A DNA stretch of 64,000 nucleotides from Colwellia sp. TT2012 (GTDB taxonomy: Bacteria > Pseudomonadota > Gammaproteobacteria > Enterobacterales > Alteromonadaceae). Under the pieces are notes generated by a model, which ran no database searches, was not told where the DNA came from, and worked only from the letters and a program-made list of their open reading frames with translations. A program made the translations under genes and the position numbers. Below are positions 1 through 64,000 of this stretch, one piece after another; position 1 is the first letter of the stretch, and each line of letters begins with the position of its first letter. The stretch is from NCBI RefSeq assembly GCF_001440345.1, contig NZ_LJYX01000021.1:310001-374000 (forward strand), given 5' to 3'.

Positions 1-1041
1 ATATTGTCTGAGATAGCTAAACCGCCTGTAGCTCTAGCGTCAAGAATGGCGGCGCGCTTAAAAGTCATGTCAAAATTAGATATCGCTGAGCGACGGGTGC
101 CACAAGATGGCCGGATAAAATTAGCCTTATCAAAGAAAAAATCTATCGATTTTCGTGTTAGTACCCTACCCACTATGTGGGGCGAAAAAATTGTAATGCG
201 TATCCTAGACTCATCAAGTGCCATGCTTGGTATCGATATGCTTGGTTATGAGCCTGAACAGAAAAAAATATACATGGAAGCATTAGAGCAGCCACAAGGC
301 ATGATATTAGTTACCGGGCCAACAGGCTCAGGTAAGACAGTATCCTTGTATACCGGATTAAATATTCTCAACACTGAAGAACGTAATATATCTACCGCTG
401 AAGATCCGGTTGAAATTAACCTTGAAGGTATTAACCAGGTACAAATTAATAATCGTGCCGGTCTAACCTTTCCCATCGCCCTGCGCTCTTTTTTACGACA
501 AGACCCCGATGTTATTATGGTGGGTGAAATACGAGACCTTGAAACCGCTGAGATTTCCATCAAAGCCGCACAGACTGGTCACTTAGTACTATCAACGCTA
601 CATACTAACTCTGCGGCAGAAACGCTAACCCGTTTATTAAATATGGGTGTGCCGGCTTATAATGTTGCCAGCTCTGTTTCAATCATAATAGCCCAGCGAT
701 TAGCGCGTAGATTATGCCCTCAGTGTAAGGAAGAGGAGCCTCTTTCGGAGATGCTATTAGCCGAAGAAGGATTTCCTGCTGATAAACTTAGCGAGATAAA
801 ATTATTTAAAGCGGTAGGTTGCAGCCACTGCACTGGCGGTTATAAAGGCCGCGTAGGAATTTATGAAGTGATAAAGATTAGTCCAATCATAGCGACTATT
901 ATTATGGAAGGGGGTAACTCTCTCGATATCGCTAAACAATGTCAAAAAGAAGGCTACAACAACCTACGTCAATCAGGGTTAATTAAAGCCATGAATGGCA
1001 TGACCAGTTTAGAAGAAATTAACCGCGTGACTAGCTCTTAA
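1..1041 (+). CDS. pilB: Type IV pilus assembly ATPase PilB, C-terminal part (5' end outside window)
   Basis: The hexameric cytoplasmic motor that powers type IV pilus extension. The reading frame is open from base 1, so the gene enters from outside the window; about 346 C-terminal residues remain of a protein that is usually about 570 aa. Visible motifs are the Walker A loop GPTGSGKT, the Asp box around STAEDPVE, the Walker B region [12 protein letters not shown], the His box [12 protein letters not shown], and a zinc-type tetracysteine (CPQC, then CSHC about 50 residues later). The TTG at base 4 is only an in-frame codon, not a real start. pilC and pilD follow in the same direction, as in a pilBCD operon. 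Confidence 0.95.
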
Positions 1042-1155
1042 GCTAAAATTCGGTTAACTTAATTAGATTAAATAAGATAACTTACTCAATAAATATCACT
1101 TTATTTACCTCCTAAAAGAATAATAAGTAGAGTAACTCATGGATCAAGGTTAACT

Positions 1156-2412
1156 ATGGCTATTACATCAAATAGAAAATCTACTAGAACTCAAAAAAAA
1201 GTAAAAAAACAAGAAGTTTATATTTGGCATGGCGTCAACCGTAAAGGTAAAAAAATAACGGGTGAATTAACGGCTAATAATGTCATTGAACTAAAGTTAC
1301 AGTTACGTAAACAAGGCATAACACCAAGTCGGGTCAAGAAAAAACCTAAACCTTTATTCGGCATGGGGGGGGATAAAGCAATAACCCCGATGGATATTGC
1401 CCTTATTACTCGCCAAATAGCAACCATGTTAGGCGCTGGTGTGCCTCTAGTGCAAACCATCCAAATGATTGGCAAGGGACACAACAATGGTAAGGTGCGT
1501 ACCTTGCTAGCGGATATTGAGGTGAAATTATCTTCAGGCATCCCATTATCGGACTGTTTACGTGATCATCCGCTTTTTTTCGACGATCTTTATTGTGACC
1601 TTGTTGCCTCTGGTGAACAATCTGGATCTTTAGAAACTATCTATGGTCGTATAGCAACCTATAAAGAAAAAGCAGAAGCATTAAAAAGTAAAATTAAAAA
1701 AGCCATGACTTATCCTATTGCCGTGTTAGTAATAGCTGCCATTGTAACGTCAATTTTACTTATTTTTGTTGTACCGGTATTTCAGGAGATATTTGCTGGT
1801 TTTGGTGCTGAATTACCAGGATTTACGCTATTTGTCATTGCTATTTCCGAGTTTATGCAGGCCTATTGGTATTTTGGCTTGGCCGGTCTTTACCTGGCAT
1901 TGTTCTTATTTAAACGCGCGCACAGAAATAGCCAAAAGCTCCGTGATAGTGTCGATAAAAACATTCTAAAACTGCCTGTTATTGGTGATTTGTTAGAAAA
2001 AGCCGCCGTTGCCCGCTATGCTCGCACCCTATCAACCACTTTTGCCGCCGGTGTGCCACTAGTTGATGCGCTTGAATCGGCTGCAGGAGCTTCCGGTAAT
2101 GCGGTATTTCGTGATGCGATTCTCGAAGTCCGAGCTGAAGTTACCTCTGGCATGCAAATGAACTTAGCCATGCGTAACTGTAAAATATTCCCCGATATGG
2201 TTATTCAAATGGTTGCCATAGGTGAAGAGTCAGGTGCTGTTGATGATATGCTTGAAAAAGTAGCCAATCTTTACGAGCAACAAGTTGATGATGCTGTCGA
2301 TAGTTTAACCGCTCTATTAGAGCCAATGATCATGGCAGTACTCGGTGTCGTTATTGGTGGTTTAATCATAGCCATGTACTTACCAATATTTGAAATTGGC
2401 AAGATTGTTTAG
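1156..2412 (+). CDS. pilC: Type IV pilus inner-membrane platform protein PilC
   Basis: The GspF-family polytopic membrane protein that couples the PilB/PilT motors to pilin assembly. At 418 aa it has the family's usual length. Two homologous GspF domains are visible (about residues 80-210 and 285-410), each ending in hydrophobic segments; the paired motifs LITRQIATMLGAGVPLVQ and ARTLSTTFAAGVPLVDAL mark the two repeats. The N-terminus is basic, with a Lys-rich stretch. ATG start; an AAGG lies about 8 bases upstream. It lies 114 bp after pilB and shares its direction. Confidence 0.96.
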   Translation: MAITSNRKSTRTQKKVKKQEVYIWHGVNRKGKKITGELTANNVIELKLQLRKQGITPSRVKKKPKPLFGMGGDKAITPMDIALITRQIATMLGAGVPLVQTIQMIGKGHNNGKVRTLLADIEVKLSSGIPLSDCLRDHPLFFDDLYCDLVASGEQSGSLETIYGRIATYKEKAEALKSKIKKAMTYPIAVLVIAAIVTSILLIFVVPVFQEIFAGFGAELPGFTLFVIAISEFMQAYWYFGLAGLYLALFLFKRAHRNSQKLRDSVDKNILKLPVIGDLLEKAAVARYARTLSTTFAAGVPLVDALESAAGASGNAVFRDAILEVRAEVTSGMQMNLAMRNCKIFPDMVIQMVAIGEESGAVDDMLEKVANLYEQQVDDAVDSLTALLEPMIMAVLGVVIGGLIIAMYLPIFEIGKIV

Positions 2413-2438
2413 ATTCAGTATCAGTATCAGTATCAGGG

Positions 2439-2460
2439 GGAGTCGTAGTCATACGGCTCC
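2439..2460 (+). other. Hairpin between pilC and pilD
   Basis: GGAGTCGTA (2439-2447) pairs with TACGGCTCC (2452-2460) across a GTCA loop, with one G-U pair. There is no T-run after it, so a terminator is doubtful; it could be an mRNA processing or stability element within the pil operon. A triple repeat of CAGTAT lies just before it. Confidence 0.4.
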
Positions 2461-2533
2461 ATTGCTGCTAGCCTCTCTACTTTTCTCATCGATTTTAGCT
2501 GAAATCTCTTAACTTTATATGTAGGTAACCCCT

Positions 2534-3439
2534 TTGTTAGACAATATCTTTTCCTTCTTTGATCATTTATTAATATCAATGCAGCAATCTGCCACTTTGT
2601 TTTATTTCACTGTTGGTTTAATTTCACTAGCCATCGGCAGCTTTTTAAATGTGGTGATTTACCGCACGCCAAAAATGATGGAATATACTTGGTATCATGA
2701 CTGCCGAGAGTTTTTAGCCGATGAAGTGAAAAATATTAAAGCTAAAAACCTTACCGCGATGACCTTATCCAAGCCTAATTCTAGCTGTCCAAGTTGCGGC
2801 CATAATATCCGCTTTTATGAAAATATTCCGGTGCTAAGCTGGCTTATGCTTAAAGGGAAATGTAGTCAATGTGCCAATACAATTTCTGCACGCTATCCCC
2901 TAGTTGAAATATCAACAATGCTGTTAAGCCTTATTGTTGCTCAACATTTTGGCGTTACCAGTGAAACCTTTTTTGCTTTGATACTTACCTGGGGCCTAAT
3001 AACATTAACCATGATAGATTTTGATCATATGTTATTGCCTGATCAAATTACCCTACCGCTATTATGGCTGGGTTTATTGATAAATATCAATGGTACATTC
3101 GCGCCGTTAACCGATGCAGTAATTGGCGCTGCGATTGGTTATATGAGCTTATTTTCTGTCTTTTGGATTTTTAAGTTACTTACCGGCAAAGAGGGCATGG
3201 GCTTTGGCGACTTTAAGTTATTTGCCGTTTTTGGTGCTTGGCTAGGTTGGCAATTATTGCCTCTGCTTATTTTGATGGCATCCGTGGTTGGAGCTATTGT
3301 TGGCATTACCCTAATATTATTCAAAAACCATCAAAGGGAACAGGGTATTCCTTTTGGCCCTTATTTAGCCATAGCGGGTTGGCTCACTTTATTATGGGGT
3401 GATGGTATTTGGTCGTGGTACTTACAACTACTACACTAA
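2534..3439 (+). CDS. pilD: Prepilin peptidase / N-methyltransferase PilD
   Basis: The inner-membrane aspartic protease that cleaves and N-methylates type IV prepilins and type II pseudopilins. The 301-aa protein has a first membrane helix, a cytoplasmic loop with two CxxC pairs (CPSCGHNI and CSQCANTI), and several further helices. The catalytic aspartates fit TMIDFDHMLLPDQ and GMGFGDFK. The start is a TTG, chosen because TAGG lies 8 bases upstream and the N-terminal hydrophobic segment is kept; the next ATG, at 2579, would cut into that segment. coaE follows after 18 bp. Confidence 0.95.
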   Translation: MLDNIFSFFDHLLISMQQSATLFYFTVGLISLAIGSFLNVVIYRTPKMMEYTWYHDCREFLADEVKNIKAKNLTAMTLSKPNSSCPSCGHNIRFYENIPVLSWLMLKGKCSQCANTISARYPLVEISTMLLSLIVAQHFGVTSETFFALILTWGLITLTMIDFDHMLLPDQITLPLLWLGLLININGTFAPLTDAVIGAAIGYMSLFSVFWIFKLLTGKEGMGFGDFKLFAVFGAWLGWQLLPLLILMASVVGAIVGITLILFKNHQREQGIPFGPYLAIAGWLTLLWGDGIWSWYLQLLH

Positions 3440-3457
3440 CTTATAAGTTTATTTAAC

Positions 3458-4066
3458 ATGTCAGAGCTCATTATTGGCCTTACCGGTGGTATTGGCAGTG
3501 GTAAATCCACTATAACTCATTATTTTCAAGAATTAGGCATTGAGATCATTGATGCTGATATCATTGCCCGAGAAATGGTCGCCCTTAACAGTCCCGCATT
3601 GAAGGCCATTGCTCAACATTTTGGTGATAACTACCTACAAGTAGATGGTCAGCTGAATAGGCGGTTATTGCGCAGTAGGATCTTTGCCAATGAAGCAGAT
3701 AAATGTTGGCTGAATAAGCTATTGCATCCTTTAATACGAACTAGCCTGATCAACAAAACTGCCGCCGCAAAGAGCTCATATTGTATTTTAGTTGCGCCCT
3801 TGCTGATTGAAAATAATTTACTGGCGCTGGTAAACCGAATTTTAGTGCTTGATGTCAGTGAAGCGACTCAAGTAGCACGAACCATGCTTAGAGATAACAG
3901 CTCAGTAGCCGAAGTTAAGGCAATTTTAGCGAGTCAGACTAATCGTGCAAAAAGACTTGCCGTTGCTGATGATGTTATTAAGAACGACGACGTTAGCCTA
4001 ACAGAGATCAAAAAAATCGTGTTATCACTTGATAAAAAATATTTAGCCTTGACAACAATGCTTTAA
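3458..4066 (+). CDS. coaE: Dephospho-CoA kinase
   Basis: Catalyses the last step of coenzyme A synthesis, phosphorylating the 3'-hydroxyl of dephospho-CoA with ATP in the cytoplasm. The 202-aa protein starts with a P-loop (GLTGGIGSGKST, residues 7-18) followed by DADIIAREM, the typical CoaE substrate region. The family is usually about 200 aa. It lies between pilD and zapD, the same order as in many Gammaproteobacteria. No clear Shine-Dalgarno is visible 5' of the ATG. Confidence 0.96.
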   Translation: MSELIIGLTGGIGSGKSTITHYFQELGIEIIDADIIAREMVALNSPALKAIAQHFGDNYLQVDGQLNRRLLRSRIFANEADKCWLNKLLHPLIRTSLINKTAAAKSSYCILVAPLLIENNLLALVNRILVLDVSEATQVARTMLRDNSSVAEVKAILASQTNRAKRLAVADDVIKNDDVSLTEIKKIVLSLDKKYLALTTML

Positions 4067-4130
4067 AAATCGACAATGAAATAATCCTTTCTTTATTTAC
4101 ATCTCAGGTTAACTGATTACAAAACGCTGT

Positions 4131-4883
4131 ATGTCTACCGTCTTATATGAACATCCGCTCAATGAGCGCATTCGAAATTATCTAAAACTTGAGCATCTCT
4201 TCGCTCAGGCCTATTCATGTATCAATCATACACTCACTATGGTTAACAGCCATCAAGCATTCTTTAATGCCTTGTTTTCGATTATTGATACTTTAGAGCG
4301 AAATGACGTCCGTGGTGATTTAATTAAAGACTTAGAAAAACTAGAGCAAAATTTAGTAATATGGTCAAAAGCTCCAGAGGTAGATAGCAGTGCACTCGAC
4401 AAGAATTTAGCAGAAACCGTTAAATTAGTCGCTAAACTCAGGAGCCCTAACCCAACCTGGATGCAATTAAAAGAAGATAAATTACTAACCTCTTTAAAGC
4501 AGCGCTTTGCCATACAAGGTGGTAGTTTTAGTTTTGATTTACCGCAATTACATTTTTGGCTGCACCAAGATGAAAAAACAATAAAACTAGAAGCTCAACA
4601 ATGGCTTAGCTTATTAAGTGATATCTCATCTGCTATTGCTATAGTGCTTAAATTTATTCGTCTGCGGGCTGAATTTGAAACTATCGAAGTTGATAGTGGC
4701 TTTTATCAAGATAATGGTGAAGGACTGGTATTATTAAGGATCAAGTTAGCCCTAGATGCCAAATATTATCCGACAATTAGTGGTAACAAATTCCGCTATT
4801 CCATTCGTTTTATGCTGCCCTGCCAACACACTGGCCGTAGATACGCCAATCAAGCAACAAATTTTCAATTAGCGCGCTGTTAA
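4131..4883 (+). CDS. zapD: Cell division protein ZapD
   Basis: A cytoplasmic protein that binds the FtsZ C-terminus and bundles FtsZ protofilaments. At 250 aa it is close to the 247 aa of E. coli ZapD. The N-terminus (YEHPLNERIRNYLKLEHL) and the helical first half followed by a beta-rich second half ending in RYSIRFMLPCQ fit the family (DUF1342). It lies between coaE and yacG, the conserved gene order, and upstream of the dcw cluster that encodes its partner FtsZ. Confidence 0.93.
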   Translation: MSTVLYEHPLNERIRNYLKLEHLFAQAYSCINHTLTMVNSHQAFFNALFSIIDTLERNDVRGDLIKDLEKLEQNLVIWSKAPEVDSSALDKNLAETVKLVAKLRSPNPTWMQLKEDKLLTSLKQRFAIQGGSFSFDLPQLHFWLHQDEKTIKLEAQQWLSLLSDISSAIAIVLKFIRLRAEFETIEVDSGFYQDNGEGLVLLRIKLALDAKYYPTISGNKFRYSIRFMLPCQHTGRRYANQATNFQLARC

Positions 4884-4993
4884 CCGAGCATTTTTGCTAC
4901 GGCTGATAGCTTTTATAGCCATTACTCTTAATAGCATCTGCTAAGCTTTAGTGTATAATTAACAGTATATATAGTTTTAGATGATATTTGCCC

Positions 4994-5230
4994 ATGACCT
5001 TAAAAGTTTCCTGCCCTCAATGCCAAAAAACTGTTATCTGGCAAGCAAGTAGTGAGTTTAGACCTTTTTGCTGTAAACGCTGTCAACTTCTTGATTTAGG
5101 TGAGTGGGCAGATGAAAGCCATAAAATTAGCGTGCCTATCCCGGTTGACTCCGCCATCTCTCAAGAAATGCTTGATGCCATGGAAGACGACATTTTACTT
5201 AATAATAATTTTTTTGTAGAACCCGAGTAA
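4994..5230 (+). CDS. yacG: DNA gyrase inhibitor YacG (zinc-binding)
   Basis: A small zinc-ribbon protein whose E. coli homologue binds GyrB and inhibits gyrase. The 78-aa product has the diagnostic cysteines CPQC and CCKRCQ followed by LLDLGEWA. I chose the ATG at 4994 over the TTG at 4988 because it puts the first Cys at the family's usual distance from the N-terminus. The acidic C-terminal tail is also typical. It is the last gene of the pil-coaE-zapD run and ends 10 bp from the convergent mutT. Confidence 0.93.
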
Positions 5231-5240
5231 GTCAAATTGA

Positions 5241-5669
5241 CTAGTGGGTTTGCGCTAAAAGCTCGCTAATAATGGCTTTGTTCGCTGCGGGAAATTCAAG
5301 TAACTGTAATGCTGGTAGTGAAAACCAGCCCTGACCTTGTCCTTCTTGTGCACTTGGCTCACCGATAAAATTATCGACAATAAAAACCTCCAAGCAAACA
5401 CTTTTATCTGCTGCTCCGCCTTTACTTCGGTAGGTATGCTCAACCTTAATCAATAGTTGACAAGATAACACCTCAATGGCCACTTCCTCTTTAAGCTCTC
5501 TAGCGAGGGTTTGTGCGATAGTTTCACCATTTTCCACCTTACCACCTGGGAACTCCCACTTCCCGCCTTGATGAGCCTGCTCTAAGCGCTTGGTTAAGAA
5601 ATACAGTGTTCCATTTTCCTTAGAGCTCTTGGTAATAACGCCTACGGCGACATGCACAACTTTATTCAT
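5241..5669 (-). CDS. mutT: 8-oxo-dGTP pyrophosphatase MutT (Nudix)
   Basis: Sanitises the nucleotide pool by hydrolysing 8-oxo-dGTP to the monophosphate. At 142 aa it is a little longer than E. coli MutT (129 aa). The Nudix box is readable from GGKVENGE through RELKEEVAI. The Gly that normally ends the box (EEVGI in E. coli) is Ala here. The preceding KWEFPGGKVE stretch is typical of MutT. It lies downstream of secA, the common arrangement, but a strong terminator lies between them, so it may have its own promoter. Confidence 0.9.
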   Translation of the reverse strand: MNKVVHVAVGVITKSSKENGTLYFLTKRLEQAHQGGKWEFPGGKVENGETIAQTLARELKEEVAIEVLSCQLLIKVEHTYRSKGGAADKSVCLEVFIVDNFIGEPSAQEGQGQGWFSLPALQLLEFPAANKAIISELLAQTH

Positions 5670-5705
5670 TACTTCACTTCTCTTTATGACCGGATAGATA
5701 TAATA

Positions 5706-5731
5706 AAAATGCCAGTCATTTGACTGGCATT
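5706..5731 (-). terminator. Rho-independent terminator after secA
   Basis: AATGCCAGTCA (5708-5718) and TGACTGGCATT (5721-5731) form a perfect 11-bp stem with a minimal TT loop. On the minus strand it is followed by TTTTTATTA. It lies 22 bp past the secA stop. Confidence 0.85.
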
Positions 5732-5753
5732 AATTAATATCTAGGCTATTTAA

Positions 5754-8435
5754 TTAAGCTAATTTGCCATGACATTGCTTATATTTCTTACCTGAGCCAC
5801 ATGGACATGGCTCATTACGACCTACGCGAGGTACTTGCTCTGGTCGACCTGGGCTTGATGCCGCTTTATGTTGAAAGTCCATGGCTATTTCTTCTGACTT
5901 TCTATGTTGCTCTTCAACCGCTTCAACATCTGACTCAGCACGAATTTGTACTTTAGACAAGATGCCGACAACGTCATACTTCAAGTTATCGAGCATTTCA
6001 GTAAACAACTGAAATGATTCACGTTTAAACTCTTGCTTAGGATTTTTTTGCGCGTGGGCACGTAAACCAATGCCTTGGCGAAGGTGATCCATAGCGGATA
6101 AATGTTCCTTCCAATGAGAATCTAAGCTCTGTAACATCACTGCTTTTTCAAACTGACGTAAAACATCTGCACCAACAGCAGCTTCTTTATCTTTATAACC
6201 TTGCTCAAAGGCAGTAATAATTTTTTCGCGTAATGTTTCTTCATGAAGATTGTCATCTTCTTTAAGCCATTTTGCGATGGGTAATTCGGTGGCAAACTCA
6301 CCTTTTAATTGCTCTTCAAGCGCCTGAATATTCCACATTTCGTCTAATGATTGTGGTGGGATATGCTGCTCAATAACACCAACAATGACATCATTGCGAA
6401 TGGCACTCACTACATCACCAATCTCTTCATTATCCAGTAACTCATTACGTTGCTCATAGATAACACCACGTTGATCATTGGCAACATCATCATATTCCAG
6501 TAACTGTTTACGCATATCAAAGTTACGACCTTCAACTTTACGCTGAGCATTTTCAATACTACGGGTCACCCAAGGATGTTCAATCGCTTCACCATGTTCC
6601 ATGCCTAATTTTCGCATCATATTAGAAATACGTTCTGAGGCAAATATCCGCATCAATGAATCTTCCATTGATAGGTAAAAACGTGTGGAGCCTTGATCAC
6701 CTTGTCGTCCTGAACGACCACGAAGCTGATTATCAATTCGTCTTGATTCATGACGTTCAGTCGCCACTATATGTAAACCACCGAGCTCAAGTACTCTGTC
6801 ATGGTCAATTTGCCACTGCGCTTTCACTTTGGCAAGCTCATCTTCACTCGGGTTAGTTAACTTAGCGATTATGGCCTCTAAATTACCACCTAGAACGATA
6901 TCGGTACCACGACCAGCCATATTGGTAGCAATAGTAACCGCGCCCTCTTTACCTGCATCGGCGACGATTTCAGCTTCTTGCTGATGGAACTTAGCATTCA
7001 GTACCTTGTGCTTAATTTTTTCTTTCTTCAAGAAATCAGAAAGGAACTCTGAAGTCTCAATGGCAATAGTACCAACAAGTACCGGTTGGCCTCGTTTCAC
7101 GCAATCTTTAATATCCGCTAAAATTGCTTCAAACTTTTCATCTTTTGTTAAGTAAATCAAATCAGCCATATCATTACGAATCATCGGTTGATTAGTAGGG
7201 ATAATAACCGTCTCTAGACCATAAATATGATTGAACTCGAACGCTTCAGTATCGGCCGTACCTGTCATACCTGACAGTTTTTGGTAAATTCTGAAGTAGT
7301 TTTGAAAGGTAATAGAAGCAAGTGTCTGGTTTTCATTTTGAATATTAACACCTTCTTTTGCTTCGATCGCTTGATGAAGACCTTCAGACCAACGACGACC
7401 ATCCATCGTACGGCCAGTGTGTTCATCAACAATCACTATTTCGTCATCTTTTAAGATATAATCGACATCTTTTTGAAAGAGCTTATGGGCACGAAGCGCC
7501 GCCATAACATGGTGTAATAAGGTGATATTAGCGGCTGAAAATAAAGTATCTCCGGCAGTTAATAGCTCTTTTTCCACCATGATCTCTTCGATATGAATTT
7601 GACCACGTTCAGTTAAATAAACTTGTTTAGCTTTTTCATCAATGGTGTAATCACCCGTGCTTTCTTCACCTTCTTTATCTTCTTCGTCTTGTTGCACTAA
7701 TGTGGGTACAACCGTATTGATAATTTTATACAGTGCTGAGCTATCTTCTGCCTGACCAGAAATAATCAGTGGCGTTCTGGCTTCATCAATTAGGATTGAA
7801 TCGACTTCATCAATAATGGCAAAATGTAGTGGTTTTTGTGCGCGTTCTAGCGACGAAAACACCATATTGTCACGTAAATAGTCAAAACCAAATTCGTTAT
7901 TGGTACCGTAAGTGATATCTGATTGATATGCAGCTTGTTTATCCTCAGTTGTCATACCAGCAACATTACAACCGACGGTTAAACCAAGAAACTCAAATAA
8001 CGGACGACACCAATCAGCATCACGGGTAGCTAGGTAATCATTGACGGTAATGACATGCACACCTTTGTTGGTTAGCGCGTTAAGATATGATGGTAAGGTT
8101 GCTGTTAACGTTTTACCTTCACCGGTACGCATTTCAGCAATTTTCCCGTCATTAAGCACCATACCGCCAATCATTTGCACATCGAAATGGCGCATACCAA
8201 AGACTCGTTTACTGGCTTCACGAACGACAGCAAAAGCTTCTGGCAATAATTGCGCTATCGATTCGCCTTGAGCGCAGCGCTCTTTAAATTCAGTGGTTTT
8301 TGCTTTTAATTCTTCATCACTTAATACTTCTAAAACAGGTTCAAGCGCATTTATTTTATCGACTTCTTTGCTCATTTGTTTTAGCAATCTATCATTTCGA
8401 CTACCAAATATTTTTGTTAACAAATTTCCAAACAT
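5754..8435 (-). CDS. secA: Protein translocase ATPase SecA
   Basis: The motor ATPase that drives preproteins through SecYEG. The 893-aa protein is near the usual 900 aa. Walker A is MRTGEGKT (Lys108), the DEAD-type Walker B is [18 protein letters not shown], and the second RecA fold carries [10 protein letters not shown] and [10 protein letters not shown]. The C-terminus ends in a zinc-binding [13 protein letters not shown] (Cys877, 879, 888, His889), used for SecB/lipid contact. The N-terminus [16 protein letters not shown] matches the canonical SecA start. No secM-like gene lies upstream. Confidence 0.98.
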
Positions 8436-8470
8436 CTTATTTAAACCATTTATTGAGAATTATCAGTGAC

Positions 8471-8498
8471 TATACCTATTACCTTGGTACTGGGTATA
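8471..8498 (-). other. Nested palindrome in the secA leader
   Basis: TATACC (8471-8476) pairs with GGTATA (8493-8498), and inside it TACC (8480-8483) pairs with GGTA (8486-8489), separated by 3-nt internal loops. It lies 36 bp upstream of the secA start codon in the gap to the M23 gene. It could be an operator or a leader hairpin; nothing more can be said. Confidence 0.4.
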
Positions 8499-8545
8499 TC
8501 TGCCACCTTTAGTGAATTTATTATGATAACCGACGTTTTATCCGG

Positions 8546-9442
8546 CTACTTCCCTTTGCGATAAACAAATTTAATTGGATTAATTTGTTTATTATTTCGT
8601 AATATTTCATAGTGAACATGCGGCCCAGTAGAACGGCCTGAACTGCCCATACGTGCAATTTTTTGCCCTTTATTAACGACATCACCGACATTTACTAGTA
8701 TATCTTTGTTATGACCATAACGAGTAGCTAAGCCATCACCATGATTGATTTCAATCAATTGTCCATAGCCATAACGCTTGCTTGCCCACGTTACAACCCC
8801 CGATGCCGTGGCAATAATGGCGGTATTTTCTTTACCGGCAAAATCGACACCTTTATGCATGGTTGGTTTACCATTAAAGGGATCTTTGCGCACGCCATAA
8901 TACGAGGATAACCAACCTTTAGTAATTGGTCGTCCTGACAAATATGCATTATTTTGTATATGGTGACCAAAAGTTAAAGATTCAAGCATTTGTAATTGTT
9001 TTTCTTCGTAATTTATCTTACTTTCAAAACCTTCTATATCAATAAAGAGCTGTTCAAGGGTTTTATTATTTACTGGATAAGCCTCTGAAAATGGTCCGCC
9101 ACTGACGGGTAGTTGGCTGAAGTTAAACTCATTAGCGGGAATATTAGCATCATCTGCCAAGCGATCACCCAGGGCATTTAAACGTAACACCTGACTTTGT
9201 AATTCAGCAAGCTTCATGGTTAAGGCGGTAATTTGTTGCTCTGTTATTAGTGTTGGTACAGAATTAACATGCGCTACTACACGGTATTGCTCGCCATTGG
9301 GCTGCCATTTATTACTGGCAATGAGGTGAACAATTAACCCTGAAATTAAGGCAAACGCGCACAATGCTGACAACCAATGCAATTTAGTAAGTCGCATTGA
9401 AAATCTGACGTTTTTTCCTCGGTATAGTAGTGTTAAACTCAT
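8546..9442 (-). CDS. Membrane-anchored M23 family metallopeptidase
   Basis: Probably a periplasmic peptidoglycan endopeptidase, or a degenerate amidase activator, of the LytM/M23 family. The 298-aa protein has one N-terminal membrane segment (about 22-44), a helical coiled-coil-like stretch (about 75-165) and a C-terminal LytM domain. The zinc-site motifs are intact: HKGVDF supplies His and Asp, and GPHVHYEI supplies HxH. This argues for an active enzyme. It lies upstream of secA in the same direction, where enterobacteria carry secM. The substrate is not determined by sequence. Confidence 0.9.
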   Translation of the reverse strand: MSLTLLYRGKNVRFSMRLTKLHWLSALCAFALISGLIVHLIASNKWQPNGEQYRVVAHVNSVPTLITEQQITALTMKLAELQSQVLRLNALGDRLADDANIPANEFNFSQLPVSGGPFSEAYPVNNKTLEQLFIDIEGFESKINYEEKQLQMLESLTFGHHIQNNAYLSGRPITKGWLSSYYGVRKDPFNGKPTMHKGVDFAGKENTAIIATASGVVTWASKRYGYGQLIEINHGDGLATRYGHNKDILVNVGDVVNKGQKIARMGSSGRSTGPHVHYEILRNNKQINPIKFVYRKGK

Positions 9443-9500
9443 AGGACTCTATTTGATTAATTTATTCAGTATGCTTAGACACTGAATTTTGGTAGTTACA

Positions 9501-10007
9501 ATGGCTAGAAAATCTAAAAAACCTATTAATATGTCAGCGCTATTGCAAACAACGACAGGCACTTTGGCACATATTCAAACAAAAACCAACTCTTTGACCA
9601 TCTTGGCGGACATTGTACGGCAAATTTGCCCTGATTTACCAGTAGATGCTTGGCATATTGCCAATTACCACCAAGATACCCTTATCATTGAAGTGAAGTC
9701 ACCTGTGTGGGGGCAAAGGTTACAGTTTGAACGTAATAACATATGTAACGCCTTGAAGACTAACACTGAGGGTAATTTTCACCAGATAGAGATTAAAGTG
9801 AACCCGCAAGGCTTTCGTCAACAGCGCCATGAAGTCACAGAGAAAATACGGGCAGAACTTGAGCAATCTGCGCCAGTGACAACGGAGCAAACTAATACCG
9901 TAGTAAATGAAAAAACGGCTAAGCAATTTTTAGCAATTGCCAAAAACGCCCCTAAAGGCTTGAAAGAAAAGCTGGAAAAATTAGCACGGGTAGCAGGAAA
10001 AAGATAA
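9501..10007 (+). CDS. dciA: DUF721 / DciA-like protein
   Basis: Members of the DUF721 family include DciA, the ancestral loader of the DnaB replicative helicase, used by bacteria without DnaC. The 168-aa product has the typical compact domain (about residues 25-100: ILADIVRQICPDLP, then an IIEVKSPVWGQRLQFE segment) and a charged C-terminal tail. I chose the ATG at 9501 over the TTG at 9489; GGTAG lies just before it. It is transcribed away from the M23 gene and converges on lpxC. Confidence 0.82.
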   Translation: MARKSKKPINMSALLQTTTGTLAHIQTKTNSLTILADIVRQICPDLPVDAWHIANYHQDTLIIEVKSPVWGQRLQFERNNICNALKTNTEGNFHQIEIKVNPQGFRQQRHEVTEKIRAELEQSAPVTTEQTNTVVNEKTAKQFLAIAKNAPKGLKEKLEKLARVAGKR

Positions 10008-10027
10008 GCACCGTGAAGTATGAAACG

Positions 10028-10055
10028 AAAGGAGCACTGCGCTAAGTGCTCACCT
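10028..10055. terminator. Hairpin between convergent dciA and lpxC
   Basis: GAGCACT (10032-10038) pairs with AGTGCTC (10045-10051), and the flanking AAGG and CCTT extend the stem past a small bulge. It lies in the 69-bp gap between two convergent genes. The T-runs on either side are weak, so termination efficiency is uncertain. Confidence 0.55.
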
Positions 10056-10076
10056 TATAAAAAATGAACAAAACAG

Positions 10077-10994
10077 CTAAAAGGCTGTGGCGTTAATTTC
10101 CTGATATTCTATTGGAGAAGCTTTATCATCTTCATAGGTTACCCACTCCCAAGAGTCAGTTTCTTTAAAAACCTTTCTGAGTAACTTATTGTTTAAACCA
10201 TGTCCAGATTTAAAGGCATTTAATTCCCCGAGAATACTGGCGCTGCCCATATAAAGATCACCAATCGCATCGAGTATTTTATGCTTAACAAATTCATCAT
10301 CATAACGTAATTCATTTTTATTTAGCATACGGTAATCGTCTAACACTATCGCGTTTTCTAAGCTACCGCCTAGGGCTAAATTATGAGAGCGTAAGAACTC
10401 AATATCTTTCATAAAACCAAAGGTTCTAGCGCGACTAATTTCTTTTATATATGAGCAACTAGAAAAGTCCATACTCATAGTTTGACAGGTTTTTTTAATA
10501 ACTGGATGGTCAAATTCAATAGCAAAATTGACTCTAAAACCCTCATAAGGCAATAACTCTGCCCACTTGTCACCTTCTTCAACACGAATTGGTTTTTTAA
10601 TACGTAAGAAACGCTTAGGTGCATTCAAGGTCTCAATGCCAACAGACTGAATTAAATATACAAAAGGTAAGGCACTGCCATCCATAATAGGAATTTCAGC
10701 AGAATCAACATCGATAATTAAGTTATCAATACCTAAGCCGGCAAGTGCTGATAGTAGGTGCTCTACCGTTGAAACCTTAACTTGCTGCTCGTTGACTAAA
10801 CAAGTACATAACGTGGTTTCACCGACAGCTTCGGGTGTCGCTTTGATTTCAACCACAGGGTCAAGATCAATACGACGGAAAACAATACCGGTGTTTGCGG
10901 GTGCAGGACGGAGAGTAACCTGTACTTTTTCACCTTTATGTAAACCAACACCTACGGTTGAAACACTTGTTTTTAATGTACGTTGCTTAATCAT
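10077..10994 (-). CDS. lpxC: UDP-3-O-acyl-N-acetylglucosamine deacetylase LpxC
   Basis: The zinc deacetylase that commits the cell to lipid A synthesis. The 305-aa length is standard. Zinc ligands are visible in [17 protein letters not shown] and in [15 protein letters not shown], and the N-terminus [21 protein letters not shown] is typical. AAGG lies 6 bp before the ATG. It lies 281 bp downstream of ftsZ, the classical end of the dcw cluster; a strong hairpin region separates them, so it probably has its own promoter. Confidence 0.97.
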
Positions 10995-11179
10995 ATTAGC
11001 CTTGCTTTTTATTTGCGCATAAATGCCATTGCTTTCATAGATGCTTTACCGAGCGATTAAGCTAGATAACACTAACTACTACCCGCATTTTAGCCATAGT
11101 TAAAATGAATTAATTACCAAGCCCATATTTAATTTAGGCGCTAAAGCAGCTAAGCCAATTTACCGGCGCATAATATACC

Positions 11180-11217
11180 AAAAATAAGCGCTTAAATCAA
11201 AAATAAGCGCTTAAATC
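11180..11217. repeat. Exact 19-bp tandem duplication
   Basis: Two exact copies of AAAAATAAGCGCTTAAATC (11180-11198 and 11199-11217). Each contains the palindrome TAAGCGCTTA. They lie between ftsZ and lpxC on the lpxC promoter side, so they could affect lpxC transcription, or simply be a recent slippage duplication. Confidence 0.85.
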
Positions 11218-11220
11218 AAA

Positions 11221-11263
11221 AGTAACTAACTGTAGGACTTAGTTACTCGCTAATGAGTAACTA
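11221..11263 (-). terminator. Alternating hairpins after ftsZ
   Basis: Three mutually complementary arms occur in a row: AGTAACTAA (11221-11229), TTAGTTACT (11239-11247) and AGTAACTAA (11255-11263). The middle arm can pair with either neighbour, giving two mutually exclusive stems of 9-10 bp. On the minus strand the distal stem is followed by TTTTG. It lies 12 bp past the ftsZ stop and probably ends dcw transcription. Confidence 0.7.
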
Positions 11264-11275
11264 ACTAGTCAAGAA

Positions 11276-12439
11276 TTAGTCGGCTTGCTTGCGCAAAAAG
11301 GCCGGTATATCTAAATAAGTGTCTAAATCAGTGGCAACCGCTTTTTGGGCGTTACTATCTGTCATGGTTACTGTCTCAACTGCCGCACTTGGCTGTGCTG
11401 TAGCGGGGCTATAATCAGCACCAACAATTTTATTAGGCTCAACCATTTGCGTAGGGTTTACTAAGGTAATATCTGGTTTATTTTCAGCGCCAATACCAGT
11501 CGCTACCACAGTAACACGAAGTTCATCGGTCATATCCATGTCAATCACCGCACCAACCACAACGGTAGCATTTTCAGAAGCAAAGGCTTTGACTGCATTA
11601 CCGACGGTCTCAAACTCATCGATGCTAATGTCCATACCGGCAGTAATATTTACTAAAATACCGCGAGCACCGGCTAAATCAACATCTTCAAGTAATGGAC
11701 TTGAAATAGCAGCATCAGCGGCTTCTTGAGCTCTATCAGGGCCGGACGCTGTACCAGAGCCCATCATAGCCGTGCCCATTTCAGACATTACCGTGCGTAC
11801 ATCGGCGAAATCGACGTTAATTAAACCGGGACGGGTAATTAACTCAGCAATACCTTGCACCGCGCCAAGTAAAACATCATTTGCCGCTTTAAAGGCATCT
11901 AATAAACTTGTTCCTGGGCCAAGTACTTTCAGCAGTTTTTCATTTGGGATAGTAATAAGTGAGTCAACATTTTTAGATAAAAACTCAATGCCTTGATCGG
12001 CATAGTTCATACGTTTTTTACCTTCAAAAGGGAAGGGTTTAGTAACTACCGCAACGGTCAGAATACCCATTTCTTTCGCTATTTCAGCCACCACAGGTGC
12101 AGCACCTGTACCTGTACCGCCGCCCATACCCGCGGCAATAAAGATCATATCAGCACCTTGGAGGGCTTGCTTGATAGCTTCTCTATCTTCTTCCGCGGCA
12201 CAACGGCCAACTTCCGGGTTTGCGCCCGCGCCTAGGCCTTTAGTTACACCAGCACCAAGCTGTAAGGTTACATCGGCAGAAGAATTACGTAACGCTTGCG
12301 CGTCGGTATTTGCCGTAATAAACTCAACACCTTCAATCGTTTGTGAAACCATGTGTTCAACAGCATTACCACCACCGCCACCAACACCGATAACTTTAAT
12401 TATCGCTTCTTCCTTATGGTCTTCCATTAATTCAAACAT
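11276..12439 (-). CDS. ftsZ: Cell division GTPase FtsZ
   Basis: The bacterial tubulin that forms the Z ring. The 387-aa protein shows the tubulin signature [10 protein letters not shown], the N-terminal [14 protein letters not shown], the T7-loop region [11 protein letters not shown], and the conserved C-terminal peptide [10 protein letters not shown] that binds FtsA, ZipA and ZapD. A GGAGAGA Shine-Dalgarno lies before the ATG. It lies 133 bp downstream of ftsA at the end of the dcw cluster. Confidence 0.99.
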
Positions 12440-12572
12440 TCTATCTCTCCGTTTTACTTACAATGACTTAAAATACCAAATAAACTGTTGCCAACCATTA
12501 CTTTTAACAACAATTCGAGACAGCTGTTATTTCCATTTAACAGCTCACAACAAAATTCCTTTAAACTAGCTT

Positions 12573-13808
12573 TTAGAATTCGCCTTTAAACCAGGCATGA
12601 ATTCTTGACCAAAAATCACCCACACTTTGGCCTTTTTTACTTAAGTTATCTACTTCGCTGGCGGCTTGCATACCATAATGCAAAAGACCAACAACCGTGG
12701 CGTAGCTAGGGTCGTTAACATATTCTTTTAGCCCTTGTACTGACAAGGGACAGGCAATACGAACGGGCATTTGAAAAATTTCTTCGGCAAATTCCAGTAC
12801 ACCTTCCATTTTTGCCGTGCCACCGGTTAAGACATAGCCGGCAGCAATTTGGTCTGATAAACCTGATTCTCTAATTTCTTCTTGAATTAGCTCAAATAAC
12901 TCTTGATACCTTGGTTCAACAACTTCGGATAAGGTATGGCGTGACATTGAACGCGCAGGGCGACCACCAACACTTGGCACCTCAATACTTTCTTCCATGC
13001 TAACTAATTGCTTTAAAGCACAGGCATACTGCACTTTAATATCTTCCGCATGACTTAATGGCGTTCTAAATATTTTAGAAATATCACTGGTGACTTGGTT
13101 ACCGGCCACAGGTATTACTGCCGTATGTCGTAAGGTTCCACCGGTAAAAACCGAAATATCCATAGTGCCGGCGCCCATATCCACGACACACACACCTAAC
13201 TCTTTCTCATCATCGGTTAACACCGAATAACTTGAAGCAAGCGCGGAAAAAATCAATTGGTCCACGGTTAAATCGCAACGTTCCACACACTTAACTAAAT
13301 TTTTCGCCATATCATTGGCACAAGTAATGATATGCACTTTGGCTTCCATGCGAACACCTGACATACCAATAGGGCTTTTAATGCCGTCTTGACAATCAAT
13401 ACTGTATTCTTGTGGCAGCACGTGTAACATGCGGCGCTCTGCTGAAATAGGTACTGAACGCGCCGTGTGAATAACATTGTCTACATCTTCTTGAATAACT
13501 TCATTGTCATTAATTGGCACCATGCCATTTTCATTTTGGCAACTAATATGTTTGCCCGAAATGCCTAAATAAATAGAGCTTATTTGACAATCAGCCATCA
13601 GCTCAGCTTCATTAATGGCGCGTTGGATTGCTTGAATAACAAGATTCAAGTCATTTACTCCGCCTTTATCCATGCCGCGTGCAGGCTGATTACCGACACC
13701 AATAATACTTAACTGGTTGTCTGGTGTGATCTCCCCGACGGCGACAGATATTTTGGAGGTGCCTATATCAAGGCCAACCACTAATTTTCTTTCTGCTGCT
13801 TTAGACAT
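12573..13808 (-). CDS. ftsA: Cell division protein FtsA
   Basis: The actin-like ATPase that tethers FtsZ filaments to the membrane and recruits the later divisome. The 411-aa protein has the actin-fold phosphate motifs VVGLDIGTSKI near the N-terminus, VVDMGAGTMDISV, and YVLTGGTAKMEG, plus a C-terminal amphipathic stretch (FWSRIHAWFKGEF) suited to membrane binding. It starts 5 bp after the ftsQ stop, so the two are probably translated together. Confidence 0.98.
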   Translation of the reverse strand: MSKAAERKLVVGLDIGTSKISVAVGEITPDNQLSIIGVGNQPARGMDKGGVNDLNLVIQAIQRAINEAELMADCQISSIYLGISGKHISCQNENGMVPINDNEVIQEDVDNVIHTARSVPISAERRMLHVLPQEYSIDCQDGIKSPIGMSGVRMEAKVHIITCANDMAKNLVKCVERCDLTVDQLIFSALASSYSVLTDDEKELGVCVVDMGAGTMDISVFTGGTLRHTAVIPVAGNQVTSDISKIFRTPLSHAEDIKVQYACALKQLVSMEESIEVPSVGGRPARSMSRHTLSEVVEPRYQELFELIQEEIRESGLSDQIAAGYVLTGGTAKMEGVLEFAEEIFQMPVRIACPLSVQGLKEYVNDPSYATVVGLLHYGMQAASEVDNLSKKGQSVGDFWSRIHAWFKGEF

Positions 13809-13813
13809 TTAAC

Positions 13814-14677
13814 TTAAACTCTTAACTGATTGCGCTGATTGCGCTGATTATTATCATTATTTTTTAGCAATTTATTTTGGCTAATTTTATCCAGCCTTTT
13901 CCAACCAACAGCCAATCCGGTATCATACCGTAAATCGATGTAATCAACCGCCTGATTTTGCTGTTTTTCCGCAATTATTTTTGCTTTTAGTTGTGCTTTG
14001 ATTATTGGGTAAACATCCATGAAACGTTGAATACGTTCAACCCGCTCTTCTCGACCTAAATTTAAGGTCACGCCATCATCCAAGGTTAACTGCCAAGAGA
14101 AGCGTTCACTCAACACTAACTCATCAATGGTTAGCGATTCGGAAGCAAGTAGTTCGTTGAAATCTCTATAATTTTTAAGTGCTAACACTTCACTTCCCTC
14201 AGGGCCAAAAAAGCTAGGCAGGTAATGTTTAACCCGCTCAATATCCGCCTGAAAAACCTGACCAAGTTGATTGATTAAAAAATTGCCATTCCAAAATGCC
14301 ACTGGATTTTGATCAACCACATAGATCTTTAATTCGTTTGGCCACTGTTTTCTTACCGCTACCGAGTAAACCCAAGGTAAGGTAAGCACATAACGTTGCA
14401 CTTCGTTGACGTCAACTTGGAAAAAATTACCCATATTCACTGGTGCAATAGCATTAATAATATCGCTACGTTGGCTATAGGGCATTTCCCCTGAGATGAC
14501 GATAGCAGTCACCGGCGAACTTTCTTGACCAACAAAATGCTTAATAAGCCACCAACTGATGGTTATCAGGCTAAATAGCACCACAATAAAAAACAACAAA
14601 CCCAAGCCAAAAGACAAGGTATTCGCCTCGCCTTGGCGGGCGGTTTTTTCTATAATGTTCCGCCGTTTATTAGTCAC
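13814..14677 (-). CDS. ftsQ: Cell division protein FtsQ
   Basis: The bitopic divisome protein that bridges early and late components through FtsB/FtsL. It has a basic cytoplasmic N-terminus, one membrane helix, then a POTRA domain (VISGEMPYSQRSDIINAI) and the FtsQ domain with VAVRKQWPNELKIYVVDQ. The start is uncertain. A GTG at 14701 overlaps ddl by 14 bp but lacks a clear ribosome site; I prefer the GTG at 14677 because GGTAAGG lies 8 bp upstream, giving about 287 aa. The last residues are an Asn/Gln/Arg repeat (NNDNNQRNQRNQ) encoded by a short DNA repeat. Confidence 0.93.
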   Translation of the reverse strand: MTNKRRNIIEKTARQGEANTLSFGLGLLFFIVVLFSLITISWWLIKHFVGQESSPVTAIVISGEMPYSQRSDIINAIAPVNMGNFFQVDVNEVQRYVLTLPWVYSVAVRKQWPNELKIYVVDQNPVAFWNGNFLINQLGQVFQADIERVKHYLPSFFGPEGSEVLALKNYRDFNELLASESLTIDELVLSERFSWQLTLDDGVTLNLGREERVERIQRFMDVYPIIKAQLKAKIIAEKQQNQAVDYIDLRYDTGLAVGWKRLDKISQNKLLKNNDNNQRNQRNQLRV

Positions 14678-14687
14678 AATAGCCGCC

Positions 14688-15653
14688 TTACCCCTTGACA
14701 CTAAGCCGTAATATTTGTGTCACCAACTCACTAAAATTTAAACCAAATACCTTGGCGGCTTTGGGCACTAGTGATGTTTCTGTCATCCCTGGCACCGTAT
14801 TCACTTCTAATATCTGCCATTCGCCCTTATTATTACGCATGATATCAACCCGTCCCCAGCCCCGCGCGCCTGTGGCATTAAAGGCTTTAATAGATAAATT
14901 TTTCAATTCACTTTCATCACGTTCACTTAAATCACATGGACAATGATATTGTGTACTTGTCGATTGATATTTTGCTTCATAATCATAAAATTCACGTGGT
15001 GTTTCCATATGAATCACTGGTAATGCCTGATCACCTAAAATAGCAACGGTATATTCAGGGCCATCAATCCAGGCTTCAAGCAATACCTGCTGGTCAAAAC
15101 CAAAAGCCTCTATCAAGGCATTATGCAGTTGCTCAACAGTTTGTGCCTGTGCCATACCAATACTTGAGCCCTCATTGGCGGGTTTTACCATGACTCTACC
15201 ACCTAAATCAGCAAGAATATTTGCTAATGATAACTGGGCAAAGTCGGCTTTATCAACAACAGCAAAGGCTGCTGTTGGTAAGCCACAGGCTTTGAAAATC
15301 TGTTTACTACGCACCTTATCCATAGAAAGTGAAGAGCCTAAAACATTTGAGCCAGTATAGGGAATGCCCAAATACTCAAGCGCCCCTTGCACACAACCAT
15401 CTTCACCACCCCGACCATGCAAGGCAATAAAAACACGCTTTACTTTTTTACTCAACAAGTCAGTTAAGGGTACAAATTTGGTATCGATTAACACCACATC
15501 AAAACCGGCTTGCTCAAGACCTTTGGCTATGGCTTGCCCTGAATTAAGTGAAACTTCTCGCTCCGCTGAGTTACCACCATAAAGCACAGCAATTTTTTCT
15601 TGCTTGAGCTGTGCCAATGAATCGGTCAATGTAGATTGCCAAGCACTAGCCAT
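14688..15653 (-). CDS. ddl: D-alanine--D-alanine ligase
   Basis: The ATP-grasp ligase that makes the D-Ala-D-Ala dipeptide used by MurF. The 321-aa protein starts its domain with [20 protein letters not shown] and shows [24 protein letters not shown] and [12 protein letters not shown], the substrate and metal motifs of the DdlB group. Its ATG overlaps the murC stop by one base (TAATG), so coupled translation is likely. Its position between murC and ftsQ is the standard dcw location of ddlB. Confidence 0.98.
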
Positions 15654-17170
15654 TACTTAGCACCTTTAGCCGCTGAGTTTACATGCAACAAACTATGCTC
15701 GGCTAAGTTTATAGCAACCGCGCCGATACTGCCGGCACCTTGGGTTATCACCATATCGTTATCCTGTAATTGCATTACTAACAGCTCTGCTAATTTATCA
15801 ACATCGCTGATATAAATAGGCTCTACTTGACCACGTTGACGAATGGAACGCGCTAAACTTTTACTGTCTGCTGACGCAATTGGCTTTTCTCCGGCTGCAT
15901 AAACATCGAGTAAAAACAGGCAGTCTACGTCTGAAAGAACTTCGACAAAGTCTTCATATAAATCGCGCGTCCGAGAATATCTATGGGGTTGAAAAATCAT
16001 CACTAAGCGTCTATCTGGCCAACCTTGACGTATAGCCAATATAGTGGCTTTTACTTCACTCGGATGATGACCATAATCATCAACAAAAAACATATTACCG
16101 GCATCCGTAGTAAAATTAGGCAGCTGCTCAAAACGTCGGCCAATACCAGCAAATTCAGATAATGCTTGGCATATAGCTTCATCACTTACCCCTTCGTCTT
16201 TAGCAACGGCGACACCAGCCAAAGCATTTAAGACATTATGCTGACCCGGTAAGTTTACGCTCATAGCTAGCGGTGCTTGCCCTGCTATCTCTACGGTAAA
16301 ATGACTCACGGCACCCTCTTGTTGGTAATTTACCGCTCTAACATCGGCATCTGCAGAAAAGCCATAGGTGATCACTTGGCGGCTAATTCGTGGTAATAAT
16401 TCACGCACTACCGGATCATCTATACAAACCACCGCTAAACCATAAAATGGCAAGTTATGTAAAAACTCTATGTAAGTGTCTTTGAGCTTTTCAAAATCCC
16501 CGCCGTAAGTTTCCATATGGTCGGTATCGATATTGGTGATGACGGAAACCATGGGTTGTAAGTGTAAAAATGACGCATCACTTTCATCTGCTTCCGCAAT
16601 CAAATAACGACTACTACCTAATCGGGCATTGGTGCCAGCACTGTTGAGTAAACCGCCAATAACAAACGTAGGATCTAATTTACCTTGGGCAAAAATACTG
16701 GCAATTAAGCTGGTTGTCGTTGTTTTACCATGGGTACCCGCAATTGCAATACCATGGCGAAAACGCATTAACTCAGCTAACATTTCTGCGCGTCTAACTA
16801 CAGGAATACGTAATTTTTTTGCGGCGACAAGTTCTGGGTTATCACTACTTATCGCGGTAGAAACGACAATAACACTCGCTTGGCTAATGTTATCAGCTTT
16901 ATGACCGATAAAAATTTTTGCACCTAAGCCGGTCAGTCGTTGCACCACTTGGTTCTCACCTATATCGGAGCCCGATATTTCATAACCTTCATTCAGCAAA
17001 ACCTCGGCAATCCCGCCCATACCGGCGCCACCTATACCAACAAAGTGGATACGTTTAACCCGACGCATTTCAGGCACCTGAGCTGAGTACAAGTTGCTAC
17101 CTTTATTTAAATGGGCCGTTGCGTGAGTACTTTTACTTGCACCAGTACTTGAGTTAGTTTGCTTTATCAT
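15653..17170 (-). CDS. murC: UDP-N-acetylmuramate--L-alanine ligase MurC
   Basis: Adds L-alanine to UDP-MurNAc, the first amino-acid step of the peptidoglycan stem peptide. The 505-aa protein has [18 protein letters not shown] for UDP binding, the ATP loop [11 protein letters not shown] and the Mur ligase region [11 protein letters not shown]. An N-terminal extension of about 38 Ser/Thr-rich residues precedes the conserved domain. The ATG overlaps the murG stop (ATGA). It lies between murG and ddl in the dcw order. Confidence 0.98.
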
Positions 17171-18342
17171 ATTTTCTCTTCGTTATTGCTAAGTGCTGTG
17201 CCATTTGCTTGGCTAAGCTGTTGGCACAATTTTGCTACTTTTATACTTGCGTCACTGTTTGCTGCGGAAAATGCAGCTTTAGCCATGGTTATCAAGGTTT
17301 CAGGTTGCTCAAATAGCTCGGTAATTAACGCGGTGATACTGCCTTCATTCAACTCTATTTGTGGCAGTAATTTCGCTGCCTCGCGTTTAACCAGATAGAG
17401 GGCATTTTTTGTTTGGTGATCATCGACCGCATGCGGCAGCGGTATAAAAATAGCTGGCGTTGCCGCCATGGCTAATTCTGATACGGTTAACGCGCCCGCA
17501 CGACAAATAACAATATCAGCCCACTGATAGGCTGTTGCCATATCCTTGATAAACTCAGTAACTTCTACCTTATCCGCAGCTAGACCTTGCTCTGCATAAG
17601 ATACCATGACTTTTTCTTGTTTATTAGCACCCGTTTGGTGCCAAATTGAGAAATTTTCATCCTCCCGCGCTAGACGAGCAAAACTGCTGGGCATTACTTC
17701 ATTTAACACTTGCGCGCCAAGGCTGCCACCAACCACTAATATATTTTTACTCGCTTTTTTCTGCTTAGTTTCATTCGCCGATTTTTGCTTGGCTAACGCT
17801 GCTTGCTGGCCAATGGCAACACGCAAAGGATTACCAACCACCTCAGCAACAACCCCAGGGGCAAAAGCATGAGGAAAAGCGCAGCATACTTTATTGGCAA
17901 TACGCGCTAATAATCTATTACTTAAACCCGCGGCAGCATTTTGTTCATGGACAATTAAGGGTATTTTACTTAACCATGCTGCTAAGCCACCCGGAGCACT
18001 CGCATAACCGCCCATTCCTAGTACCACATCGGGTTTAACGGCTTTGAGCACTCGTCGAGCTTGGTACAGTGATTGCAGTAATTTTAAGGGTATAACTAAC
18101 ATTGCTAACAATCCTTTACCTCGCAAGCCACTTATATTAATGAAAGATATATCATAACCATGTTCAGGAACAATATTAGCTTCCATTCGATCAGCGGTGC
18201 CCAACCAATGAATATGCCAACCTTGCGCCTTAAGTTCATCCGCAACAGCAAGACCTGGGAATATATGACCACCCGTGCCACCCGCCATCACCAGTAAAGT
18301 TTTAGTTTTACCCTTGTCGTCTTGATCATTATTAACCACCAT
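17167..18342 (-). CDS. murG: UDP-GlcNAc:lipid I GlcNAc transferase MurG
   Basis: The GT28 glycosyltransferase that makes lipid II from lipid I on the inner face of the cytoplasmic membrane. The 391-aa protein has the diagnostic [19 protein letters not shown] near the N-terminus, [26 protein letters not shown], and the donor site [12 protein letters not shown]. It is longer than E. coli MurG (355 aa) because of an insertion around [15 protein letters not shown] and a C-terminal extension. The start overlaps the ftsW stop (TAATG). Confidence 0.98.
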
Positions 18343-19655
18343 TAGCTAGCACCACTTTTCTTTTCGTTAGGCTTAGTCACTTTTTGAGCACTTCTTTTTG
18401 AGCTAGTTGCTTGAATACTTTGCAAGCGAATTTCGTGGTCGATACGTATTAAAATCACTAACGCTAGGGTCATCACTATCATAGAGCTACCACCATAACT
18501 AATCAGTGGCATGGTTAAGCCCTTAGTGGGTACAATACCGGCACTTGCACCAATATTTACCGCAGCCTGAAAGCACATCCAAATACCTATCGAGTACGCT
18601 AAGAAACCTTCAAAATACTTTTCTTTTGCGAGTGCACAACGCCCTAGAATAAGCGCCTTTAAGACTAAGGTCATACTCAGCAGCAGCACCACACTGATAC
18701 CAACAAAGCCAAATTCTTCGGCTAAAACCGCCATAACAAAGTCAGTATGTGCTTCAGGCAAATACTCTAATTTTTGAATGCTATTACCTAAACCCTGCCC
18801 TAAAATCTCACCTCGACCGTAAGCCATTAATGACTGTGTTAACTGGTAACCACTACCAAACGGGTCTTGCCATGGGTCTAAAAAGCTGGTTACTCGTCGC
18901 CATCGGTAGGGTTCAAAGTAAGCAAGCATACCTAACGATGTGGCGCCAACCGAAGCCATAGCGATAAATTGCCATAACTTAGCACCCGCTAAAAACAACA
19001 GGCCGAAAGTGGTGACGAACATGACAATAACGGTACCTAAATCCGGTTGTAATAATAACAAGGCGGCCATAACACCAAAAACAATTAACGGCTTAATAAA
19101 GCCTTTTAAGTTTTCCATTACTTGCTCACGGCGACGTACTAGATAGGCGGACAAATAACAAAAGAAGAATAGTTTCGCTGGCTCTGCTGCTTGTACCGTA
19201 ATAGGCCCTAGTACGATCCATCGGGTAGAGCCGTTTACTGTCCGACCAATAAGCAATACTGTCACTAGCAGTACAATGGCAAAACCTAATAAGTAACTGC
19301 TGTTTTTATGCCACCAAGACATAGGAATTTGTAAAGCTACCCCAGCCATGGCAATACTTAAACCAATATAAATACCGTGACGTATAACAAAATGAAATGG
19401 ATTATTAAATAGACGTTCCGCTACCGGTATTGAGGAAGAGGCCACCATGACTAGCCCAACCATATACATGATCAGTCCCAAGACAATAAAGCTGCGATCA
19501 AACGTGCGGCTACCATATTCATCTGAATCGGTCATCAGGCGGTTAATCCATGCAGGTAATGACGGCACTGGTACTTTCGAGATGGCCTTGCTTATTGTCT
19601 GAGTGGTTGCTAAGGACATTGTTTTTGCTAAGGTCATGGTTTTTTCTAACGACAT
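18342..19655 (-). CDS. ftsW: Peptidoglycan glycosyltransferase FtsW (SEDS)
   Basis: The divisome SEDS polymerase that extends glycan strands from lipid II together with FtsI. The 437-aa protein has about ten membrane helices. Family motifs include [55 protein letters not shown], and [16 protein letters not shown]. The first 30 residues are a repetitive cytoplasmic stretch (MTLAK, then MSLAT). The first ATG is supported by AGGAGGT 4 bp upstream. It overlaps murD by 10 bp. Confidence 0.98.
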
Positions 19656-21061
19656 GAGACCTCCTGCGCATGTACTGCCGCAATAAATTGCTCACCTCGT
19701 TCCAGGTAATTTTTGAACATATCAATACTGGCACAAGCGGGTGAAAGTAGCACCATATCACCTGGTTTCGCTAGTTTTTTAGCTTGTTGTACCGCAGCCA
19801 ACAGGGTCTCAACAACAATGGCATCACTGACTAAGTCCGCAATTTTATCGCCATCTTTGCCTAAAGTGATCAACTGACTGACTTCAGCCTTGAAGATAGT
19901 TTTAAGGGCGGAGAAATCAGCGCCTTTGCCGTCCCCGCCAGCAATAAGTATTAATTTATTGTTATCAGCCAGCGTCGGCGCCAAGCCAGTGATCGCGGCT
20001 AGGGTAGCCCCTACATTGGTGGCTTTCGAATCATTAATCCATTGAATACCATCGTCACTGACAACACGTTGACAACGATGGGCTAAACCGATAAATCCCG
20101 GCAGTTGTTTAACCATGGCAGATAGAGACCAACCCGCGCTATAACCAAGCGCCAAAGCCGCCATATAATTTAAGGCATTATGCCTACCGGCTAGGGGTAA
20201 TAGCTCGCTCGAAATTAAGGCTTGCTCACCAAACATCAACATCTGTTTGTGATCAATAACAGCCAGACCAAACTGGCCTTGCTCTGGCTTACTTAAACCA
20301 AATGAAATGATTGTTTGTGCGGCAACTAAAGTGTTAGTCGCTTGATCATCTCTATTAACCACGGCAACTTTCGCTTGTCGATATATACCTTGTTTAATGG
20401 CCTGATAATTAGCTAAGGTTTTATGGCGGTCTAAATGATCGTCGGTCAAATTTAGTACACTAGCGGCTATAGCTTGCATGCTAGTGAGTGTTTCTAGTTG
20501 AAAGCTGGACAGTTCGACAATGACAATATCGGGCTGATTAGCAGACAAACTTTCGCTGGCTTGCTCAAGTTGCAGTAAATCAAGTATTGGTTCACCTATA
20601 TTACCCGCCAATGCCGCATTAATGCTAAGGTTTTGTGCAAGGTAAGCCAGCAGTGACACTACGGTAGACTTGCCATTAGAGCCTGTTACTGCCAACATTC
20701 TCATGGGGGTAGCGCGGCTATTATTGACTAGACAAAATAACTCAATATCACCCATAACTTGGCAATGTGATGAAATAAGTGCTGCAATACCCTCGCCAGC
20801 TAAATCGATACCCGGGCTAGTGATAATGATATCGGCATGGGCAATTAGGCTTTGCTGCCATTGACCGAACATAAATTTAGCTTGGGGAAAATCCTGCTGG
20901 TATTGAGCTTGTTGCTCAGCATTAGCAAAGGGCATGATACGTGAATCATTAACAGCAAATGACAAACCTTGCCCATGCAAAAGGCGTAGGCATGACAAAC
21001 CTGTCATTCCGGCACCAAGCACAACAATATTTTTATCTTTAAACGCTGTTAACCAAGTCAT
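19646..21061 (-). CDS. murD: UDP-MurNAc-L-Ala--D-glutamate ligase MurD
   Basis: Adds D-glutamate to UDP-MurNAc-L-alanine. The 471-aa protein is somewhat longer than E. coli MurD (438 aa). Motifs: NIVVLGAGMTGLSCLRLL at the UDP site, the ATP loop VTGSNGKSTVVSLLAYL, ALNYMAALALG, and INDSKATNVGAT. It ends overlapping the ftsW start and lies 66 bp after mraY, the only sizeable gap between mraY and ftsQ. Confidence 0.98.
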   Translation of the reverse strand: MTWLTAFKDKNIVVLGAGMTGLSCLRLLHGQGLSFAVNDSRIMPFANAEQQAQYQQDFPQAKFMFGQWQQSLIAHADIIITSPGIDLAGEGIAALISSHCQVMGDIELFCLVNNSRATPMRMLAVTGSNGKSTVVSLLAYLAQNLSINAALAGNIGEPILDLLQLEQASESLSANQPDIVIVELSSFQLETLTSMQAIAASVLNLTDDHLDRHKTLANYQAIKQGIYRQAKVAVVNRDDQATNTLVAAQTIISFGLSKPEQGQFGLAVIDHKQMLMFGEQALISSELLPLAGRHNALNYMAALALGYSAGWSLSAMVKQLPGFIGLAHRCQRVVSDDGIQWINDSKATNVGATLAAITGLAPTLADNNKLILIAGGDGKGADFSALKTIFKAEVSQLITLGKDGDKIADLVSDAIVVETLLAAVQQAKKLAKPGDMVLLSPACASIDMFKNYLERGEQFIAAVHAQEVSCR

Positions 21062-21127
21062 AATGTATTTAATTTTACCTTACTTTACTGAACGCTATTT
21101 ATTTAACGCTATTTGCTTAATGTAGTG

Positions 21128-22210
21128 TTATCGTAACTTCAAGGTAGCTAAACCTATCAGTACTAATATCAATGAAATAATCCAAAAACGAACAATGACT
21201 CGCGGCTCTGGCCAGCCTTTTAATTCATAGTGGTGATGAATGGGCGCCATTCGGAAAATACGTTGACCACGCAATTTATATGAGCCCACTTGTAAAATAA
21301 CCGAGAGGGTCTCCATAACAAAAACACCACCCATAATAAATAACACCAATTCTTGGCGAACCAGCACGGCAATAACACCAAGTCCGGCACCTAAAGCAAG
21401 TGAGCCAACATCACCCATAAAGAGTTGCGCTGGGTAGGTGTTAAACCACAAAAAGCCCAATCCCGCGCCAACAATAGCGGTACAAACCACCACAAGCTCA
21501 CTGGTTAAAGCAATATGGGGAAGATTAAGGTAACTGGCAAAATTAACGTTACCTGTGACATAGGCAAATAACGCAAACGCGCCGGCAACCATGATGGTCG
21601 GCACTATGGCTAAACCATCTAGACCATCCGTTAAGTTAACGGCATTTGAAGTACCAACAATAACAAAATAGGTCATTACCACATAAAAAATGCCTAACTG
21701 AGGTAATAGCTCTTTCATAAAGGGTATTAACAATGCGGTTTCATTTGGACCCTGAGCAATATAATATAAAAACAGTGCGGTACTTAAGCCGATAACGCTT
21801 TGCCAAAAATATTTCCAGCGAGCAATCAGGCCATTAGCATCTTTACGAATAACTTTTCGGTAATCATCAACAAAACCGATGGCGCCAAAGCTCACCACCA
21901 CAAATAGCACCACCCAGACATAAATATTACTTAAATCGGCCCACAGTAAAACACTGATCACAATGGAGCCGAGTATCAATAAACCGCCCATCGTTGGCGT
22001 ACCCGATTTAGATAAATGACTTGCTGGGCCATCTTCTCTTATCGTTTGACCAATTTGCATCTTTTGCAAATAACGAATAAGTTTTGGGCCAAAATATAAG
22101 GATATAAACAGCGCGGTTAGCGTGCTGATAATGGCGCGAAAGGTTAAATAAGAAAAAACATTAAACCCGGAGTAATATGGAGTCAAAAACTCACCTAACC
22201 ACAATAACAT
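21128..22210 (-). CDS. mraY: Phospho-MurNAc-pentapeptide transferase MraY
   Basis: Transfers phospho-MurNAc-pentapeptide to undecaprenyl phosphate, forming lipid I. The 360-aa length is identical to E. coli MraY. It has ten predicted membrane helices and the catalytic motifs [35 protein letters not shown], and [11 protein letters not shown], with the C-terminal [21 protein letters not shown]. Its start overlaps the murF stop by one base. Confidence 0.99.
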
Positions 22211-23769
22211 TAAGCTTTACCTTCTTTACATTGATTTTTACTAGCATTCATATTTTCACTAGCGTTGTTTTCTTTACTAACATTCATTGCTTGGTTAGTA
22301 CTTTCTTGACTATTCATTTGTTCAAACCAGTGAGTTATTTCTGTTACTACATGCTCCATATGAGCACTACGAGAGCCTTTAACTAAAATAGCAATATCTT
22401 GCTGACCAGCCGATAATTGCTGATTTAGCATGTTAAGCAAATGAGCCATCAACTCAGCTCTATGGCTAAAATGTTGACTTTGTTCACTTTGATCATTGTC
22501 CTTGGCAAAGGCATCACTTGCACTTTGACTCAGTACGCCTAAGGACAATAAAGTATTTAACGATAAACTTTTAGCAAACTCGCCCAGCTCTTGGTGATAA
22601 CTACGCGCGTCAGTACCCAGCTCACCCATATCACCTAAGATAAGTATTTTTTTACCTGGGTAACTTGATAATAACTGAGTAGCAGCTTTAGCAGACTCGA
22701 GATTAGCGTTATAGCTGTCATCAATGAGTTTGATGTGACAAGCGGTTTTTTTATCATGCCATTGATATAAATTTAGTCGCCCTTTAACGGGCTGCATTTT
22801 CGCTAAACCTAAACAGATATCTTCAAGGCTGGCGCCAAATTCTAAGGCAATACAAGCCGCAGCAACCGCATTACAAACATTATGTTTGCCCGGTACGGTT
22901 AAGTGAATTTCACAACTCCCCTGCGTTGTTTTTAACGTAAAAGTAGCGTAGCCATTTTCATCTAAGTTGACATTTTCGCTATAACAATGCGCTTTATTAA
23001 TACATGAAAAAGTACGTACTGCTTTACCCTCTAAGCGCCATTGCCATTTATCGCTGTATTGGCTGTCTTGGTTATATAAGGCAACGCCATTTTCACCAAG
23101 ACCTGAGAATATTTCACCTTTAGCACGAGCAACACCACATAAGTCGCCAAAACCTTCTAAGTGCGCGGCAGCAATATTATTAATCACAGCAACATCAGGT
23201 TGGGTTAACGCTGTGGTATAGGCAATTTCACCGAGATGATTAGCGCCCATTTCAATAACCGCAAAATCATGGCTGCTATCCAAACGAAGTAACGTTAACG
23301 GCACGCCAATATCGTTATTAAAGTTACCTTGAGTTGCCAGCACTTTTCCTAGACGCGACAATATAGCGGCGACCATTTCTTTGACCGTGGTTTTACCACT
23401 ACTACCTGTTATACCAACAGTTTTAGGCGCAAGCTCTTTTTTAACAAAAGCGGCAATTTTACCTAAAGCAATACGGGTATCGCTAACCACCAATTGTGCG
23501 GTATCAATCACATCGATCAAGTGATGATCGACGATAAGTAACTGACAACCTTGTTCGATCACTTGCGGTGCAAAGCGATGACCATCAAAATTAGGGCCTT
23601 TAAGGGCAAGAAAAGCGCAGACCTTGGCCGAGTTTTTATCGATTGCGCGGCTATCGGTAACTAAATCGTCAATAACCAAATCATCGAGACTTAGTGAGGT
23701 TTTATTTACTGCTGCAATGAGTTGGCCATCAGTAATCTCGGCTAACGTTGGCAATGAAATAACAATCAT
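22210..23769 (-). CDS. murF: UDP-MurNAc-tripeptide--D-Ala-D-Ala ligase MurF
   Basis: Adds the D-Ala-D-Ala dipeptide, completing the pentapeptide precursor. The 519-aa protein is longer than E. coli MurF (452 aa). Motifs: the ATP loop [43 protein letters not shown] and ILGDMGELG. About 35 C-terminal residues are a Met/Asn/Ser/Lys-rich repetitive tail ([18 protein letters not shown]) that looks like a local expansion. The start overlaps murE (ATGA). Confidence 0.97.
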
Positions 23770-25373
23770 ACCTTTGCCTCATTTGGCAATGTGGCCAAGC
23801 CAGCGTGCTGTTGATAAAAATTTTCTACCACTAAACGCTCGTTATAGGCTAATTTTTCCGTGCCTATGATCACCCCATGCTCATCATATTTGGCGACAAT
23901 GACATAGTCTTCATGCCCTTTACCTGCCAATAAGACGATATCGCCAGCTTGGGCTGTTTGCAGTGTCGTCAATACGGCTTGCTCTCTTGCTAAAATAATG
24001 CTTATTGTATCGGCATCCGGATGGGTAAAACCGGCGATAATATCGTTGGCTATCAACTGAGCATCTTCACTGCGTGGGTTATCATTAGTAACAACGACAC
24101 AGTCGGCATATTTTTCTGCGGCTTGTGCCATCAAAGGTCTCTTACCTTTATCTCTATCGCCGCCACAGCCAAACACCACATAAAGTTTTCCTGAGCAATG
24201 TTGACGACAGGCTTGTAGTGCTTTTTCTAACGCATCGGGTGTATGGGCATAATCGACCACGGCGGTCGCTAAGTTATTAGCACTCGTGGCTTCCATTCGA
24301 CCAGCAATAGCACTGACCTGTCTGACTAAATCAGGGAGTTCACTTAATCGCGTACCTTCAATAAGTAAGACGCAGATTGCCGCCATTAGATTATCAATAT
24401 TAAAATCGCCCAACAATGGACTGCTAATAACAACACGGCCTAAATGACTTATGAGGGTAAAAGATACGCCATGACTATGATGTTTAATATGCTTAGCGGT
24501 GACAAAATGCTGATTGCATTCTATGTTATCAGTACGACCATAAAGCCAAAGCACTTGTTGCTCTGGCCAATTTTCAAGCCAGTTCTTTGCTTGTTCATCA
24601 TCAAAATTCACCACGGCAATTTGACGGTTATCACCGGTAAAAATCTGTTTTTTAGCGGCACCATAACTAGCCATAGAGTCATGATAATCAAGATGATCAC
24701 GACTCAAGTTGGTAAACACAGCAATATCAAACAAATCGGCTTGTACACGTTGTTGTGATAAAGCATGGGAAGAGACTTCCATCGCGACATGACTAAACTT
24801 GCCATGGACAGAGTGCTCATCAATAAAAGCAGTGAATAATTGATGTAATTGACAAGCGCCAGGGGTAGTATTTTCTATCTGTGCTAGTTTATCGATACTA
24901 CCCGCACCATTAGTACCAATAATAGCGCAAGGTTTATGGGCGTGAGTAAACATCTGAGCTAATAACTGACTGGTGGTCGTTTTACCGTTGGTGCCGGTAA
25001 TGCCCACTATGGTCATATGCTTTTGTGGCGCTTGATAATAATGTTTAGTTAAGGTAAATAAATGCTGGTTAAGTTGATAAAAATTAACGATAGCGACACC
25101 GTTGCCGTTTGAGGCAATAACGAGTTCACCGTGGTCAGCTGCACTGTCACACTCGCGAATAACTAACTTAACGCCTTGCTTAAGCGCTTGCTCAATATAT
25201 TGGCGACCATCTTGCTGGTGGCCAATAATGGCGCAGAAAATATCCCCGGCAACAAGCAATCGACTATCGTTATGCAGATCGCCGACAAAACCATCTAAAG
25301 CAAGGAACTTTGTTAGAGTAATGCCAAATTTCGCTAAAGATGCGATGATATTTTGCGTGGCAGGTTTAGGCAT
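23766..25373 (-). CDS. murE: UDP-MurNAc-L-Ala-D-Glu--meso-DAP ligase MurE
   Basis: Adds the third residue of the stem peptide. The meso-diaminopimelate signature DNPR is present (TNDNPRSED), so the cell wall should be of the DAP type. The 535-aa protein also has the ATP loop GITGTNGKTTTSQLL, TTPGACQLH in the muramyl-binding region, and VFGCGGDRDKGKRPLM. It overlaps ftsI by 8 bp and murF by 4 bp. Its need for DAP links it to the DAP/lysine pathway suggested by the riboswitch operon near 52 kb. Confidence 0.98.
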   Translation of the reverse strand: MPKPATQNIIASLAKFGITLTKFLALDGFVGDLHNDSRLLVAGDIFCAIIGHQQDGRQYIEQALKQGVKLVIRECDSAADHGELVIASNGNGVAIVNFYQLNQHLFTLTKHYYQAPQKHMTIVGITGTNGKTTTSQLLAQMFTHAHKPCAIIGTNGAGSIDKLAQIENTTPGACQLHQLFTAFIDEHSVHGKFSHVAMEVSSHALSQQRVQADLFDIAVFTNLSRDHLDYHDSMASYGAAKKQIFTGDNRQIAVVNFDDEQAKNWLENWPEQQVLWLYGRTDNIECNQHFVTAKHIKHHSHGVSFTLISHLGRVVISSPLLGDFNIDNLMAAICVLLIEGTRLSELPDLVRQVSAIAGRMEATSANNLATAVVDYAHTPDALEKALQACRQHCSGKLYVVFGCGGDRDKGKRPLMAQAAEKYADCVVVTNDNPRSEDAQLIANDIIAGFTHPDADTISIILAREQAVLTTLQTAQAGDIVLLAGKGHEDYVIVAKYDEHGVIIGTEKLAYNERLVVENFYQQHAGLATLPNEAKV

Positions 25374-27141
25374 GATGCTCTTCTGCAGTTATTGCTTTCT
25401 CAGCGCCTGTGGTCTCAGTTGACTGATTAGCCGCGTGTCTATTTTTCGCATCAGGAGCAATATTCAACACCTGTAGTGCACCTTTCATTACCCGAGAGAA
25501 TACTGGCGCGGCTATATCGCCGCCATAATACAAATCACCACCTGGTTCATTAATGACCACCACCACCACTATTTCAGGGTTTGAGATTGGCGCCATGCCG
25601 GCAAAAAAAGCAACGTATTCGTTACCATAGCCACCCGCAACCGCTTTGATTGAAGTACCGGTTTTACCACCAACACGATAGCCATCCACTTTTGCTTTTG
25701 GTACATGTTCATCAACCACAGCTTCGAGCATATGGGTAATAGCGATACTGTTCTCTTCAGAGAAAATTCTTTCTTGGTCTTCTGGCGCTATATTTTGCTT
25801 ATCAATTTTAATAATCGACAATTTACGTTTAATGCCGCCATTGGCAAGGGCCATATAAAACCGTGTTAATTGTGCTGGGGTAATGGCTAAACCCGCGCCC
25901 CAAGAGAGTGTTGCTAACTCGAACTTAGACCAACGGTTTCTATCATGCATAATACCGGCACTCTCACCCACTAAGTTAGTACCGGTATCTTCGGCAAAAC
26001 CAGCATCGAAAAACTTAGTTAACAAATAATCTTTGGGCACTGACAGTGCCAACTTAGTTGTGCCTACATTGGAGGAATAGACCAAAATATCTTCAATAGA
26101 AAGTTTACCCCGATTAACGGGATCGCTAACTCGTCGGCCCCCTAAACGCATCCATCCTGGGCTGGTATTAATAATAGTATTAACTTTTACCGAGCCAAAC
26201 TCCAATGCGGCCAATACGGTTAACGGTTTCATGGTTGAACCTGGCTCATAGACATCGGTGATCGCTCGATTCCTAAACCGGTGAATAGCCGTATTACGCC
26301 GGTTATTTGGGTTATATGATGGGCTATTGGTCATTGCCAATATTTCACCGGTATGGACATTAGCGACTACGATAGAGCCCGAGGTCGCTTTAAATGCTTG
26401 CACCGCACCTTTTAGTTCTTTATAAGCTATGGCTTGTATACGTTGATCAATACTTAAGGTAATATTTTGCGCTTGTTTTGCTTCTAACACAGAAATAATT
26501 TCAATTTTTCGGCCTTTAGCATCTTTTCTAAAACGCTTGGCGCCACCAGTACCGGTAAGTAAGTCATCATACATACGTTCTATGCCTTCAATGCCTTTAT
26601 CATCAACATTAGTAAAGCCGATAAGGTGAGCACTAATTTCCCCTGTTGGATAAAAACGCTTCGATTCTCTTCGTAAATGAATACCCGGTATTTTTAATTC
26701 TTTGACGTAATTTGCCACGGCGGGCGAAATTTTTCGTGCTAAATAAATAAAACGTTTACGAGGATTTTTCTGCACACGAGCGATAAGTTTATTGATATCT
26801 TGATCAAGCACATCGGCTAAGGCTTGCCAATGTTTAGTCATGGCTAAGGCCTTATTATCCATGATTATTTTAGGATCTGCCCAGACGGTTTCCACGGGTA
26901 CACTAATCGCCAACTCGGCACCATTTCGATCAACAATTAAACCGCGTTGTACCGTGTTAGCGGTAACACGTAATGATCGCAAGTCACCTTGCTTTTTCAA
27001 CATATCTGGTTCAATTATTTGAATATAGGCTGTGCGAGCCATCAAACTAAGATAAATCAGCGCAACAACAGCCAGCACTAAATAATAACGCCAAGCAGCG
27101 GTATTTAATGACTTATTGTTTTTGGCTGATTTTTTATTCAC
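25366..27141 (-). CDS. ftsI: Division-specific transpeptidase FtsI (PBP3)
   Basis: The class B penicillin-binding protein that cross-links septal peptidoglycan together with FtsW. The 591-aa protein has a basic N-terminus, one membrane anchor (about 18-36), a pedestal domain, and a transpeptidase domain with the three motifs STMK (within GSTMKPLTVL), SSN (VYSSNVGTTKLAL) and KTGT (GGKTGTSIKAV). The start is a GTG, with GGGA a few bases upstream. It lies 97 bp after ftsL. Confidence 0.98.
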   Translation of the reverse strand: MNKKSAKNNKSLNTAAWRYYLVLAVVALIYLSLMARTAYIQIIEPDMLKKQGDLRSLRVTANTVQRGLIVDRNGAELAISVPVETVWADPKIIMDNKALAMTKHWQALADVLDQDINKLIARVQKNPRKRFIYLARKISPAVANYVKELKIPGIHLRRESKRFYPTGEISAHLIGFTNVDDKGIEGIERMYDDLLTGTGGAKRFRKDAKGRKIEIISVLEAKQAQNITLSIDQRIQAIAYKELKGAVQAFKATSGSIVVANVHTGEILAMTNSPSYNPNNRRNTAIHRFRNRAITDVYEPGSTMKPLTVLAALEFGSVKVNTIINTSPGWMRLGGRRVSDPVNRGKLSIEDILVYSSNVGTTKLALSVPKDYLLTKFFDAGFAEDTGTNLVGESAGIMHDRNRWSKFELATLSWGAGLAITPAQLTRFYMALANGGIKRKLSIIKIDKQNIAPEDQERIFSEENSIAITHMLEAVVDEHVPKAKVDGYRVGGKTGTSIKAVAGGYGNEYVAFFAGMAPISNPEIVVVVVINEPGGDLYYGGDIAAPVFSRVMKGALQVLNIAPDAKNRHAANQSTETTGAEKAITAEEHHA

Positions 27142-27238
27142 ACCGTTCCCATTTATATTATTGTTTTACTACTGTCAGGCAAAGGCATATTGGCTTTGAA
27201 CAAGTTATTTCTCATAAGTTCTCGCTATTAGCCTTGCC

Positions 27239-27547
27239 CTACTGCAAGCTAACAATCACTTCCGAGTCCCTATCAGGCCGTTTCATATCTAATAACCTTT
27301 TGGCTTTACTCTCTATCGCACTGTGTTCTGCTAAACTACTTTGCTCTATTAATAAGTTACGCCACTCAATATCTAATTCATCTTGGAGTGTTAACAACAC
27401 TTCAAGGTCACTGGTAGTTTGTCGATTGATATGACTGTAATAAATCACAGAAAATGCCGACATCACCACAAATAACAATAAAATATAAGTCACGCTAAAG
27501 CGGACAATATCTTGCCAAATATCAAAGACTAAGGCACGAGCTGCCAT
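27239..27547 (-). CDS. ftsL: Cell division protein FtsL
   Basis: A small bitopic divisome protein that forms a coiled coil with FtsB and is recruited by FtsQ. The 102-aa product has a short cytoplasmic N-terminus, a membrane helix (about 18-38) and a periplasmic coiled coil (QTTSDLEVLLTLQDELDIEW onward) ending in AKRLLDMKRPD. The family is poorly conserved, so the call rests on size, topology and its position between rsmH and ftsI. It starts 2 bp after the rsmH stop. Confidence 0.95.
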   Translation of the reverse strand: MAARALVFDIWQDIVRFSVTYILLLFVVMSAFSVIYYSHINRQTTSDLEVLLTLQDELDIEWRNLLIEQSSLAEHSAIESKAKRLLDMKRPDRDSEVIVSLQ

Positions 27548-27549
27548 AA

Positions 27550-28500
27550 CTAATCAATGTTTCTAGCTAAACGCTCAGCAACACGTAATACCGAACTTCT
27601 CGAACGTATATTTTGCTCAACTTCCGCTTTACTGGGTTTTAATTTACGACCAATTAACAAGAATTTTTTACTTTTATTTAATTCAACCTCACTGATAGGC
27701 AGGCCTCGCGGCACTTTTCTACCCTGAGAATGTTTTTTCATAAACTGCTTCACTAAACGGTCTTCCAAAGAATGAAAGCTAATAACAACAAGACGCCCGC
27801 CCTCTGCTAACACATCAAGTGACGCGGCCAGGACTTTTTCAATTTGCTCTAGCTCACTGTTGATATATATGCGAATGGCCTGAAAGCTTCGCGTTGCTGG
27901 GTGCTTCTTGATTTCTCGTTGTGGTGCTGTGGTTTTGATCAACTTGGCTAATTGGCTGGTTCTAGTTAACGGTGTTTCTTCTCGGCTATCAACAATCGCA
28001 TTAGCAATGCGCCAAGCATGTTTTTCTTCACCAAACGTTCTTAACACCCAAGTAATGTCTTCAACATCGGCAACCGCTAGCCATTCTGCTGCGGTTTGAC
28101 CCTTGCTGGTATCCATACGCATATCAAGAGGACCATCTTTCATAAAACTAAAACCCCGTTCAGCTTCATCTAACTGAGGGGAAGAAACACCTAAATCAAG
28201 TAAAATGCCATCAACCTTACCGGTTAAGTTATGCTTTTCAGCAATTTCAGCTAAGGCGGCAAAACCTTGATGTTCAATTAAAAAACGTGAATCATCTTTG
28301 AATTTGTCAGCGGCAGCAATGGCAGTAAGGTCACGGTCAATGGCAATTAAGCGACCCTTACTAGATAACTTAGAAAGAATTAATGATGAATGACCGCCGC
28401 GACCAAAAGTACAGTCGATAAAACAACCATCACCTGTAATAGCTAAGCCTTCAACGGCTTCATTGAGCAACACTGAGATATGAGTGGTGTCTAATTCCAT
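27550..28500 (-). CDS. rsmH: 16S rRNA m4C1402 methyltransferase RsmH (MraW)
   Basis: Methylates the N4 of C1402 in 16S rRNA using S-adenosylmethionine. The 316-aa protein shows [13 protein letters not shown], the SAM loop [45 protein letters not shown] and the C-terminal [16 protein letters not shown], all typical of RsmH. It is the second gene of the dcw cluster, after mraZ. Confidence 0.98.
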
Positions 28501-28559
28501 GTTATTATTTTTATAACCCTTGTTAACACATTTATGTTGATAAGTGATTTGAATAACGA

Positions 28560-29018
28560 CTAAAGTGATAAGTCGAGCAAACGTTCAGTCAATTCAATTT
28601 CACCTGTTTGTATTTTACTAATACCCTGTTGCATTAGTGTTTTCCATGCGGTGTCATGCCAAATTTCAAATTTATTCAACTGGCCGACAAGCATGATGTT
28701 TTTATCTAAATTGGCATGTTGTCTTAATGGCCCATTAATAAGTAAGCGACCATTTTTATCCATTTCACAATCACTGGCATTACCCAAAATTATTTGTTTG
28801 AATAACCGTTCTTGTCGGTTGGTGCTAGACAAGCTAGCCAAAGATAATTCTATTTCTTCCCACTCAGCTAAGGGATAAAGTAATAAACAAGCTTGCTGAA
28901 TATCAACAGTACAGACCATTTTCCCTTGGCAATCAGCAAATAGCTCATCACGATACTTGGTCGGTATCGTGATCCTATTTTTGCTATCAAGCGTAATTGC
29001 GCTGCTGCCTCTAAACAT
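28560..29018 (-). CDS. mraZ: Transcriptional regulator MraZ
   Basis: An AbrB-fold DNA-binding protein that represses its own dcw promoter in E. coli. The 152-aa product matches the E. coli length. It has the two MraZ repeats, one from [20 protein letters not shown] and one from [21 protein letters not shown] chose the ATG at 29018 (MFRGSS) rather than the upstream TTG at 29048, because the canonical family start is MFRG. Three evenly spaced MraZ-type boxes lie upstream, consistent with autoregulation. Confidence 0.96.
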
Positions 29019-29084
29019 ATCTGTTGTTGCTTCGCCGTTTTCGGTCAATTAATAAACAAGTGAGTAGAGGCAAAACTTAAAGAG

Positions 29085-29109
29085 CCACATTTCCCCACAT
29101 TTTTCCACA
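29085..29109 (-). promoter_or_regulatory. Three MraZ-type boxes upstream of mraZ
   Basis: CCACA occurs at 29085-29089, 29095-29099 and 29105-29109, exactly 10 bp apart. On the transcribed strand this reads TGTGG-N5-TGTGG-N5-TGTGG. The arrangement matches the known MraZ operator, direct G-rich pentamers separated by 5-nt spacers. It lies just downstream of the predicted -10 box. Confidence 0.8.
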
Positions 29110-29116
29110 ATGATAC

Positions 29117-29146
29117 AGTTTAGTGAAAAAAGTAAGGGGCTGTCAA
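29117..29146 (-). promoter_or_regulatory. Predicted sigma-70 promoter of the dcw cluster
   Basis: On the minus strand, TTGACA (plus-strand 29141-29146) is followed by an 18-nt spacer and TAAACT (29117-29122). The -35 is a perfect consensus. Transcription would begin around 29110, at the edge of the MraZ boxes and about 90 nt before the mraZ ATG. Confidence 0.7.
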
Positions 29147-29446
29147 GTAAGGAAAACGAAAAACACTGACAAGATACTGGCTATAACACCAGTAAAATTA
29201 AGGCTTACAGGGAAGTGAATGAATTTTTGGTATTTTGTGGTCTGCAATACAAAAAAAGCAGTAAAAAACCTACTTTTTCTCGCTTTATGACGAAATATCA
29301 CCCGCAATTGTCAGAGCAGTGATAACGGAGGGCGGTTATCCAAAAAAAGAACATTTAGTTAACCTCAACACAGCCTAATGAATGTTAATCAATATCGATA
29401 TCGATATGAACGCAATAAAGCAGTAATGGCAAAAAAATCATTAGCG

Positions 29447-29480
29447 AAAAACTATCATATTATCAACCATGATAGTTTTT
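29447..29480. terminator. Bidirectional terminator after the acyl-CoA dehydrogenase gene
   Basis: AAAAACTATCAT (29447-29458) and ATGATAGTTTTT (29469-29480) form a perfect 12-bp stem around a 10-nt loop. It lies 112 bp past the acyl-CoA dehydrogenase stop and separates that gene from the dcw promoter. The rest of the gap between mraZ and the dehydrogenase (29147-29446) shows no gene I can support. Confidence 0.8.
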
Positions 29481-29591
29481 TGCTTTAACAAGCGTGCCAT
29501 CGTGCATGCACAATGGCAATGAACATAAAGGTAAAAATTTCTTGTTGGCTAACTTTGCTTATGCCGAGTTGCAGTGAGTGATTTTATTAGG

Positions 29592-31427
29592 CTAAAAAAG
29601 ATCATCATCGATAGCAAATAAAGTATGACAACCCGACTTGATGGTCGCCAGTAACGATAATCGGCGCGGTAATAAACGAGCAAAATAATATCGTGCGGTA
29701 TGCAACTTACTCTGATAAAAATCAGCGCCGTACTCACTTTGCTCATCATTAGCATTTTCCAGCTGAGCAAGGTGTTGCAATGATACTTGCGCCATCTTAG
29801 CCCAAATAAAAGCCATGGCAGTATAACCAAAGACATGTAAGTAATCATTGGCTGCAGCGCCAATTTCATTTAAATCATCAGCAGATTTTGTTAACAGTAA
29901 TGTCGATATATCTTGTAAATCAGCCAAGGCACTTGCTAAGGGGTCAACAAACTCAGTCATGGCTTGGTTACCTTGCTGAGACTCAATGTAGTCACTGACT
30001 TCTTTAGTAAACACGTTAATCAAGTCGCCTTTGCTGCCAATTACTTTACGCATCAACAAATCCATAGCCTGAATACCATTGGTGCCTTCATAAATTTGTG
30101 CAATACGGGCATCACGCACTAATTTCTCTTGTCCCCACTCACGAATATAACCATGCCCTCCCAACACTTGTTGGCCGGCAACAGCAGATTCAAAACCTAA
30201 GTCAGTGAAAAAAGCTTTTGCCAAAGGTGTCATTAAGCTCGATAACTGTTCACCTTTTTTCTGCATATCTCCGCTGGCAAACGTTGCGTAATCAAGTTGC
30301 ATGGCAATATAGCAACTTAATGCCCGCGAGCCTTCATTAAAGGCTTTCATAGAGAGCAACATACGACGGACATCACCATGAACCATGATAGAGTCCGGCT
30401 GAGCTGATTTCTTTGACGATTTAGTTAGTGATTTACCTTGGCGTCTGTCTTTAGCATATTCAAGGGCATTTTGATAAGATCGCTCACCCGCTGACAGGCC
30501 TTGTATACCAACGCCGATACGTTCAAAGTTCATCATGGTAAACATACAAGCCAAGCCTTTATTTAACTCACCAATTAAGAACCCTTGCGCACCATCAAAA
30601 TTCATTACACAAGTAGAGGAGGCATGAATACCCATTTTTTCTTCAATGGAGCCACAACTAACCTTATTTCGCTCGGCTAAACATTCATTGTCATCGACAT
30701 TAAATTTAGGTACCAAAAAGAGGGATATACCTTTAGGGCCATCGGGTGCGTCAGGTAATTTAGCTAAGACTAGGTGAATAATATTTTCGGTAAGATCATG
30801 CTCACCACCGGTAATAAATATTTTACTACCGCTAATATGGTAACTACCGTCTGCTTGTGGCAACGCTTTGGTTTGGATAATGCCCAGATCTGAGCCCGCA
30901 TGTGCTTCAGTTAAGCACATTGATGCCGACCATTGACCACTATAGAGTTTAGTTAAATAACGTTGCTTTAATGCTTCACTACCATGTTTGGCTAATGACA
31001 AAGCAGCGCCAGCGGTAAGTATTGGGTATAAGGCAAACGAAATATCCGTGCTACAGAGCATCTCCTCCATAAAAGCACTGACAATTTTTGGCATACCCAT
31101 GCCGCCATAATTAATATCACCGCCAAGGGCGCACCAACCACCTTTAGCGAAAGTATTAAAAGCCTCTTTATAGCCAGGTGCCGTTTTAACTTGGCCACCG
31201 ACACCGTCTTCATTAAGGGTAAAACTAACACCTATTTCATCACCTTGACGAGCAATGGGATCTATTTCTTGCTCAGCAATTTTTGCACATTCTTGTAATA
31301 TTGCTATCGCTGTTTCTTTATCAACTTGTTCTTTGAGCTGGGATGATTGTTGCCACATTTTATCGGCATTAAACACTTGATATAACAAAAAGTTCATATC
31401 AGTTAATGGCGCTTTATATTCAGCCAT
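29592..31427 (-). CDS. Acyl-CoA dehydrogenase (about 600-residue type)
   Basis: A FAD flavoprotein that introduces the 2,3 double bond in acyl-CoA in beta-oxidation. The 611-aa product has the N-terminal and middle domains (MCLTEAHAGSDLG, SGSKIFITGGEHD), the catalytic C-terminal helical domain with GGHGYIREWGQEKLVRDARI and YEGTNGIQAMDL, and an extra C-terminal domain seen in the long FadE-like subfamily. I chose the ATG at 31427 because AGGAGG lies 5-6 bp upstream; an open frame continues to 31532 but has no signal. Chain-length preference cannot be read. It is monocistronic. Confidence 0.93.
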   Translation of the reverse strand: MAEYKAPLTDMNFLLYQVFNADKMWQQSSQLKEQVDKETAIAILQECAKIAEQEIDPIARQGDEIGVSFTLNEDGVGGQVKTAPGYKEAFNTFAKGGWCALGGDINYGGMGMPKIVSAFMEEMLCSTDISFALYPILTAGAALSLAKHGSEALKQRYLTKLYSGQWSASMCLTEAHAGSDLGIIQTKALPQADGSYHISGSKIFITGGEHDLTENIIHLVLAKLPDAPDGPKGISLFLVPKFNVDDNECLAERNKVSCGSIEEKMGIHASSTCVMNFDGAQGFLIGELNKGLACMFTMMNFERIGVGIQGLSAGERSYQNALEYAKDRRQGKSLTKSSKKSAQPDSIMVHGDVRRMLLSMKAFNEGSRALSCYIAMQLDYATFASGDMQKKGEQLSSLMTPLAKAFFTDLGFESAVAGQQVLGGHGYIREWGQEKLVRDARIAQIYEGTNGIQAMDLLMRKVIGSKGDLINVFTKEVSDYIESQQGNQAMTEFVDPLASALADLQDISTLLLTKSADDLNEIGAAANDYLHVFGYTAMAFIWAKMAQVSLQHLAQLENANDEQSEYGADFYQSKLHTARYYFARLLPRRLSLLATIKSGCHTLFAIDDDLF

Positions 31428-31713
31428 GTAAACCTCCTCTTTATAAAATAGATTGCCGTGTGGCAAACACACGATTAAAACACTCGTTTGAATATAATGT
31501 AAATCATAGCAATGTAAAGCGATAATCATCAAAGCCCTACTTTATTTTAAAAAACACCATGATTATGTTGTTATTTTCTTGGCAGAACTTTATCAGCCGC
31601 TTACTATTGCCTTTAAAACTAAGTTAAGGTGTTATTTAGGGTTTATACTCAGCTAATCCTTAGCCAAATTGCTAAGCCTAAGTTAATTTCAAGCTTAAGC
31701 GATAAAAACATTA

Positions 31714-32832
31714 ATGCCTGTATTAACAAACGACAGTGCTAACAACCGTCATAACATTTGTGCTAACAGCAGCACTATCACCAGAGTAAAGAGTAAAAAA
31801 AACGTGACTTTTAAATTACCCTACACATTTCTTAACAAGTATCAGCGCCTACTAATCATTACTGCTTTGCTGCCCTTACTTATGGTGAAGGGCCAAGCTC
31901 AGCAACTGAGCTTTAATAAAACTCAGGTAGAGCAAGGTTATCGTTTTCATTACCAATGGCTTGACCACAGAAAAGTCAAACAAGACATCAGTTTTACCTT
32001 AACATCAGCAGGGTTATTTGAGCGCTTTAGAAACTTTAAAAACTATCAAAATAGTTATGCGCAAAAAACAATTCTTCGCCGTATAAAAAAACATATGCAG
32101 CAAAACCCTATAGCAGGGGTGCAAATACATTATCGGCAGCAACAAAATAATTTTATTATTGAAGCCAGAGGTTTAGATAAAAATAAAGTAACAAAAACCT
32201 ATCAAGAATTAGCGCGAGTAGAGGCTAAAATAACTCGAGAGTACTTACAGGAAACGTATTACCAATCCTTTACCAATCATGAACAGCTCAGTGGCATTAA
32301 GGTAGACCATGTTAGTATAGCTAATGATTCGGTCGCCGATTTAAAGGCTTTAAAGCCGATAATTTTAGAGCAGGTCTCTATTGAAAATATTCGTAAAGCC
32401 ACTAACTATGTCTTGGGTTTTGTGCAAAGTATTCCTTACAATACCTTAGAATCTAGGCTCACCTCTTCAGGTGCAGGTTTTAACCCGCCATTACAGCTAC
32501 TGTGGCAGAATCAAGGAGATTGTGATAGTAAGATGACGTTAACCGCAGCCTTACTTAGAGCTTTGATGCCTAGGATTGAGATGGTATTAATCTATGTTGA
32601 TGGTCATGCCTTTATCGGTATCAATATTCCCGCAAAAGCAGGGGAAGTCACTATTGAATATGAGCAAGTGAATTACCTGTTAGCAGAGCCGACTGGGCCG
32701 GCATTATTACCTTTGGGGAAACTAGCGCCGGAGTCAGAGCTAGCGATTAATCAAGGACACTACATAGCCGAAAATTATCATGAGGTGATAGCAAAACAAC
32801 CAGCAGAGCCCGCCAGTGAACAAGACAAATAA
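31714..32832 (+). CDS. Secreted transglutaminase-like cysteine protease-fold protein
   Basis: I do not recognise a named gene. The 372-aa product has a hydrophobic segment (about 46-60) ending at an AQA site, so it is probably exported. The C-terminal half resembles a transglutaminase-like fold: Cys270 in NQGDCDSKMTLTAALLRAL, His298 in YVDGHAFIGI, and an acidic residue in LLAEPTGP form a plausible Cys-His-acid set. With the ATG at 31714 the signal peptide has an unusually long 45-aa lead; a GTG at 31804 would give a normal one, so the start is uncertain. It diverges from the dehydrogenase and converges on the DyP gene. Confidence 0.72.
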   Translation: MPVLTNDSANNRHNICANSSTITRVKSKKNVTFKLPYTFLNKYQRLLIITALLPLLMVKGQAQQLSFNKTQVEQGYRFHYQWLDHRKVKQDISFTLTSAGLFERFRNFKNYQNSYAQKTILRRIKKHMQQNPIAGVQIHYRQQQNNFIIEARGLDKNKVTKTYQELARVEAKITREYLQETYYQSFTNHEQLSGIKVDHVSIANDSVADLKALKPIILEQVSIENIRKATNYVLGFVQSIPYNTLESRLTSSGAGFNPPLQLLWQNQGDCDSKMTLTAALLRALMPRIEMVLIYVDGHAFIGINIPAKAGEVTIEYEQVNYLLAEPTGPALLPLGKLAPESELAINQGHYIAENYHEVIAKQPAEPASEQDK

Positions 32833-32865
32833 AGGGCCCGTGCTGTTAAGCTAAGGTGGTTGCTA

Positions 32866-33795
32866 TTAGTCAATATCAGCCACATGAGCAAGGAAATTTA
32901 AACTAGGGGCAAAAAAGGCGCTACCCGTTTCAGCTTGGGTATATTTAAGTAAATGATCCACATTACCATGACCATCGCCATGGATCATACTATGAAGCAT
33001 AAGCTCAAAGGGCTTGGGTGACTGACAATAGGAAACAAAAAACAGCCCTTTACGCTTCATGTCACCATAAGGCATACTTTGCCTAACAATTTCAATACTA
33101 TTACCGTGATCATCTTTAAGGCTAGTGCGTTTAGTGTGAGCTGTTAGCGCCTTATCAGCACTCTCATATTCAATGTTATCTAGCTTAGTTCGACCATAAA
33201 CATCTTCTTGCTCATGCTCAGCAAGCGAGTCCCACAGTGTTAAGTTATGCTGATAACGCTGGGTATGTAAATAGCTACCACCAGCAAAACCACTATCATC
33301 TTGCTCTTTCACCAGAGCCACTTCACGGCGGTGCAGTCCTTGTGGGTTCTCAGTGCCATCAACAAAACCTGTTAAGTCTCTGCCATCTAAAAATCTAAAC
33401 GCTTGTACTTGCTCTATTAGCTCAACACTATCACCCAATAGCTGACAGACCTTAGTACTGACAATATGATTCACATCAGCGCGATCACTACGGATTTCTA
33501 CATAAATATCATAACTATTGGTTGGTGCAACTCGATCACCACTATGCATTACGGGAAAGGGGGCTAATAAAGCTGGACGTGCACGGGGATAAAACTCATC
33601 CCAATAAGCTTCACCTATGGCGATAACACCAATAAGATTTGCCTCAGAAAACTGCTCGGCATAATTTTCAAATAACGTAGGTAAACGTGAGATTGCCGCA
33701 CGAATAAAGGCGTTTTTATTATCTAGGGCATTAAATAATAAATAATTTCCATGCAAGTTTGGTTCAGCGCAAATACCAAATTGTTCTCTAGCCAT
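32866..33795 (-). CDS. DyP-type heme peroxidase (YfeX-like)
   Basis: A heme peroxidase of the dye-decolourising family, cytoplasmic by the absence of a signal peptide. The 309-aa product has the GxxDG motif (GFVDGTENPQG, catalytic Asp146), a probable proximal His220 in AHTKRTS, and a distal Arg in IVRQSMPYG. Length and motifs fit class B (YfeX/DypB). The ribosome site AGGAACGG precedes the ATG. No encapsulin-type gene lies beside it, so it is probably a free enzyme. The physiological substrate is unknown. Confidence 0.9.
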   Translation of the reverse strand: MAREQFGICAEPNLHGNYLLFNALDNKNAFIRAAISRLPTLFENYAEQFSEANLIGVIAIGEAYWDEFYPRARPALLAPFPVMHSGDRVAPTNSYDIYVEIRSDRADVNHIVSTKVCQLLGDSVELIEQVQAFRFLDGRDLTGFVDGTENPQGLHRREVALVKEQDDSGFAGGSYLHTQRYQHNLTLWDSLAEHEQEDVYGRTKLDNIEYESADKALTAHTKRTSLKDDHGNSIEIVRQSMPYGDMKRKGLFFVSYCQSPKPFELMLHSMIHGDGHGNVDHLLKYTQAETGSAFFAPSLNFLAHVADID

Positions 33796-33904
33796 GTTCC
33801 GTTCCTGTTAACGTCTTTTATATTGCAAGCTTATAATGCCAGTATTGTACACAATAAAGTTTGTCTTACCATGATGTTGGGAGAAAAGCTTAATAGACTG
33901 AGTA

Positions 33905-34825
33905 TTAGTTCACCTTCCATAAACCTTTATCGTTAATACACATTAGCTCTTTGAGGGTTTCTTTTTCTTTGCCAAAAAGATTATTAAAGGTGACATTAAA
34001 ACATTGCCGTTTATTACGAATCGTCATTTTTCCTTTAATAATGATACCGTGATTACCGCTGGCAACATTTTGCCATAGCGACTTGTTTTGCTTACTATCA
34101 TTAAGTAAAACAACAACTTTTTCTTGCATCAAGGCAACGTCTTGCGCCGTTAAATACTTAGCAGAGCGAGAGTTCACATCAACAATACCCGCGAGACCCG
34201 CAACCACCTCAAAAGGCAAAGTAATAACACCTTTGAAAAAACCTGACACTAAACCACTACTCGCTTCCTTGCCAATAGTTTTAGCATCAACGATAGTATT
34301 TTCAATGCGAGAAAGGTACTGTGGAATATAGTCTCTGGAGAGCTCAATTTCTTCCAGATATCGAGTGGAATGAGCTCGCCAACGCGCTACTTCCGCAGTG
34401 GTATTATTGGTGGTGTTAACAACATCATCAACGCGTTTAAGTATGGCTGGCATAGAGGCTTGTAATTTTACTACTTGCTGCTCGATACTCGCCAGTTGGC
34501 TTAGCAATGCTGGTAACTGTCTTGAATAATACTCACTTTCCACTATCACTTGCTGCACCACAGGCAGTGACGCTGCCACTTGTGATAAAATCTCAGGGGC
34601 TTGCTGCGCAACTAATGCTCTGACTTTAGCCACTTCTACTCTAACTAAAGCAACTTCAGTGACTATGTCAGTAATTTTTGGACTTACCGAGTCTACTGTT
34701 TGCGTGGTTTTCTCAATAACACTGATAATAGCGGGTAGCTGTAGAGTAAACTTGAATAAAGACCAAGCTAAAAAGGCAATGGCTACAGCCAACAAGGCTT
34801 GTGAATAAGAAAATGGCTTCGTCAT
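33905..34825 (-). CDS. Membrane protein with coiled-coil region, function unknown
   Basis: I do not recognise this family. The 306-aa product has one N-terminal membrane helix (about 8-26) and then a long heptad-rich Val/Ala/Glu/Gln helix (about 35-150: ITDIVTEVALVRVEVAKVRA), which suggests an elongated or oligomeric periplasmic part. A short hydrophobic Gly-rich stretch (SSGLVSGFFKGVITLPFEVVA) follows, and the C-terminus is a small beta-rich segment. The ATG at 34825 lies 8 bp past the stop of the hybrid kinase, so the two genes are probably co-transcribed and may act together. Confidence 0.7.
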   Translation of the reverse strand: MTKPFSYSQALLAVAIAFLAWSLFKFTLQLPAIISVIEKTTQTVDSVSPKITDIVTEVALVRVEVAKVRALVAQQAPEILSQVAASLPVVQQVIVESEYYSRQLPALLSQLASIEQQVVKLQASMPAILKRVDDVVNTTNNTTAEVARWRAHSTRYLEEIELSRDYIPQYLSRIENTIVDAKTIGKEASSGLVSGFFKGVITLPFEVVAGLAGIVDVNSRSAKYLTAQDVALMQEKVVVLLNDSKQNKSLWQNVASGNHGIIIKGKMTIRNKRQCFNVTFNNLFGKEKETLKELMCINDKGLWKVN

Positions 34826-34832
34826 AATAATA

Positions 34833-37736
34833 TTACTGCTGCTCAATCAAATAAATTTCATCAATTAGGCAATGGGCCAAGTCATTAATTAGCAAATGAT
34901 CTGGTTTATCTGCCACTAATTCTCTCTTAATTATAATCTCTAACTCTTGTGCTGCTTGGTTAAGTTCAGCAAAGCCAAACATTTGTGCCGCACCCGCTAA
35001 ACGATGAGCAAGGTACGCTATTTTTTCTATCTCATCATTATCATTATAACGCTGCAACTCTCGCTTATCCTGATTAAGATTGAGTTTAAATTGATGAACT
35101 AAATCACTCAAATCAACTTGAGAGAGACTTTGTTCGGCTTTATAAACCACTTCACTGGCCGTTAACCCCAGCCCTGGTGACTCACCTTGCGGATCAGTGG
35201 TGAAATACTTAGCCAGGGTAGCAATAAAATTCTTTCTTTCAATGGGCTTCTTTAAGTGCCCAGTAAAACCGACTGCCAAGTATTGGCTTACTTCATGGCT
35301 CATAGCATTCGCCGTTAAAGCATAGATAGGCTGATGGCAACCTAAAGCACGCAGCGTTTTATAAGCCTCAACACCGTCCATTTCAGGCATTTGAATATCT
35401 AAAAGTATCAACTTGGGCTGATGTTCAAGGCAAAGTTGTACCGCTTCTTTACCATTGCTGGCGACAATAACGTCTAAACCTAAACTGGTCAATAATCGGG
35501 TAATCAAGCGACGGTTATCATCATGGTCTTCAGCCAAAAGTATTTTACCGCTAAAACTCAGGTCAGCAATTTCCACTGGCGGTACATCATCAATGGCATT
35601 ACTCGTGTCATTAATATGTTGACAAGGTAGGGTCAGGCAAAACTGGCTGCCCTTACCTAAAGTACTGGTCACCGCGATATTGCCAGCCATTAATTTTGCT
35701 AGCTGATTTGATAAAGAAAGTCCAAGTCCAGAGCCGCCAAAGCGTCGGCTAATACTATTATCGGCTTGAGTAAATATTTCAAAAATTTGGGCTAAATGCT
35801 CCTTACTCAAGCCTATGCCGGTATCTGAGACAGTAAAAGTCAATTGCTCATGTTGCCATGTGATCGTGAGTATTACCTGACCTTTTTGGGTAAATTTAAT
35901 CGCATTAGCACATAAATTTAGCAATATTTGCTTTAAGCGTAAACTATCGACTTGAATAATAAAGGGTAACGATAATTGATGTTCAATGGTGAATTTCAAG
36001 TTCTTTTGCTGAGCTTGATCGGTAAAAGTATCGGCTAAATCTTGAATTAATTCAGCTATATTCAGTGGTTGTATTTCTAATTCAAACTTATTGGCTTCAA
36101 TCCGACTCAAATCCAAAATATCATTGATTAACTCTAATAAATGTAAACTGTTGCCATGGATAACTGCTATATCTTCTTGGATCTTATCTTTATCAGTATC
36201 ACCATAAATAATGGCTTCCGCATGGCCAACAATAGCGGTAAGTGGTGTACGAATTTCATGACTCATATTAGCAAGAAATTGACTTTTAATTTGGTTAGCT
36301 TGGGCTAATTCATCGGTTAAATCTTCAAGTTCACGGGTCCGCTGTTTAACACGAAATTCTAATTCTTGCGTTAAGCGTTTTTCCAGATAGCGTCGATAGA
36401 TAAAAAACACCACCACTAGAATGAGTACTAAGGCTAAAATGATAAGATTACGTTGCTGCTTTATTTTAGCGGATTGTAAATTCTGCAACTTTCTCCGCTG
36501 CTCCAAATCAACAATCTTTTGATTCAGCTGCACTGACTCAAATTCAGCTAACTTATCATTAAGCAAACTATTAGAAGCTTGCAGATACCTATTTTGATAT
36601 TTTTTTTGTTCGACAAGGGCCTGAGAAAATTTTTGTTGGCTGGCATTGATTAAGGCAGAGATGGCTAAATTTTCAGTGAGTAGTACTTGGTAATCTATTT
36701 TTTTACCAACCGCAATGGAACGCTCAATATATTGCGCAGCCAACCTTACCTCGCCAGAATAAAAGGCAGCTTTAGCTAGGCTTTGCAAACTACCGGCATA
36801 GGCTTTTTGGTGACCTACTGCTTTGCTAACAGCTAATGCCTGCTTGCCATAAAACATCGCTTGCTCAATATCAAAAGTATCATTATAGATTTCTGACATA
36901 TTATGTAATTGTGAAGCAATATCATGTTTATAACCGTGCTGTTGAAAGTATTCTAATGCGGCTAAAATATTTTCTTTGCCAAGCTCAAACTGGCCAGAAT
37001 CTTTATAGGCAACACCTAAACCGGCTCTCGCCGTGGCAACACCATGGCCATCTTTAAATTGCTGACGCTTCTTTATGATAACTTTTAGCATAGCTATGGC
37101 ACTGTCAAAACGTTTTAAGCTGATATGTAAAACAGCAATATTATACCTAACATCAACTTTATCAGTTTCATTGCCATAACGGGCATATAAGGGTCCAGCC
37201 AGTTGATAATTGACCAAGGCTAAATTGGGCTGCCCTAATGAGGTATAAACGAGGGCAATATTATTTAACAAATTTGCCCGTTCAATGGCATAGGTATTAA
37301 CGTCACTGCCTTGATTATCATCATAATAAGCTAATGATGTTTGATAAGCATTTAATGCGGGTTTTAACTCCCCCTTATAATACAATAGTATGCCAAGCAT
37401 TTTATTTGCTTGTGCTGCTAAGCTGGGTAATTTTTCCTGAATGGCAATTTCTTTTGCCTGCTGTACCACGACAATACCTTGATTATATTGATGCAGGGTA
37501 AAAAAAACTTTACCCTGTTGCTGTAATATAGCGACTTTGTCGGCCGCATTAATAGCAGGAGATTTAATCAATTGCGATAGCTCCAGCAAAGCTTGCTTTT
37601 TATCGACTTGCAAGTTAATTTCTTGAAGGTTTTTTTGTAACTGGCTATGCTGTGCCCAAACTGTATTAAGACTGGCTAAATTTGCCAAGGTGAAGATAAA
37701 AAAGAGCAGTATTATTTGTTTTAGTCGTTCCATCAT
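34833..37736 (-). CDS. TPR-containing hybrid histidine kinase with receiver and Hpt domains
   Basis: A multi-domain phosphorelay sensor. In the 967-aa product: signal peptide (1-28), periplasmic TPR-like helical repeats (about 35-400), a membrane helix (430-448), a coiled-coil linker, HisKA with MSHEIRTPL (His493), HATPase with VSDTGIGL and GGSGLGLSL (about 600-705), a receiver domain (731-845, Asp780 in LLDIQMPEMDG), and a C-terminal Hpt domain with YLAHRLAGAAQM (His911). A complete His-Asp-His relay sits in one chain and there is no output domain; a separate response regulator must receive the signal. It is followed closely by the coiled-coil membrane protein. Confidence 0.93.
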   Translation of the reverse strand: MMERLKQIILLFFIFTLANLASLNTVWAQHSQLQKNLQEINLQVDKKQALLELSQLIKSPAINAADKVAILQQQGKVFFTLHQYNQGIVVVQQAKEIAIQEKLPSLAAQANKMLGILLYYKGELKPALNAYQTSLAYYDDNQGSDVNTYAIERANLLNNIALVYTSLGQPNLALVNYQLAGPLYARYGNETDKVDVRYNIAVLHISLKRFDSAIAMLKVIIKKRQQFKDGHGVATARAGLGVAYKDSGQFELGKENILAALEYFQQHGYKHDIASQLHNMSEIYNDTFDIEQAMFYGKQALAVSKAVGHQKAYAGSLQSLAKAAFYSGEVRLAAQYIERSIAVGKKIDYQVLLTENLAISALINASQQKFSQALVEQKKYQNRYLQASNSLLNDKLAEFESVQLNQKIVDLEQRRKLQNLQSAKIKQQRNLIILALVLILVVVFFIYRRYLEKRLTQELEFRVKQRTRELEDLTDELAQANQIKSQFLANMSHEIRTPLTAIVGHAEAIIYGDTDKDKIQEDIAVIHGNSLHLLELINDILDLSRIEANKFELEIQPLNIAELIQDLADTFTDQAQQKNLKFTIEHQLSLPFIIQVDSLRLKQILLNLCANAIKFTQKGQVILTITWQHEQLTFTVSDTGIGLSKEHLAQIFEIFTQADNSISRRFGGSGLGLSLSNQLAKLMAGNIAVTSTLGKGSQFCLTLPCQHINDTSNAIDDVPPVEIADLSFSGKILLAEDHDDNRRLITRLLTSLGLDVIVASNGKEAVQLCLEHQPKLILLDIQMPEMDGVEAYKTLRALGCHQPIYALTANAMSHEVSQYLAVGFTGHLKKPIERKNFIATLAKYFTTDPQGESPGLGLTASEVVYKAEQSLSQVDLSDLVHQFKLNLNQDKRELQRYNDNDEIEKIAYLAHRLAGAAQMFGFAELNQAAQELEIIIKRELVADKPDHLLINDLAHCLIDEIYLIEQQ

Positions 37737-38143
37737 GGGGCTATGTAGCGCTCATTTTTTGCTATTATCGGCTGCCGAATTCTATAGGCAGTATAAAGAT
37801 GAGTATTTATAACATTAATCGCCATTAAAAAACATCCTATCGATAAACCGCCTGTAATACTGACAATGTCGCCGCCTAGAAAAAAACCATAATTTAAATT
37901 AATCATCTTGATAGCGGGCAATATTTACCCCCATAATATTTATTCCCGACCAGTATGGCCTTTCACTTTACCCGGCAACTGACATGTTGACTTAGGTAAG
38001 GCATTACCGACAACAACGCCATAATTAATATGATTTTTTTAATTTAAGGGCTGTTCAATAATAAAAAACCACCGACTAAGCGGTGGTTTTCATAAAATGG
38101 CTCTTGCCTGCTGAGATAACTTTTCTAACTTAACTGAGTTTAC
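37737..38143. other. Non-coding gap between the RND pump and the hybrid kinase
   Basis: 407 bp between the hybrid-kinase start and the RND transporter stop. It holds a terminator at 38065-38090. A 62-codon hydrophobic open frame on the minus strand (37733-37921) touches the kinase start, but I see no support for it as a gene. The kinase promoter should lie in this gap, but no clear match was found. Confidence 0.5.
38065..38090. terminator. Rho-independent terminator after the RND operon
   Basis: AAAACCACCG (38065-38074) pairs perfectly with CGGTGGTTTT (38081-38090) across an ACTAAG loop. On the minus strand it lies 54 bp past the transporter stop and ends in a T-run. Confidence 0.88.
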
Positions 38144-41100
38144 CTACGCTTTAGTGCTATCCGCAGCATCCGTACCAAACAACATTTGTTTAGTGGCGTT
38201 TATAAATCGTCTTGCCAGCATACGCATATCTTCAATGATCAGGTAAAGGCTAGGAATAAACACCAAGGTTACTATGGTGGCAAATAGCACACCAAACGAC
38301 AGTGATACCGCCATAGGGATCACTATTTGTGCCTGAGCACTAGTTTCGAAGAAAATAATGGGTACTAGGCCAATAAAAGTAGTGACTGACGTTAACATGA
38401 TGGCACGAAAACGCTTGGTGCCCGCATGTATTACCGCATCTTTTAATGCCTCGCCACGCTGTCTTGCTTTGTTAACAAAGTCCACCATCACCAGCGAGTC
38501 ATTGACCACCACGCCCGATGCTGCCGCAATACCAAACATGGATAATACGCTTAAATCCAAGCCTAACATCATATGGCCGAATACCGCACCAATAATACCA
38601 AAAGGAATCACGGTCATGATCATGATTGCTTGTGAGTAAGATTTTAAGGGGATAGCTAACAGTGAAAATATAATCATAAACGAAATCATCATGTCACGGA
38701 ACTGCTCCGCTGCACCATCCATTTCTTCCTGAATACGTCCAGACACTTCACTTTTCACTAGAGGATATTTTCTCAGTAACTCAGGAATAAAATTATCACG
38801 AATATCGTTAGCCACTTCAAAGGGCTCTACCTGTTCAGCATCCACTGATGCCCAGACATTGATAGTGCGGTTACCATTTTCACGACGAATGCGAGTAACA
38901 CCATCGGTAAGAATAATTTCAGCCAACTCAGACAAAGGCAATTCCGCACCATTAGGGGCTTGGATCATGACATCATCAACATGGCCAACACTGCTGCGTT
39001 GCTCAAGCGGATAACGTACCATCACCTTAACTTCTTCACTATCACGCAAAATACGCTGCGCTTCTAAGCCATAAAAACTATAACTAACTTGCGAGGCAAT
39101 ATCTTCCAGCGTTAAACCTAAACTATAAGCTAAAGGTTTTAAGGTGAACTGTACTTCCTTAGCACTGGTTTGGCGTGAATCATTAACATCACCAATACCT
39201 TTAAGTGAATTAAGTTTCAGTTTGAGCTCTTGTGCCGCCGCCAGTAACTGAGCATCGTCTTGGCTTTCCAGTCTAAAAGCAATATCACCATCATCTCGGC
39301 CACCGCCAAATAAATTATCACTAATGGTTAGGGATTTAACACCTGGGTAGTTAGGAATTGCCTTACGCCATAAATCGGCCAGCTCAAAAGTGTTGATAGC
39401 TCTATCCTTTGGAATAACTAGCTTGACCATTACTTGACCGTTAGTTCGGCTACGTAAATCAACTTGCATATCGGAGATCATTGAGCTGCCATACTTAGCT
39501 TCAATCTCTTTATCAATTTTATGAATAATACTTTCAATGCTTAATAAGGTCTTTAAGGTAGCCTTTTCTGAGGCATCAATATTCATTTCCACACTGATGC
39601 GAGGAAAATCATGAGGTATCTTAGGTTGGCCAACATAGCGTACTAAACCACCACCAAATAAACCGGCACTTACCAGCATCAAGCTAATAAAAAACATCAG
39701 CACCGCATAGCGATATTCAATAAACATTATTAAGGCGGGACGATAGACATTTTCAATAAAGTTTTTTAATTTAGTATCAATCCAGGCACGAAGCCTATCT
39801 AGCGGGTTTTTCGGATTAAACTTTTTCACCTTCATGTTAACCAAATGCGACGGTAAAATAAGTTTTGATTCAATGAGTGAGAATATCAGACATAAAACCA
39901 CCACGGCCCCAATGGCCTTACCAAAGGCAGCGGACGGACCTTCACCAAAGAGAAAGGGCAGAAACACGGCAATAGTGGTTAGTACACCAAAAGTGGCTGG
40001 CATAGCAACACGTTGCACACCACGAATAACATTGTCTGTGGTATGCCCGTGTTCTTCAATTTCTTCATGGGCACTTTCGCCCATAACGATGGCATCATCA
40101 ACCACTATGCCAAGTACTAAGATAAAGGCAAATAAACTAATAACATTGATGCTGACACCGATAAAGTCCATCGGCATAAATAATAACGTGCCTAAGAAAC
40201 ATACTGGCAAACCCATCATTACCCAGAAGGCTAGCCGTACCCGTAAAAATAGCGCCAACATCAAAAAGACTAAGACCGCACCACTTTTCATGTTGTCGAG
40301 CATCATGTCCAAACGGCCATTGAGGTAATAAGTCATATCAACCCAAGTTTCTAGCTTAACTCCTTGCGGTAAAACCGATGCTTTTTCATCAACATAGCGA
40401 TTGATAATATCGGCAACCTTAGTAATACTTTTATTCTCTGCAGCGCCGATAAAAATAGTGATTGAATTTTCACCATTAAATTTAGAATATTGTAAACCTT
40501 CCTGGAAACCATCATTGATGGTGGCAACCTCACTTAACATGACTTTAGTGCCATCTTCCAAAGTAATAACGGGAATTTGTTCAAACTCATAGCCACGATA
40601 GGCTTGATTTTCCACCCGTAAATTGATATAGCCATTGGCAGCGCGAATCTGCCCGGCAGACATATTACGGGAAAAACTACGTACCGCGTTAGCAACATCC
40701 CTAAAACTTAAGCCGTATTCTCTTAATTTATCTTTACTGACTTCAATTGATATTTCATAGTCTAAGCCACTGTATAACTCAGAAATACTGATGCCGGGCA
40801 GTTGCTGTATTTCATTATGAATTTTACGGCCAAGCTCTTTCAACTCACCATTAGTTAAATCACCATAAAGTGAAATATACATCACTTCCTGACGGAATTT
40901 CTCTCGCTCAACCTTGATTCGCTCCATACCATCCGGAAAACTTGGAATAGCATCAATGGCTGATTTTACCTCTTCCAAGACAACCTGGGCATCATAATCA
41001 AGCTCAACTTCAAACCAACCGTTAGAATAATTTCGGCTAGAATAAGTTATCACTCGCTTAAGTCCTTGCACTGATTTAAGCGCTTCTTCGATCTTAATGG

Positions 41101-41380
41101 TAATACCTTCCTCAACCTCTTGAGGTGCGGCTCCAGGATAAGGTGCATTATATGAAATCCAGTTAAACTCTAACTGGGGAAACATTTGTTTATTAATGGT
41201 CAGTGCCGTTAAGCTGCCACCAATCAAGATAAAAAACATCAATAAGTTGGCAGCGATACTATTACGAGCAAACCAAGCAATAATACCTTTATGAGTATCG
41301 ATATTATCAAGAGGTCTATTCAAATTTTCGCTATCAATATCTTGTTTATCTTCAGGGCTATTCTCTACAGAAGAAGTCAT
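38144..41380 (-). CDS. RND efflux transporter permease
   Basis: An inner-membrane proton-driven pump of the AcrB/HAE1-like superfamily. The 1078-aa product has twelve predicted membrane helices and two large periplasmic loops. Helix 4 carries the paired proton-relay aspartates (LGIVVDDAIVMGE), and the second half has FGIAAASGVVVNDSLVMVDF. It lies 2 bp after its adaptor gene, forming a two-gene pump operon without its own outer-membrane channel, so it presumably uses a TolC encoded elsewhere. The substrate cannot be told from the sequence. Confidence 0.95.
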   Translation of the reverse strand: MTSSVENSPEDKQDIDSENLNRPLDNIDTHKGIIAWFARNSIAANLLMFFILIGGSLTALTINKQMFPQLEFNWISYNAPYPGAAPQEVEEGITIKIEEALKSVQGLKRVITYSSRNYSNGWFEVELDYDAQVVLEEVKSAIDAIPSFPDGMERIKVEREKFRQEVMYISLYGDLTNGELKELGRKIHNEIQQLPGISISELYSGLDYEISIEVSKDKLREYGLSFRDVANAVRSFSRNMSAGQIRAANGYINLRVENQAYRGYEFEQIPVITLEDGTKVMLSEVATINDGFQEGLQYSKFNGENSITIFIGAAENKSITKVADIINRYVDEKASVLPQGVKLETWVDMTYYLNGRLDMMLDNMKSGAVLVFLMLALFLRVRLAFWVMMGLPVCFLGTLLFMPMDFIGVSINVISLFAFILVLGIVVDDAIVMGESAHEEIEEHGHTTDNVIRGVQRVAMPATFGVLTTIAVFLPFLFGEGPSAAFGKAIGAVVVLCLIFSLIESKLILPSHLVNMKVKKFNPKNPLDRLRAWIDTKLKNFIENVYRPALIMFIEYRYAVLMFFISLMLVSAGLFGGGLVRYVGQPKIPHDFPRISVEMNIDASEKATLKTLLSIESIIHKIDKEIEAKYGSSMISDMQVDLRSRTNGQVMVKLVIPKDRAINTFELADLWRKAIPNYPGVKSLTISDNLFGGGRDDGDIAFRLESQDDAQLLAAAQELKLKLNSLKGIGDVNDSRQTSAKEVQFTLKPLAYSLGLTLEDIASQVSYSFYGLEAQRILRDSEEVKVMVRYPLEQRSSVGHVDDVMIQAPNGAELPLSELAEIILTDGVTRIRRENGNRTINVWASVDAEQVEPFEVANDIRDNFIPELLRKYPLVKSEVSGRIQEEMDGAAEQFRDMMISFMIIFSLLAIPLKSYSQAIMIMTVIPFGIIGAVFGHMMLGLDLSVLSMFGIAAASGVVVNDSLVMVDFVNKARQRGEALKDAVIHAGTKRFRAIMLTSVTTFIGLVPIIFFETSAQAQIVIPMAVSLSFGVLFATIVTLVFIPSLYLIIEDMRMLARRFINATKQMLFGTDAADSTKA

Positions 41381-41382
41381 TT

Positions 41383-42618
41383 TTATTCTCCTGAGTCTTT
41401 TTTGTTATTACTGGCCATTTGTGTTTCGCTTGAATTTTCTTCACTTGCTGGCAATTCTTTTTCGGCATCATCAACCACTAAGGCTAATTTCATGCCATCA
41501 ACTGGGTAATCAAGTGCAGAAACAATTAATTGGTCACCGTCAGCTAAACCATTGGCGACAACAACATGGCTACCTTGTTGGCGAACAATATCAATAACAA
41601 CATAATGCAACTTTGATTCACTATCTAAAAGAGCCACCTTGCCATTGACCACTAAATAACGAGGAATTAGGGTTGCCTGACTAATATCATAGCCCTTAAT
41701 TTTAGCGTTAACGTAACTACCAAAACGTAGCGGTACACCCGTAGTATTGCCCGAATTTAATAAGTAAGGATCATTAATTTCAGCCACTAGATAACTCATA
41801 CGACTTTTATTATCAATGATACCTTCACTGCGTATTATGCGAGCTTGCCATTGTGTGCTTTGTCCTGCATAAGTACCCATTAAATTAACTTGGGCATTAA
41901 CACCTTGTTTATTTGACTCAGTTTTAGTTAAAAAAGCTAACTGATTATCGGCAACGGGCAAACGAATTTCTGCAACTGCCGTACCCAATACGTGACCGAT
42001 ATTACTGCCGACACCAACATAAGAACCTAAACCAACATTACGACTGTCTATCAAGGCATCGTATGGCGAGCGTATTTCAGTACGTTCTAAATTCCGTTTT
42101 GCCCGTAATACTGACGCTTGCGCAGATTTTACTCGTGCTAACTCTTGAGCAAGTTGGGGTTTACGTAAACTTAACTCGGTCGGCGAACTATTTTCAATTT
42201 GTTTCCATTCTCGTTCTGCTACTTTGCCTTGCGCCACTTCCTTTTCCAATGCTGCGCGTGCTGAAGCCATAGACGCCTGCGCATCAAGTAACGCTGCTTG
42301 ATAATCACTGGGGTCAATACGTGCTAATAACTGACCTTTGTTGACAAAACCGCCACGAACAAAAACCTCACTTAACTCAACAATTTCACCGTTGACTTGC
42401 GCAATTAATTCGGTTTCATATTTAGGTTTTACCATACCGTAAGAGTTTACTGTCAGTGTCATTGGTGCCACTGATATGCTTTCAACGGCGACAATAGGAG
42501 TATTATCAACTTGCTCTTTTTCCTCGGGTGGCTTTTTCATACTAGAAAAACCCACCATGGCGGCAATGCCAATAGCTAAAATGACAATAGGTATAATAAT
42601 TTGTTTTTTAGTGGCCAC
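41383..42618 (-). CDS. RND efflux periplasmic adaptor (membrane fusion protein)
   Basis: The HlyD/AcrA-type adaptor of the pump encoded next to it. The 411-aa product has an N-terminal membrane anchor or signal (about 8-25), a lipoyl half-motif (VNSYGMVKPKYETELIAQVNGEIVEL), a helical hairpin, a second lipoyl half (RTEIRSPYDALIDSRNVGLG), and beta-barrel and membrane-proximal domains. The start is a GTG supported by AAAGGA 6 bp upstream. The C-terminal 25 residues are Glu/Ser/Asn-rich and probably disordered. Confidence 0.93.
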   Translation of the reverse strand: MATKKQIIIPIVILAIGIAAMVGFSSMKKPPEEKEQVDNTPIVAVESISVAPMTLTVNSYGMVKPKYETELIAQVNGEIVELSEVFVRGGFVNKGQLLARIDPSDYQAALLDAQASMASARAALEKEVAQGKVAEREWKQIENSSPTELSLRKPQLAQELARVKSAQASVLRAKRNLERTEIRSPYDALIDSRNVGLGSYVGVGSNIGHVLGTAVAEIRLPVADNQLAFLTKTESNKQGVNAQVNLMGTYAGQSTQWQARIIRSEGIIDNKSRMSYLVAEINDPYLLNSGNTTGVPLRFGSYVNAKIKGYDISQATLIPRYLVVNGKVALLDSESKLHYVVIDIVRQQGSHVVVANGLADGDQLIVSALDYPVDGMKLALVVDDAEKELPASEENSSETQMASNNKKDSGE

Positions 42619-43046
42619 TTTTAATCCTTTTTCTAAAAGTTTGATGTTTTTAATTTGCTCTAGGGTTTTATTACAGGAAAATTTATTTTTATTTTATCCC
42701 GCTAGATTAACCAATTATTCATTACATGTATGAACAAAGATGTAACTCGGTATTACAAAATGCGCACCAGGTGATGAACCGGCCAAGCCTAAACTGTAAA
42801 TATAAATTTAAACCCTTTACTTTCATATAGATAAAGGCGTTTCTTTTATTGGTTAATATGTAAGCTATTAATTAATGTCAAAATAAAACTCTTTAGCTTT
42901 TGCTATATTTCACCATTTTTTAGTTATTTATTCATTGAACTTGCCAAACTAACCACTTCTGTGTAAACCATAAGCAATTTTGAAATCATTGGGTATAGCC
43001 CATTGAATGCGTTACAATATGACAAATTCTCTCCACGGCACTGCCC
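42619..43046. promoter_or_regulatory. Divergent promoter region between the RND operon and the cvfB-like gene
   Basis: 428 bp without a supported gene. For the rightward gene, TTGGGT (42989-42994), an 18-nt spacer and TACAAT (43013-43018) form a plausible promoter 28 bp before its ATG. On the other side, TTACAT (42720-42725) and ATGTAA (42738-42743) form a spaced inverted repeat that could be an operator for the efflux operon. Both are weak, sequence-only readings. Confidence 0.4.
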
Positions 43047-43901
43047 ATGACCAACTCACAAATAACCCCTCAAGCAACCATAGGTAAATTCAATCAGCTT
43101 AACATTGTTGCCTTGGCGGACAATGGCGCATACCTTGATGCTGGGGAGTTAGGTGAAATTTTATTACCTAAGCGCTATGTACCTGAATTATGCAAAGTAG
43201 GTGAAAGTCTTAAGGTTTTCATTTACCGCGATTCTGCAGATAGATTGATTGCTACCACGGAAACACCTTTAGCACAGGTGGGTGAATTTGTTTCTTTGAA
43301 AGTGATTGAAGTCAATAAAATAGGCGCTTTTCTTGATTGGGGCTTACCTAAAGATTTATTGGTGCCTTACAACCAGCAACACACCGCAATGGAAGTGGGT
43401 AAATATTACTTAGTCAGAGTTTTTCTTGACCAACTCACTGACCGTCTTGCTGCCTCAAGTAAGCTAGATAAATTTATTGATATATGGCCAGCCGAGTACC
43501 AACAAGGTGACAAAGTGAACCTCATTATTGGCGGCAAAACTGACTTAGGTTTTAAAGCCATTGTTAATGATTTACATTGGGGCTTACTTTACGATAATGA
43601 AATTTTTCAGCACCTTCGAGTTGGCAAAAAAATTACCGGCTACATTAAACATGTTCGTGAAGATGGTCGTTTAGATCTAATCTTATCGCGTGGTAGTAAA
43701 AATAAGGTTAATGATTTTTCTGCTAAATTATTAGCACACATTGCAGACCGTGGCGGTATTAGCCCTTTGCACGATAAAAGCTCTCCAGAGTTGATTCAAA
43801 GAACCTTAGGGGTTAGTAAAAAAACCTTTAAAGCGACGGTAGGAAACCTATTGAAAAAAGGCAAGATTACTATTGTTAAAGATGGCATAAAATTGGTTTA
43901 A
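43047..43901 (+). CDS. S1 RNA-binding protein, CvfB family
   Basis: The 284-aa product fits the CvfB/YitL family: repeated S1-type OB folds (IGKFNQLNIVALADNGAYLD; VGEFVSLKVIEVNKIGAFLDWG; VGKKITGYIKHVREDGRLDL) and a C-terminal winged helix (TLGVSKKTFKATVGNLLKKG). In Firmicutes CvfB binds RNA and affects virulence-gene expression; the role in Gammaproteobacteria is not established. It is monocistronic, with a strong terminator after it. Confidence 0.88.
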   Translation: MTNSQITPQATIGKFNQLNIVALADNGAYLDAGELGEILLPKRYVPELCKVGESLKVFIYRDSADRLIATTETPLAQVGEFVSLKVIEVNKIGAFLDWGLPKDLLVPYNQQHTAMEVGKYYLVRVFLDQLTDRLAASSKLDKFIDIWPAEYQQGDKVNLIIGGKTDLGFKAIVNDLHWGLLYDNEIFQHLRVGKKITGYIKHVREDGRLDLILSRGSKNKVNDFSAKLLAHIADRGGISPLHDKSSPELIQRTLGVSKKTFKATVGNLLKKGKITIVKDGIKLV

Positions 43902-43950
43902 CCTCTCTAAATAAAGCTAACTCAGTAATTTCAAATAAAAATTTCAAATA

Positions 43951-43988
43951 AAAAAGAGGCTATAATAATGTTATAGCCTCTTTTTTTT
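43951..43988. terminator. Bidirectional terminator between the cvfB-like gene and the TonB receptor
   Basis: AAAAAGAGGCTATAA (43951-43965) pairs perfectly with TTATAGCCTCTTTTT (43971-43985) around a TAATG loop, followed by further T's to 43988. The stem reads as a terminator on both strands and serves the two convergent genes. A tandem ATTTCAAATAAAA duplication lies just before it. Confidence 0.92.
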
Positions 43989-44076
43989 ACCCTGACTCAT
44001 TTCTCTATCTGCTTTAACTATTTAACCCAGCATACCACTTGCTATGATGATCCCTGCTTGAGCTGAGTAATAAACA

Positions 44077-46575
44077 TTAAAAGCTGCCACGAATGCCAAT
44101 ACTGAAATTACGACCAGGTAATGGCGCAATCTCTTTTATAAAAGACGAGTGCACCCGGGCATGTTCATTAGTTAGATTCTGCCCTTTCAAATACAAGGTT
44201 AAATCATCACCAACGCCAGCAATATAATAATTAACATGTGCATCAACCATAGTATAGCTATCTGTTGTGGTTTCTAACTCAGCAATATCTGTTTGTTCAA
44301 AGTAGTGGCTAACACTCAGTTCACTCGCAAAGTTATCCGCTTGATAATTAACAATAACACCAAGCCTCATCGGAGGAATACGCGGTAGATTACCCTTTTC
44401 GTCATTATCAACAAGCCTAGCTCGGATATAGTCGGCAATTAAGCTGGTTTTAACGGCCGATGACACTTGATAAACAAATTCAGCTTCAGCGCCATACATA
44501 TGCACATCAGCTTGCTGATAAACTAATATAGGTAAGCCTGATTCATCTTCATGGTCGTCTGCATGAGTATGTTCATGTTCTTCGACAAAAAATAGGCCAG
44601 TATTTTTCTGGTAATAATAATCATCAATACGATTATAAAATGCGCTAATAACATAACCAAAATCACCGTTAAATTTCCGTAAGGTCACATCCAGATTAAG
44701 CGATGTTTCGACCCTGGGTACTTGCTCAGCTAACTCGACCTGAATTTCATCACCTTCTTGATGTACAGCAAACATTGCGCCTACCTCAAAAGTGTTTGTG
44801 CCTATATGTGGACCAAATGAAAATAACTCGCCTGAAGAGGCGGCACGTTGTGACAGTGCCAGTGAAAACCCTAAGTTATAACCTGATTGGTAATCCCAGA
44901 CTAAACCTGCGGAAGCACTAATCGGGGTAAATGATTGCCGTTCAAATGATACTAATGTTTGATGGTGCTCATTATGTATTGGTTCATGATGTAATTCATG
45001 ACCTTCTTCAAAGCCGATCAAGCTATCATCAGCATCGATAGTGACTTGCTCTATTCTAGCGCCCAATTGCAATAATACCGGACCAAAATGTTTCTCTTCT
45101 AACCATGCCGCCGCGAACATTGCCGATTTAGCGGGTGGTGAGAAAGCCTCTTCGCCGAGAGCTTTAAAGTCTGATGCTTTATAATGAATAGTCCAGGCTC
45201 CTTGCCAACCAGAAAAATCGCGATGAAAAAGATCAATACGCGCTTCCGTACTTTTATTGCTAAAAGTTGTGCCAACTAAGCCTGACTCAATTTCTTGGTG
45301 TTGATAATCACTGTAGGCAAATTTTGTGCCGACCTTGCTAATGAAATTTTCGGCAAAATTATATTCGCCCAGCACTTGCCATCTATCTTGCTGCATTTTT
45401 GCATAAACACCGCTATCTTGGCTAGCACTCAGGGTTAACGGCTGAGTATGTTCATCAGCATGTTCCCCTTCATGGCTATGGCCAGGAATTCCGTAGTCTC
45501 TACTCATAAAACCATAAGAAAAACCGATAAAGCCATCGTCAAGTAAATAACTAGTACCGAAGGTGGCACCACTGGCGGTAGAGGCACTATTTTCGAGGCG
45601 GGCTTTCCCATGTTCTTCATCTTCACCATCAACGGCCTGATGTTCTTCTTCATGGGAGTCTGCTTCACCTGCAAGTTTATAGTCTTTCGAGTCACGCCAA
45701 AAACCATCCAAGTGAAAAGCGATATTATCTCGACCCGTTTGGATATTAATTGAGCCCTGCAGCTCATTGGAAACATCGTTATATTGTAACAAATAGTCAA
45801 TTTGATCGTCAGTACTCCTTGGTACACGTTCATCCACCACATTAACCACACCACCAATTGCACCACTGCCGTAAAATAGCGTTGCTGGACCACGTAATAC
45901 TTCTATTTGTGTTGCTGTACTTGTTTCTGTTGCTACGACGTGATCAGGACCAATACGTGAAGCATCGCCAACGTCTAAGCCATTTTGGGTAATAAGTACT
46001 CTAGGACCATCCAAGCCTCTAATAATGGGTGTACTGGCAACGGGGCCATAATAACTCGAATGAACACCCACTTCATTTTTTAGCGTCTCCCCTAAGGTTG
46101 CCGCTTGTTTCATTTTTAATTCATCGGCACTGAGCACATTAATAGGCAATGCCGACTCAATTAAAGAGCTATGTAACGGCGTAACATAGACATCAATAAT
46201 TTCCATCACAGAAGCAGACAAAACTACCTTTAGGTCAATGACGTCTTGCTCTTTAACAATAATTTGTTGATTACTATGCCCATAATTTCTAGCACTAATA
46301 TGAAGTTCAAAAACGCCTTGTTTAACGTCGGTAAAGGTAAATCGCCCTTGAGCATTGGAGCGTACTTGTTGTGTGCCATTAGCTAATTTCACTCTGGCAT
46401 TATAAATAGCTTGGCCTTGTTTATTAAGCACTACCCCTGATAGGCTCTGCGCTAAGCTGGTTTGACTAAAACATAACATTGTTGCAAATGTTGACAGTAC
46501 TCCGGTGTTAACAATTTTTTTAAGCTGGAATTTAACTTGACTATTGATACTCTTTTGATTGGCAAAAAAAGACAT
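44077..46575 (-). CDS. TonB-dependent receptor with His-rich loops (ZnuD-like)
   Basis: An outer-membrane active transporter, probably for zinc. In the 832-aa product: signal peptide ending at SLAQ (43), a carboxypeptidase-like regulatory domain (about 45-120), a plug domain (about 140-250) with PIIRGLDGPRVLI and IEVLRGPATLFYGSGAIGGVVNVVD, and a beta-barrel ending in aromatic Phe. Four predicted surface loops are rich in His and acidic residues: 308-322, 366-377, 523-538 and 665-676 (for example EEHEHTHADDHEDE). This is the hallmark of zinc receptors such as ZnuD. It lies downstream of a Zur-type site and a small Cys/His protein. Confidence 0.92.
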   Translation of the reverse strand: MSFFANQKSINSQVKFQLKKIVNTGVLSTFATMLCFSQTSLAQSLSGVVLNKQGQAIYNARVKLANGTQQVRSNAQGRFTFTDVKQGVFELHISARNYGHSNQQIIVKEQDVIDLKVVLSASVMEIIDVYVTPLHSSLIESALPINVLSADELKMKQAATLGETLKNEVGVHSSYYGPVASTPIIRGLDGPRVLITQNGLDVGDASRIGPDHVVATETSTATQIEVLRGPATLFYGSGAIGGVVNVVDERVPRSTDDQIDYLLQYNDVSNELQGSINIQTGRDNIAFHLDGFWRDSKDYKLAGEADSHEEEHQAVDGEDEEHGKARLENSASTASGATFGTSYLLDDGFIGFSYGFMSRDYGIPGHSHEGEHADEHTQPLTLSASQDSGVYAKMQQDRWQVLGEYNFAENFISKVGTKFAYSDYQHQEIESGLVGTTFSNKSTEARIDLFHRDFSGWQGAWTIHYKASDFKALGEEAFSPPAKSAMFAAAWLEEKHFGPVLLQLGARIEQVTIDADDSLIGFEEGHELHHEPIHNEHHQTLVSFERQSFTPISASAGLVWDYQSGYNLGFSLALSQRAASSGELFSFGPHIGTNTFEVGAMFAVHQEGDEIQVELAEQVPRVETSLNLDVTLRKFNGDFGYVISAFYNRIDDYYYQKNTGLFFVEEHEHTHADDHEDESGLPILVYQQADVHMYGAEAEFVYQVSSAVKTSLIADYIRARLVDNDEKGNLPRIPPMRLGVIVNYQADNFASELSVSHYFEQTDIAELETTTDSYTMVDAHVNYYIAGVGDDLTLYLKGQNLTNEHARVHSSFIKEIAPLPGRNFSIGIRGSF

Positions 46576-46615
46576 AAACTGGTTTCCGATACTTTTTTAG
46601 GTGATGCATACCACG

Positions 46616-46681
46616 CTGAGAATTTAGTTTCTCAGACAGGCAGCTAGGTGCGGGCTTAGTTACTTGCACTAAGCCCCGCAC
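46616..46681 (-). other. Two hairpins between the small Zur-linked gene and the TonB receptor
   Basis: CTGAGAA (46616-46622) pairs with TTCTCAG (46629-46635). GTGCGGGCTTAG (46648-46659) pairs with CTAAGCCCCGCAC (46669-46681) with one bulged C. No T-run follows on the coding strand. They may protect or separate the two parts of the transcript so that the genes are expressed at different levels. Confidence 0.55.
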
Positions 46682-46703
46682 AATAAAATACACGAGAAGA
46701 AAA

Positions 46704-47027
46704 TTACAGCGAGCTTGGCGGTGCTCTTAACGGCGGGATAATATAAGCCAGTGCGGCAAGCACGACACTGATAATTCGAATTTTGTTTAGTCTAGCTATG
46801 CTAGTTACTACTGGGTATAGCCGGATAGAGCTAGGTGGTGAATCTATACCTTGCTGGCATAAATGACAGTCATGTGATGCAATATTTAAAAATGCATCAA
46901 AGTCAACTTGAGTAAAATGTTCACTATGAGCAAAAAAAGTCGCACAAAAGAGCAAGAGCGTTATAACGCCCTGGCGAATTTTTCGCTTATAAATTTTAAG
47001 TTGACATTTAGCTAAGGTAAAGTTCAT
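46704..47027 (-). CDS. Small exported Cys/His protein of a zinc-regulated unit
   Basis: No named family recognised. The 107-aa product has a basic lead, a hydrophobic segment (about 20-35) ending AHS that looks like a signal peptide, then SHDCHLCQQG, a CxxC motif with two nearby His that could bind metal. It ends in a second hydrophobic stretch (about 84-97) followed by a short proline-rich tail. I chose the ATG at 47027: an upstream TTG at 47063 would place the Zur-type box inside the gene. The first gene upstream of the ZnuD-like receptor in the same direction, it may help zinc delivery, but this is inference. Confidence 0.68.
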   Translation of the reverse strand: MNFTLAKCQLKIYKRKIRQGVITLLLFCATFFAHSEHFTQVDFDAFLNIASHDCHLCQQGIDSPPSSIRLYPVVTSIARLNKIRIISVVLAALAYIIPPLRAPPSSL

Positions 47028-47063
47028 AAATGTTATAATATAACAATTTAAAGATGAACTCAA
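47028..47063 (-). promoter_or_regulatory. Zur-type operator overlapping a sigma-70 promoter
   Basis: The palindrome TGTTATAATATAACA (47031-47045), with AAA and ATTT flanks (47028-47049), closely matches the gammaproteobacterial Zur box as I recall it (GAAATGTTATAnTATAACATTTC). On the minus strand TTGAGT (47058-47063), a 17-nt spacer and TATTAT (47035-47040) form a promoter whose -10 lies inside the palindrome, so bound repressor would block it. The start site would fall at or next to the ATG at 47027. Confidence 0.85.
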
Positions 47064-47223
47064 TAGTTGCTTATTTTACCCTAATGAGCTTTCTCACTTA
47101 CGATCAAAAAAGCCATAAAAACATCAGGCTAAATAGCTCCGCTGCGCTATACTTTGGCCAGTTAACTCTATCTTTCTCTTGGGTAAAGTAGTTATGTTAT
47201 CTTATTAACACAAGGATTTATTT

Positions 47224-48489
47224 ATGGCCCCTTTGACTTACTCCCCGTTAAATATTCTCTGCCTGCACACCTTAAAACCAACATTATTGTTCATGCTGCT
47301 CATGGCTATGGCACTACCTAGTTATGGAGAGAGCTTTACCGCTAAACGTACCGGGCAAGGCTTTACTGGCTTAACCCAAGACTTTACCTCATCATTGAGT
47401 AACCCTGCGTTACTGACCAAATTTGATAACGATGATGATATTTTCTTTTCTTTAAATATAGGAGTTATGGCATCGGACAAATATGGTGTTGTTGATACTA
47501 CAAAAGAAATTAGTGATAACCTTGATAATTTAGCCAATGATATTAATGGCATTCAATGGCAAAATCTTCAATCACAAGACCAAGTAAAAAGTTACTCTGA
47601 TGACCTAAATCAACAAGTAGATGATATTATTGCTGACTTTAAAAAAATTGATAATAAGGTAGTAAGGGTACGTAATGGTTTGAACTTCCAAATGATTATT
47701 CCTAACCAGTATTTAAGTTTTGGACTATTTACCAATCAATACGGACGTATTGCTGGCACACTAGAGTACAGCGAAGGCGATAAAAAAATATTAAATGACG
47801 CGATTTCATCCGCTAACTTAAACTTAAATGATCTGGCGTCAGCAACCACTACCCTCGGTTATTCAATTGCCGAAGCTGGTGTTATGGCTGCTTATCCTGC
47901 GTTTAAACACGCCAATTATGATTTTAGTATTGGGTCAAAAATAAAATATCAACGCATTGATCTTTATTATAATCGCGGAAAAATCAGTGAATTTAACGAT
48001 GATGACTTTGAGATCAGTAATGACGAGAATATTACCAATAAAAGTGGTAGCAATATTGACTTAGGTTTATACCTAGCCTGGGGAGCAGAGCGTCAATGGC
48101 ACGTGGCTCTGGTCAGTAGTAACTTGCTAAAACAAACCGTACATCATGTTGCACAAGATATTACTTTTACTTTAAAAAACAGCACTGTCTTTGGTTTAAG
48201 TTATCAAAATAGTTGGTTAAGCCTAGCGACAGAGATAGACTTAACTGACCGAGCACAGTTTGCTGCTTTAGCGCCATCAAAATATGCTGGCGTTGGTGCA
48301 GAGTTTCGTTTCTATGAACACATTCAATTTCGCTTAGGTTATCGTACTGACTTAAATGGCATTGATGACGATATTTACACGGCCGGTATTGGCATTTCAC
48401 CTTGGACGGTATTTGCTATTGATATTGCCGCTTTCACTGGCGATAACGATACTATTGGTGCAGCCTTGCAACTCAGTTTAAAAATATAG
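47224..48489 (+). CDS. TraF-like outer-membrane beta-barrel protein
   Basis: The 421-aa product resembles the family annotated as conjugal transfer protein TraF (TraF_2), found in marine Gammaproteobacteria without any conjugation genes. A signal peptide (cleaved after SYG, about residue 35) is followed by GFTGLTQDFTSSLSNPALL, a helical insertion (about 95-150), and a run of amphipathic beta strands ending GAALQLSLKI, as in an outer-membrane barrel. AAGGA lies 8 bp before the ATG. No transfer genes are nearby, so a conjugation role is doubtful. It diverges from the Zur-controlled unit. Confidence 0.78.
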   Translation: MAPLTYSPLNILCLHTLKPTLLFMLLMAMALPSYGESFTAKRTGQGFTGLTQDFTSSLSNPALLTKFDNDDDIFFSLNIGVMASDKYGVVDTTKEISDNLDNLANDINGIQWQNLQSQDQVKSYSDDLNQQVDDIIADFKKIDNKVVRVRNGLNFQMIIPNQYLSFGLFTNQYGRIAGTLEYSEGDKKILNDAISSANLNLNDLASATTTLGYSIAEAGVMAAYPAFKHANYDFSIGSKIKYQRIDLYYNRGKISEFNDDDFEISNDENITNKSGSNIDLGLYLAWGAERQWHVALVSSNLLKQTVHHVAQDITFTLKNSTVFGLSYQNSWLSLATEIDLTDRAQFAALAPSKYAGVGAEFRFYEHIQFRLGYRTDLNGIDDDIYTAGIGISPWTVFAIDIAAFTGDNDTIGAALQLSLKI

Positions 48490-48515
48490 CTCGCGACTTA
48501 CAGTAAAGTAAATAA

Positions 48516-48535
48516 CTTAACTTAACTTAACTTAA
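48516..48535. repeat. CTTAA pentanucleotide repeat
   Basis: Four tandem copies of CTTAA, 27 bp after the TraF-like gene. A slippage-prone tract in non-coding DNA. Confidence 0.85.
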
Positions 48536-48573
48536 CAACCGCACTCCTAGACATATTGTCACAGTGAGTTGCG

Positions 48574-48785
48574 CGTACATCCTGTTTTGCTCGCTCCTAG
48601 ATATCCCTATCTCCGCGAGCTACCGTACATCCTGTTTTGCTCGCTCCTAGATATCCCTATCTCCGCGAGCTACCGTACATCCTGTTTTGCTCGCTCTTAG
48701 ATATCCATATCTCCGCGAGCTACCGTACATCCTGTTTTGCTCGCTCTTAGATATCCCTATCTCCGCGAGCTACCGTACATCCTGT
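48574..48785. repeat. Four 50-bp palindromic tandem repeats plus a partial copy
   Basis: Units start at 48574, 48624, 48674 and 48724 with a period of exactly 50 bp; a 12-bp partial copy (CGTACATCCTGT) runs 48774-48785. Each unit has outer arms GCTCGC and GCGAGC around an inner AGATA/TATCT pair, so each can form a hairpin. Copies 1 and 2 are identical; copies 3 and 4 differ at one or two bases, and in copy 3 the change makes the inner stem longer (AGATAT/ATATCT). It fills the gap between the convergent TraF-like and AstE-family genes and could act as a REP-like terminator or protein-binding array. Confidence 0.9.
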
Positions 48786-48791
48786 ACATAA

Positions 48792-49922
48792 TTAAAGTTC
48801 GAAATAATGACAAAGCACCTTATACAACTCAGTACCTTGATTAACGCTAGCAGAAGCAAAATGTAAAATAGGGATAACCTCTTGCTCAAGCGACACATAA
48901 TGCAATGCCTCACCATCACCATAGTTATCCATACGCAGAATTCGTACTAAAGGCTCGCCGGCAGCTAAGGGTTTGCCAAACTCAGCAAGGTAATCGACCA
49001 TACCGCCCATAGGAGAATATAAGGCTTTATAATCTTTCAAGTAACCCGCGTATCGAGTCATTTTTTGTGGCTGATATTGCTTATTATCAATAACACCCTG
49101 ATATTGTAAATAAGATAAAATACTTAAGGCATCTTGCTTGGCGACATCTAAGTCTATTTGCTCTTGCGAGCCCAATTCGACGGTGAAACTTTCCTTGTTA
49201 AAAGCCCCTTGCCCCATAGTAAATTTTCGACCCAAGTTTTCATAGGCCTGCTGTAAACTCCACCAAGGACAAAATGTCGCCTCATCCATAGCGCCATCAA
49301 AATCATTTGGAATGAGTAAGGTATGCTCAATATCAAAATATTTAGCGCTCTCTTGTGCATACTCAGGGCAATATAAATGTTTACTGGAAATTGGACCTGT
49401 GTGTAAGTCCAAAACTATATCAGCTTGGTGCGCTAGGCGCTGCAATTGATAAGCAATGCGTTGTCCTGTCGTTAGACCCCAAGAGTTGTGCGCTAACTTA
49501 GTTTCAACTTCACTAAGCAATAGTTGCTGAAATTTATCTTTTATTTCCTCTTCACTAGCATCTAAGTACTGTTGCGCAAAAGGCTCGATAACACTTTCAT
49601 CAAAATGGTACATCCTATTCCAGTTTACTCCGGTAATAGGATCAAACCGCCCTAAAGTATACTCACCATTTTTGTGATTACAGGCAACGGGATTTGCATA
49701 AGGTACTAAGGTAATATTACCTTGCAAGTTACAGTGCTGTAGTAGTTCCAATAATTGGAAAATAACAGCATTACCTTGCACTTCCGCGCCATGCATATTT
49801 GCCTGTATATAGACACTGGCAGCCGCATTATTTTCACCTTTAAAGGCATAAACAGGCACAGTTAGTTTAGCGCCACTGGCCATTTCGCCCACTGACATAA
49901 CTTCTTTGCTAAATTTATTCAT
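48792..49922 (-). CDS. AstE/AspA-family (M14-like) deacylase
   Basis: A zinc-dependent carboxypeptidase-fold enzyme of the succinylglutamate desuccinylase/aspartoacylase family. In the 376-aa product the zinc site reads HGAEVQGN (His and Glu) and DLHTG (His), and the catalytic Glu fits VELGSQ. The family removes succinyl or acetyl groups from amino acids. I chose the ATG at 49922, which has GAGGG 6 bp upstream, over the GTG one codon earlier. It is the third gene after a lysine riboswitch, following a succinyltransferase-like and a decarboxylase-like gene, so an N-succinylated intermediate is a reasonable substrate guess; here it could replace DapE. Confidence 0.85.
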   Translation of the reverse strand: MNKFSKEVMSVGEMASGAKLTVPVYAFKGENNAAASVYIQANMHGAEVQGNAVIFQLLELLQHCNLQGNITLVPYANPVACNHKNGEYTLGRFDPITGVNWNRMYHFDESVIEPFAQQYLDASEEEIKDKFQQLLLSEVETKLAHNSWGLTTGQRIAYQLQRLAHQADIVLDLHTGPISSKHLYCPEYAQESAKYFDIEHTLLIPNDFDGAMDEATFCPWWSLQQAYENLGRKFTMGQGAFNKESFTVELGSQEQIDLDVAKQDALSILSYLQYQGVIDNKQYQPQKMTRYAGYLKDYKALYSPMGGMVDYLAEFGKPLAAGEPLVRILRMDNYGDGEALHYVSLEQEVIPILHFASASVNQGTELYKVLCHYFEL

Positions 49923-49944
49923 CACATTCCCTCAATTATTTTAA

Positions 49945-51195
49945 CTATGCCAAATAAGATGAAGCTGGCTGAGCCGCTCTCACTTGAGTAAGAATGCCAT
50001 CTTGATAAACATACTCAGCCGCTAATTCATGACATAAAAAAAATGGCATACTTTCAGTAAAGCCATAAGCGCCGCAATAACCAAACACTAATTTATCGCC
50101 AACATCGATATCAGCAGGTAAATGTAAATACCCAAGTTTATCCATGCTAGTACATAAAGGACCATGTAGGTCAAAACCCTGCATAGTAGTCTTTTCAGCA
50201 GAAAAACCTGCGCGCAATATTTGTACCGGAAAGGTTTGTTCGGTGATTGCTGGGCGTAGTAAATGATTTATACCTGCGGCTAACACCAGCTGTTCTTGCT
50301 CATAATTCATTTTTCTATCCACTACCGGTACCACATAATAACCACACTCGGCCACAGCAAATCGCCCTAACTCCAGCCACAACTCTTTAACACCTGATTT
50401 TGCTTTGATAACGGCCAAGTCAGCAATAATTCGCGGCCAAGACAACGTTTGCCCTACCCCTAAATAATCAATGCCTAAACCACCACCTAAATCGAGTATA
50501 TCGAGTGTCATACCGATGCGGTTAGCTAAGTCAGTCAACGGGCTTATCATTTGCGACCATAATGAAAACATTTTTTCATTACTGAGCATATTGCCCCATT
50601 GAAAAATATGTAAGCCACAAATTGCCAACGCAGGATAGCTATCTACATGAATAGTTTGCCACTCAGACACGGATAGACCAAACGGCGTTAAGCTATTACC
50701 ACCGAGTGGGTTTTTCTCGCCTTCATGCCATTGCAGCTGTACTCTAAGTAGTACTTTTGGCTTATCAGCATCACCTGATGATAACTCTTGTTCAAGCACT
50801 ACTTCATTAAGCCAAGTAAGTTGGTTTAAACTTTCTACCACAAAAGTACGTACACCTTGCTTAACAAATGATGCTAGCTGTTTTTTAGATTTTGCTGGTC
50901 CGGTATTTAGCACTCGACTTGGATCTACGCCCTGTGCGAGTACCTGCGTTAATTCACCGGCGCTGGCGACATCAAAGTCAAAGCCAGCATTGTCTAGAGT
51001 TTGAATTATTTTTGATAGCGGATTAGCTTTAACGGCAAACCATAATTTAATAACATCTTGCTGCTGTAAACTTGCTAAATGTGCCTTCAGTGCATCAAGT
51101 TGATAAACAAAATAGCCTTGTTCGTCTTCAGGCGAGACATGCTCAAGCAAGGCGTTTTCAATCGTGGTGTCAAACCAAGTGGCTTTAGTCATCAT
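49945..51195 (-). CDS. Fold-type III PLP decarboxylase, LysA-like but atypical
   Basis: A PLP decarboxylase of the alanine-racemase fold. In the 416-aa product the PLP lysine is Lys56 (WFAVKANP), the phosphate loop is DLGGGLGIDYLG (237-239), and the substrate-side elements are GPLCTSMDKLG (Cys348, Asp352) and GAYGFTES. It differs from diaminopimelate decarboxylase: the HIGSQ motif is HIFQWGN, and the CES motif is CTS. These motifs look closer to amino-acid decarboxylases of secondary metabolism. Its true substrate is uncertain: meso-DAP, or a related acylated amino acid. It lies 22 bp before the AstE-family gene. Confidence 0.82.
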   Translation of the reverse strand: MMTKATWFDTTIENALLEHVSPEDEQGYFVYQLDALKAHLASLQQQDVIKLWFAVKANPLSKIIQTLDNAGFDFDVASAGELTQVLAQGVDPSRVLNTGPAKSKKQLASFVKQGVRTFVVESLNQLTWLNEVVLEQELSSGDADKPKVLLRVQLQWHEGEKNPLGGNSLTPFGLSVSEWQTIHVDSYPALAICGLHIFQWGNMLSNEKMFSLWSQMISPLTDLANRIGMTLDILDLGGGLGIDYLGVGQTLSWPRIIADLAVIKAKSGVKELWLELGRFAVAECGYYVVPVVDRKMNYEQEQLVLAAGINHLLRPAITEQTFPVQILRAGFSAEKTTMQGFDLHGPLCTSMDKLGYLHLPADIDVGDKLVFGYCGAYGFTESMPFFLCHELAAEYVYQDGILTQVRAAQPASSYLA

Positions 51196-51272
51196 ATTTT
51201 TCTTTAATCTTAAAACTCAATCGAGTTAGTAAATTAGTTAATCTAGTGAATAGATTAATCAATCAGCTTTAA

Positions 51273-51356
51273 GCTGTATGGTTCAAGCTAAAGAAAAAAG
51301 CACGGAATTGATGACTATCAATGAGTACTTTTGACGCATAGATTGGACCATACAGC
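51273..51356 (-). other. Long inverted repeat between the DapD-like and LysA-like genes
   Basis: GCTGTATGGTTCAA (51273-51286) pairs with TTGGACCATACAGC (51343-51356) with one G-U type mismatch; flanking TTAATCA-like sequences extend the pairing. The 56-nt loop holds a second hairpin, ATTGAT/ATCAAT (51307-51322). It takes up much of the 175-nt gap inside the operon. It may be a processing site, a weak attenuator, or the remnant of a small inverted-repeat element. Confidence 0.6.
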
Positions 51357-51370
51357 GACAAGATGATTAA

Positions 51371-52120
51371 TTAACGCAGAATTGATTCTAATTCAAGTGA
51401 TGCATCGCTTTGTTCATCACGATACTTAACAATAAGTGCACAGGCCATGCTTAAACCTAGCGCTTTTGCCCACTCACCTTTGACAGGTCGGGTACCAGGA
51501 ACAACCACAGCACGTTCTGGTATTTCAGCGCCTTTTTCTCGCATAACTTGGTTTACACAATCATAAACAGGTACAGATTTAGAAAGAGATACACCAGGTG
51601 CTAACACCGCACCTTTTTTAACCACGATACCTTCAACGACAACAACACCTGCACTCAAAAAGGCATCATCTTCAATAATGACTGGACTAGCCCCAATAGG
51701 CTCTAAGACACCACCTATTTGCACCGCAGCTGAGATGTGAACATTTTTCCCCACCTGCGCACATGAACCAATTAAAGCATGGCTATCTACCATAGTACCG
51801 GTATCAACATAGGCACCAACATTGATGTATGCTGGTGGCATGATGATTACACCTTCAGCAACATAGGCTCCGGCACGTACTGATGAGCCACCAGGTACCA
51901 AACGAACACCATCTTCTGGTGTAAACTGACGAGCGGGTAAGTTATGTTTATCAACAAACCCTTGATAATTACCATTTAAAGCAACATTTTCACCGGCTTT
52001 AAATGCGGCTAAAATGCCTTGTTTTACTTCAACATTGACATGCCAATTACCGGCTTCATCTTGGTTTGCCGCTCGTAAACTACCTGATTCCAACTGTGCT
52101 AAAACATCTTGCCAGTTCAT
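51371..52120 (-). CDS. DapD-like N-succinyltransferase
   Basis: A left-handed beta-helix acyltransferase of the tetrahydrodipicolinate N-succinyltransferase family. The 249-aa product is shorter than E. coli DapD (274 aa), mainly in the N-terminal part. The conserved core is clear: YINVGAYVDTGTMVDSHALI, GSCAQVGKNVHISAAVQIGG, and LEPIGASPVIIEDDAFLSAG. From memory, this core is closer to the Bacteroidota and TabB type than to the enterobacterial one; I could not check this. It is the first gene after the lysine riboswitch (GGAG lies 7 bp before the ATG). Whether a second, canonical dapD exists lies outside the window. Confidence 0.88.
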   Translation of the reverse strand: MNWQDVLAQLESGSLRAANQDEAGNWHVNVEVKQGILAAFKAGENVALNGNYQGFVDKHNLPARQFTPEDGVRLVPGGSSVRAGAYVAEGVIIMPPAYINVGAYVDTGTMVDSHALIGSCAQVGKNVHISAAVQIGGVLEPIGASPVIIEDDAFLSAGVVVVEGIVVKKGAVLAPGVSLSKSVPVYDCVNQVMREKGAEIPERAVVVPGTRPVKGEWAKALGLSMACALIVKYRDEQSDASLELESILR

Positions 52121-52266
52121 TTTTCACTCCGCTTATCTGATAAAAAGTCTATAGAAAATAATGTATACCTAGTGTTATTACGGACATGGTTAAACATGCT
52201 TAATTAATAAAGCTAAATACATTGTGCGGAGTACTGGGCAATTACAAAGAAGAGCATAACATCAGC

Positions 52267-52309
52267 GGGGCTGGCATTTTGGCTAATATGCAAAGGCCAG
52301 AAGCTCCCC
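52267..52309 (-). promoter_or_regulatory. Alternative hairpin (expression platform) of the lysine riboswitch
   Basis: On the minus strand GGGG-AGCTT-CTGGC (from 52309 to 52296) can pair with GCCAGCCCC (52275-52267), leaving AGCTT as a bulge. The 5' arm contains the 3' strand of aptamer stem P1, so this hairpin and P1 exclude each other. That is the logic of a riboswitch expression platform. No T-run follows, so whether it acts at transcription or translation is open. Confidence 0.6.
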
Positions 52310-52543
52310 ACTTAAACAACCAATATGGTTATGGTTCAAAGTGACAGTTGTTGGGATTCAGCCCACTACTTTATAAGGTATAAAGTAAACAACCGATAAA
52401 CAGCCAATCAAATAGCCCTCTATCTCGGCGTTAATCCCCCTCATTACCCTCTACAGAGTTTGATCTCTGTTTTTGACTGTATTAAAAAAACCATACAAAC
52501 AAAACAACGGTAATTACCTGGTTAACGCTCCTCTTCTGGCCCT
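52295..52543 (-). ncRNA. Lysine riboswitch (L-box) aptamer
   Basis: On the minus strand P1 is GGCCAGAAG paired with CTTCTGGCC (52303-52295), closing a 249-nt aptamer. Core elements match the E. coli lysC switch as I recall it: CCAGAAGAGG at the start, AGGGGG then TTAACGCCGAGATAG (52441-52420), GGGCTGAATCCC (52364-52353), GTCACTT (52345-52339), and GTGGGGAGC before P1 closes. An ACTTTAT/ATAAAGT hairpin (52368-52386) fits P4. The P2 region is longer than in E. coli. It controls the DapD-like gene 175 nt downstream. Confidence 0.92.
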
Positions 52544-52710
52544 ATTAAAATTTAGTGGTAAGTTAATTAACCACTAAATAAGAATTAGGGACGTTGGCTA
52601 TTTAAGCATTTTTTTTACTTGGGTACAATTAACTTAGCGCAAATAGCCCTATTCCCTTATACTAATTTCCCGTAGAATATAACCTTTATTCTTTCTCTAT
52701 TTATTGCCCT

Positions 52711-53775
52711 ATGTCTTTGTCGAATCCTAGCCAAGTTTTATTACGTAATAGTGAATTACTGCTGGCTAAAGCACCATTATTGATTAATTTACCTGAAGAT
52801 GGCTTCATTGATGCGTATATTGAACTACATCAACCCAACAGCATTAATTGTTTTAATACTAATTTCATTGACTATCAGGCAATCACAAAAAAACATGGCC
52901 GTACCGCTAAAAACAAGGTACAGGCTACTTTCGCTAGCACTTATCAAACAAAAATGTGCCATGACCTCGTCATAATCGCGTTCCCTAAAAGTAAGGTGGA
53001 ATTAGTTTTCACCTTAGCTACGATTGCTCATTGTATAAATGACACCACAAAAATATTACTGGTGGGCGAGAAAAAAGGTGGCATTCAGTCTGCACCTAAA
53101 TTAACCCAAGAGCTACTGACTTGTTGCCAGAAAGTCGATGCTGCTCGCCACTGTCTGCTTTTTGCTGGCTTGTTTCAGCCAGAAAAATTATCTGCCGTTT
53201 TCAAGGAGCAAGATTGGTTTAAAAAATACCAAATTACTGTCGAGGGCATTGAACTAACAATCGCTTCACTACCTGGCGTTTTCAGCCAACAAAAACTTGA
53301 TGTAGGCACGGCTTTATTATTGAGTAACTTACCGGAGAAAATGACGGGGAAAGTGCTTGATTTTGGTTGTGGCGCAGGCGTTATTAGCTGTTTTATCGGC
53401 AAAAAATTTAGCGAGACACAGTTGTCTCTACTTGATGTCAGTGCTTTAGCATTAACTTCAGCACAAGAGAGCTTAGCTTTAAACGGTTTATCGGCACAGG
53501 TATTCCCTTCAAATAGCCTATCGGATGTTAGCGAACAATATCAACACGTTGTTTCCAACCCGCCTTTTCATCAAGGTGTCAAAACACACTATCAAGCCAG
53601 CGAAGACTTTTTAGCTGGGATAAAAAAGCAACTTTATAAGCAAGGCAGCATTACCATAGTAGCCAATAGCTTTTTACGCTATCAAGCAATCATGCAAACA
53701 TCTATTGGTCATACTCGTATTATTGCAAAAGACAAAGGGTTTACTATTTACCAAGCTCAGCTATCATCAAAGTAA
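52711..53775 (+). CDS. rsmC: 16S rRNA m2G1207 methyltransferase RsmC
   Basis: Methylates N2 of G1207 in 16S rRNA of the 30S subunit. The 354-aa product has the two-domain RsmC layout: an N-terminal degenerate methyltransferase half and a C-terminal catalytic half with the SAM motif KVLDFGCGAGVISCFI and the catalytic HVVSNPPFHQGVKTHY. E. coli RsmC is 343 aa. No clear ribosome site precedes the ATG. It diverges from the riboswitch operon, about 170 bp from the aptamer. Confidence 0.93.
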   Translation: MSLSNPSQVLLRNSELLLAKAPLLINLPEDGFIDAYIELHQPNSINCFNTNFIDYQAITKKHGRTAKNKVQATFASTYQTKMCHDLVIIAFPKSKVELVFTLATIAHCINDTTKILLVGEKKGGIQSAPKLTQELLTCCQKVDAARHCLLFAGLFQPEKLSAVFKEQDWFKKYQITVEGIELTIASLPGVFSQQKLDVGTALLLSNLPEKMTGKVLDFGCGAGVISCFIGKKFSETQLSLLDVSALALTSAQESLALNGLSAQVFPSNSLSDVSEQYQHVVSNPPFHQGVKTHYQASEDFLAGIKKQLYKQGSITIVANSFLRYQAIMQTSIGHTRIIAKDKGFTIYQAQLSSK

Positions 53776-53798
53776 TATAGTATAATTTATTGGATACC

Positions 53799-55430
53799 AT
53801 GCCAAAATCAAATCAAACCATGTCACTGCATACTCGCTTAGTGCGAAGTATTCTGGCGTTAAGCACCATTATTATGCTTAGCGCTTCGATAAGCATAATT
53901 AATATGGTTGATAAAAAAGGTGATGAAAACATTGCCAGTGAAACACGTGCGTGGGCAAATATATTGGCTAAAAACAGTAGTCGATTTCTAGAAAGTGACA
54001 ATGACATTAGCCAAGTTAAACTAAAAGAAGAACTTAAACAATTAATCACTACCCCCATGATTAACCATATTCATGTCTATCGATTAAATGATGATGGCAG
54101 TATTGAGTATTTCACTAGCTACAATAAAAACCATAATTTCCCGGCAATTAGTGACAAGATCGCGCAAATCTCACAATTAACTGATATTAAATATCAACAT
54201 GACCATCTAGAGCTCATCGTTAAAATTACCCAAGGACAACAGACTTTAGGTTATTTATTTATCCAATCGAGTCTACTTGAAAAACATAATTTTATTAGAA
54301 AATTAATTTATCTTACGCTGGCTTTCTTATTTTTATCCTTACTGCTTGCCTTTGCCGTTTCCCAATGGCTTTTTAAAACAACGAGCCAACCCATGGTGAA
54401 GTTAATCGATGATATAGGAAAAATATCTAAAAGTAGAAACTATCAGACACAATTAGCGCGACAGCCTTATAAGGAACTTGATATTTTAACCAAAAGTATT
54501 AACTTATTACTGCTTCGCACCGACAAACACATTAGTAATTTTGTCAAAGAGCAGCAACATACTCAGTCGCAAAAACAAGCACTGGAAAACCGACTCAGTG
54601 CCAGAACAGACGCGTTAAAAGAGTCAAATCAAGAACTATTGTCAACACTAGAGAAACTGCACGAATTCCAAGATCAATTAGTTGAAACAGAAAAAATGGC
54701 ATCCCTTGGTGATATGGTTGCGGGTATTGCTCATGAAGTAAACACGCCAATAGGTTTAGGTGTTACGGCTTCAAGCTTATTGGCAGACAAATTAACTGAA
54801 ATCAAGACTGCCTTTGAAAATCAAACGCTAAAATCTAGCCAATTAAAAAAATTCTTAAACGATGGTGATGAAAATATCGCTATTATTTTTAGAAATTTAG
54901 AGCGTGCCGCGAAGTTAATATCGAGTTTCAAAAAGGTTGCCGTGGATCAATCTAGTGCCGAGAGTCGAACGTTTAATGTTCGTGGCCTAGTGGACGAAGT
55001 ATTGTTAACACTATCAGCGAAACTTCAATCGGCCAAGGTTGCGGTATCAGTAACTTGCCCCGACGAGTTATGCATTAATAGTAAGCCTGGGCCCATTAAC
55101 CAAATATTAATCAACCTGATTCTTAATTCAATTTATCATGCTTTTGATGGACTTGAGCAGGGTACGATTACCATCAACATTATGAATTTAAGCGATCAAT
55201 TACATATTAATTACAGTGACGATGGCATTGGTATTGATGAATCAATCAAAGCCAAAATTTTCGACCCATTTACTACGACCAAACGAGGCAGTGGTGGCAG
55301 CGGACTAGGTATGCATTTAGTGTTTAACCTGGTAACTCAAGCTTTAGGTGGTCATATTGTTCTTGATGAAGAACCCGAGCAAGGCGTGAGTTTTGACATC
55401 ACTTTCCCCGTAGAGTTAGCAGCAAGCTAA
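53799..55430 (+). CDS. Membrane sensor histidine kinase upstream of arcA
   Basis: A membrane histidine kinase without a receiver or Hpt domain. The 543-aa product has two membrane helices (about 17-37 and 169-192) around a periplasmic sensor of about 130 residues, then HAMP-like and coiled-coil segments, a HisKA-type domain with KMASLGDMVAGIAHEVNTP (His312), and an HATPase domain (YSDDGIGID, GSGLGMHLV). I chose the ATG at 53799; TTG 53790 and ATG 53820 are alternatives. The phospho-acceptor style is of the NtrB/DctB sort. It lies 156 bp before arcA in the same direction but is not ArcB. Confidence 0.9.
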   Translation: MPKSNQTMSLHTRLVRSILALSTIIMLSASISIINMVDKKGDENIASETRAWANILAKNSSRFLESDNDISQVKLKEELKQLITTPMINHIHVYRLNDDGSIEYFTSYNKNHNFPAISDKIAQISQLTDIKYQHDHLELIVKITQGQQTLGYLFIQSSLLEKHNFIRKLIYLTLAFLFLSLLLAFAVSQWLFKTTSQPMVKLIDDIGKISKSRNYQTQLARQPYKELDILTKSINLLLLRTDKHISNFVKEQQHTQSQKQALENRLSARTDALKESNQELLSTLEKLHEFQDQLVETEKMASLGDMVAGIAHEVNTPIGLGVTASSLLADKLTEIKTAFENQTLKSSQLKKFLNDGDENIAIIFRNLERAAKLISSFKKVAVDQSSAESRTFNVRGLVDEVLLTLSAKLQSAKVAVSVTCPDELCINSKPGPINQILINLILNSIYHAFDGLEQGTITINIMNLSDQLHINYSDDGIGIDESIKAKIFDPFTTTKRGSGGSGLGMHLVFNLVTQALGGHIVLDEEPEQGVSFDITFPVELAAS

Positions 55431-55481
55431 TGAAATAATAACCATTAAAAATTGTTTTTTCATTTTCACTTGACTAAAATA

Positions 55482-55514
55482 GTTAAATAAATGTAAATAG
55501 TTAAATAAATGTAA
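55482..55514 (+). promoter_or_regulatory. Two ArcA-box-like sites upstream of arcA
   Basis: An 18-bp tandem duplication (55481-55498 and 55499-55516) contains GTTAAATAAATGTAA twice (55482-55496, 55500-55514). Each matches 13 of 15 positions of the E. coli ArcA box GTTAATTAAATGTTA as I recall it. They lie 73-105 bp before the arcA ATG, a fitting place for autoregulation. Confidence 0.55.
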
Positions 55515-55586
55515 ACGTATTACATAAGTTCCACTCATTAAAATAATAATCACCATAGCCATTTAAAATATTAGGTAAACTCCACT

Positions 55587-56288
55587 ATGCAAACTTATCA
55601 AATCTTAGTAGTCGAAGATGAAGATGTCACTCGCTTTAACTTGCGCAATTTATTTGAAGCCGAAGGTTACATTGTTTTCGAAGCTGTTGATGGTGATAGC
55701 ATGGCTGAGCAGCTCAAATTAAATACCATCAACCTTGTCATTATGGATATTAATTTACCCGGAAAAAATGGTTTATTATTAGCACGCGAATTAACTGCCA
55801 ATAAAGACTTGGGCTTGATTTTCCTAACGGGTCGAGATAGCGATATTGATAAAATACTGGGCTTAGAAATTGGTGCTGATGATTATTTAACTAAACCCTT
55901 TAATCCACGTGAATTGACCATTAGAGCTCGAAATATTTTAAGTCGTATTAGTCAATCAAGTAGTGATACGGTACAAAGCGTAGTTAGTTTCAATCAGTGG
56001 ACTTTGGATGGTAACTCTAGGCAGATGACTAGCCCAACCGGTGAAATTATTGCTATTCCTCGTGGTGAATATAGAGCACTAAGCTTACTGATAAAAAATG
56101 CCGGTAAAATAATTACCCGCCAAGAGCTTATTAAAGCAATGACCGGGAGAGATTTACGCACTAATGACCGTACGGTTGATGTCACCATAAGACGATTACG
56201 TAAGCACTTTGAATTGAATCCAGCAACACCTGAGCTTATTAACACCATTCATGGTGAAGGTTATCGTTTTGTCGGGACGCTAGATTAA
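55587..56288 (+). CDS. arcA: Two-component response regulator ArcA
   Basis: The OmpR-family regulator of respiratory metabolism under low oxygen. The 233-aa product is very close to E. coli ArcA: receiver domain with VVEDEDVTR, the phospho-acceptor Asp in [39 protein letters not shown], and a C-terminal winged helix with [17 protein letters not shown] and HGEGYRFVG. An adjacent HptA-like gene converges on it, an atypical Arc arrangement as seen in Shewanella, instead of a linked or distant arcB. Confidence 0.96.
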
Positions 56289-56383
56289 TACCCATACCAC
56301 TCAGCTAATTAAGCAGCCCATGATTTTAATAGTAGAAAAGTAGGGCTGCTGAGCAAATACCGCTTAGGCAAAGTTCAGCTTAA

Positions 56384-56740
56384 CTAATGACTTGCCAACC
56401 AATCTTTAAAAGCAAGCATTGCTTGTCCATTTGCCAATTTTAATTCTGTTAACAAAACAGCTTTTTGTTGTTGGTTCGCAGCAGTTTTTTCTAATAGCTT
56501 TAATTGTCCATGTAGCTTGCACATACCGACACTTGCTGCCGCGCCTTTCATTTTGTGGCAATGCTCTTGCCAATCAGCAAGTGAATCATTCACTTGCGCA
56601 CGTTCAATATCATGCAGATAAATTTCTACCTGTTGGCTATATAAAGAAAACATTTGTTCCACAATAGCCTTACCCAAACTGTCTAAATAACCTTGCAATA
56701 ACTCTAGGTCTAAGTAATGACTTGCTTGTTCAGTTTCCAC
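56384..56740 (-). CDS. hptA: HPt phosphotransfer protein (HptA-like)
   Basis: A single-domain histidine phosphotransfer protein. The 118-aa product is all-helical, with the Hpt motif HCHKMKGAAASVG (phospho-His about residue 62). In Shewanella a stand-alone HptA, related to the ArcB Hpt domain, relays phosphate to ArcA; the adjacency here, converging on arcA, supports the same role by analogy. I prefer the GTG at 56740 (AAAAGG lies 7 bp upstream) over the GTG at 56746, which is too close to the ribosome site. Its sensor kinase partner is not identified in the window. Confidence 0.82.
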   Translation of the reverse strand: METEQASHYLDLELLQGYLDSLGKAIVEQMFSLYSQQVEIYLHDIERAQVNDSLADWQEHCHKMKGAAASVGMCKLHGQLKLLEKTAANQQQKAVLLTELKLANGQAMLAFKDWLASH

Positions 56741-56987
56741 AGACACACCTTTTGAGGTAAATACTAACGATTAACTCTATATTAACGCAGTAATAAAACG
56801 CAGACAAACTTATTGAAAAATAGAGGAATAGGCAAGGTTACTGTATGTTTTTTAACTATAGAGCAACAACAATAATGATTACCATTAAAAAATAAGCTAG
56901 AATATGCGCCCTTAGATCTACTCTTCGTATTTATTACAAAAATTCTCGAAGTTTAGTTAATAACTATCGTTTTAACGTGGAGTCGAA

Positions 56988-57914
56988 ATGACGACATCAA
57001 TGCCAGATATCGCCAACCATACAACAGCTCAAACCGAAGGTACGCTTGACTGGGTCGGCATGAGTAACATTGAAATGCCTATTATGGTCGCCTCAAAAGG
57101 CGAAAGCGATCGTATGGTTTCAGCTCATGTAGATGCCTTTGTTAATTTAAAAGACGCACAAGCTAAAGGCATACACATGTCTCGCCTTTACTTACTTATC
57201 GATGAGTTATCTACCAGTAATGTGCTTAACTATCAAAGTTTAGTCAGCTTACTTAATGGCTTTATTAGTAGTCACCAAGAGTTAAGTGATCAAGCTAAAG
57301 TAGAATTTAGCTTTGAATATCACTTACGCAGAAAATCATTGATTAGCGGCAAAGAAGGCTGGAAGGCCTACCCAGTAACACTAACTGGTTATCTAAACAA
57401 AGGTAAGCTCACTATCGAGTTAACCGTTAATGTACCTTATTCATCAACGTGTCCCTGCTCTGCGGCCCTTGCTAGACAACTAATACAACAAGCCTTTCAT
57501 GATAAATTTGCTCAACAAGATGAATTAGCGTTAACCGACATCCATGATTGGCTTGGTACCACTGAAGGAATCATGGCCACACCTCATTCACAGCGTTCAG
57601 TTGCTGAAGTAAAGGTAAAGCTTAATGCAAGTGTCAATGATTTTCCTATTACTGAGCTAGTTGACCTTATTGAATACTCACTAAAAACACCAGTACAAGC
57701 CGCAGTTAAACGCGAAGATGAACAAGAGTTTGCTCGTCTTAATGGCCAAAACCTGATGTTTTGTGAAGATGCCGCCCGTCGTTTACAACACAGTATGAAT
57801 CAAGCGGATCATTTTGATGACTTCTGGCTACGCATCAATCACCTAGAGTCACTGCATGCACATGATGCTGTCAGTATCACGACCAAGGGTATTGAGGGCG
57901 GTTATCAGCCTTAG
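56988..57914 (+). CDS. folE2: GTP cyclohydrolase IB (FolE2)
   Basis: Makes 7,8-dihydroneopterin triphosphate from GTP, the first step of folate synthesis, in the type that can work without zinc. The 308-aa product has the family signature around Cys155 and Cys157 ([17 protein letters not shown]), [11 protein letters not shown], and [13 protein letters not shown] lies 6 bp before the ATG. In many bacteria folE2 is Zur-controlled, but the upstream region here lacks a clear Zur box. A 13-bp palindrome, TAGTTAATAACTA, lies at 56954-56966. Confidence 0.95.
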
Positions 57915-57939
57915 GCTATAAGCAAACTTTTTAACATAC

Positions 57940-57977
57940 AAAAAGCCAATAGTGGTCTCACTATTGGCTTTTTTTGC
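57940..57977 (+). terminator. Rho-independent terminator after folE2
   Basis: AAAAAGCCAATAGTG (57940-57954) pairs perfectly over 15 bp with CACTATTGGCTTTTT (57959-57973) around a GTCT tetraloop, followed by a T-run. Confidence 0.93.
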
Positions 57978-57980
57978 TCT

Positions 57981-58010
57981 TTTTTCTTATTTTTTCTTAT
58001 TTTTTCTTAT
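57981..58010 (+). repeat. Three tandem copies of a 10-bp T-rich unit
   Basis: TTTTTCTTAT occurs three times without gaps immediately after the folE2 terminator. It gives a long T-rich tract on the plus strand, which may strengthen termination. The rest of the gap up to the gltB promoter (58011-58251) shows no gene. Confidence 0.85.
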
Positions 58011-58251
58011 TTTTTTGTTAATACTAATAATAAAATAGCCATAAACTGCATAAATACTGAATATAAAGCCACCGTATAAAGCCCCTCAAAATGTAGTTTT
58101 ATTTCATGAACTTTCACTATATGAAACAAAAAATACATCAACAATATAATAAATACTTATTAAACAACAATGTAGTTATATTTAATTTCATTATCCTATT
58201 ACAAAACAGCACAAAAATGTAAATAAATTACGAGTAAAAGCTCTATTTTAA

Positions 58252-58280
58252 TTGACCTTTAACAAATAACTGGGTAGTGT
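58252..58280 (+). promoter_or_regulatory. Possible gltB promoter
   Basis: TTGACC (58252-58257), a 17-nt spacer and TAGTGT (58275-58280). The -35 is good and the -10 is weak. It lies 108 bp before the gltB ATG, leaving a leader of about 100 nt. AGGAGA lies 6 bp before the ATG. Confidence 0.45.
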
Positions 58281-58387
58281 TGAACGTTCCACTTACTTAA
58301 AAGAAGAGTATTTATGCATTTTTTCCATGCCTTTATTCTTCTTTTATCTGCCCTGTGAGTAAGTTGGCTTATTATTAGGAGAAAAAC

Positions 58388-61300
58388 ATGCAGCTTTATG
58401 ATCATAGCATCCAAAAAGACAACTGTGGTTTTGGTTTAATTGCCCATCAATATGGTGAAACCAGTCACAAACTAATTAAGACCGCTATTTCCGCTTTAGA
58501 TCGTATGCAACATCGTGGCGGTATCGCCAGCGATGGTAAAACAGGTGATGGCTGTGGCTTATTATTACAAAAACCGGACAGTTTTTTTCGTGCCGTAGCC
58601 GCAGACAATAACTGGAAGCTAGGTAAGAAATATGCTGTCGGCATGATTTTTTTAAACCCTGACCCAATTGAAGCTGCACTTTGTAAAAAAATATTAGAAG
58701 AAGAGTTAGTCAATGAGAGCTTAACCTTAGTTGGCTGGCGTACTGTTCCTATTGATAGCTCTGTGCTAGGAGAAATAGCCCAAGGAAATCTACCCAATAT
58801 TGAACAAGTATTTATCGATGCGCCTCCAGGGTGGCGTAACCGTGACTTAGAACGTCGCTTATATATGGCACGTCGTCGCGCTGAAAAACGTATCACGGAC
58901 GAAAAATTTTATGTTGTTAGCTTATCTTGCTTAGTGACTATTTATAAAGGTCTAATGATGCCAAAAGATTTGGCAAACTTTTACTTAGATCTAGCCGATA
59001 TTCGCATGCAAAGCGCTATTTGTGTTTTCCATCAGCGTTTTTCTACCAATACCTCTCCGCAATGGCACCTAGCGCAGCCGTTTCGCTATTTAGCACATAA
59101 TGGTGAGATAAATACCATTAATGGTAATCGCCAATGGGCACGCGCTCGTACCTACCGTTTTAAATCACCCTTATTACCTGATTTACAAGATGCGGCACCT
59201 TTTGTTGGCCAGACAGGTTCAGATTCATCGTCATTAGATAACATGCTTGAGCTATTTTTAGCCGGTGGTATGGACTTATATCGTGCTATGCGTTTATTAA
59301 TGCCACCAGCATGGCAAAACAGTCCACTAATGGACGATGACTTACGCGCATTCTATGAATTCAATTCTATGCACATGGAGCCGTGGGACGGTCCAGCTGG
59401 CGTAGTGATGACCAATGGTCGCCATGTTGCCTGTAACTTAGATAGAAACGGTCTACGCCCAGCCCGCTATGTTATTACTCGTAATGGTTTTATTACCTTG
59501 GCCTCAGAAGTGGGTATCTGGGATTATAGTGAAGATGAAGTGGTCGAAAAAGGCCGAGTAGGGCCAGGTGAGATGCTTGCCATTGATACCTACACCGGCA
59601 AAATATACACCAGCACTGACATTGATAAAGATTTAAAAGGGCGTCACCCTTATCGTGAATGGTTGGATAAAAACATTCGCCGTTTAGTACCCTTTGATCA
59701 ACTACCAGCCAATTTAATTGGCAGCTGTGTTTTTACTGATAAAGAAATGAGTCAGTACCATAAAATGTTTAACTACAGTTATGAAGAGATCCAACAGGTT
59801 ATTCGCACCTTGGCAGAAAATGGTCAAGAAGCGACTGGCTCTATGGGTGATGATACCCCCATGGCGGTATTGTCTAGTCAAACTCGCACCTTGTATGACT
59901 ACTTCCGTCAACAATTTGCGCAAGTGACTAACCCGCCAATCGATCCCCTGCGCGAACGTTATGTGATGTCACTTGGCACCTGCATTGGTCGTGAGCATAA
60001 TGTTTTTAACGAAACCTCAGGCCATGCCGATCGCATAATATTTTCCACCCCTGTGCTTATGTATACCGGTTTAAAACAGCTTAGGGAATTAGATCCAGAA
60101 CATTATCGCTCTGATACCTTATCATTGCATTACGAGCGCGTAGAAGGTTTACAAGCCGCTATTATTCGTCTTTGTGATCACGCTGTCGATTTAGTACGTA
60201 ATAAAAACACTGTTATTTTAGTGTTTTCCGATAGAAATATTCAGCCTAATTTATTAGTGATCCCCGCCGCGATGATCGTTGGCGCGGTACAAACACGTTT
60301 AGTCGATGAGCAATTACGTTGTGACTCCAACATTATTGTTGAAACGGGTTCAGTACGTGACTCTCATCAATATGCAGTCTTATTAGGGTTAGGCGCAACG
60401 GCTATTTACCCGTATTTAGCCTTTGAAACTATCGAGCAGTTAGTCGAAAAAGGCCAAATAAAAATGACTGCCCGTGATGCTATTGTTAATTACCGTGAAG
60501 GCATTAACAAAGGCCTATTAAAAATTCTCTCTAAAATGGGCATTTCCACCATTGCCAGTTATCGCTGTGCCGGTTTATTTGAAATTATCGGCCTTAACGA
60601 TGACATTACATCACTATGTTTTAGTGACTTACCCAGTCGTATTAAAGGCGCTGACTTTAGCGATATAGAACAAGACAGTATTAATTTAGCGCGTAATGCA
60701 TTTTTAGCTCATAAAAAGATGTCTCATGGTGGTTTATTAAAATACGTGCATGATGGTGAGTATCACTCGTACAATCCTGACGTAGTTAACCATTTACAAC
60801 GCGCAGTAAATAGTGGCAAATATAGCGACTACCGCAAGTTTGCTGATGAAGTAGATAAACGACCTATTGCTACGCTTCGTGATTTATTGAAACTCAAAGA
60901 TGATTGTACCCCTATACCACTTGATCAGGTTGAGCCAGAAAGCGAAATGTTTAAACGCTTCGATAGTGCCGCTATGTCAATTGGCGCATTGAGCCCTGAA
61001 GCACATGAAGCTCTCGCCATCGCTATGAACCGCTTAGGCGGCAGTTCCAATTCAGGCGAAGGCGGTGAAGATGAACGCCGTTTTGGTACGGTGAAAAACT
61101 CACGCATTAAACAGATCGCTTCCGGTCGTTTTGGTGTTACCCCACATTACCTTGTCAATGCTGACGTATTACAAATCAAAATAGCGCAAGGAGCAAAACC
61201 CGGTGAAGGTGGGCAATTACCTGGTGATAAAGTCTCACCACTCATTGCCAAATTACGTTTCTCAGTACCTGGAGTGACCTTAATCTCACCACCACCACAT

Positions 61301-62848
61301 CACGATATTTATTCCATTGAAGATTTAGCTCAATTAATTTTCGATTTGAAACAAGTAAATCCCAAAGCAGTTATTTCAGTGAAGTTAGTCTCTGGTCCAG
61401 GTGTTGGTACTATCGCCGCTGGGGTTGCTAAAGCATACGCTGACTTTATTACCATATCAGGTTATGACGGTGGCACAGCCGCTAGCCCATTAACGTCAGT
61501 AAAATATGCGGGGTGTCCTTGGGAGTTAGGTTTAGCGGAAGCGCATCAAGCACTAGTGACTAACGGCTTGCGCCATAAAGTACGCTTGCAAGTTGATGGC
61601 GGTTTAAAAACAGGTACCGATGTCGTTAAAGCGGCCATTTTAGGCGCAGAGAGCTTTGGTTTTGGTACCGCGCCTATGGTGGCTTTAGGTTGTAAATTTC
61701 TGCGAATTTGTCACTTAAATAACTGTGCTACGGGTGTTGCTACTCAAGACAAAGTCCTGCGTGACAAATTCTTTAAAGGTATGCCTGAGCAAGTAATGAA
61801 TTATTTTAAATTTATTGCCCGTGATGTCCGTGAAATTTTAGCCCGCTTAGGGGTTAAAAGCCTAACGGCTATTATCGGTCGTGTTGATTTATTATCACAA
61901 ATTGAGGGTGTCACAGCTAAACAACAAAAATTAGATTTATCACCTATTATCGCCCCTGTGGTTGCGGGTGATAATACTGCGCTTTATAAAACACAAGAGA
62001 ATAAAGCCTTTGATGAAGGTAAGTTAAATAAGAAAATTCTAGCGGCAGCAGCTGATGCAGTAGCCCACAGTAAGGGCGGTGAGTATAGATTTAACATTCA
62101 AAATATCGATCGCTCAGTTGGCGCAATGCTTTCAGGGGAAATTGCTCGTCGACATGGCGATCAAGGCATGGCTGCAGCACCAATCACCTTGCATTTAACC
62201 GGTACCGCAGGACAAAGTTTTGGTGTCTGGAATGCTGGCGGTTTGCACATGATCTTAACCGGTGATGCCAACGATTATGTCGGTAAAGGCATGGCCGGTG
62301 GTAAATTAACCATCAAGGCACCTGTAGGGGTTGATTATGTAAGCCATCAAACGCCGATTATGGGTAATACCTGTTTATACGGTGCCACTGGCGGAAAATT
62401 ATTTGCCGCTGGACGTGCAGGAGAACGTTTTGCCGTGCGCAACTCTGGTTGTCATGCGGTAATTGAAGGCACGGGCGACCACGCTTGTGAATACATGACT
62501 GGCGGTATAGTCACGATTATTGGTGATGTCGGTGTTAATTTTGGCGCGGGCATGACTGGTGGTTTCGCTTATGTATTAGACGAAAGCGGTGATTTAGATA
62601 TTCGCCTCAATAAAGAATCCATTGAAATGTTGACGATGGGCGACTTAGCTATCCATCAAGAACATTTACGCGGCATTATTGATAAACACTTCAATGAAAC
62701 AGGCAGCTTACGCGCGCAAGAAATCCTGCAAAACTTTGATAAATTTTCGCCCTTATTTAAATTAATTAAACCCAGTGCTACCGATGTTAAAACCCTATTA
62801 GGTCATCGTAGTCGTTCAACAGCCGAACTTCGTGTTCTGATAAATTAG
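58388..62848 (+). CDS. gltB: Glutamate synthase (NADPH) large subunit
   Basis: Converts glutamine and 2-oxoglutarate into two glutamates together with GltD. The 1486-aa length is standard. A short propeptide ends before Cys13 (KDNCGFGLIAH), which becomes the N-terminal nucleophile of the glutaminase domain. The central and FMN domains follow, with the 3Fe-4S cysteines in CKFLRICHLNNCATG, and the C-terminal beta-helix domain contains GMTGGFAYVLDE. AGGAGA precedes the ATG. gltD follows 9 bp later. Confidence 0.98.
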   Translation: MQLYDHSIQKDNCGFGLIAHQYGETSHKLIKTAISALDRMQHRGGIASDGKTGDGCGLLLQKPDSFFRAVAADNNWKLGKKYAVGMIFLNPDPIEAALCKKILEEELVNESLTLVGWRTVPIDSSVLGEIAQGNLPNIEQVFIDAPPGWRNRDLERRLYMARRRAEKRITDEKFYVVSLSCLVTIYKGLMMPKDLANFYLDLADIRMQSAICVFHQRFSTNTSPQWHLAQPFRYLAHNGEINTINGNRQWARARTYRFKSPLLPDLQDAAPFVGQTGSDSSSLDNMLELFLAGGMDLYRAMRLLMPPAWQNSPLMDDDLRAFYEFNSMHMEPWDGPAGVVMTNGRHVACNLDRNGLRPARYVITRNGFITLASEVGIWDYSEDEVVEKGRVGPGEMLAIDTYTGKIYTSTDIDKDLKGRHPYREWLDKNIRRLVPFDQLPANLIGSCVFTDKEMSQYHKMFNYSYEEIQQVIRTLAENGQEATGSMGDDTPMAVLSSQTRTLYDYFRQQFAQVTNPPIDPLRERYVMSLGTCIGREHNVFNETSGHADRIIFSTPVLMYTGLKQLRELDPEHYRSDTLSLHYERVEGLQAAIIRLCDHAVDLVRNKNTVILVFSDRNIQPNLLVIPAAMIVGAVQTRLVDEQLRCDSNIIVETGSVRDSHQYAVLLGLGATAIYPYLAFETIEQLVEKGQIKMTARDAIVNYREGINKGLLKILSKMGISTIASYRCAGLFEIIGLNDDITSLCFSDLPSRIKGADFSDIEQDSINLARNAFLAHKKMSHGGLLKYVHDGEYHSYNPDVVNHLQRAVNSGKYSDYRKFADEVDKRPIATLRDLLKLKDDCTPIPLDQVEPESEMFKRFDSAAMSIGALSPEAHEALAIAMNRLGGSSNSGEGGEDERRFGTVKNSRIKQIASGRFGVTPHYLVNADVLQIKIAQGAKPGEGGQLPGDKVSPLIAKLRFSVPGVTLISPPPHHDIYSIEDLAQLIFDLKQVNPKAVISVKLVSGPGVGTIAAGVAKAYADFITISGYDGGTAASPLTSVKYAGCPWELGLAEAHQALVTNGLRHKVRLQVDGGLKTGTDVVKAAILGAESFGFGTAPMVALGCKFLRICHLNNCATGVATQDKVLRDKFFKGMPEQVMNYFKFIARDVREILARLGVKSLTAIIGRVDLLSQIEGVTAKQQKLDLSPIIAPVVAGDNTALYKTQENKAFDEGKLNKKILAAAADAVAHSKGGEYRFNIQNIDRSVGAMLSGEIARRHGDQGMAAAPITLHLTGTAGQSFGVWNAGGLHMILTGDANDYVGKGMAGGKLTIKAPVGVDYVSHQTPIMGNTCLYGATGGKLFAAGRAGERFAVRNSGCHAVIEGTGDHACEYMTGGIVTIIGDVGVNFGAGMTGGFAYVLDESGDLDIRLNKESIEMLTMGDLAIHQEHLRGIIDKHFNETGSLRAQEILQNFDKFSPLFKLIKPSATDVKTLLGHRSRSTAELRVLIN

Positions 62849-64000
<1,152 letters not shown>

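Follow-up and report, generated by a model that had tools for sequence, protein, structure and literature searches.

The 64,000-nucleotide stretch of Colwellia sp. TT2012 DNA that was analysed (the window) carries on its minus strand a lysine riboswitch aptamer (52293..52543) followed by three co-directional open reading frames. The aptamer matched RF00168 at 64.7 bits (gathering score 30; E 1.3e-14) over the full model (1-182). The first gene (51371..52120, 249 aa) encodes a tetrahydrodipicolinate N-acyl(succinyl)transferase paralogue, the second (49945..51195, 416 aa) a fold-III PLP decarboxylase matching PF02784/PF00278, and the third (48792..49925, 377 aa) an AstE/AspA-family zinc deacylase. 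These genes and their products are designated here by the prefix op (op-DapD, op-LysA and op-AstE). The layout and the three family assignments agree with the original prediction, as does the absence of dapC and dapE from the operon.

Profile comparisons placed the products near, and in part below the cut-offs of, known lysine enzymes. Op-DapD scored 299.9 bits with NF008808 (cut-off 204) and 196.4 bits with TIGR00965, under its cut-off of 375.4; it was 41% identical to the canonical DapD of the same genome, and the GARSE of canonical DapD reads sAGvv in the paralogue. Substrate contacts in the active site of Pseudomonas DapD are described in PMC3281039. Op-LysA reached 167.2 bits with TIGR01048, the meso-DAP decarboxylase LysA family, for which the cut-off is 297.9. 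Op-AstE matched the AstE/AspA catalytic domain PF24827 at 100.4 bits (cut-off 25) and was not among the matches to TIGR03242, the AstE of the arginine pathway, at E 1e-3. A role as the missing desuccinylase of that pathway was considered and rejected, as canonical AstE is encoded separately in the genome and AstB gave no match at E 1e-20. By fold, the nearest named enzyme to op-AstE was CphZ (8ein, 8eip), a beta-Asp-Arg hydrolase according to the PDB title.

Canonical counterparts were found elsewhere in the genome: dapD at position 972128 of contig C1 (C1:972128; TIGR00965, 468.1 bits), lysA at C1:689300 (TIGR01048, 488.8 bits), dapE at C103:189420 (TIGR01246, 536.8 bits; cut-off 361.8) and astE at C1:63925, the one TIGR03242 match of the genome (451.4 bits; cut-off 305.65). 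With ordinary DapD, LysA, DapE and AstE encoded elsewhere, the operon replaces nothing, and the earlier suggestion that an AstE-family enzyme stands in for DapE is not favoured. Natural loss of canonical LysA, which would argue for replacement, was likewise not seen: 81 of the 82 genomes with op-lysA retain canonical LysA, a result that counts against the model favoured below.

Op-dapD and op-lysA occurred in an identical set of 82 of the 295 genomes of the family, in fixed order and always with op-astE next. Since this order recurs in 82/82 family genomes with op-lysA, it is not due to chance. In another family of the same order (f16) the arrangement was riboswitch-lysC-dapA-op-dapD-op-lysA-op-astE, and at one further locus dapB-op-dapD-op-lysA-op-astE; op-astE also followed op-lysA at seven f16 loci and in f4. 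An aptamer was detected at 30 of 32 scanned loci (of 80 loci), L024 and L026 being the misses, and at 8/8 loci of f16. How the aptamer might act was also considered. For a translational switch through an anti-Shine-Dalgarno, ACTCCGC of the window could pair with its GCGGAGT, but this exact pair was kept in only two of the 12 sequences checked (the window and L015), and the idea was rejected. A terminator scan returned four sites, where 3.6 were expected, and every one lay on the plus strand.

Op-LysA is a separate clade outside canonical LysA. In the tree, 15 op-LysA rows split from 13 canonical LysA rows, all drawn from the family of the window, with support of 100/100. Relative to the SbnH/BtrK type, op-LysA formed its own branch; the reference group, of only three rows (BtrK, L006 and L198), had support of 76/43. 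The original prediction had described a decarboxylase devoid of the usual LysA motifs, and this was borne out: HIFQWGN replaces HIGSQ, and CTS replaces CET, the form in the canonical rows used here. A decarboxylase inside the LysA clade and a lack of conserved linkage would have spoken against that prediction; the opposite was found on both counts.

The substrate pocket was compared residue by residue. LysA binds the distal amine through a Glu that was present in 31/31 canonical sequences and is Thr (Thr349, codon 50149..50151, minus strand) in 82 of 83 aligned op-LysA sequences, the 83rd, L173, stopping before the Arg314 and Thr349 positions. By motif and spacing, Arg314 (codon 50254..50256, minus) corresponds to Arg285 of Thermotoga LysA, for which PMC8277567 reports a role at the distal carboxylate; Arg was found here in 82/83 op-LysA (L173 again stopping short) and 31/31 canonical LysA sequences, and Ala in BtrK, L006 and L198. 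Arg278 (codon 50362..50364, minus), equivalent by motif to the distal-carboxylate Arg249 of Thermotoga LysA, was Arg in all 83 op-LysA and all 31 canonical sequences. According to PMC8277567, exchange of Glu for Thr in Thermotoga LysA moves preference to a substrate without the distal amine, with loss of most DAP activity. Judged from these residues, the decarboxylase pocket fits an acylated substrate, and thus the final step is probably that of the deacylase, with succinyl-lysine as its substrate.

Taken together, the aptamer and the three genes behind it, their conserved association with lysC, dapA or dapB, the op-LysA clade and the pocket residues lead us to propose, with somewhat better than even confidence, that the unit is a lysine-repressed and lysine-dedicated branch bypassing free LL-DAP, meso-DAP, DapE, DapF and canonical LysA. 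We infer its acyl group, substrates, aminotransferase, order of the last two steps and sign of the switch as follows. Op-DapD would succinylate tetrahydrodipicolinate, and a shared ArgD/DapC-type aminotransferase encoded outside the operon would yield N-succinyl-LL-DAP. Op-LysA would decarboxylate the free L-amino-acid end of this compound to N2-succinyl-L-lysine, from which op-AstE would take succinate to release L-lysine, and L-lysine would close the riboswitch. Of the first reading in the original prediction, the compact late lysine branch gains support from relatives whose units also contain lysC, dapA or dapB; the replacement of DapE by an AstE-family enzyme does not, with DapE encoded elsewhere and a pocket that fits an acylated substrate.

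The main rival is a DapE-like role of op-AstE within a second, ordinary succinylase branch, in which op-DapD succinylates, op-AstE acts as an alternative DapE on N-succinyl-LL-DAP, a shared DapF epimerises, and op-LysA decarboxylates DAP despite its altered pocket. Every step has family precedent, and most Glu315 mutants of Thermotoga LysA retained some DAP activity (PMC8277567). Op-AstE is moreover kept in 12 genomes that lack the op-dapD/op-lysA pair, which counts against the DAP-bypassing branch; in four of six such genomes inspected it lies behind riboswitch-dapA, where a DapE-like role is sensible. We nonetheless regard this reading as rather unlikely: every one of the 82 op-LysA proteins reaching the position carries the Thr that cost the Thermotoga enzyme most of its DAP activity, op-LysA falls outside canonical LysA, a full DapE and LysA are already in the genome, and op-lysA precedes op-astE in gene order.

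Two further readings appear far less probable. By analogy with TabA and TabB of tabtoxin synthesis, the unit might divert tetrahydrodipicolinate towards an amine or amino acid other than lysine, the second reading of the original prediction. The retention of canonical lysine genes and the specialised products served by the acyl- or carrier-type decarboxylases SbnH, BtrK and FigC speak for such a diversion, but no neighbourhood examined supports it: none had a ligase, oxygenase, export or resistance gene in the unit, and the only additions in relatives are lysC, dapA or dapB, in most cases behind a lysine riboswitch. We consider it very unlikely. Slightly less probable still is that op-AstE hydrolyses N-alpha-acyl or isoaspartyl amino acids in general, has its own job and was drawn into the operon of a functional op-dapD/op-lysA pair. 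CphZ as nearest named fold match would fit this, as would the 173 of 295 genomes with an AstE-like member at E 1e-20, compared to only 82 with op-lysA. AstE-like proteins (46-50% identity) lay away from lysine genes in eight of nine inspected loci, as judged within the frames shown around each; in the ninth, L168, riboswitch-dapA is 2.8 kb from the AstE-like gene. Against a general hydrolase stand the constant position of op-astE after op-lysA in all three groups described above and the need, for lysine, to remove the acyl group added by op-DapD.

Diaminopimelate (DAP) is a building block common to lysine synthesis and the cell wall, and E. coli K-12 already produces N-succinyl-LL-DAP. The known DAP-type lysine routes share LysA on meso-DAP as their last step (PMC8277567), so protein lysine is tied to cell-wall DAP. 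We put at slightly above even the chance that a natural lysine route exists here in which the acylated DAP-pathway intermediate loses CO2 with its succinyl group still attached, giving lysine without DAP, with op-LysA as N-succinyl-DAP decarboxylase, op-AstE as dedicated N2-succinyl-lysine desuccinylase and a riboswitch that can shut off the unit without starving the wall of DAP. If true, a branch that departs one step beyond the aminotransferase would uncouple lysine from cell-wall DAP and explain the safe repression of a whole biosynthetic unit by a lysine riboswitch; two enzyme activities would be added, and the 'diaminopimelate decarboxylase' label that some sources give op-LysA proteins would need correcting. 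The operon is already in print, and no proposal of a DAP-bypassing pathway was found in open-licence PMC full text (subscription papers lay outside this search): no title or abstract start put forward N-succinyl-DAP decarboxylation as a step to lysine, neither of the two enzyme activities was described in the papers covered, and papers matching 'succinyllysine desuccinylase' were unrelated by title.

The printed operon, dapA-dapD-lysA-hypothetical1-hypothetical2 behind a Pseudoalteromonas riboswitch, is listed in PMC5584792 from genome annotation and is probably the one described here; at the Pseudoalteromonas loci of our set, the gene after op-lysA is op-astE. As presented there, ordinary lysine genes arose within Pseudoalteromonas, whereas we find non-canonical enzymes in at least three families. 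Compared to the succinylase branch (DapD-DapC-DapE-DapF-LysA), the unit has the same precursor, a DapD-family succinyltransferase, a lysine riboswitch and, in relatives, lysC, dapA or dapB as partners; it differs in its proposed decarboxylation before desuccinylation, in having no dapE or dapF, and in a decarboxylase from outside the LysA clade. CphZ shares LGRFD..TG.N.NR with op-AstE, and its Glu E251 corresponds to E250 (8eip, the E251A entry, has Ala at this position), yet the two are only 21% identical and CphZ breaks down cyanophycin dipeptides, whereas op-AstE belongs to a biosynthetic operon. Op-LysA has in common with meso-DAP decarboxylase LysA the fold, the PLP lysine, GGG, ELGR, Cys348, Tyr377 and both distal-carboxylate Arg residues; by contrast, Thr replaces both the amine-binding Glu and the Tyr of RPxxY, and op-LysA has the HIFQWGN loop, a score under the family cut-off and a clade of its own. 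SbnH and BtrK, placed in one group with FigC/FslC, AcsE and MccE in PMC7857480, also have Thr at the amine-binding Glu position. The CT after the catalytic-site Cys is common to all 15 op-LysA rows, BtrK, L006, L198 and SbnH, and a longer H[ILV][FY]xxG loop to op-LysA, BtrK, L006 and L198. Enzymes of the SbnH/BtrK type use amino acids in citrylated or carrier-bound form, whereas the substrate proposed for op-LysA is N-succinyl-DAP, and op-LysA, unlike BtrK, retains the Arg314 of LysA.

A lysine riboswitch aptamer (52293-52543, minus strand, 64.7 bits) was found to precede three genes on the same strand, dapD* (51371-52120), lysA* (49945-51195) and astE* (48792-49925), arranged downstream in this order (the star denotes a non-canonical paralogue). 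The families originally predicted for these genes (DapD-like, LysA-fold and AstE-family) were borne out by profile searches, in which LysA* scored far under the LysA equivalog cut-off and DapD* passed one and failed one of two DapD cut-offs. A 50-base tandem repeat (4.2 copies, 98% matches, 48574-48785) lies immediately 3' of astE*. A TonB-dependent receptor with histidine-rich stretches adjoins an ORF of 119 aa that contains the motif CHLCQ (44077-47063, minus strand) and for which no Pfam match was detected at E 0.001. Canonical DapD, LysA and DapE, whose presence the original prediction had left to be established, were found elsewhere in the genome together with canonical AstE, each above its own cut-off; thus, dapD*-lysA*-astE* is an additional set and no replacement is needed. 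Another lysine riboswitch of this genome was located on contig C177.

Placement among meso-DAP decarboxylases, which the original prediction took as one mark of an ordinary operon, was not observed. Instead, LysA* formed a single branch outside the clade of 13 canonical LysA rows (support 100/100), in a tree with some long branches, in which the canonical rows all came from the family of the window and acyl-type references numbered only three. All 83 aligned LysA* carry the PLP lysine, Glu275 and Arg278, and all 82 that reach the later columns carry Arg314, Thr318, Cys348, Thr349 and Tyr377. In 31 canonical LysA, the corresponding residues are Arg 278, Arg 314, Tyr 318, Cys 348 and Glu 349. 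According to the accessible text of PMC8277567, two arginines of Thermotoga LysA bind the distal carboxylate and a Glu binds the distal amine, while its E315T variant loses most DAP activity and prefers 2-aminopimelate. Because the residue columns match these assignments, including E315T, the LysA* pocket looks, from sequence, suited to a substrate whose distal end carries a carboxylate and lacks a free amine. N-succinyl-DAP, the product of DapD plus an aminotransferase, is such a compound. In the proposed bypass, LysA* would decarboxylate N-succinyl-LL-DAP to N2-succinyl-lysine, from which AstE* would free lysine; caution is warranted, as E315T retains D-preference (PMC8277567, accessible text), whereas the proposed substrate carries an L centre.

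A LysA* scan of named genomes confirmed 149 stretches, of which the best 80, from Colwellia, Thalassotalea, Pseudoalteromonas and kin, were taken as loci. Among these best 80 of 149, dapD*, lysA* and an astE-like match shared order and strand in 80/80 (tblastn), 78 were complete by open frames (contig ends cut L017 and L021, the astE piece of the latter being only 48% like astE*), and dapA was immediately upstream in 58, though missing there in the window and its closest kin. The aptamer was detected in 30 of the 32 loci scanned from this subset; none was detectable upstream of dapD* in two Colwellia loci (L024 and L026), for L024 even at E 0.1. Across 295 genomes of the family (cut-offs E 1e-70 for dapD*, E 1e-45 for lysA*), dapD* and lysA* occupied an identical set of 82 genomes in 13 of 52 genera, with astE* next in line in 82/82 and gaps between matched stretches of -4 to 430 bases at one junction and 8 to 396 at the other; the linkage, whose absence would have made the gene order incidental in the original prediction, was in this way found to be conserved. 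In 222 genomes of the order, a sample overlapping that of the family, 15 had a LysA* match at E 1e-40. One (G300, locus L198) was dropped as a different, ligase-linked enzyme of 32% identity, leaving 14, of which five belong to the same family, eight to a second (f16) and one to a third (f4).

Several single genomes are notable. Locus L173 (G163) has a lysA* frame (6513-7463, minus strand) cut to 316 aa, which stops before the Arg314 to Thr349 region, is surrounded by dapD*, a dapA-like frame, astE* and a riboswitch, and is possibly a decaying copy. Locus L168 (G224) retains riboswitch-dapA and has lost astE*; an AstE of the 47% type, 2.8 kb off, adjoins genes resembling the astE* flanks in congener L161. 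Two small family genomes (G151 and G265, 99% complete), without lysA* and without LysA over the cut-off by best E-value, are candidate lysine auxotrophs or users of another route.

Larger units were found in the other two families. Riboswitch-lysC-dapA-dapD* was present in 8/8 f16 loci and continued by full lysA*-astE* in seven, the eighth contig stopping within lysA*; LysC was by score the lysine-sensitive aspartokinase 3 in 8/8, and dapA was recognized by BLAST in 8/8 and profile-tested in L193. The f4 locus (L197) has the order dapB-dapD*-lysA*-astE*, with DapB just below the NCBIfam cut-off and above both Pfam cut-offs, astE* of only 34% identity, and no aptamer found by scanning. If the bypass is right, these units together supply all of the lysine pathway apart from Asd and an aminotransferase, and gene order would mirror reaction order if desuccinylation comes after decarboxylation.

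Taken together, the operon is somewhat more probably a lysine branch bypassing DAP than anything else, as far as sequence can indicate. The strongest support comes from these larger lysine operons and from the replacement of Glu by Thr, invariant in LysA*, next to two conserved arginines; the strongest counter-evidence is that nearly all lysA* genomes keep canonical LysA and that astE* persists where dapD*/lysA* are missing. That the operon is a second copy of the ordinary lysine branch appears unlikely; the remaining probability falls to an operon serving other products or to AstE* as a loosely attached hydrolase.

No account of the wider distribution, the non-canonical enzymes or the proposed chemistry was found in searches of the open-licence PMC literature. 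A riboswitch-dapA-dapD-lysA-hypothetical1-hypothetical2 unit of Pseudoalteromonas, interpreted as having arisen within that genus, and a riboswitch ahead of dapD in Colwellia psychrerythraea have already been described, both treated as ordinary lysine genes (PMC5584792, accessible text). The best PDB sequence match of LysA* is SbnH, which is grouped with FigC, AcsE and BtrK as DAPDC-related enzymes that decarboxylate L-amino acids in citrylated or carrier-bound form (PMC7857480, accessible text). At loci L006 (G000 C156:222995) and L198, a LysA-fold protein with a CT motif and Ala at the Arg314 position is encoded directly behind an acyl-CoA-ligase-like gene. Thr349 of LysA* recurs in BtrK and these two proteins, whose loop is similarly elongated, but Arg314 does not.
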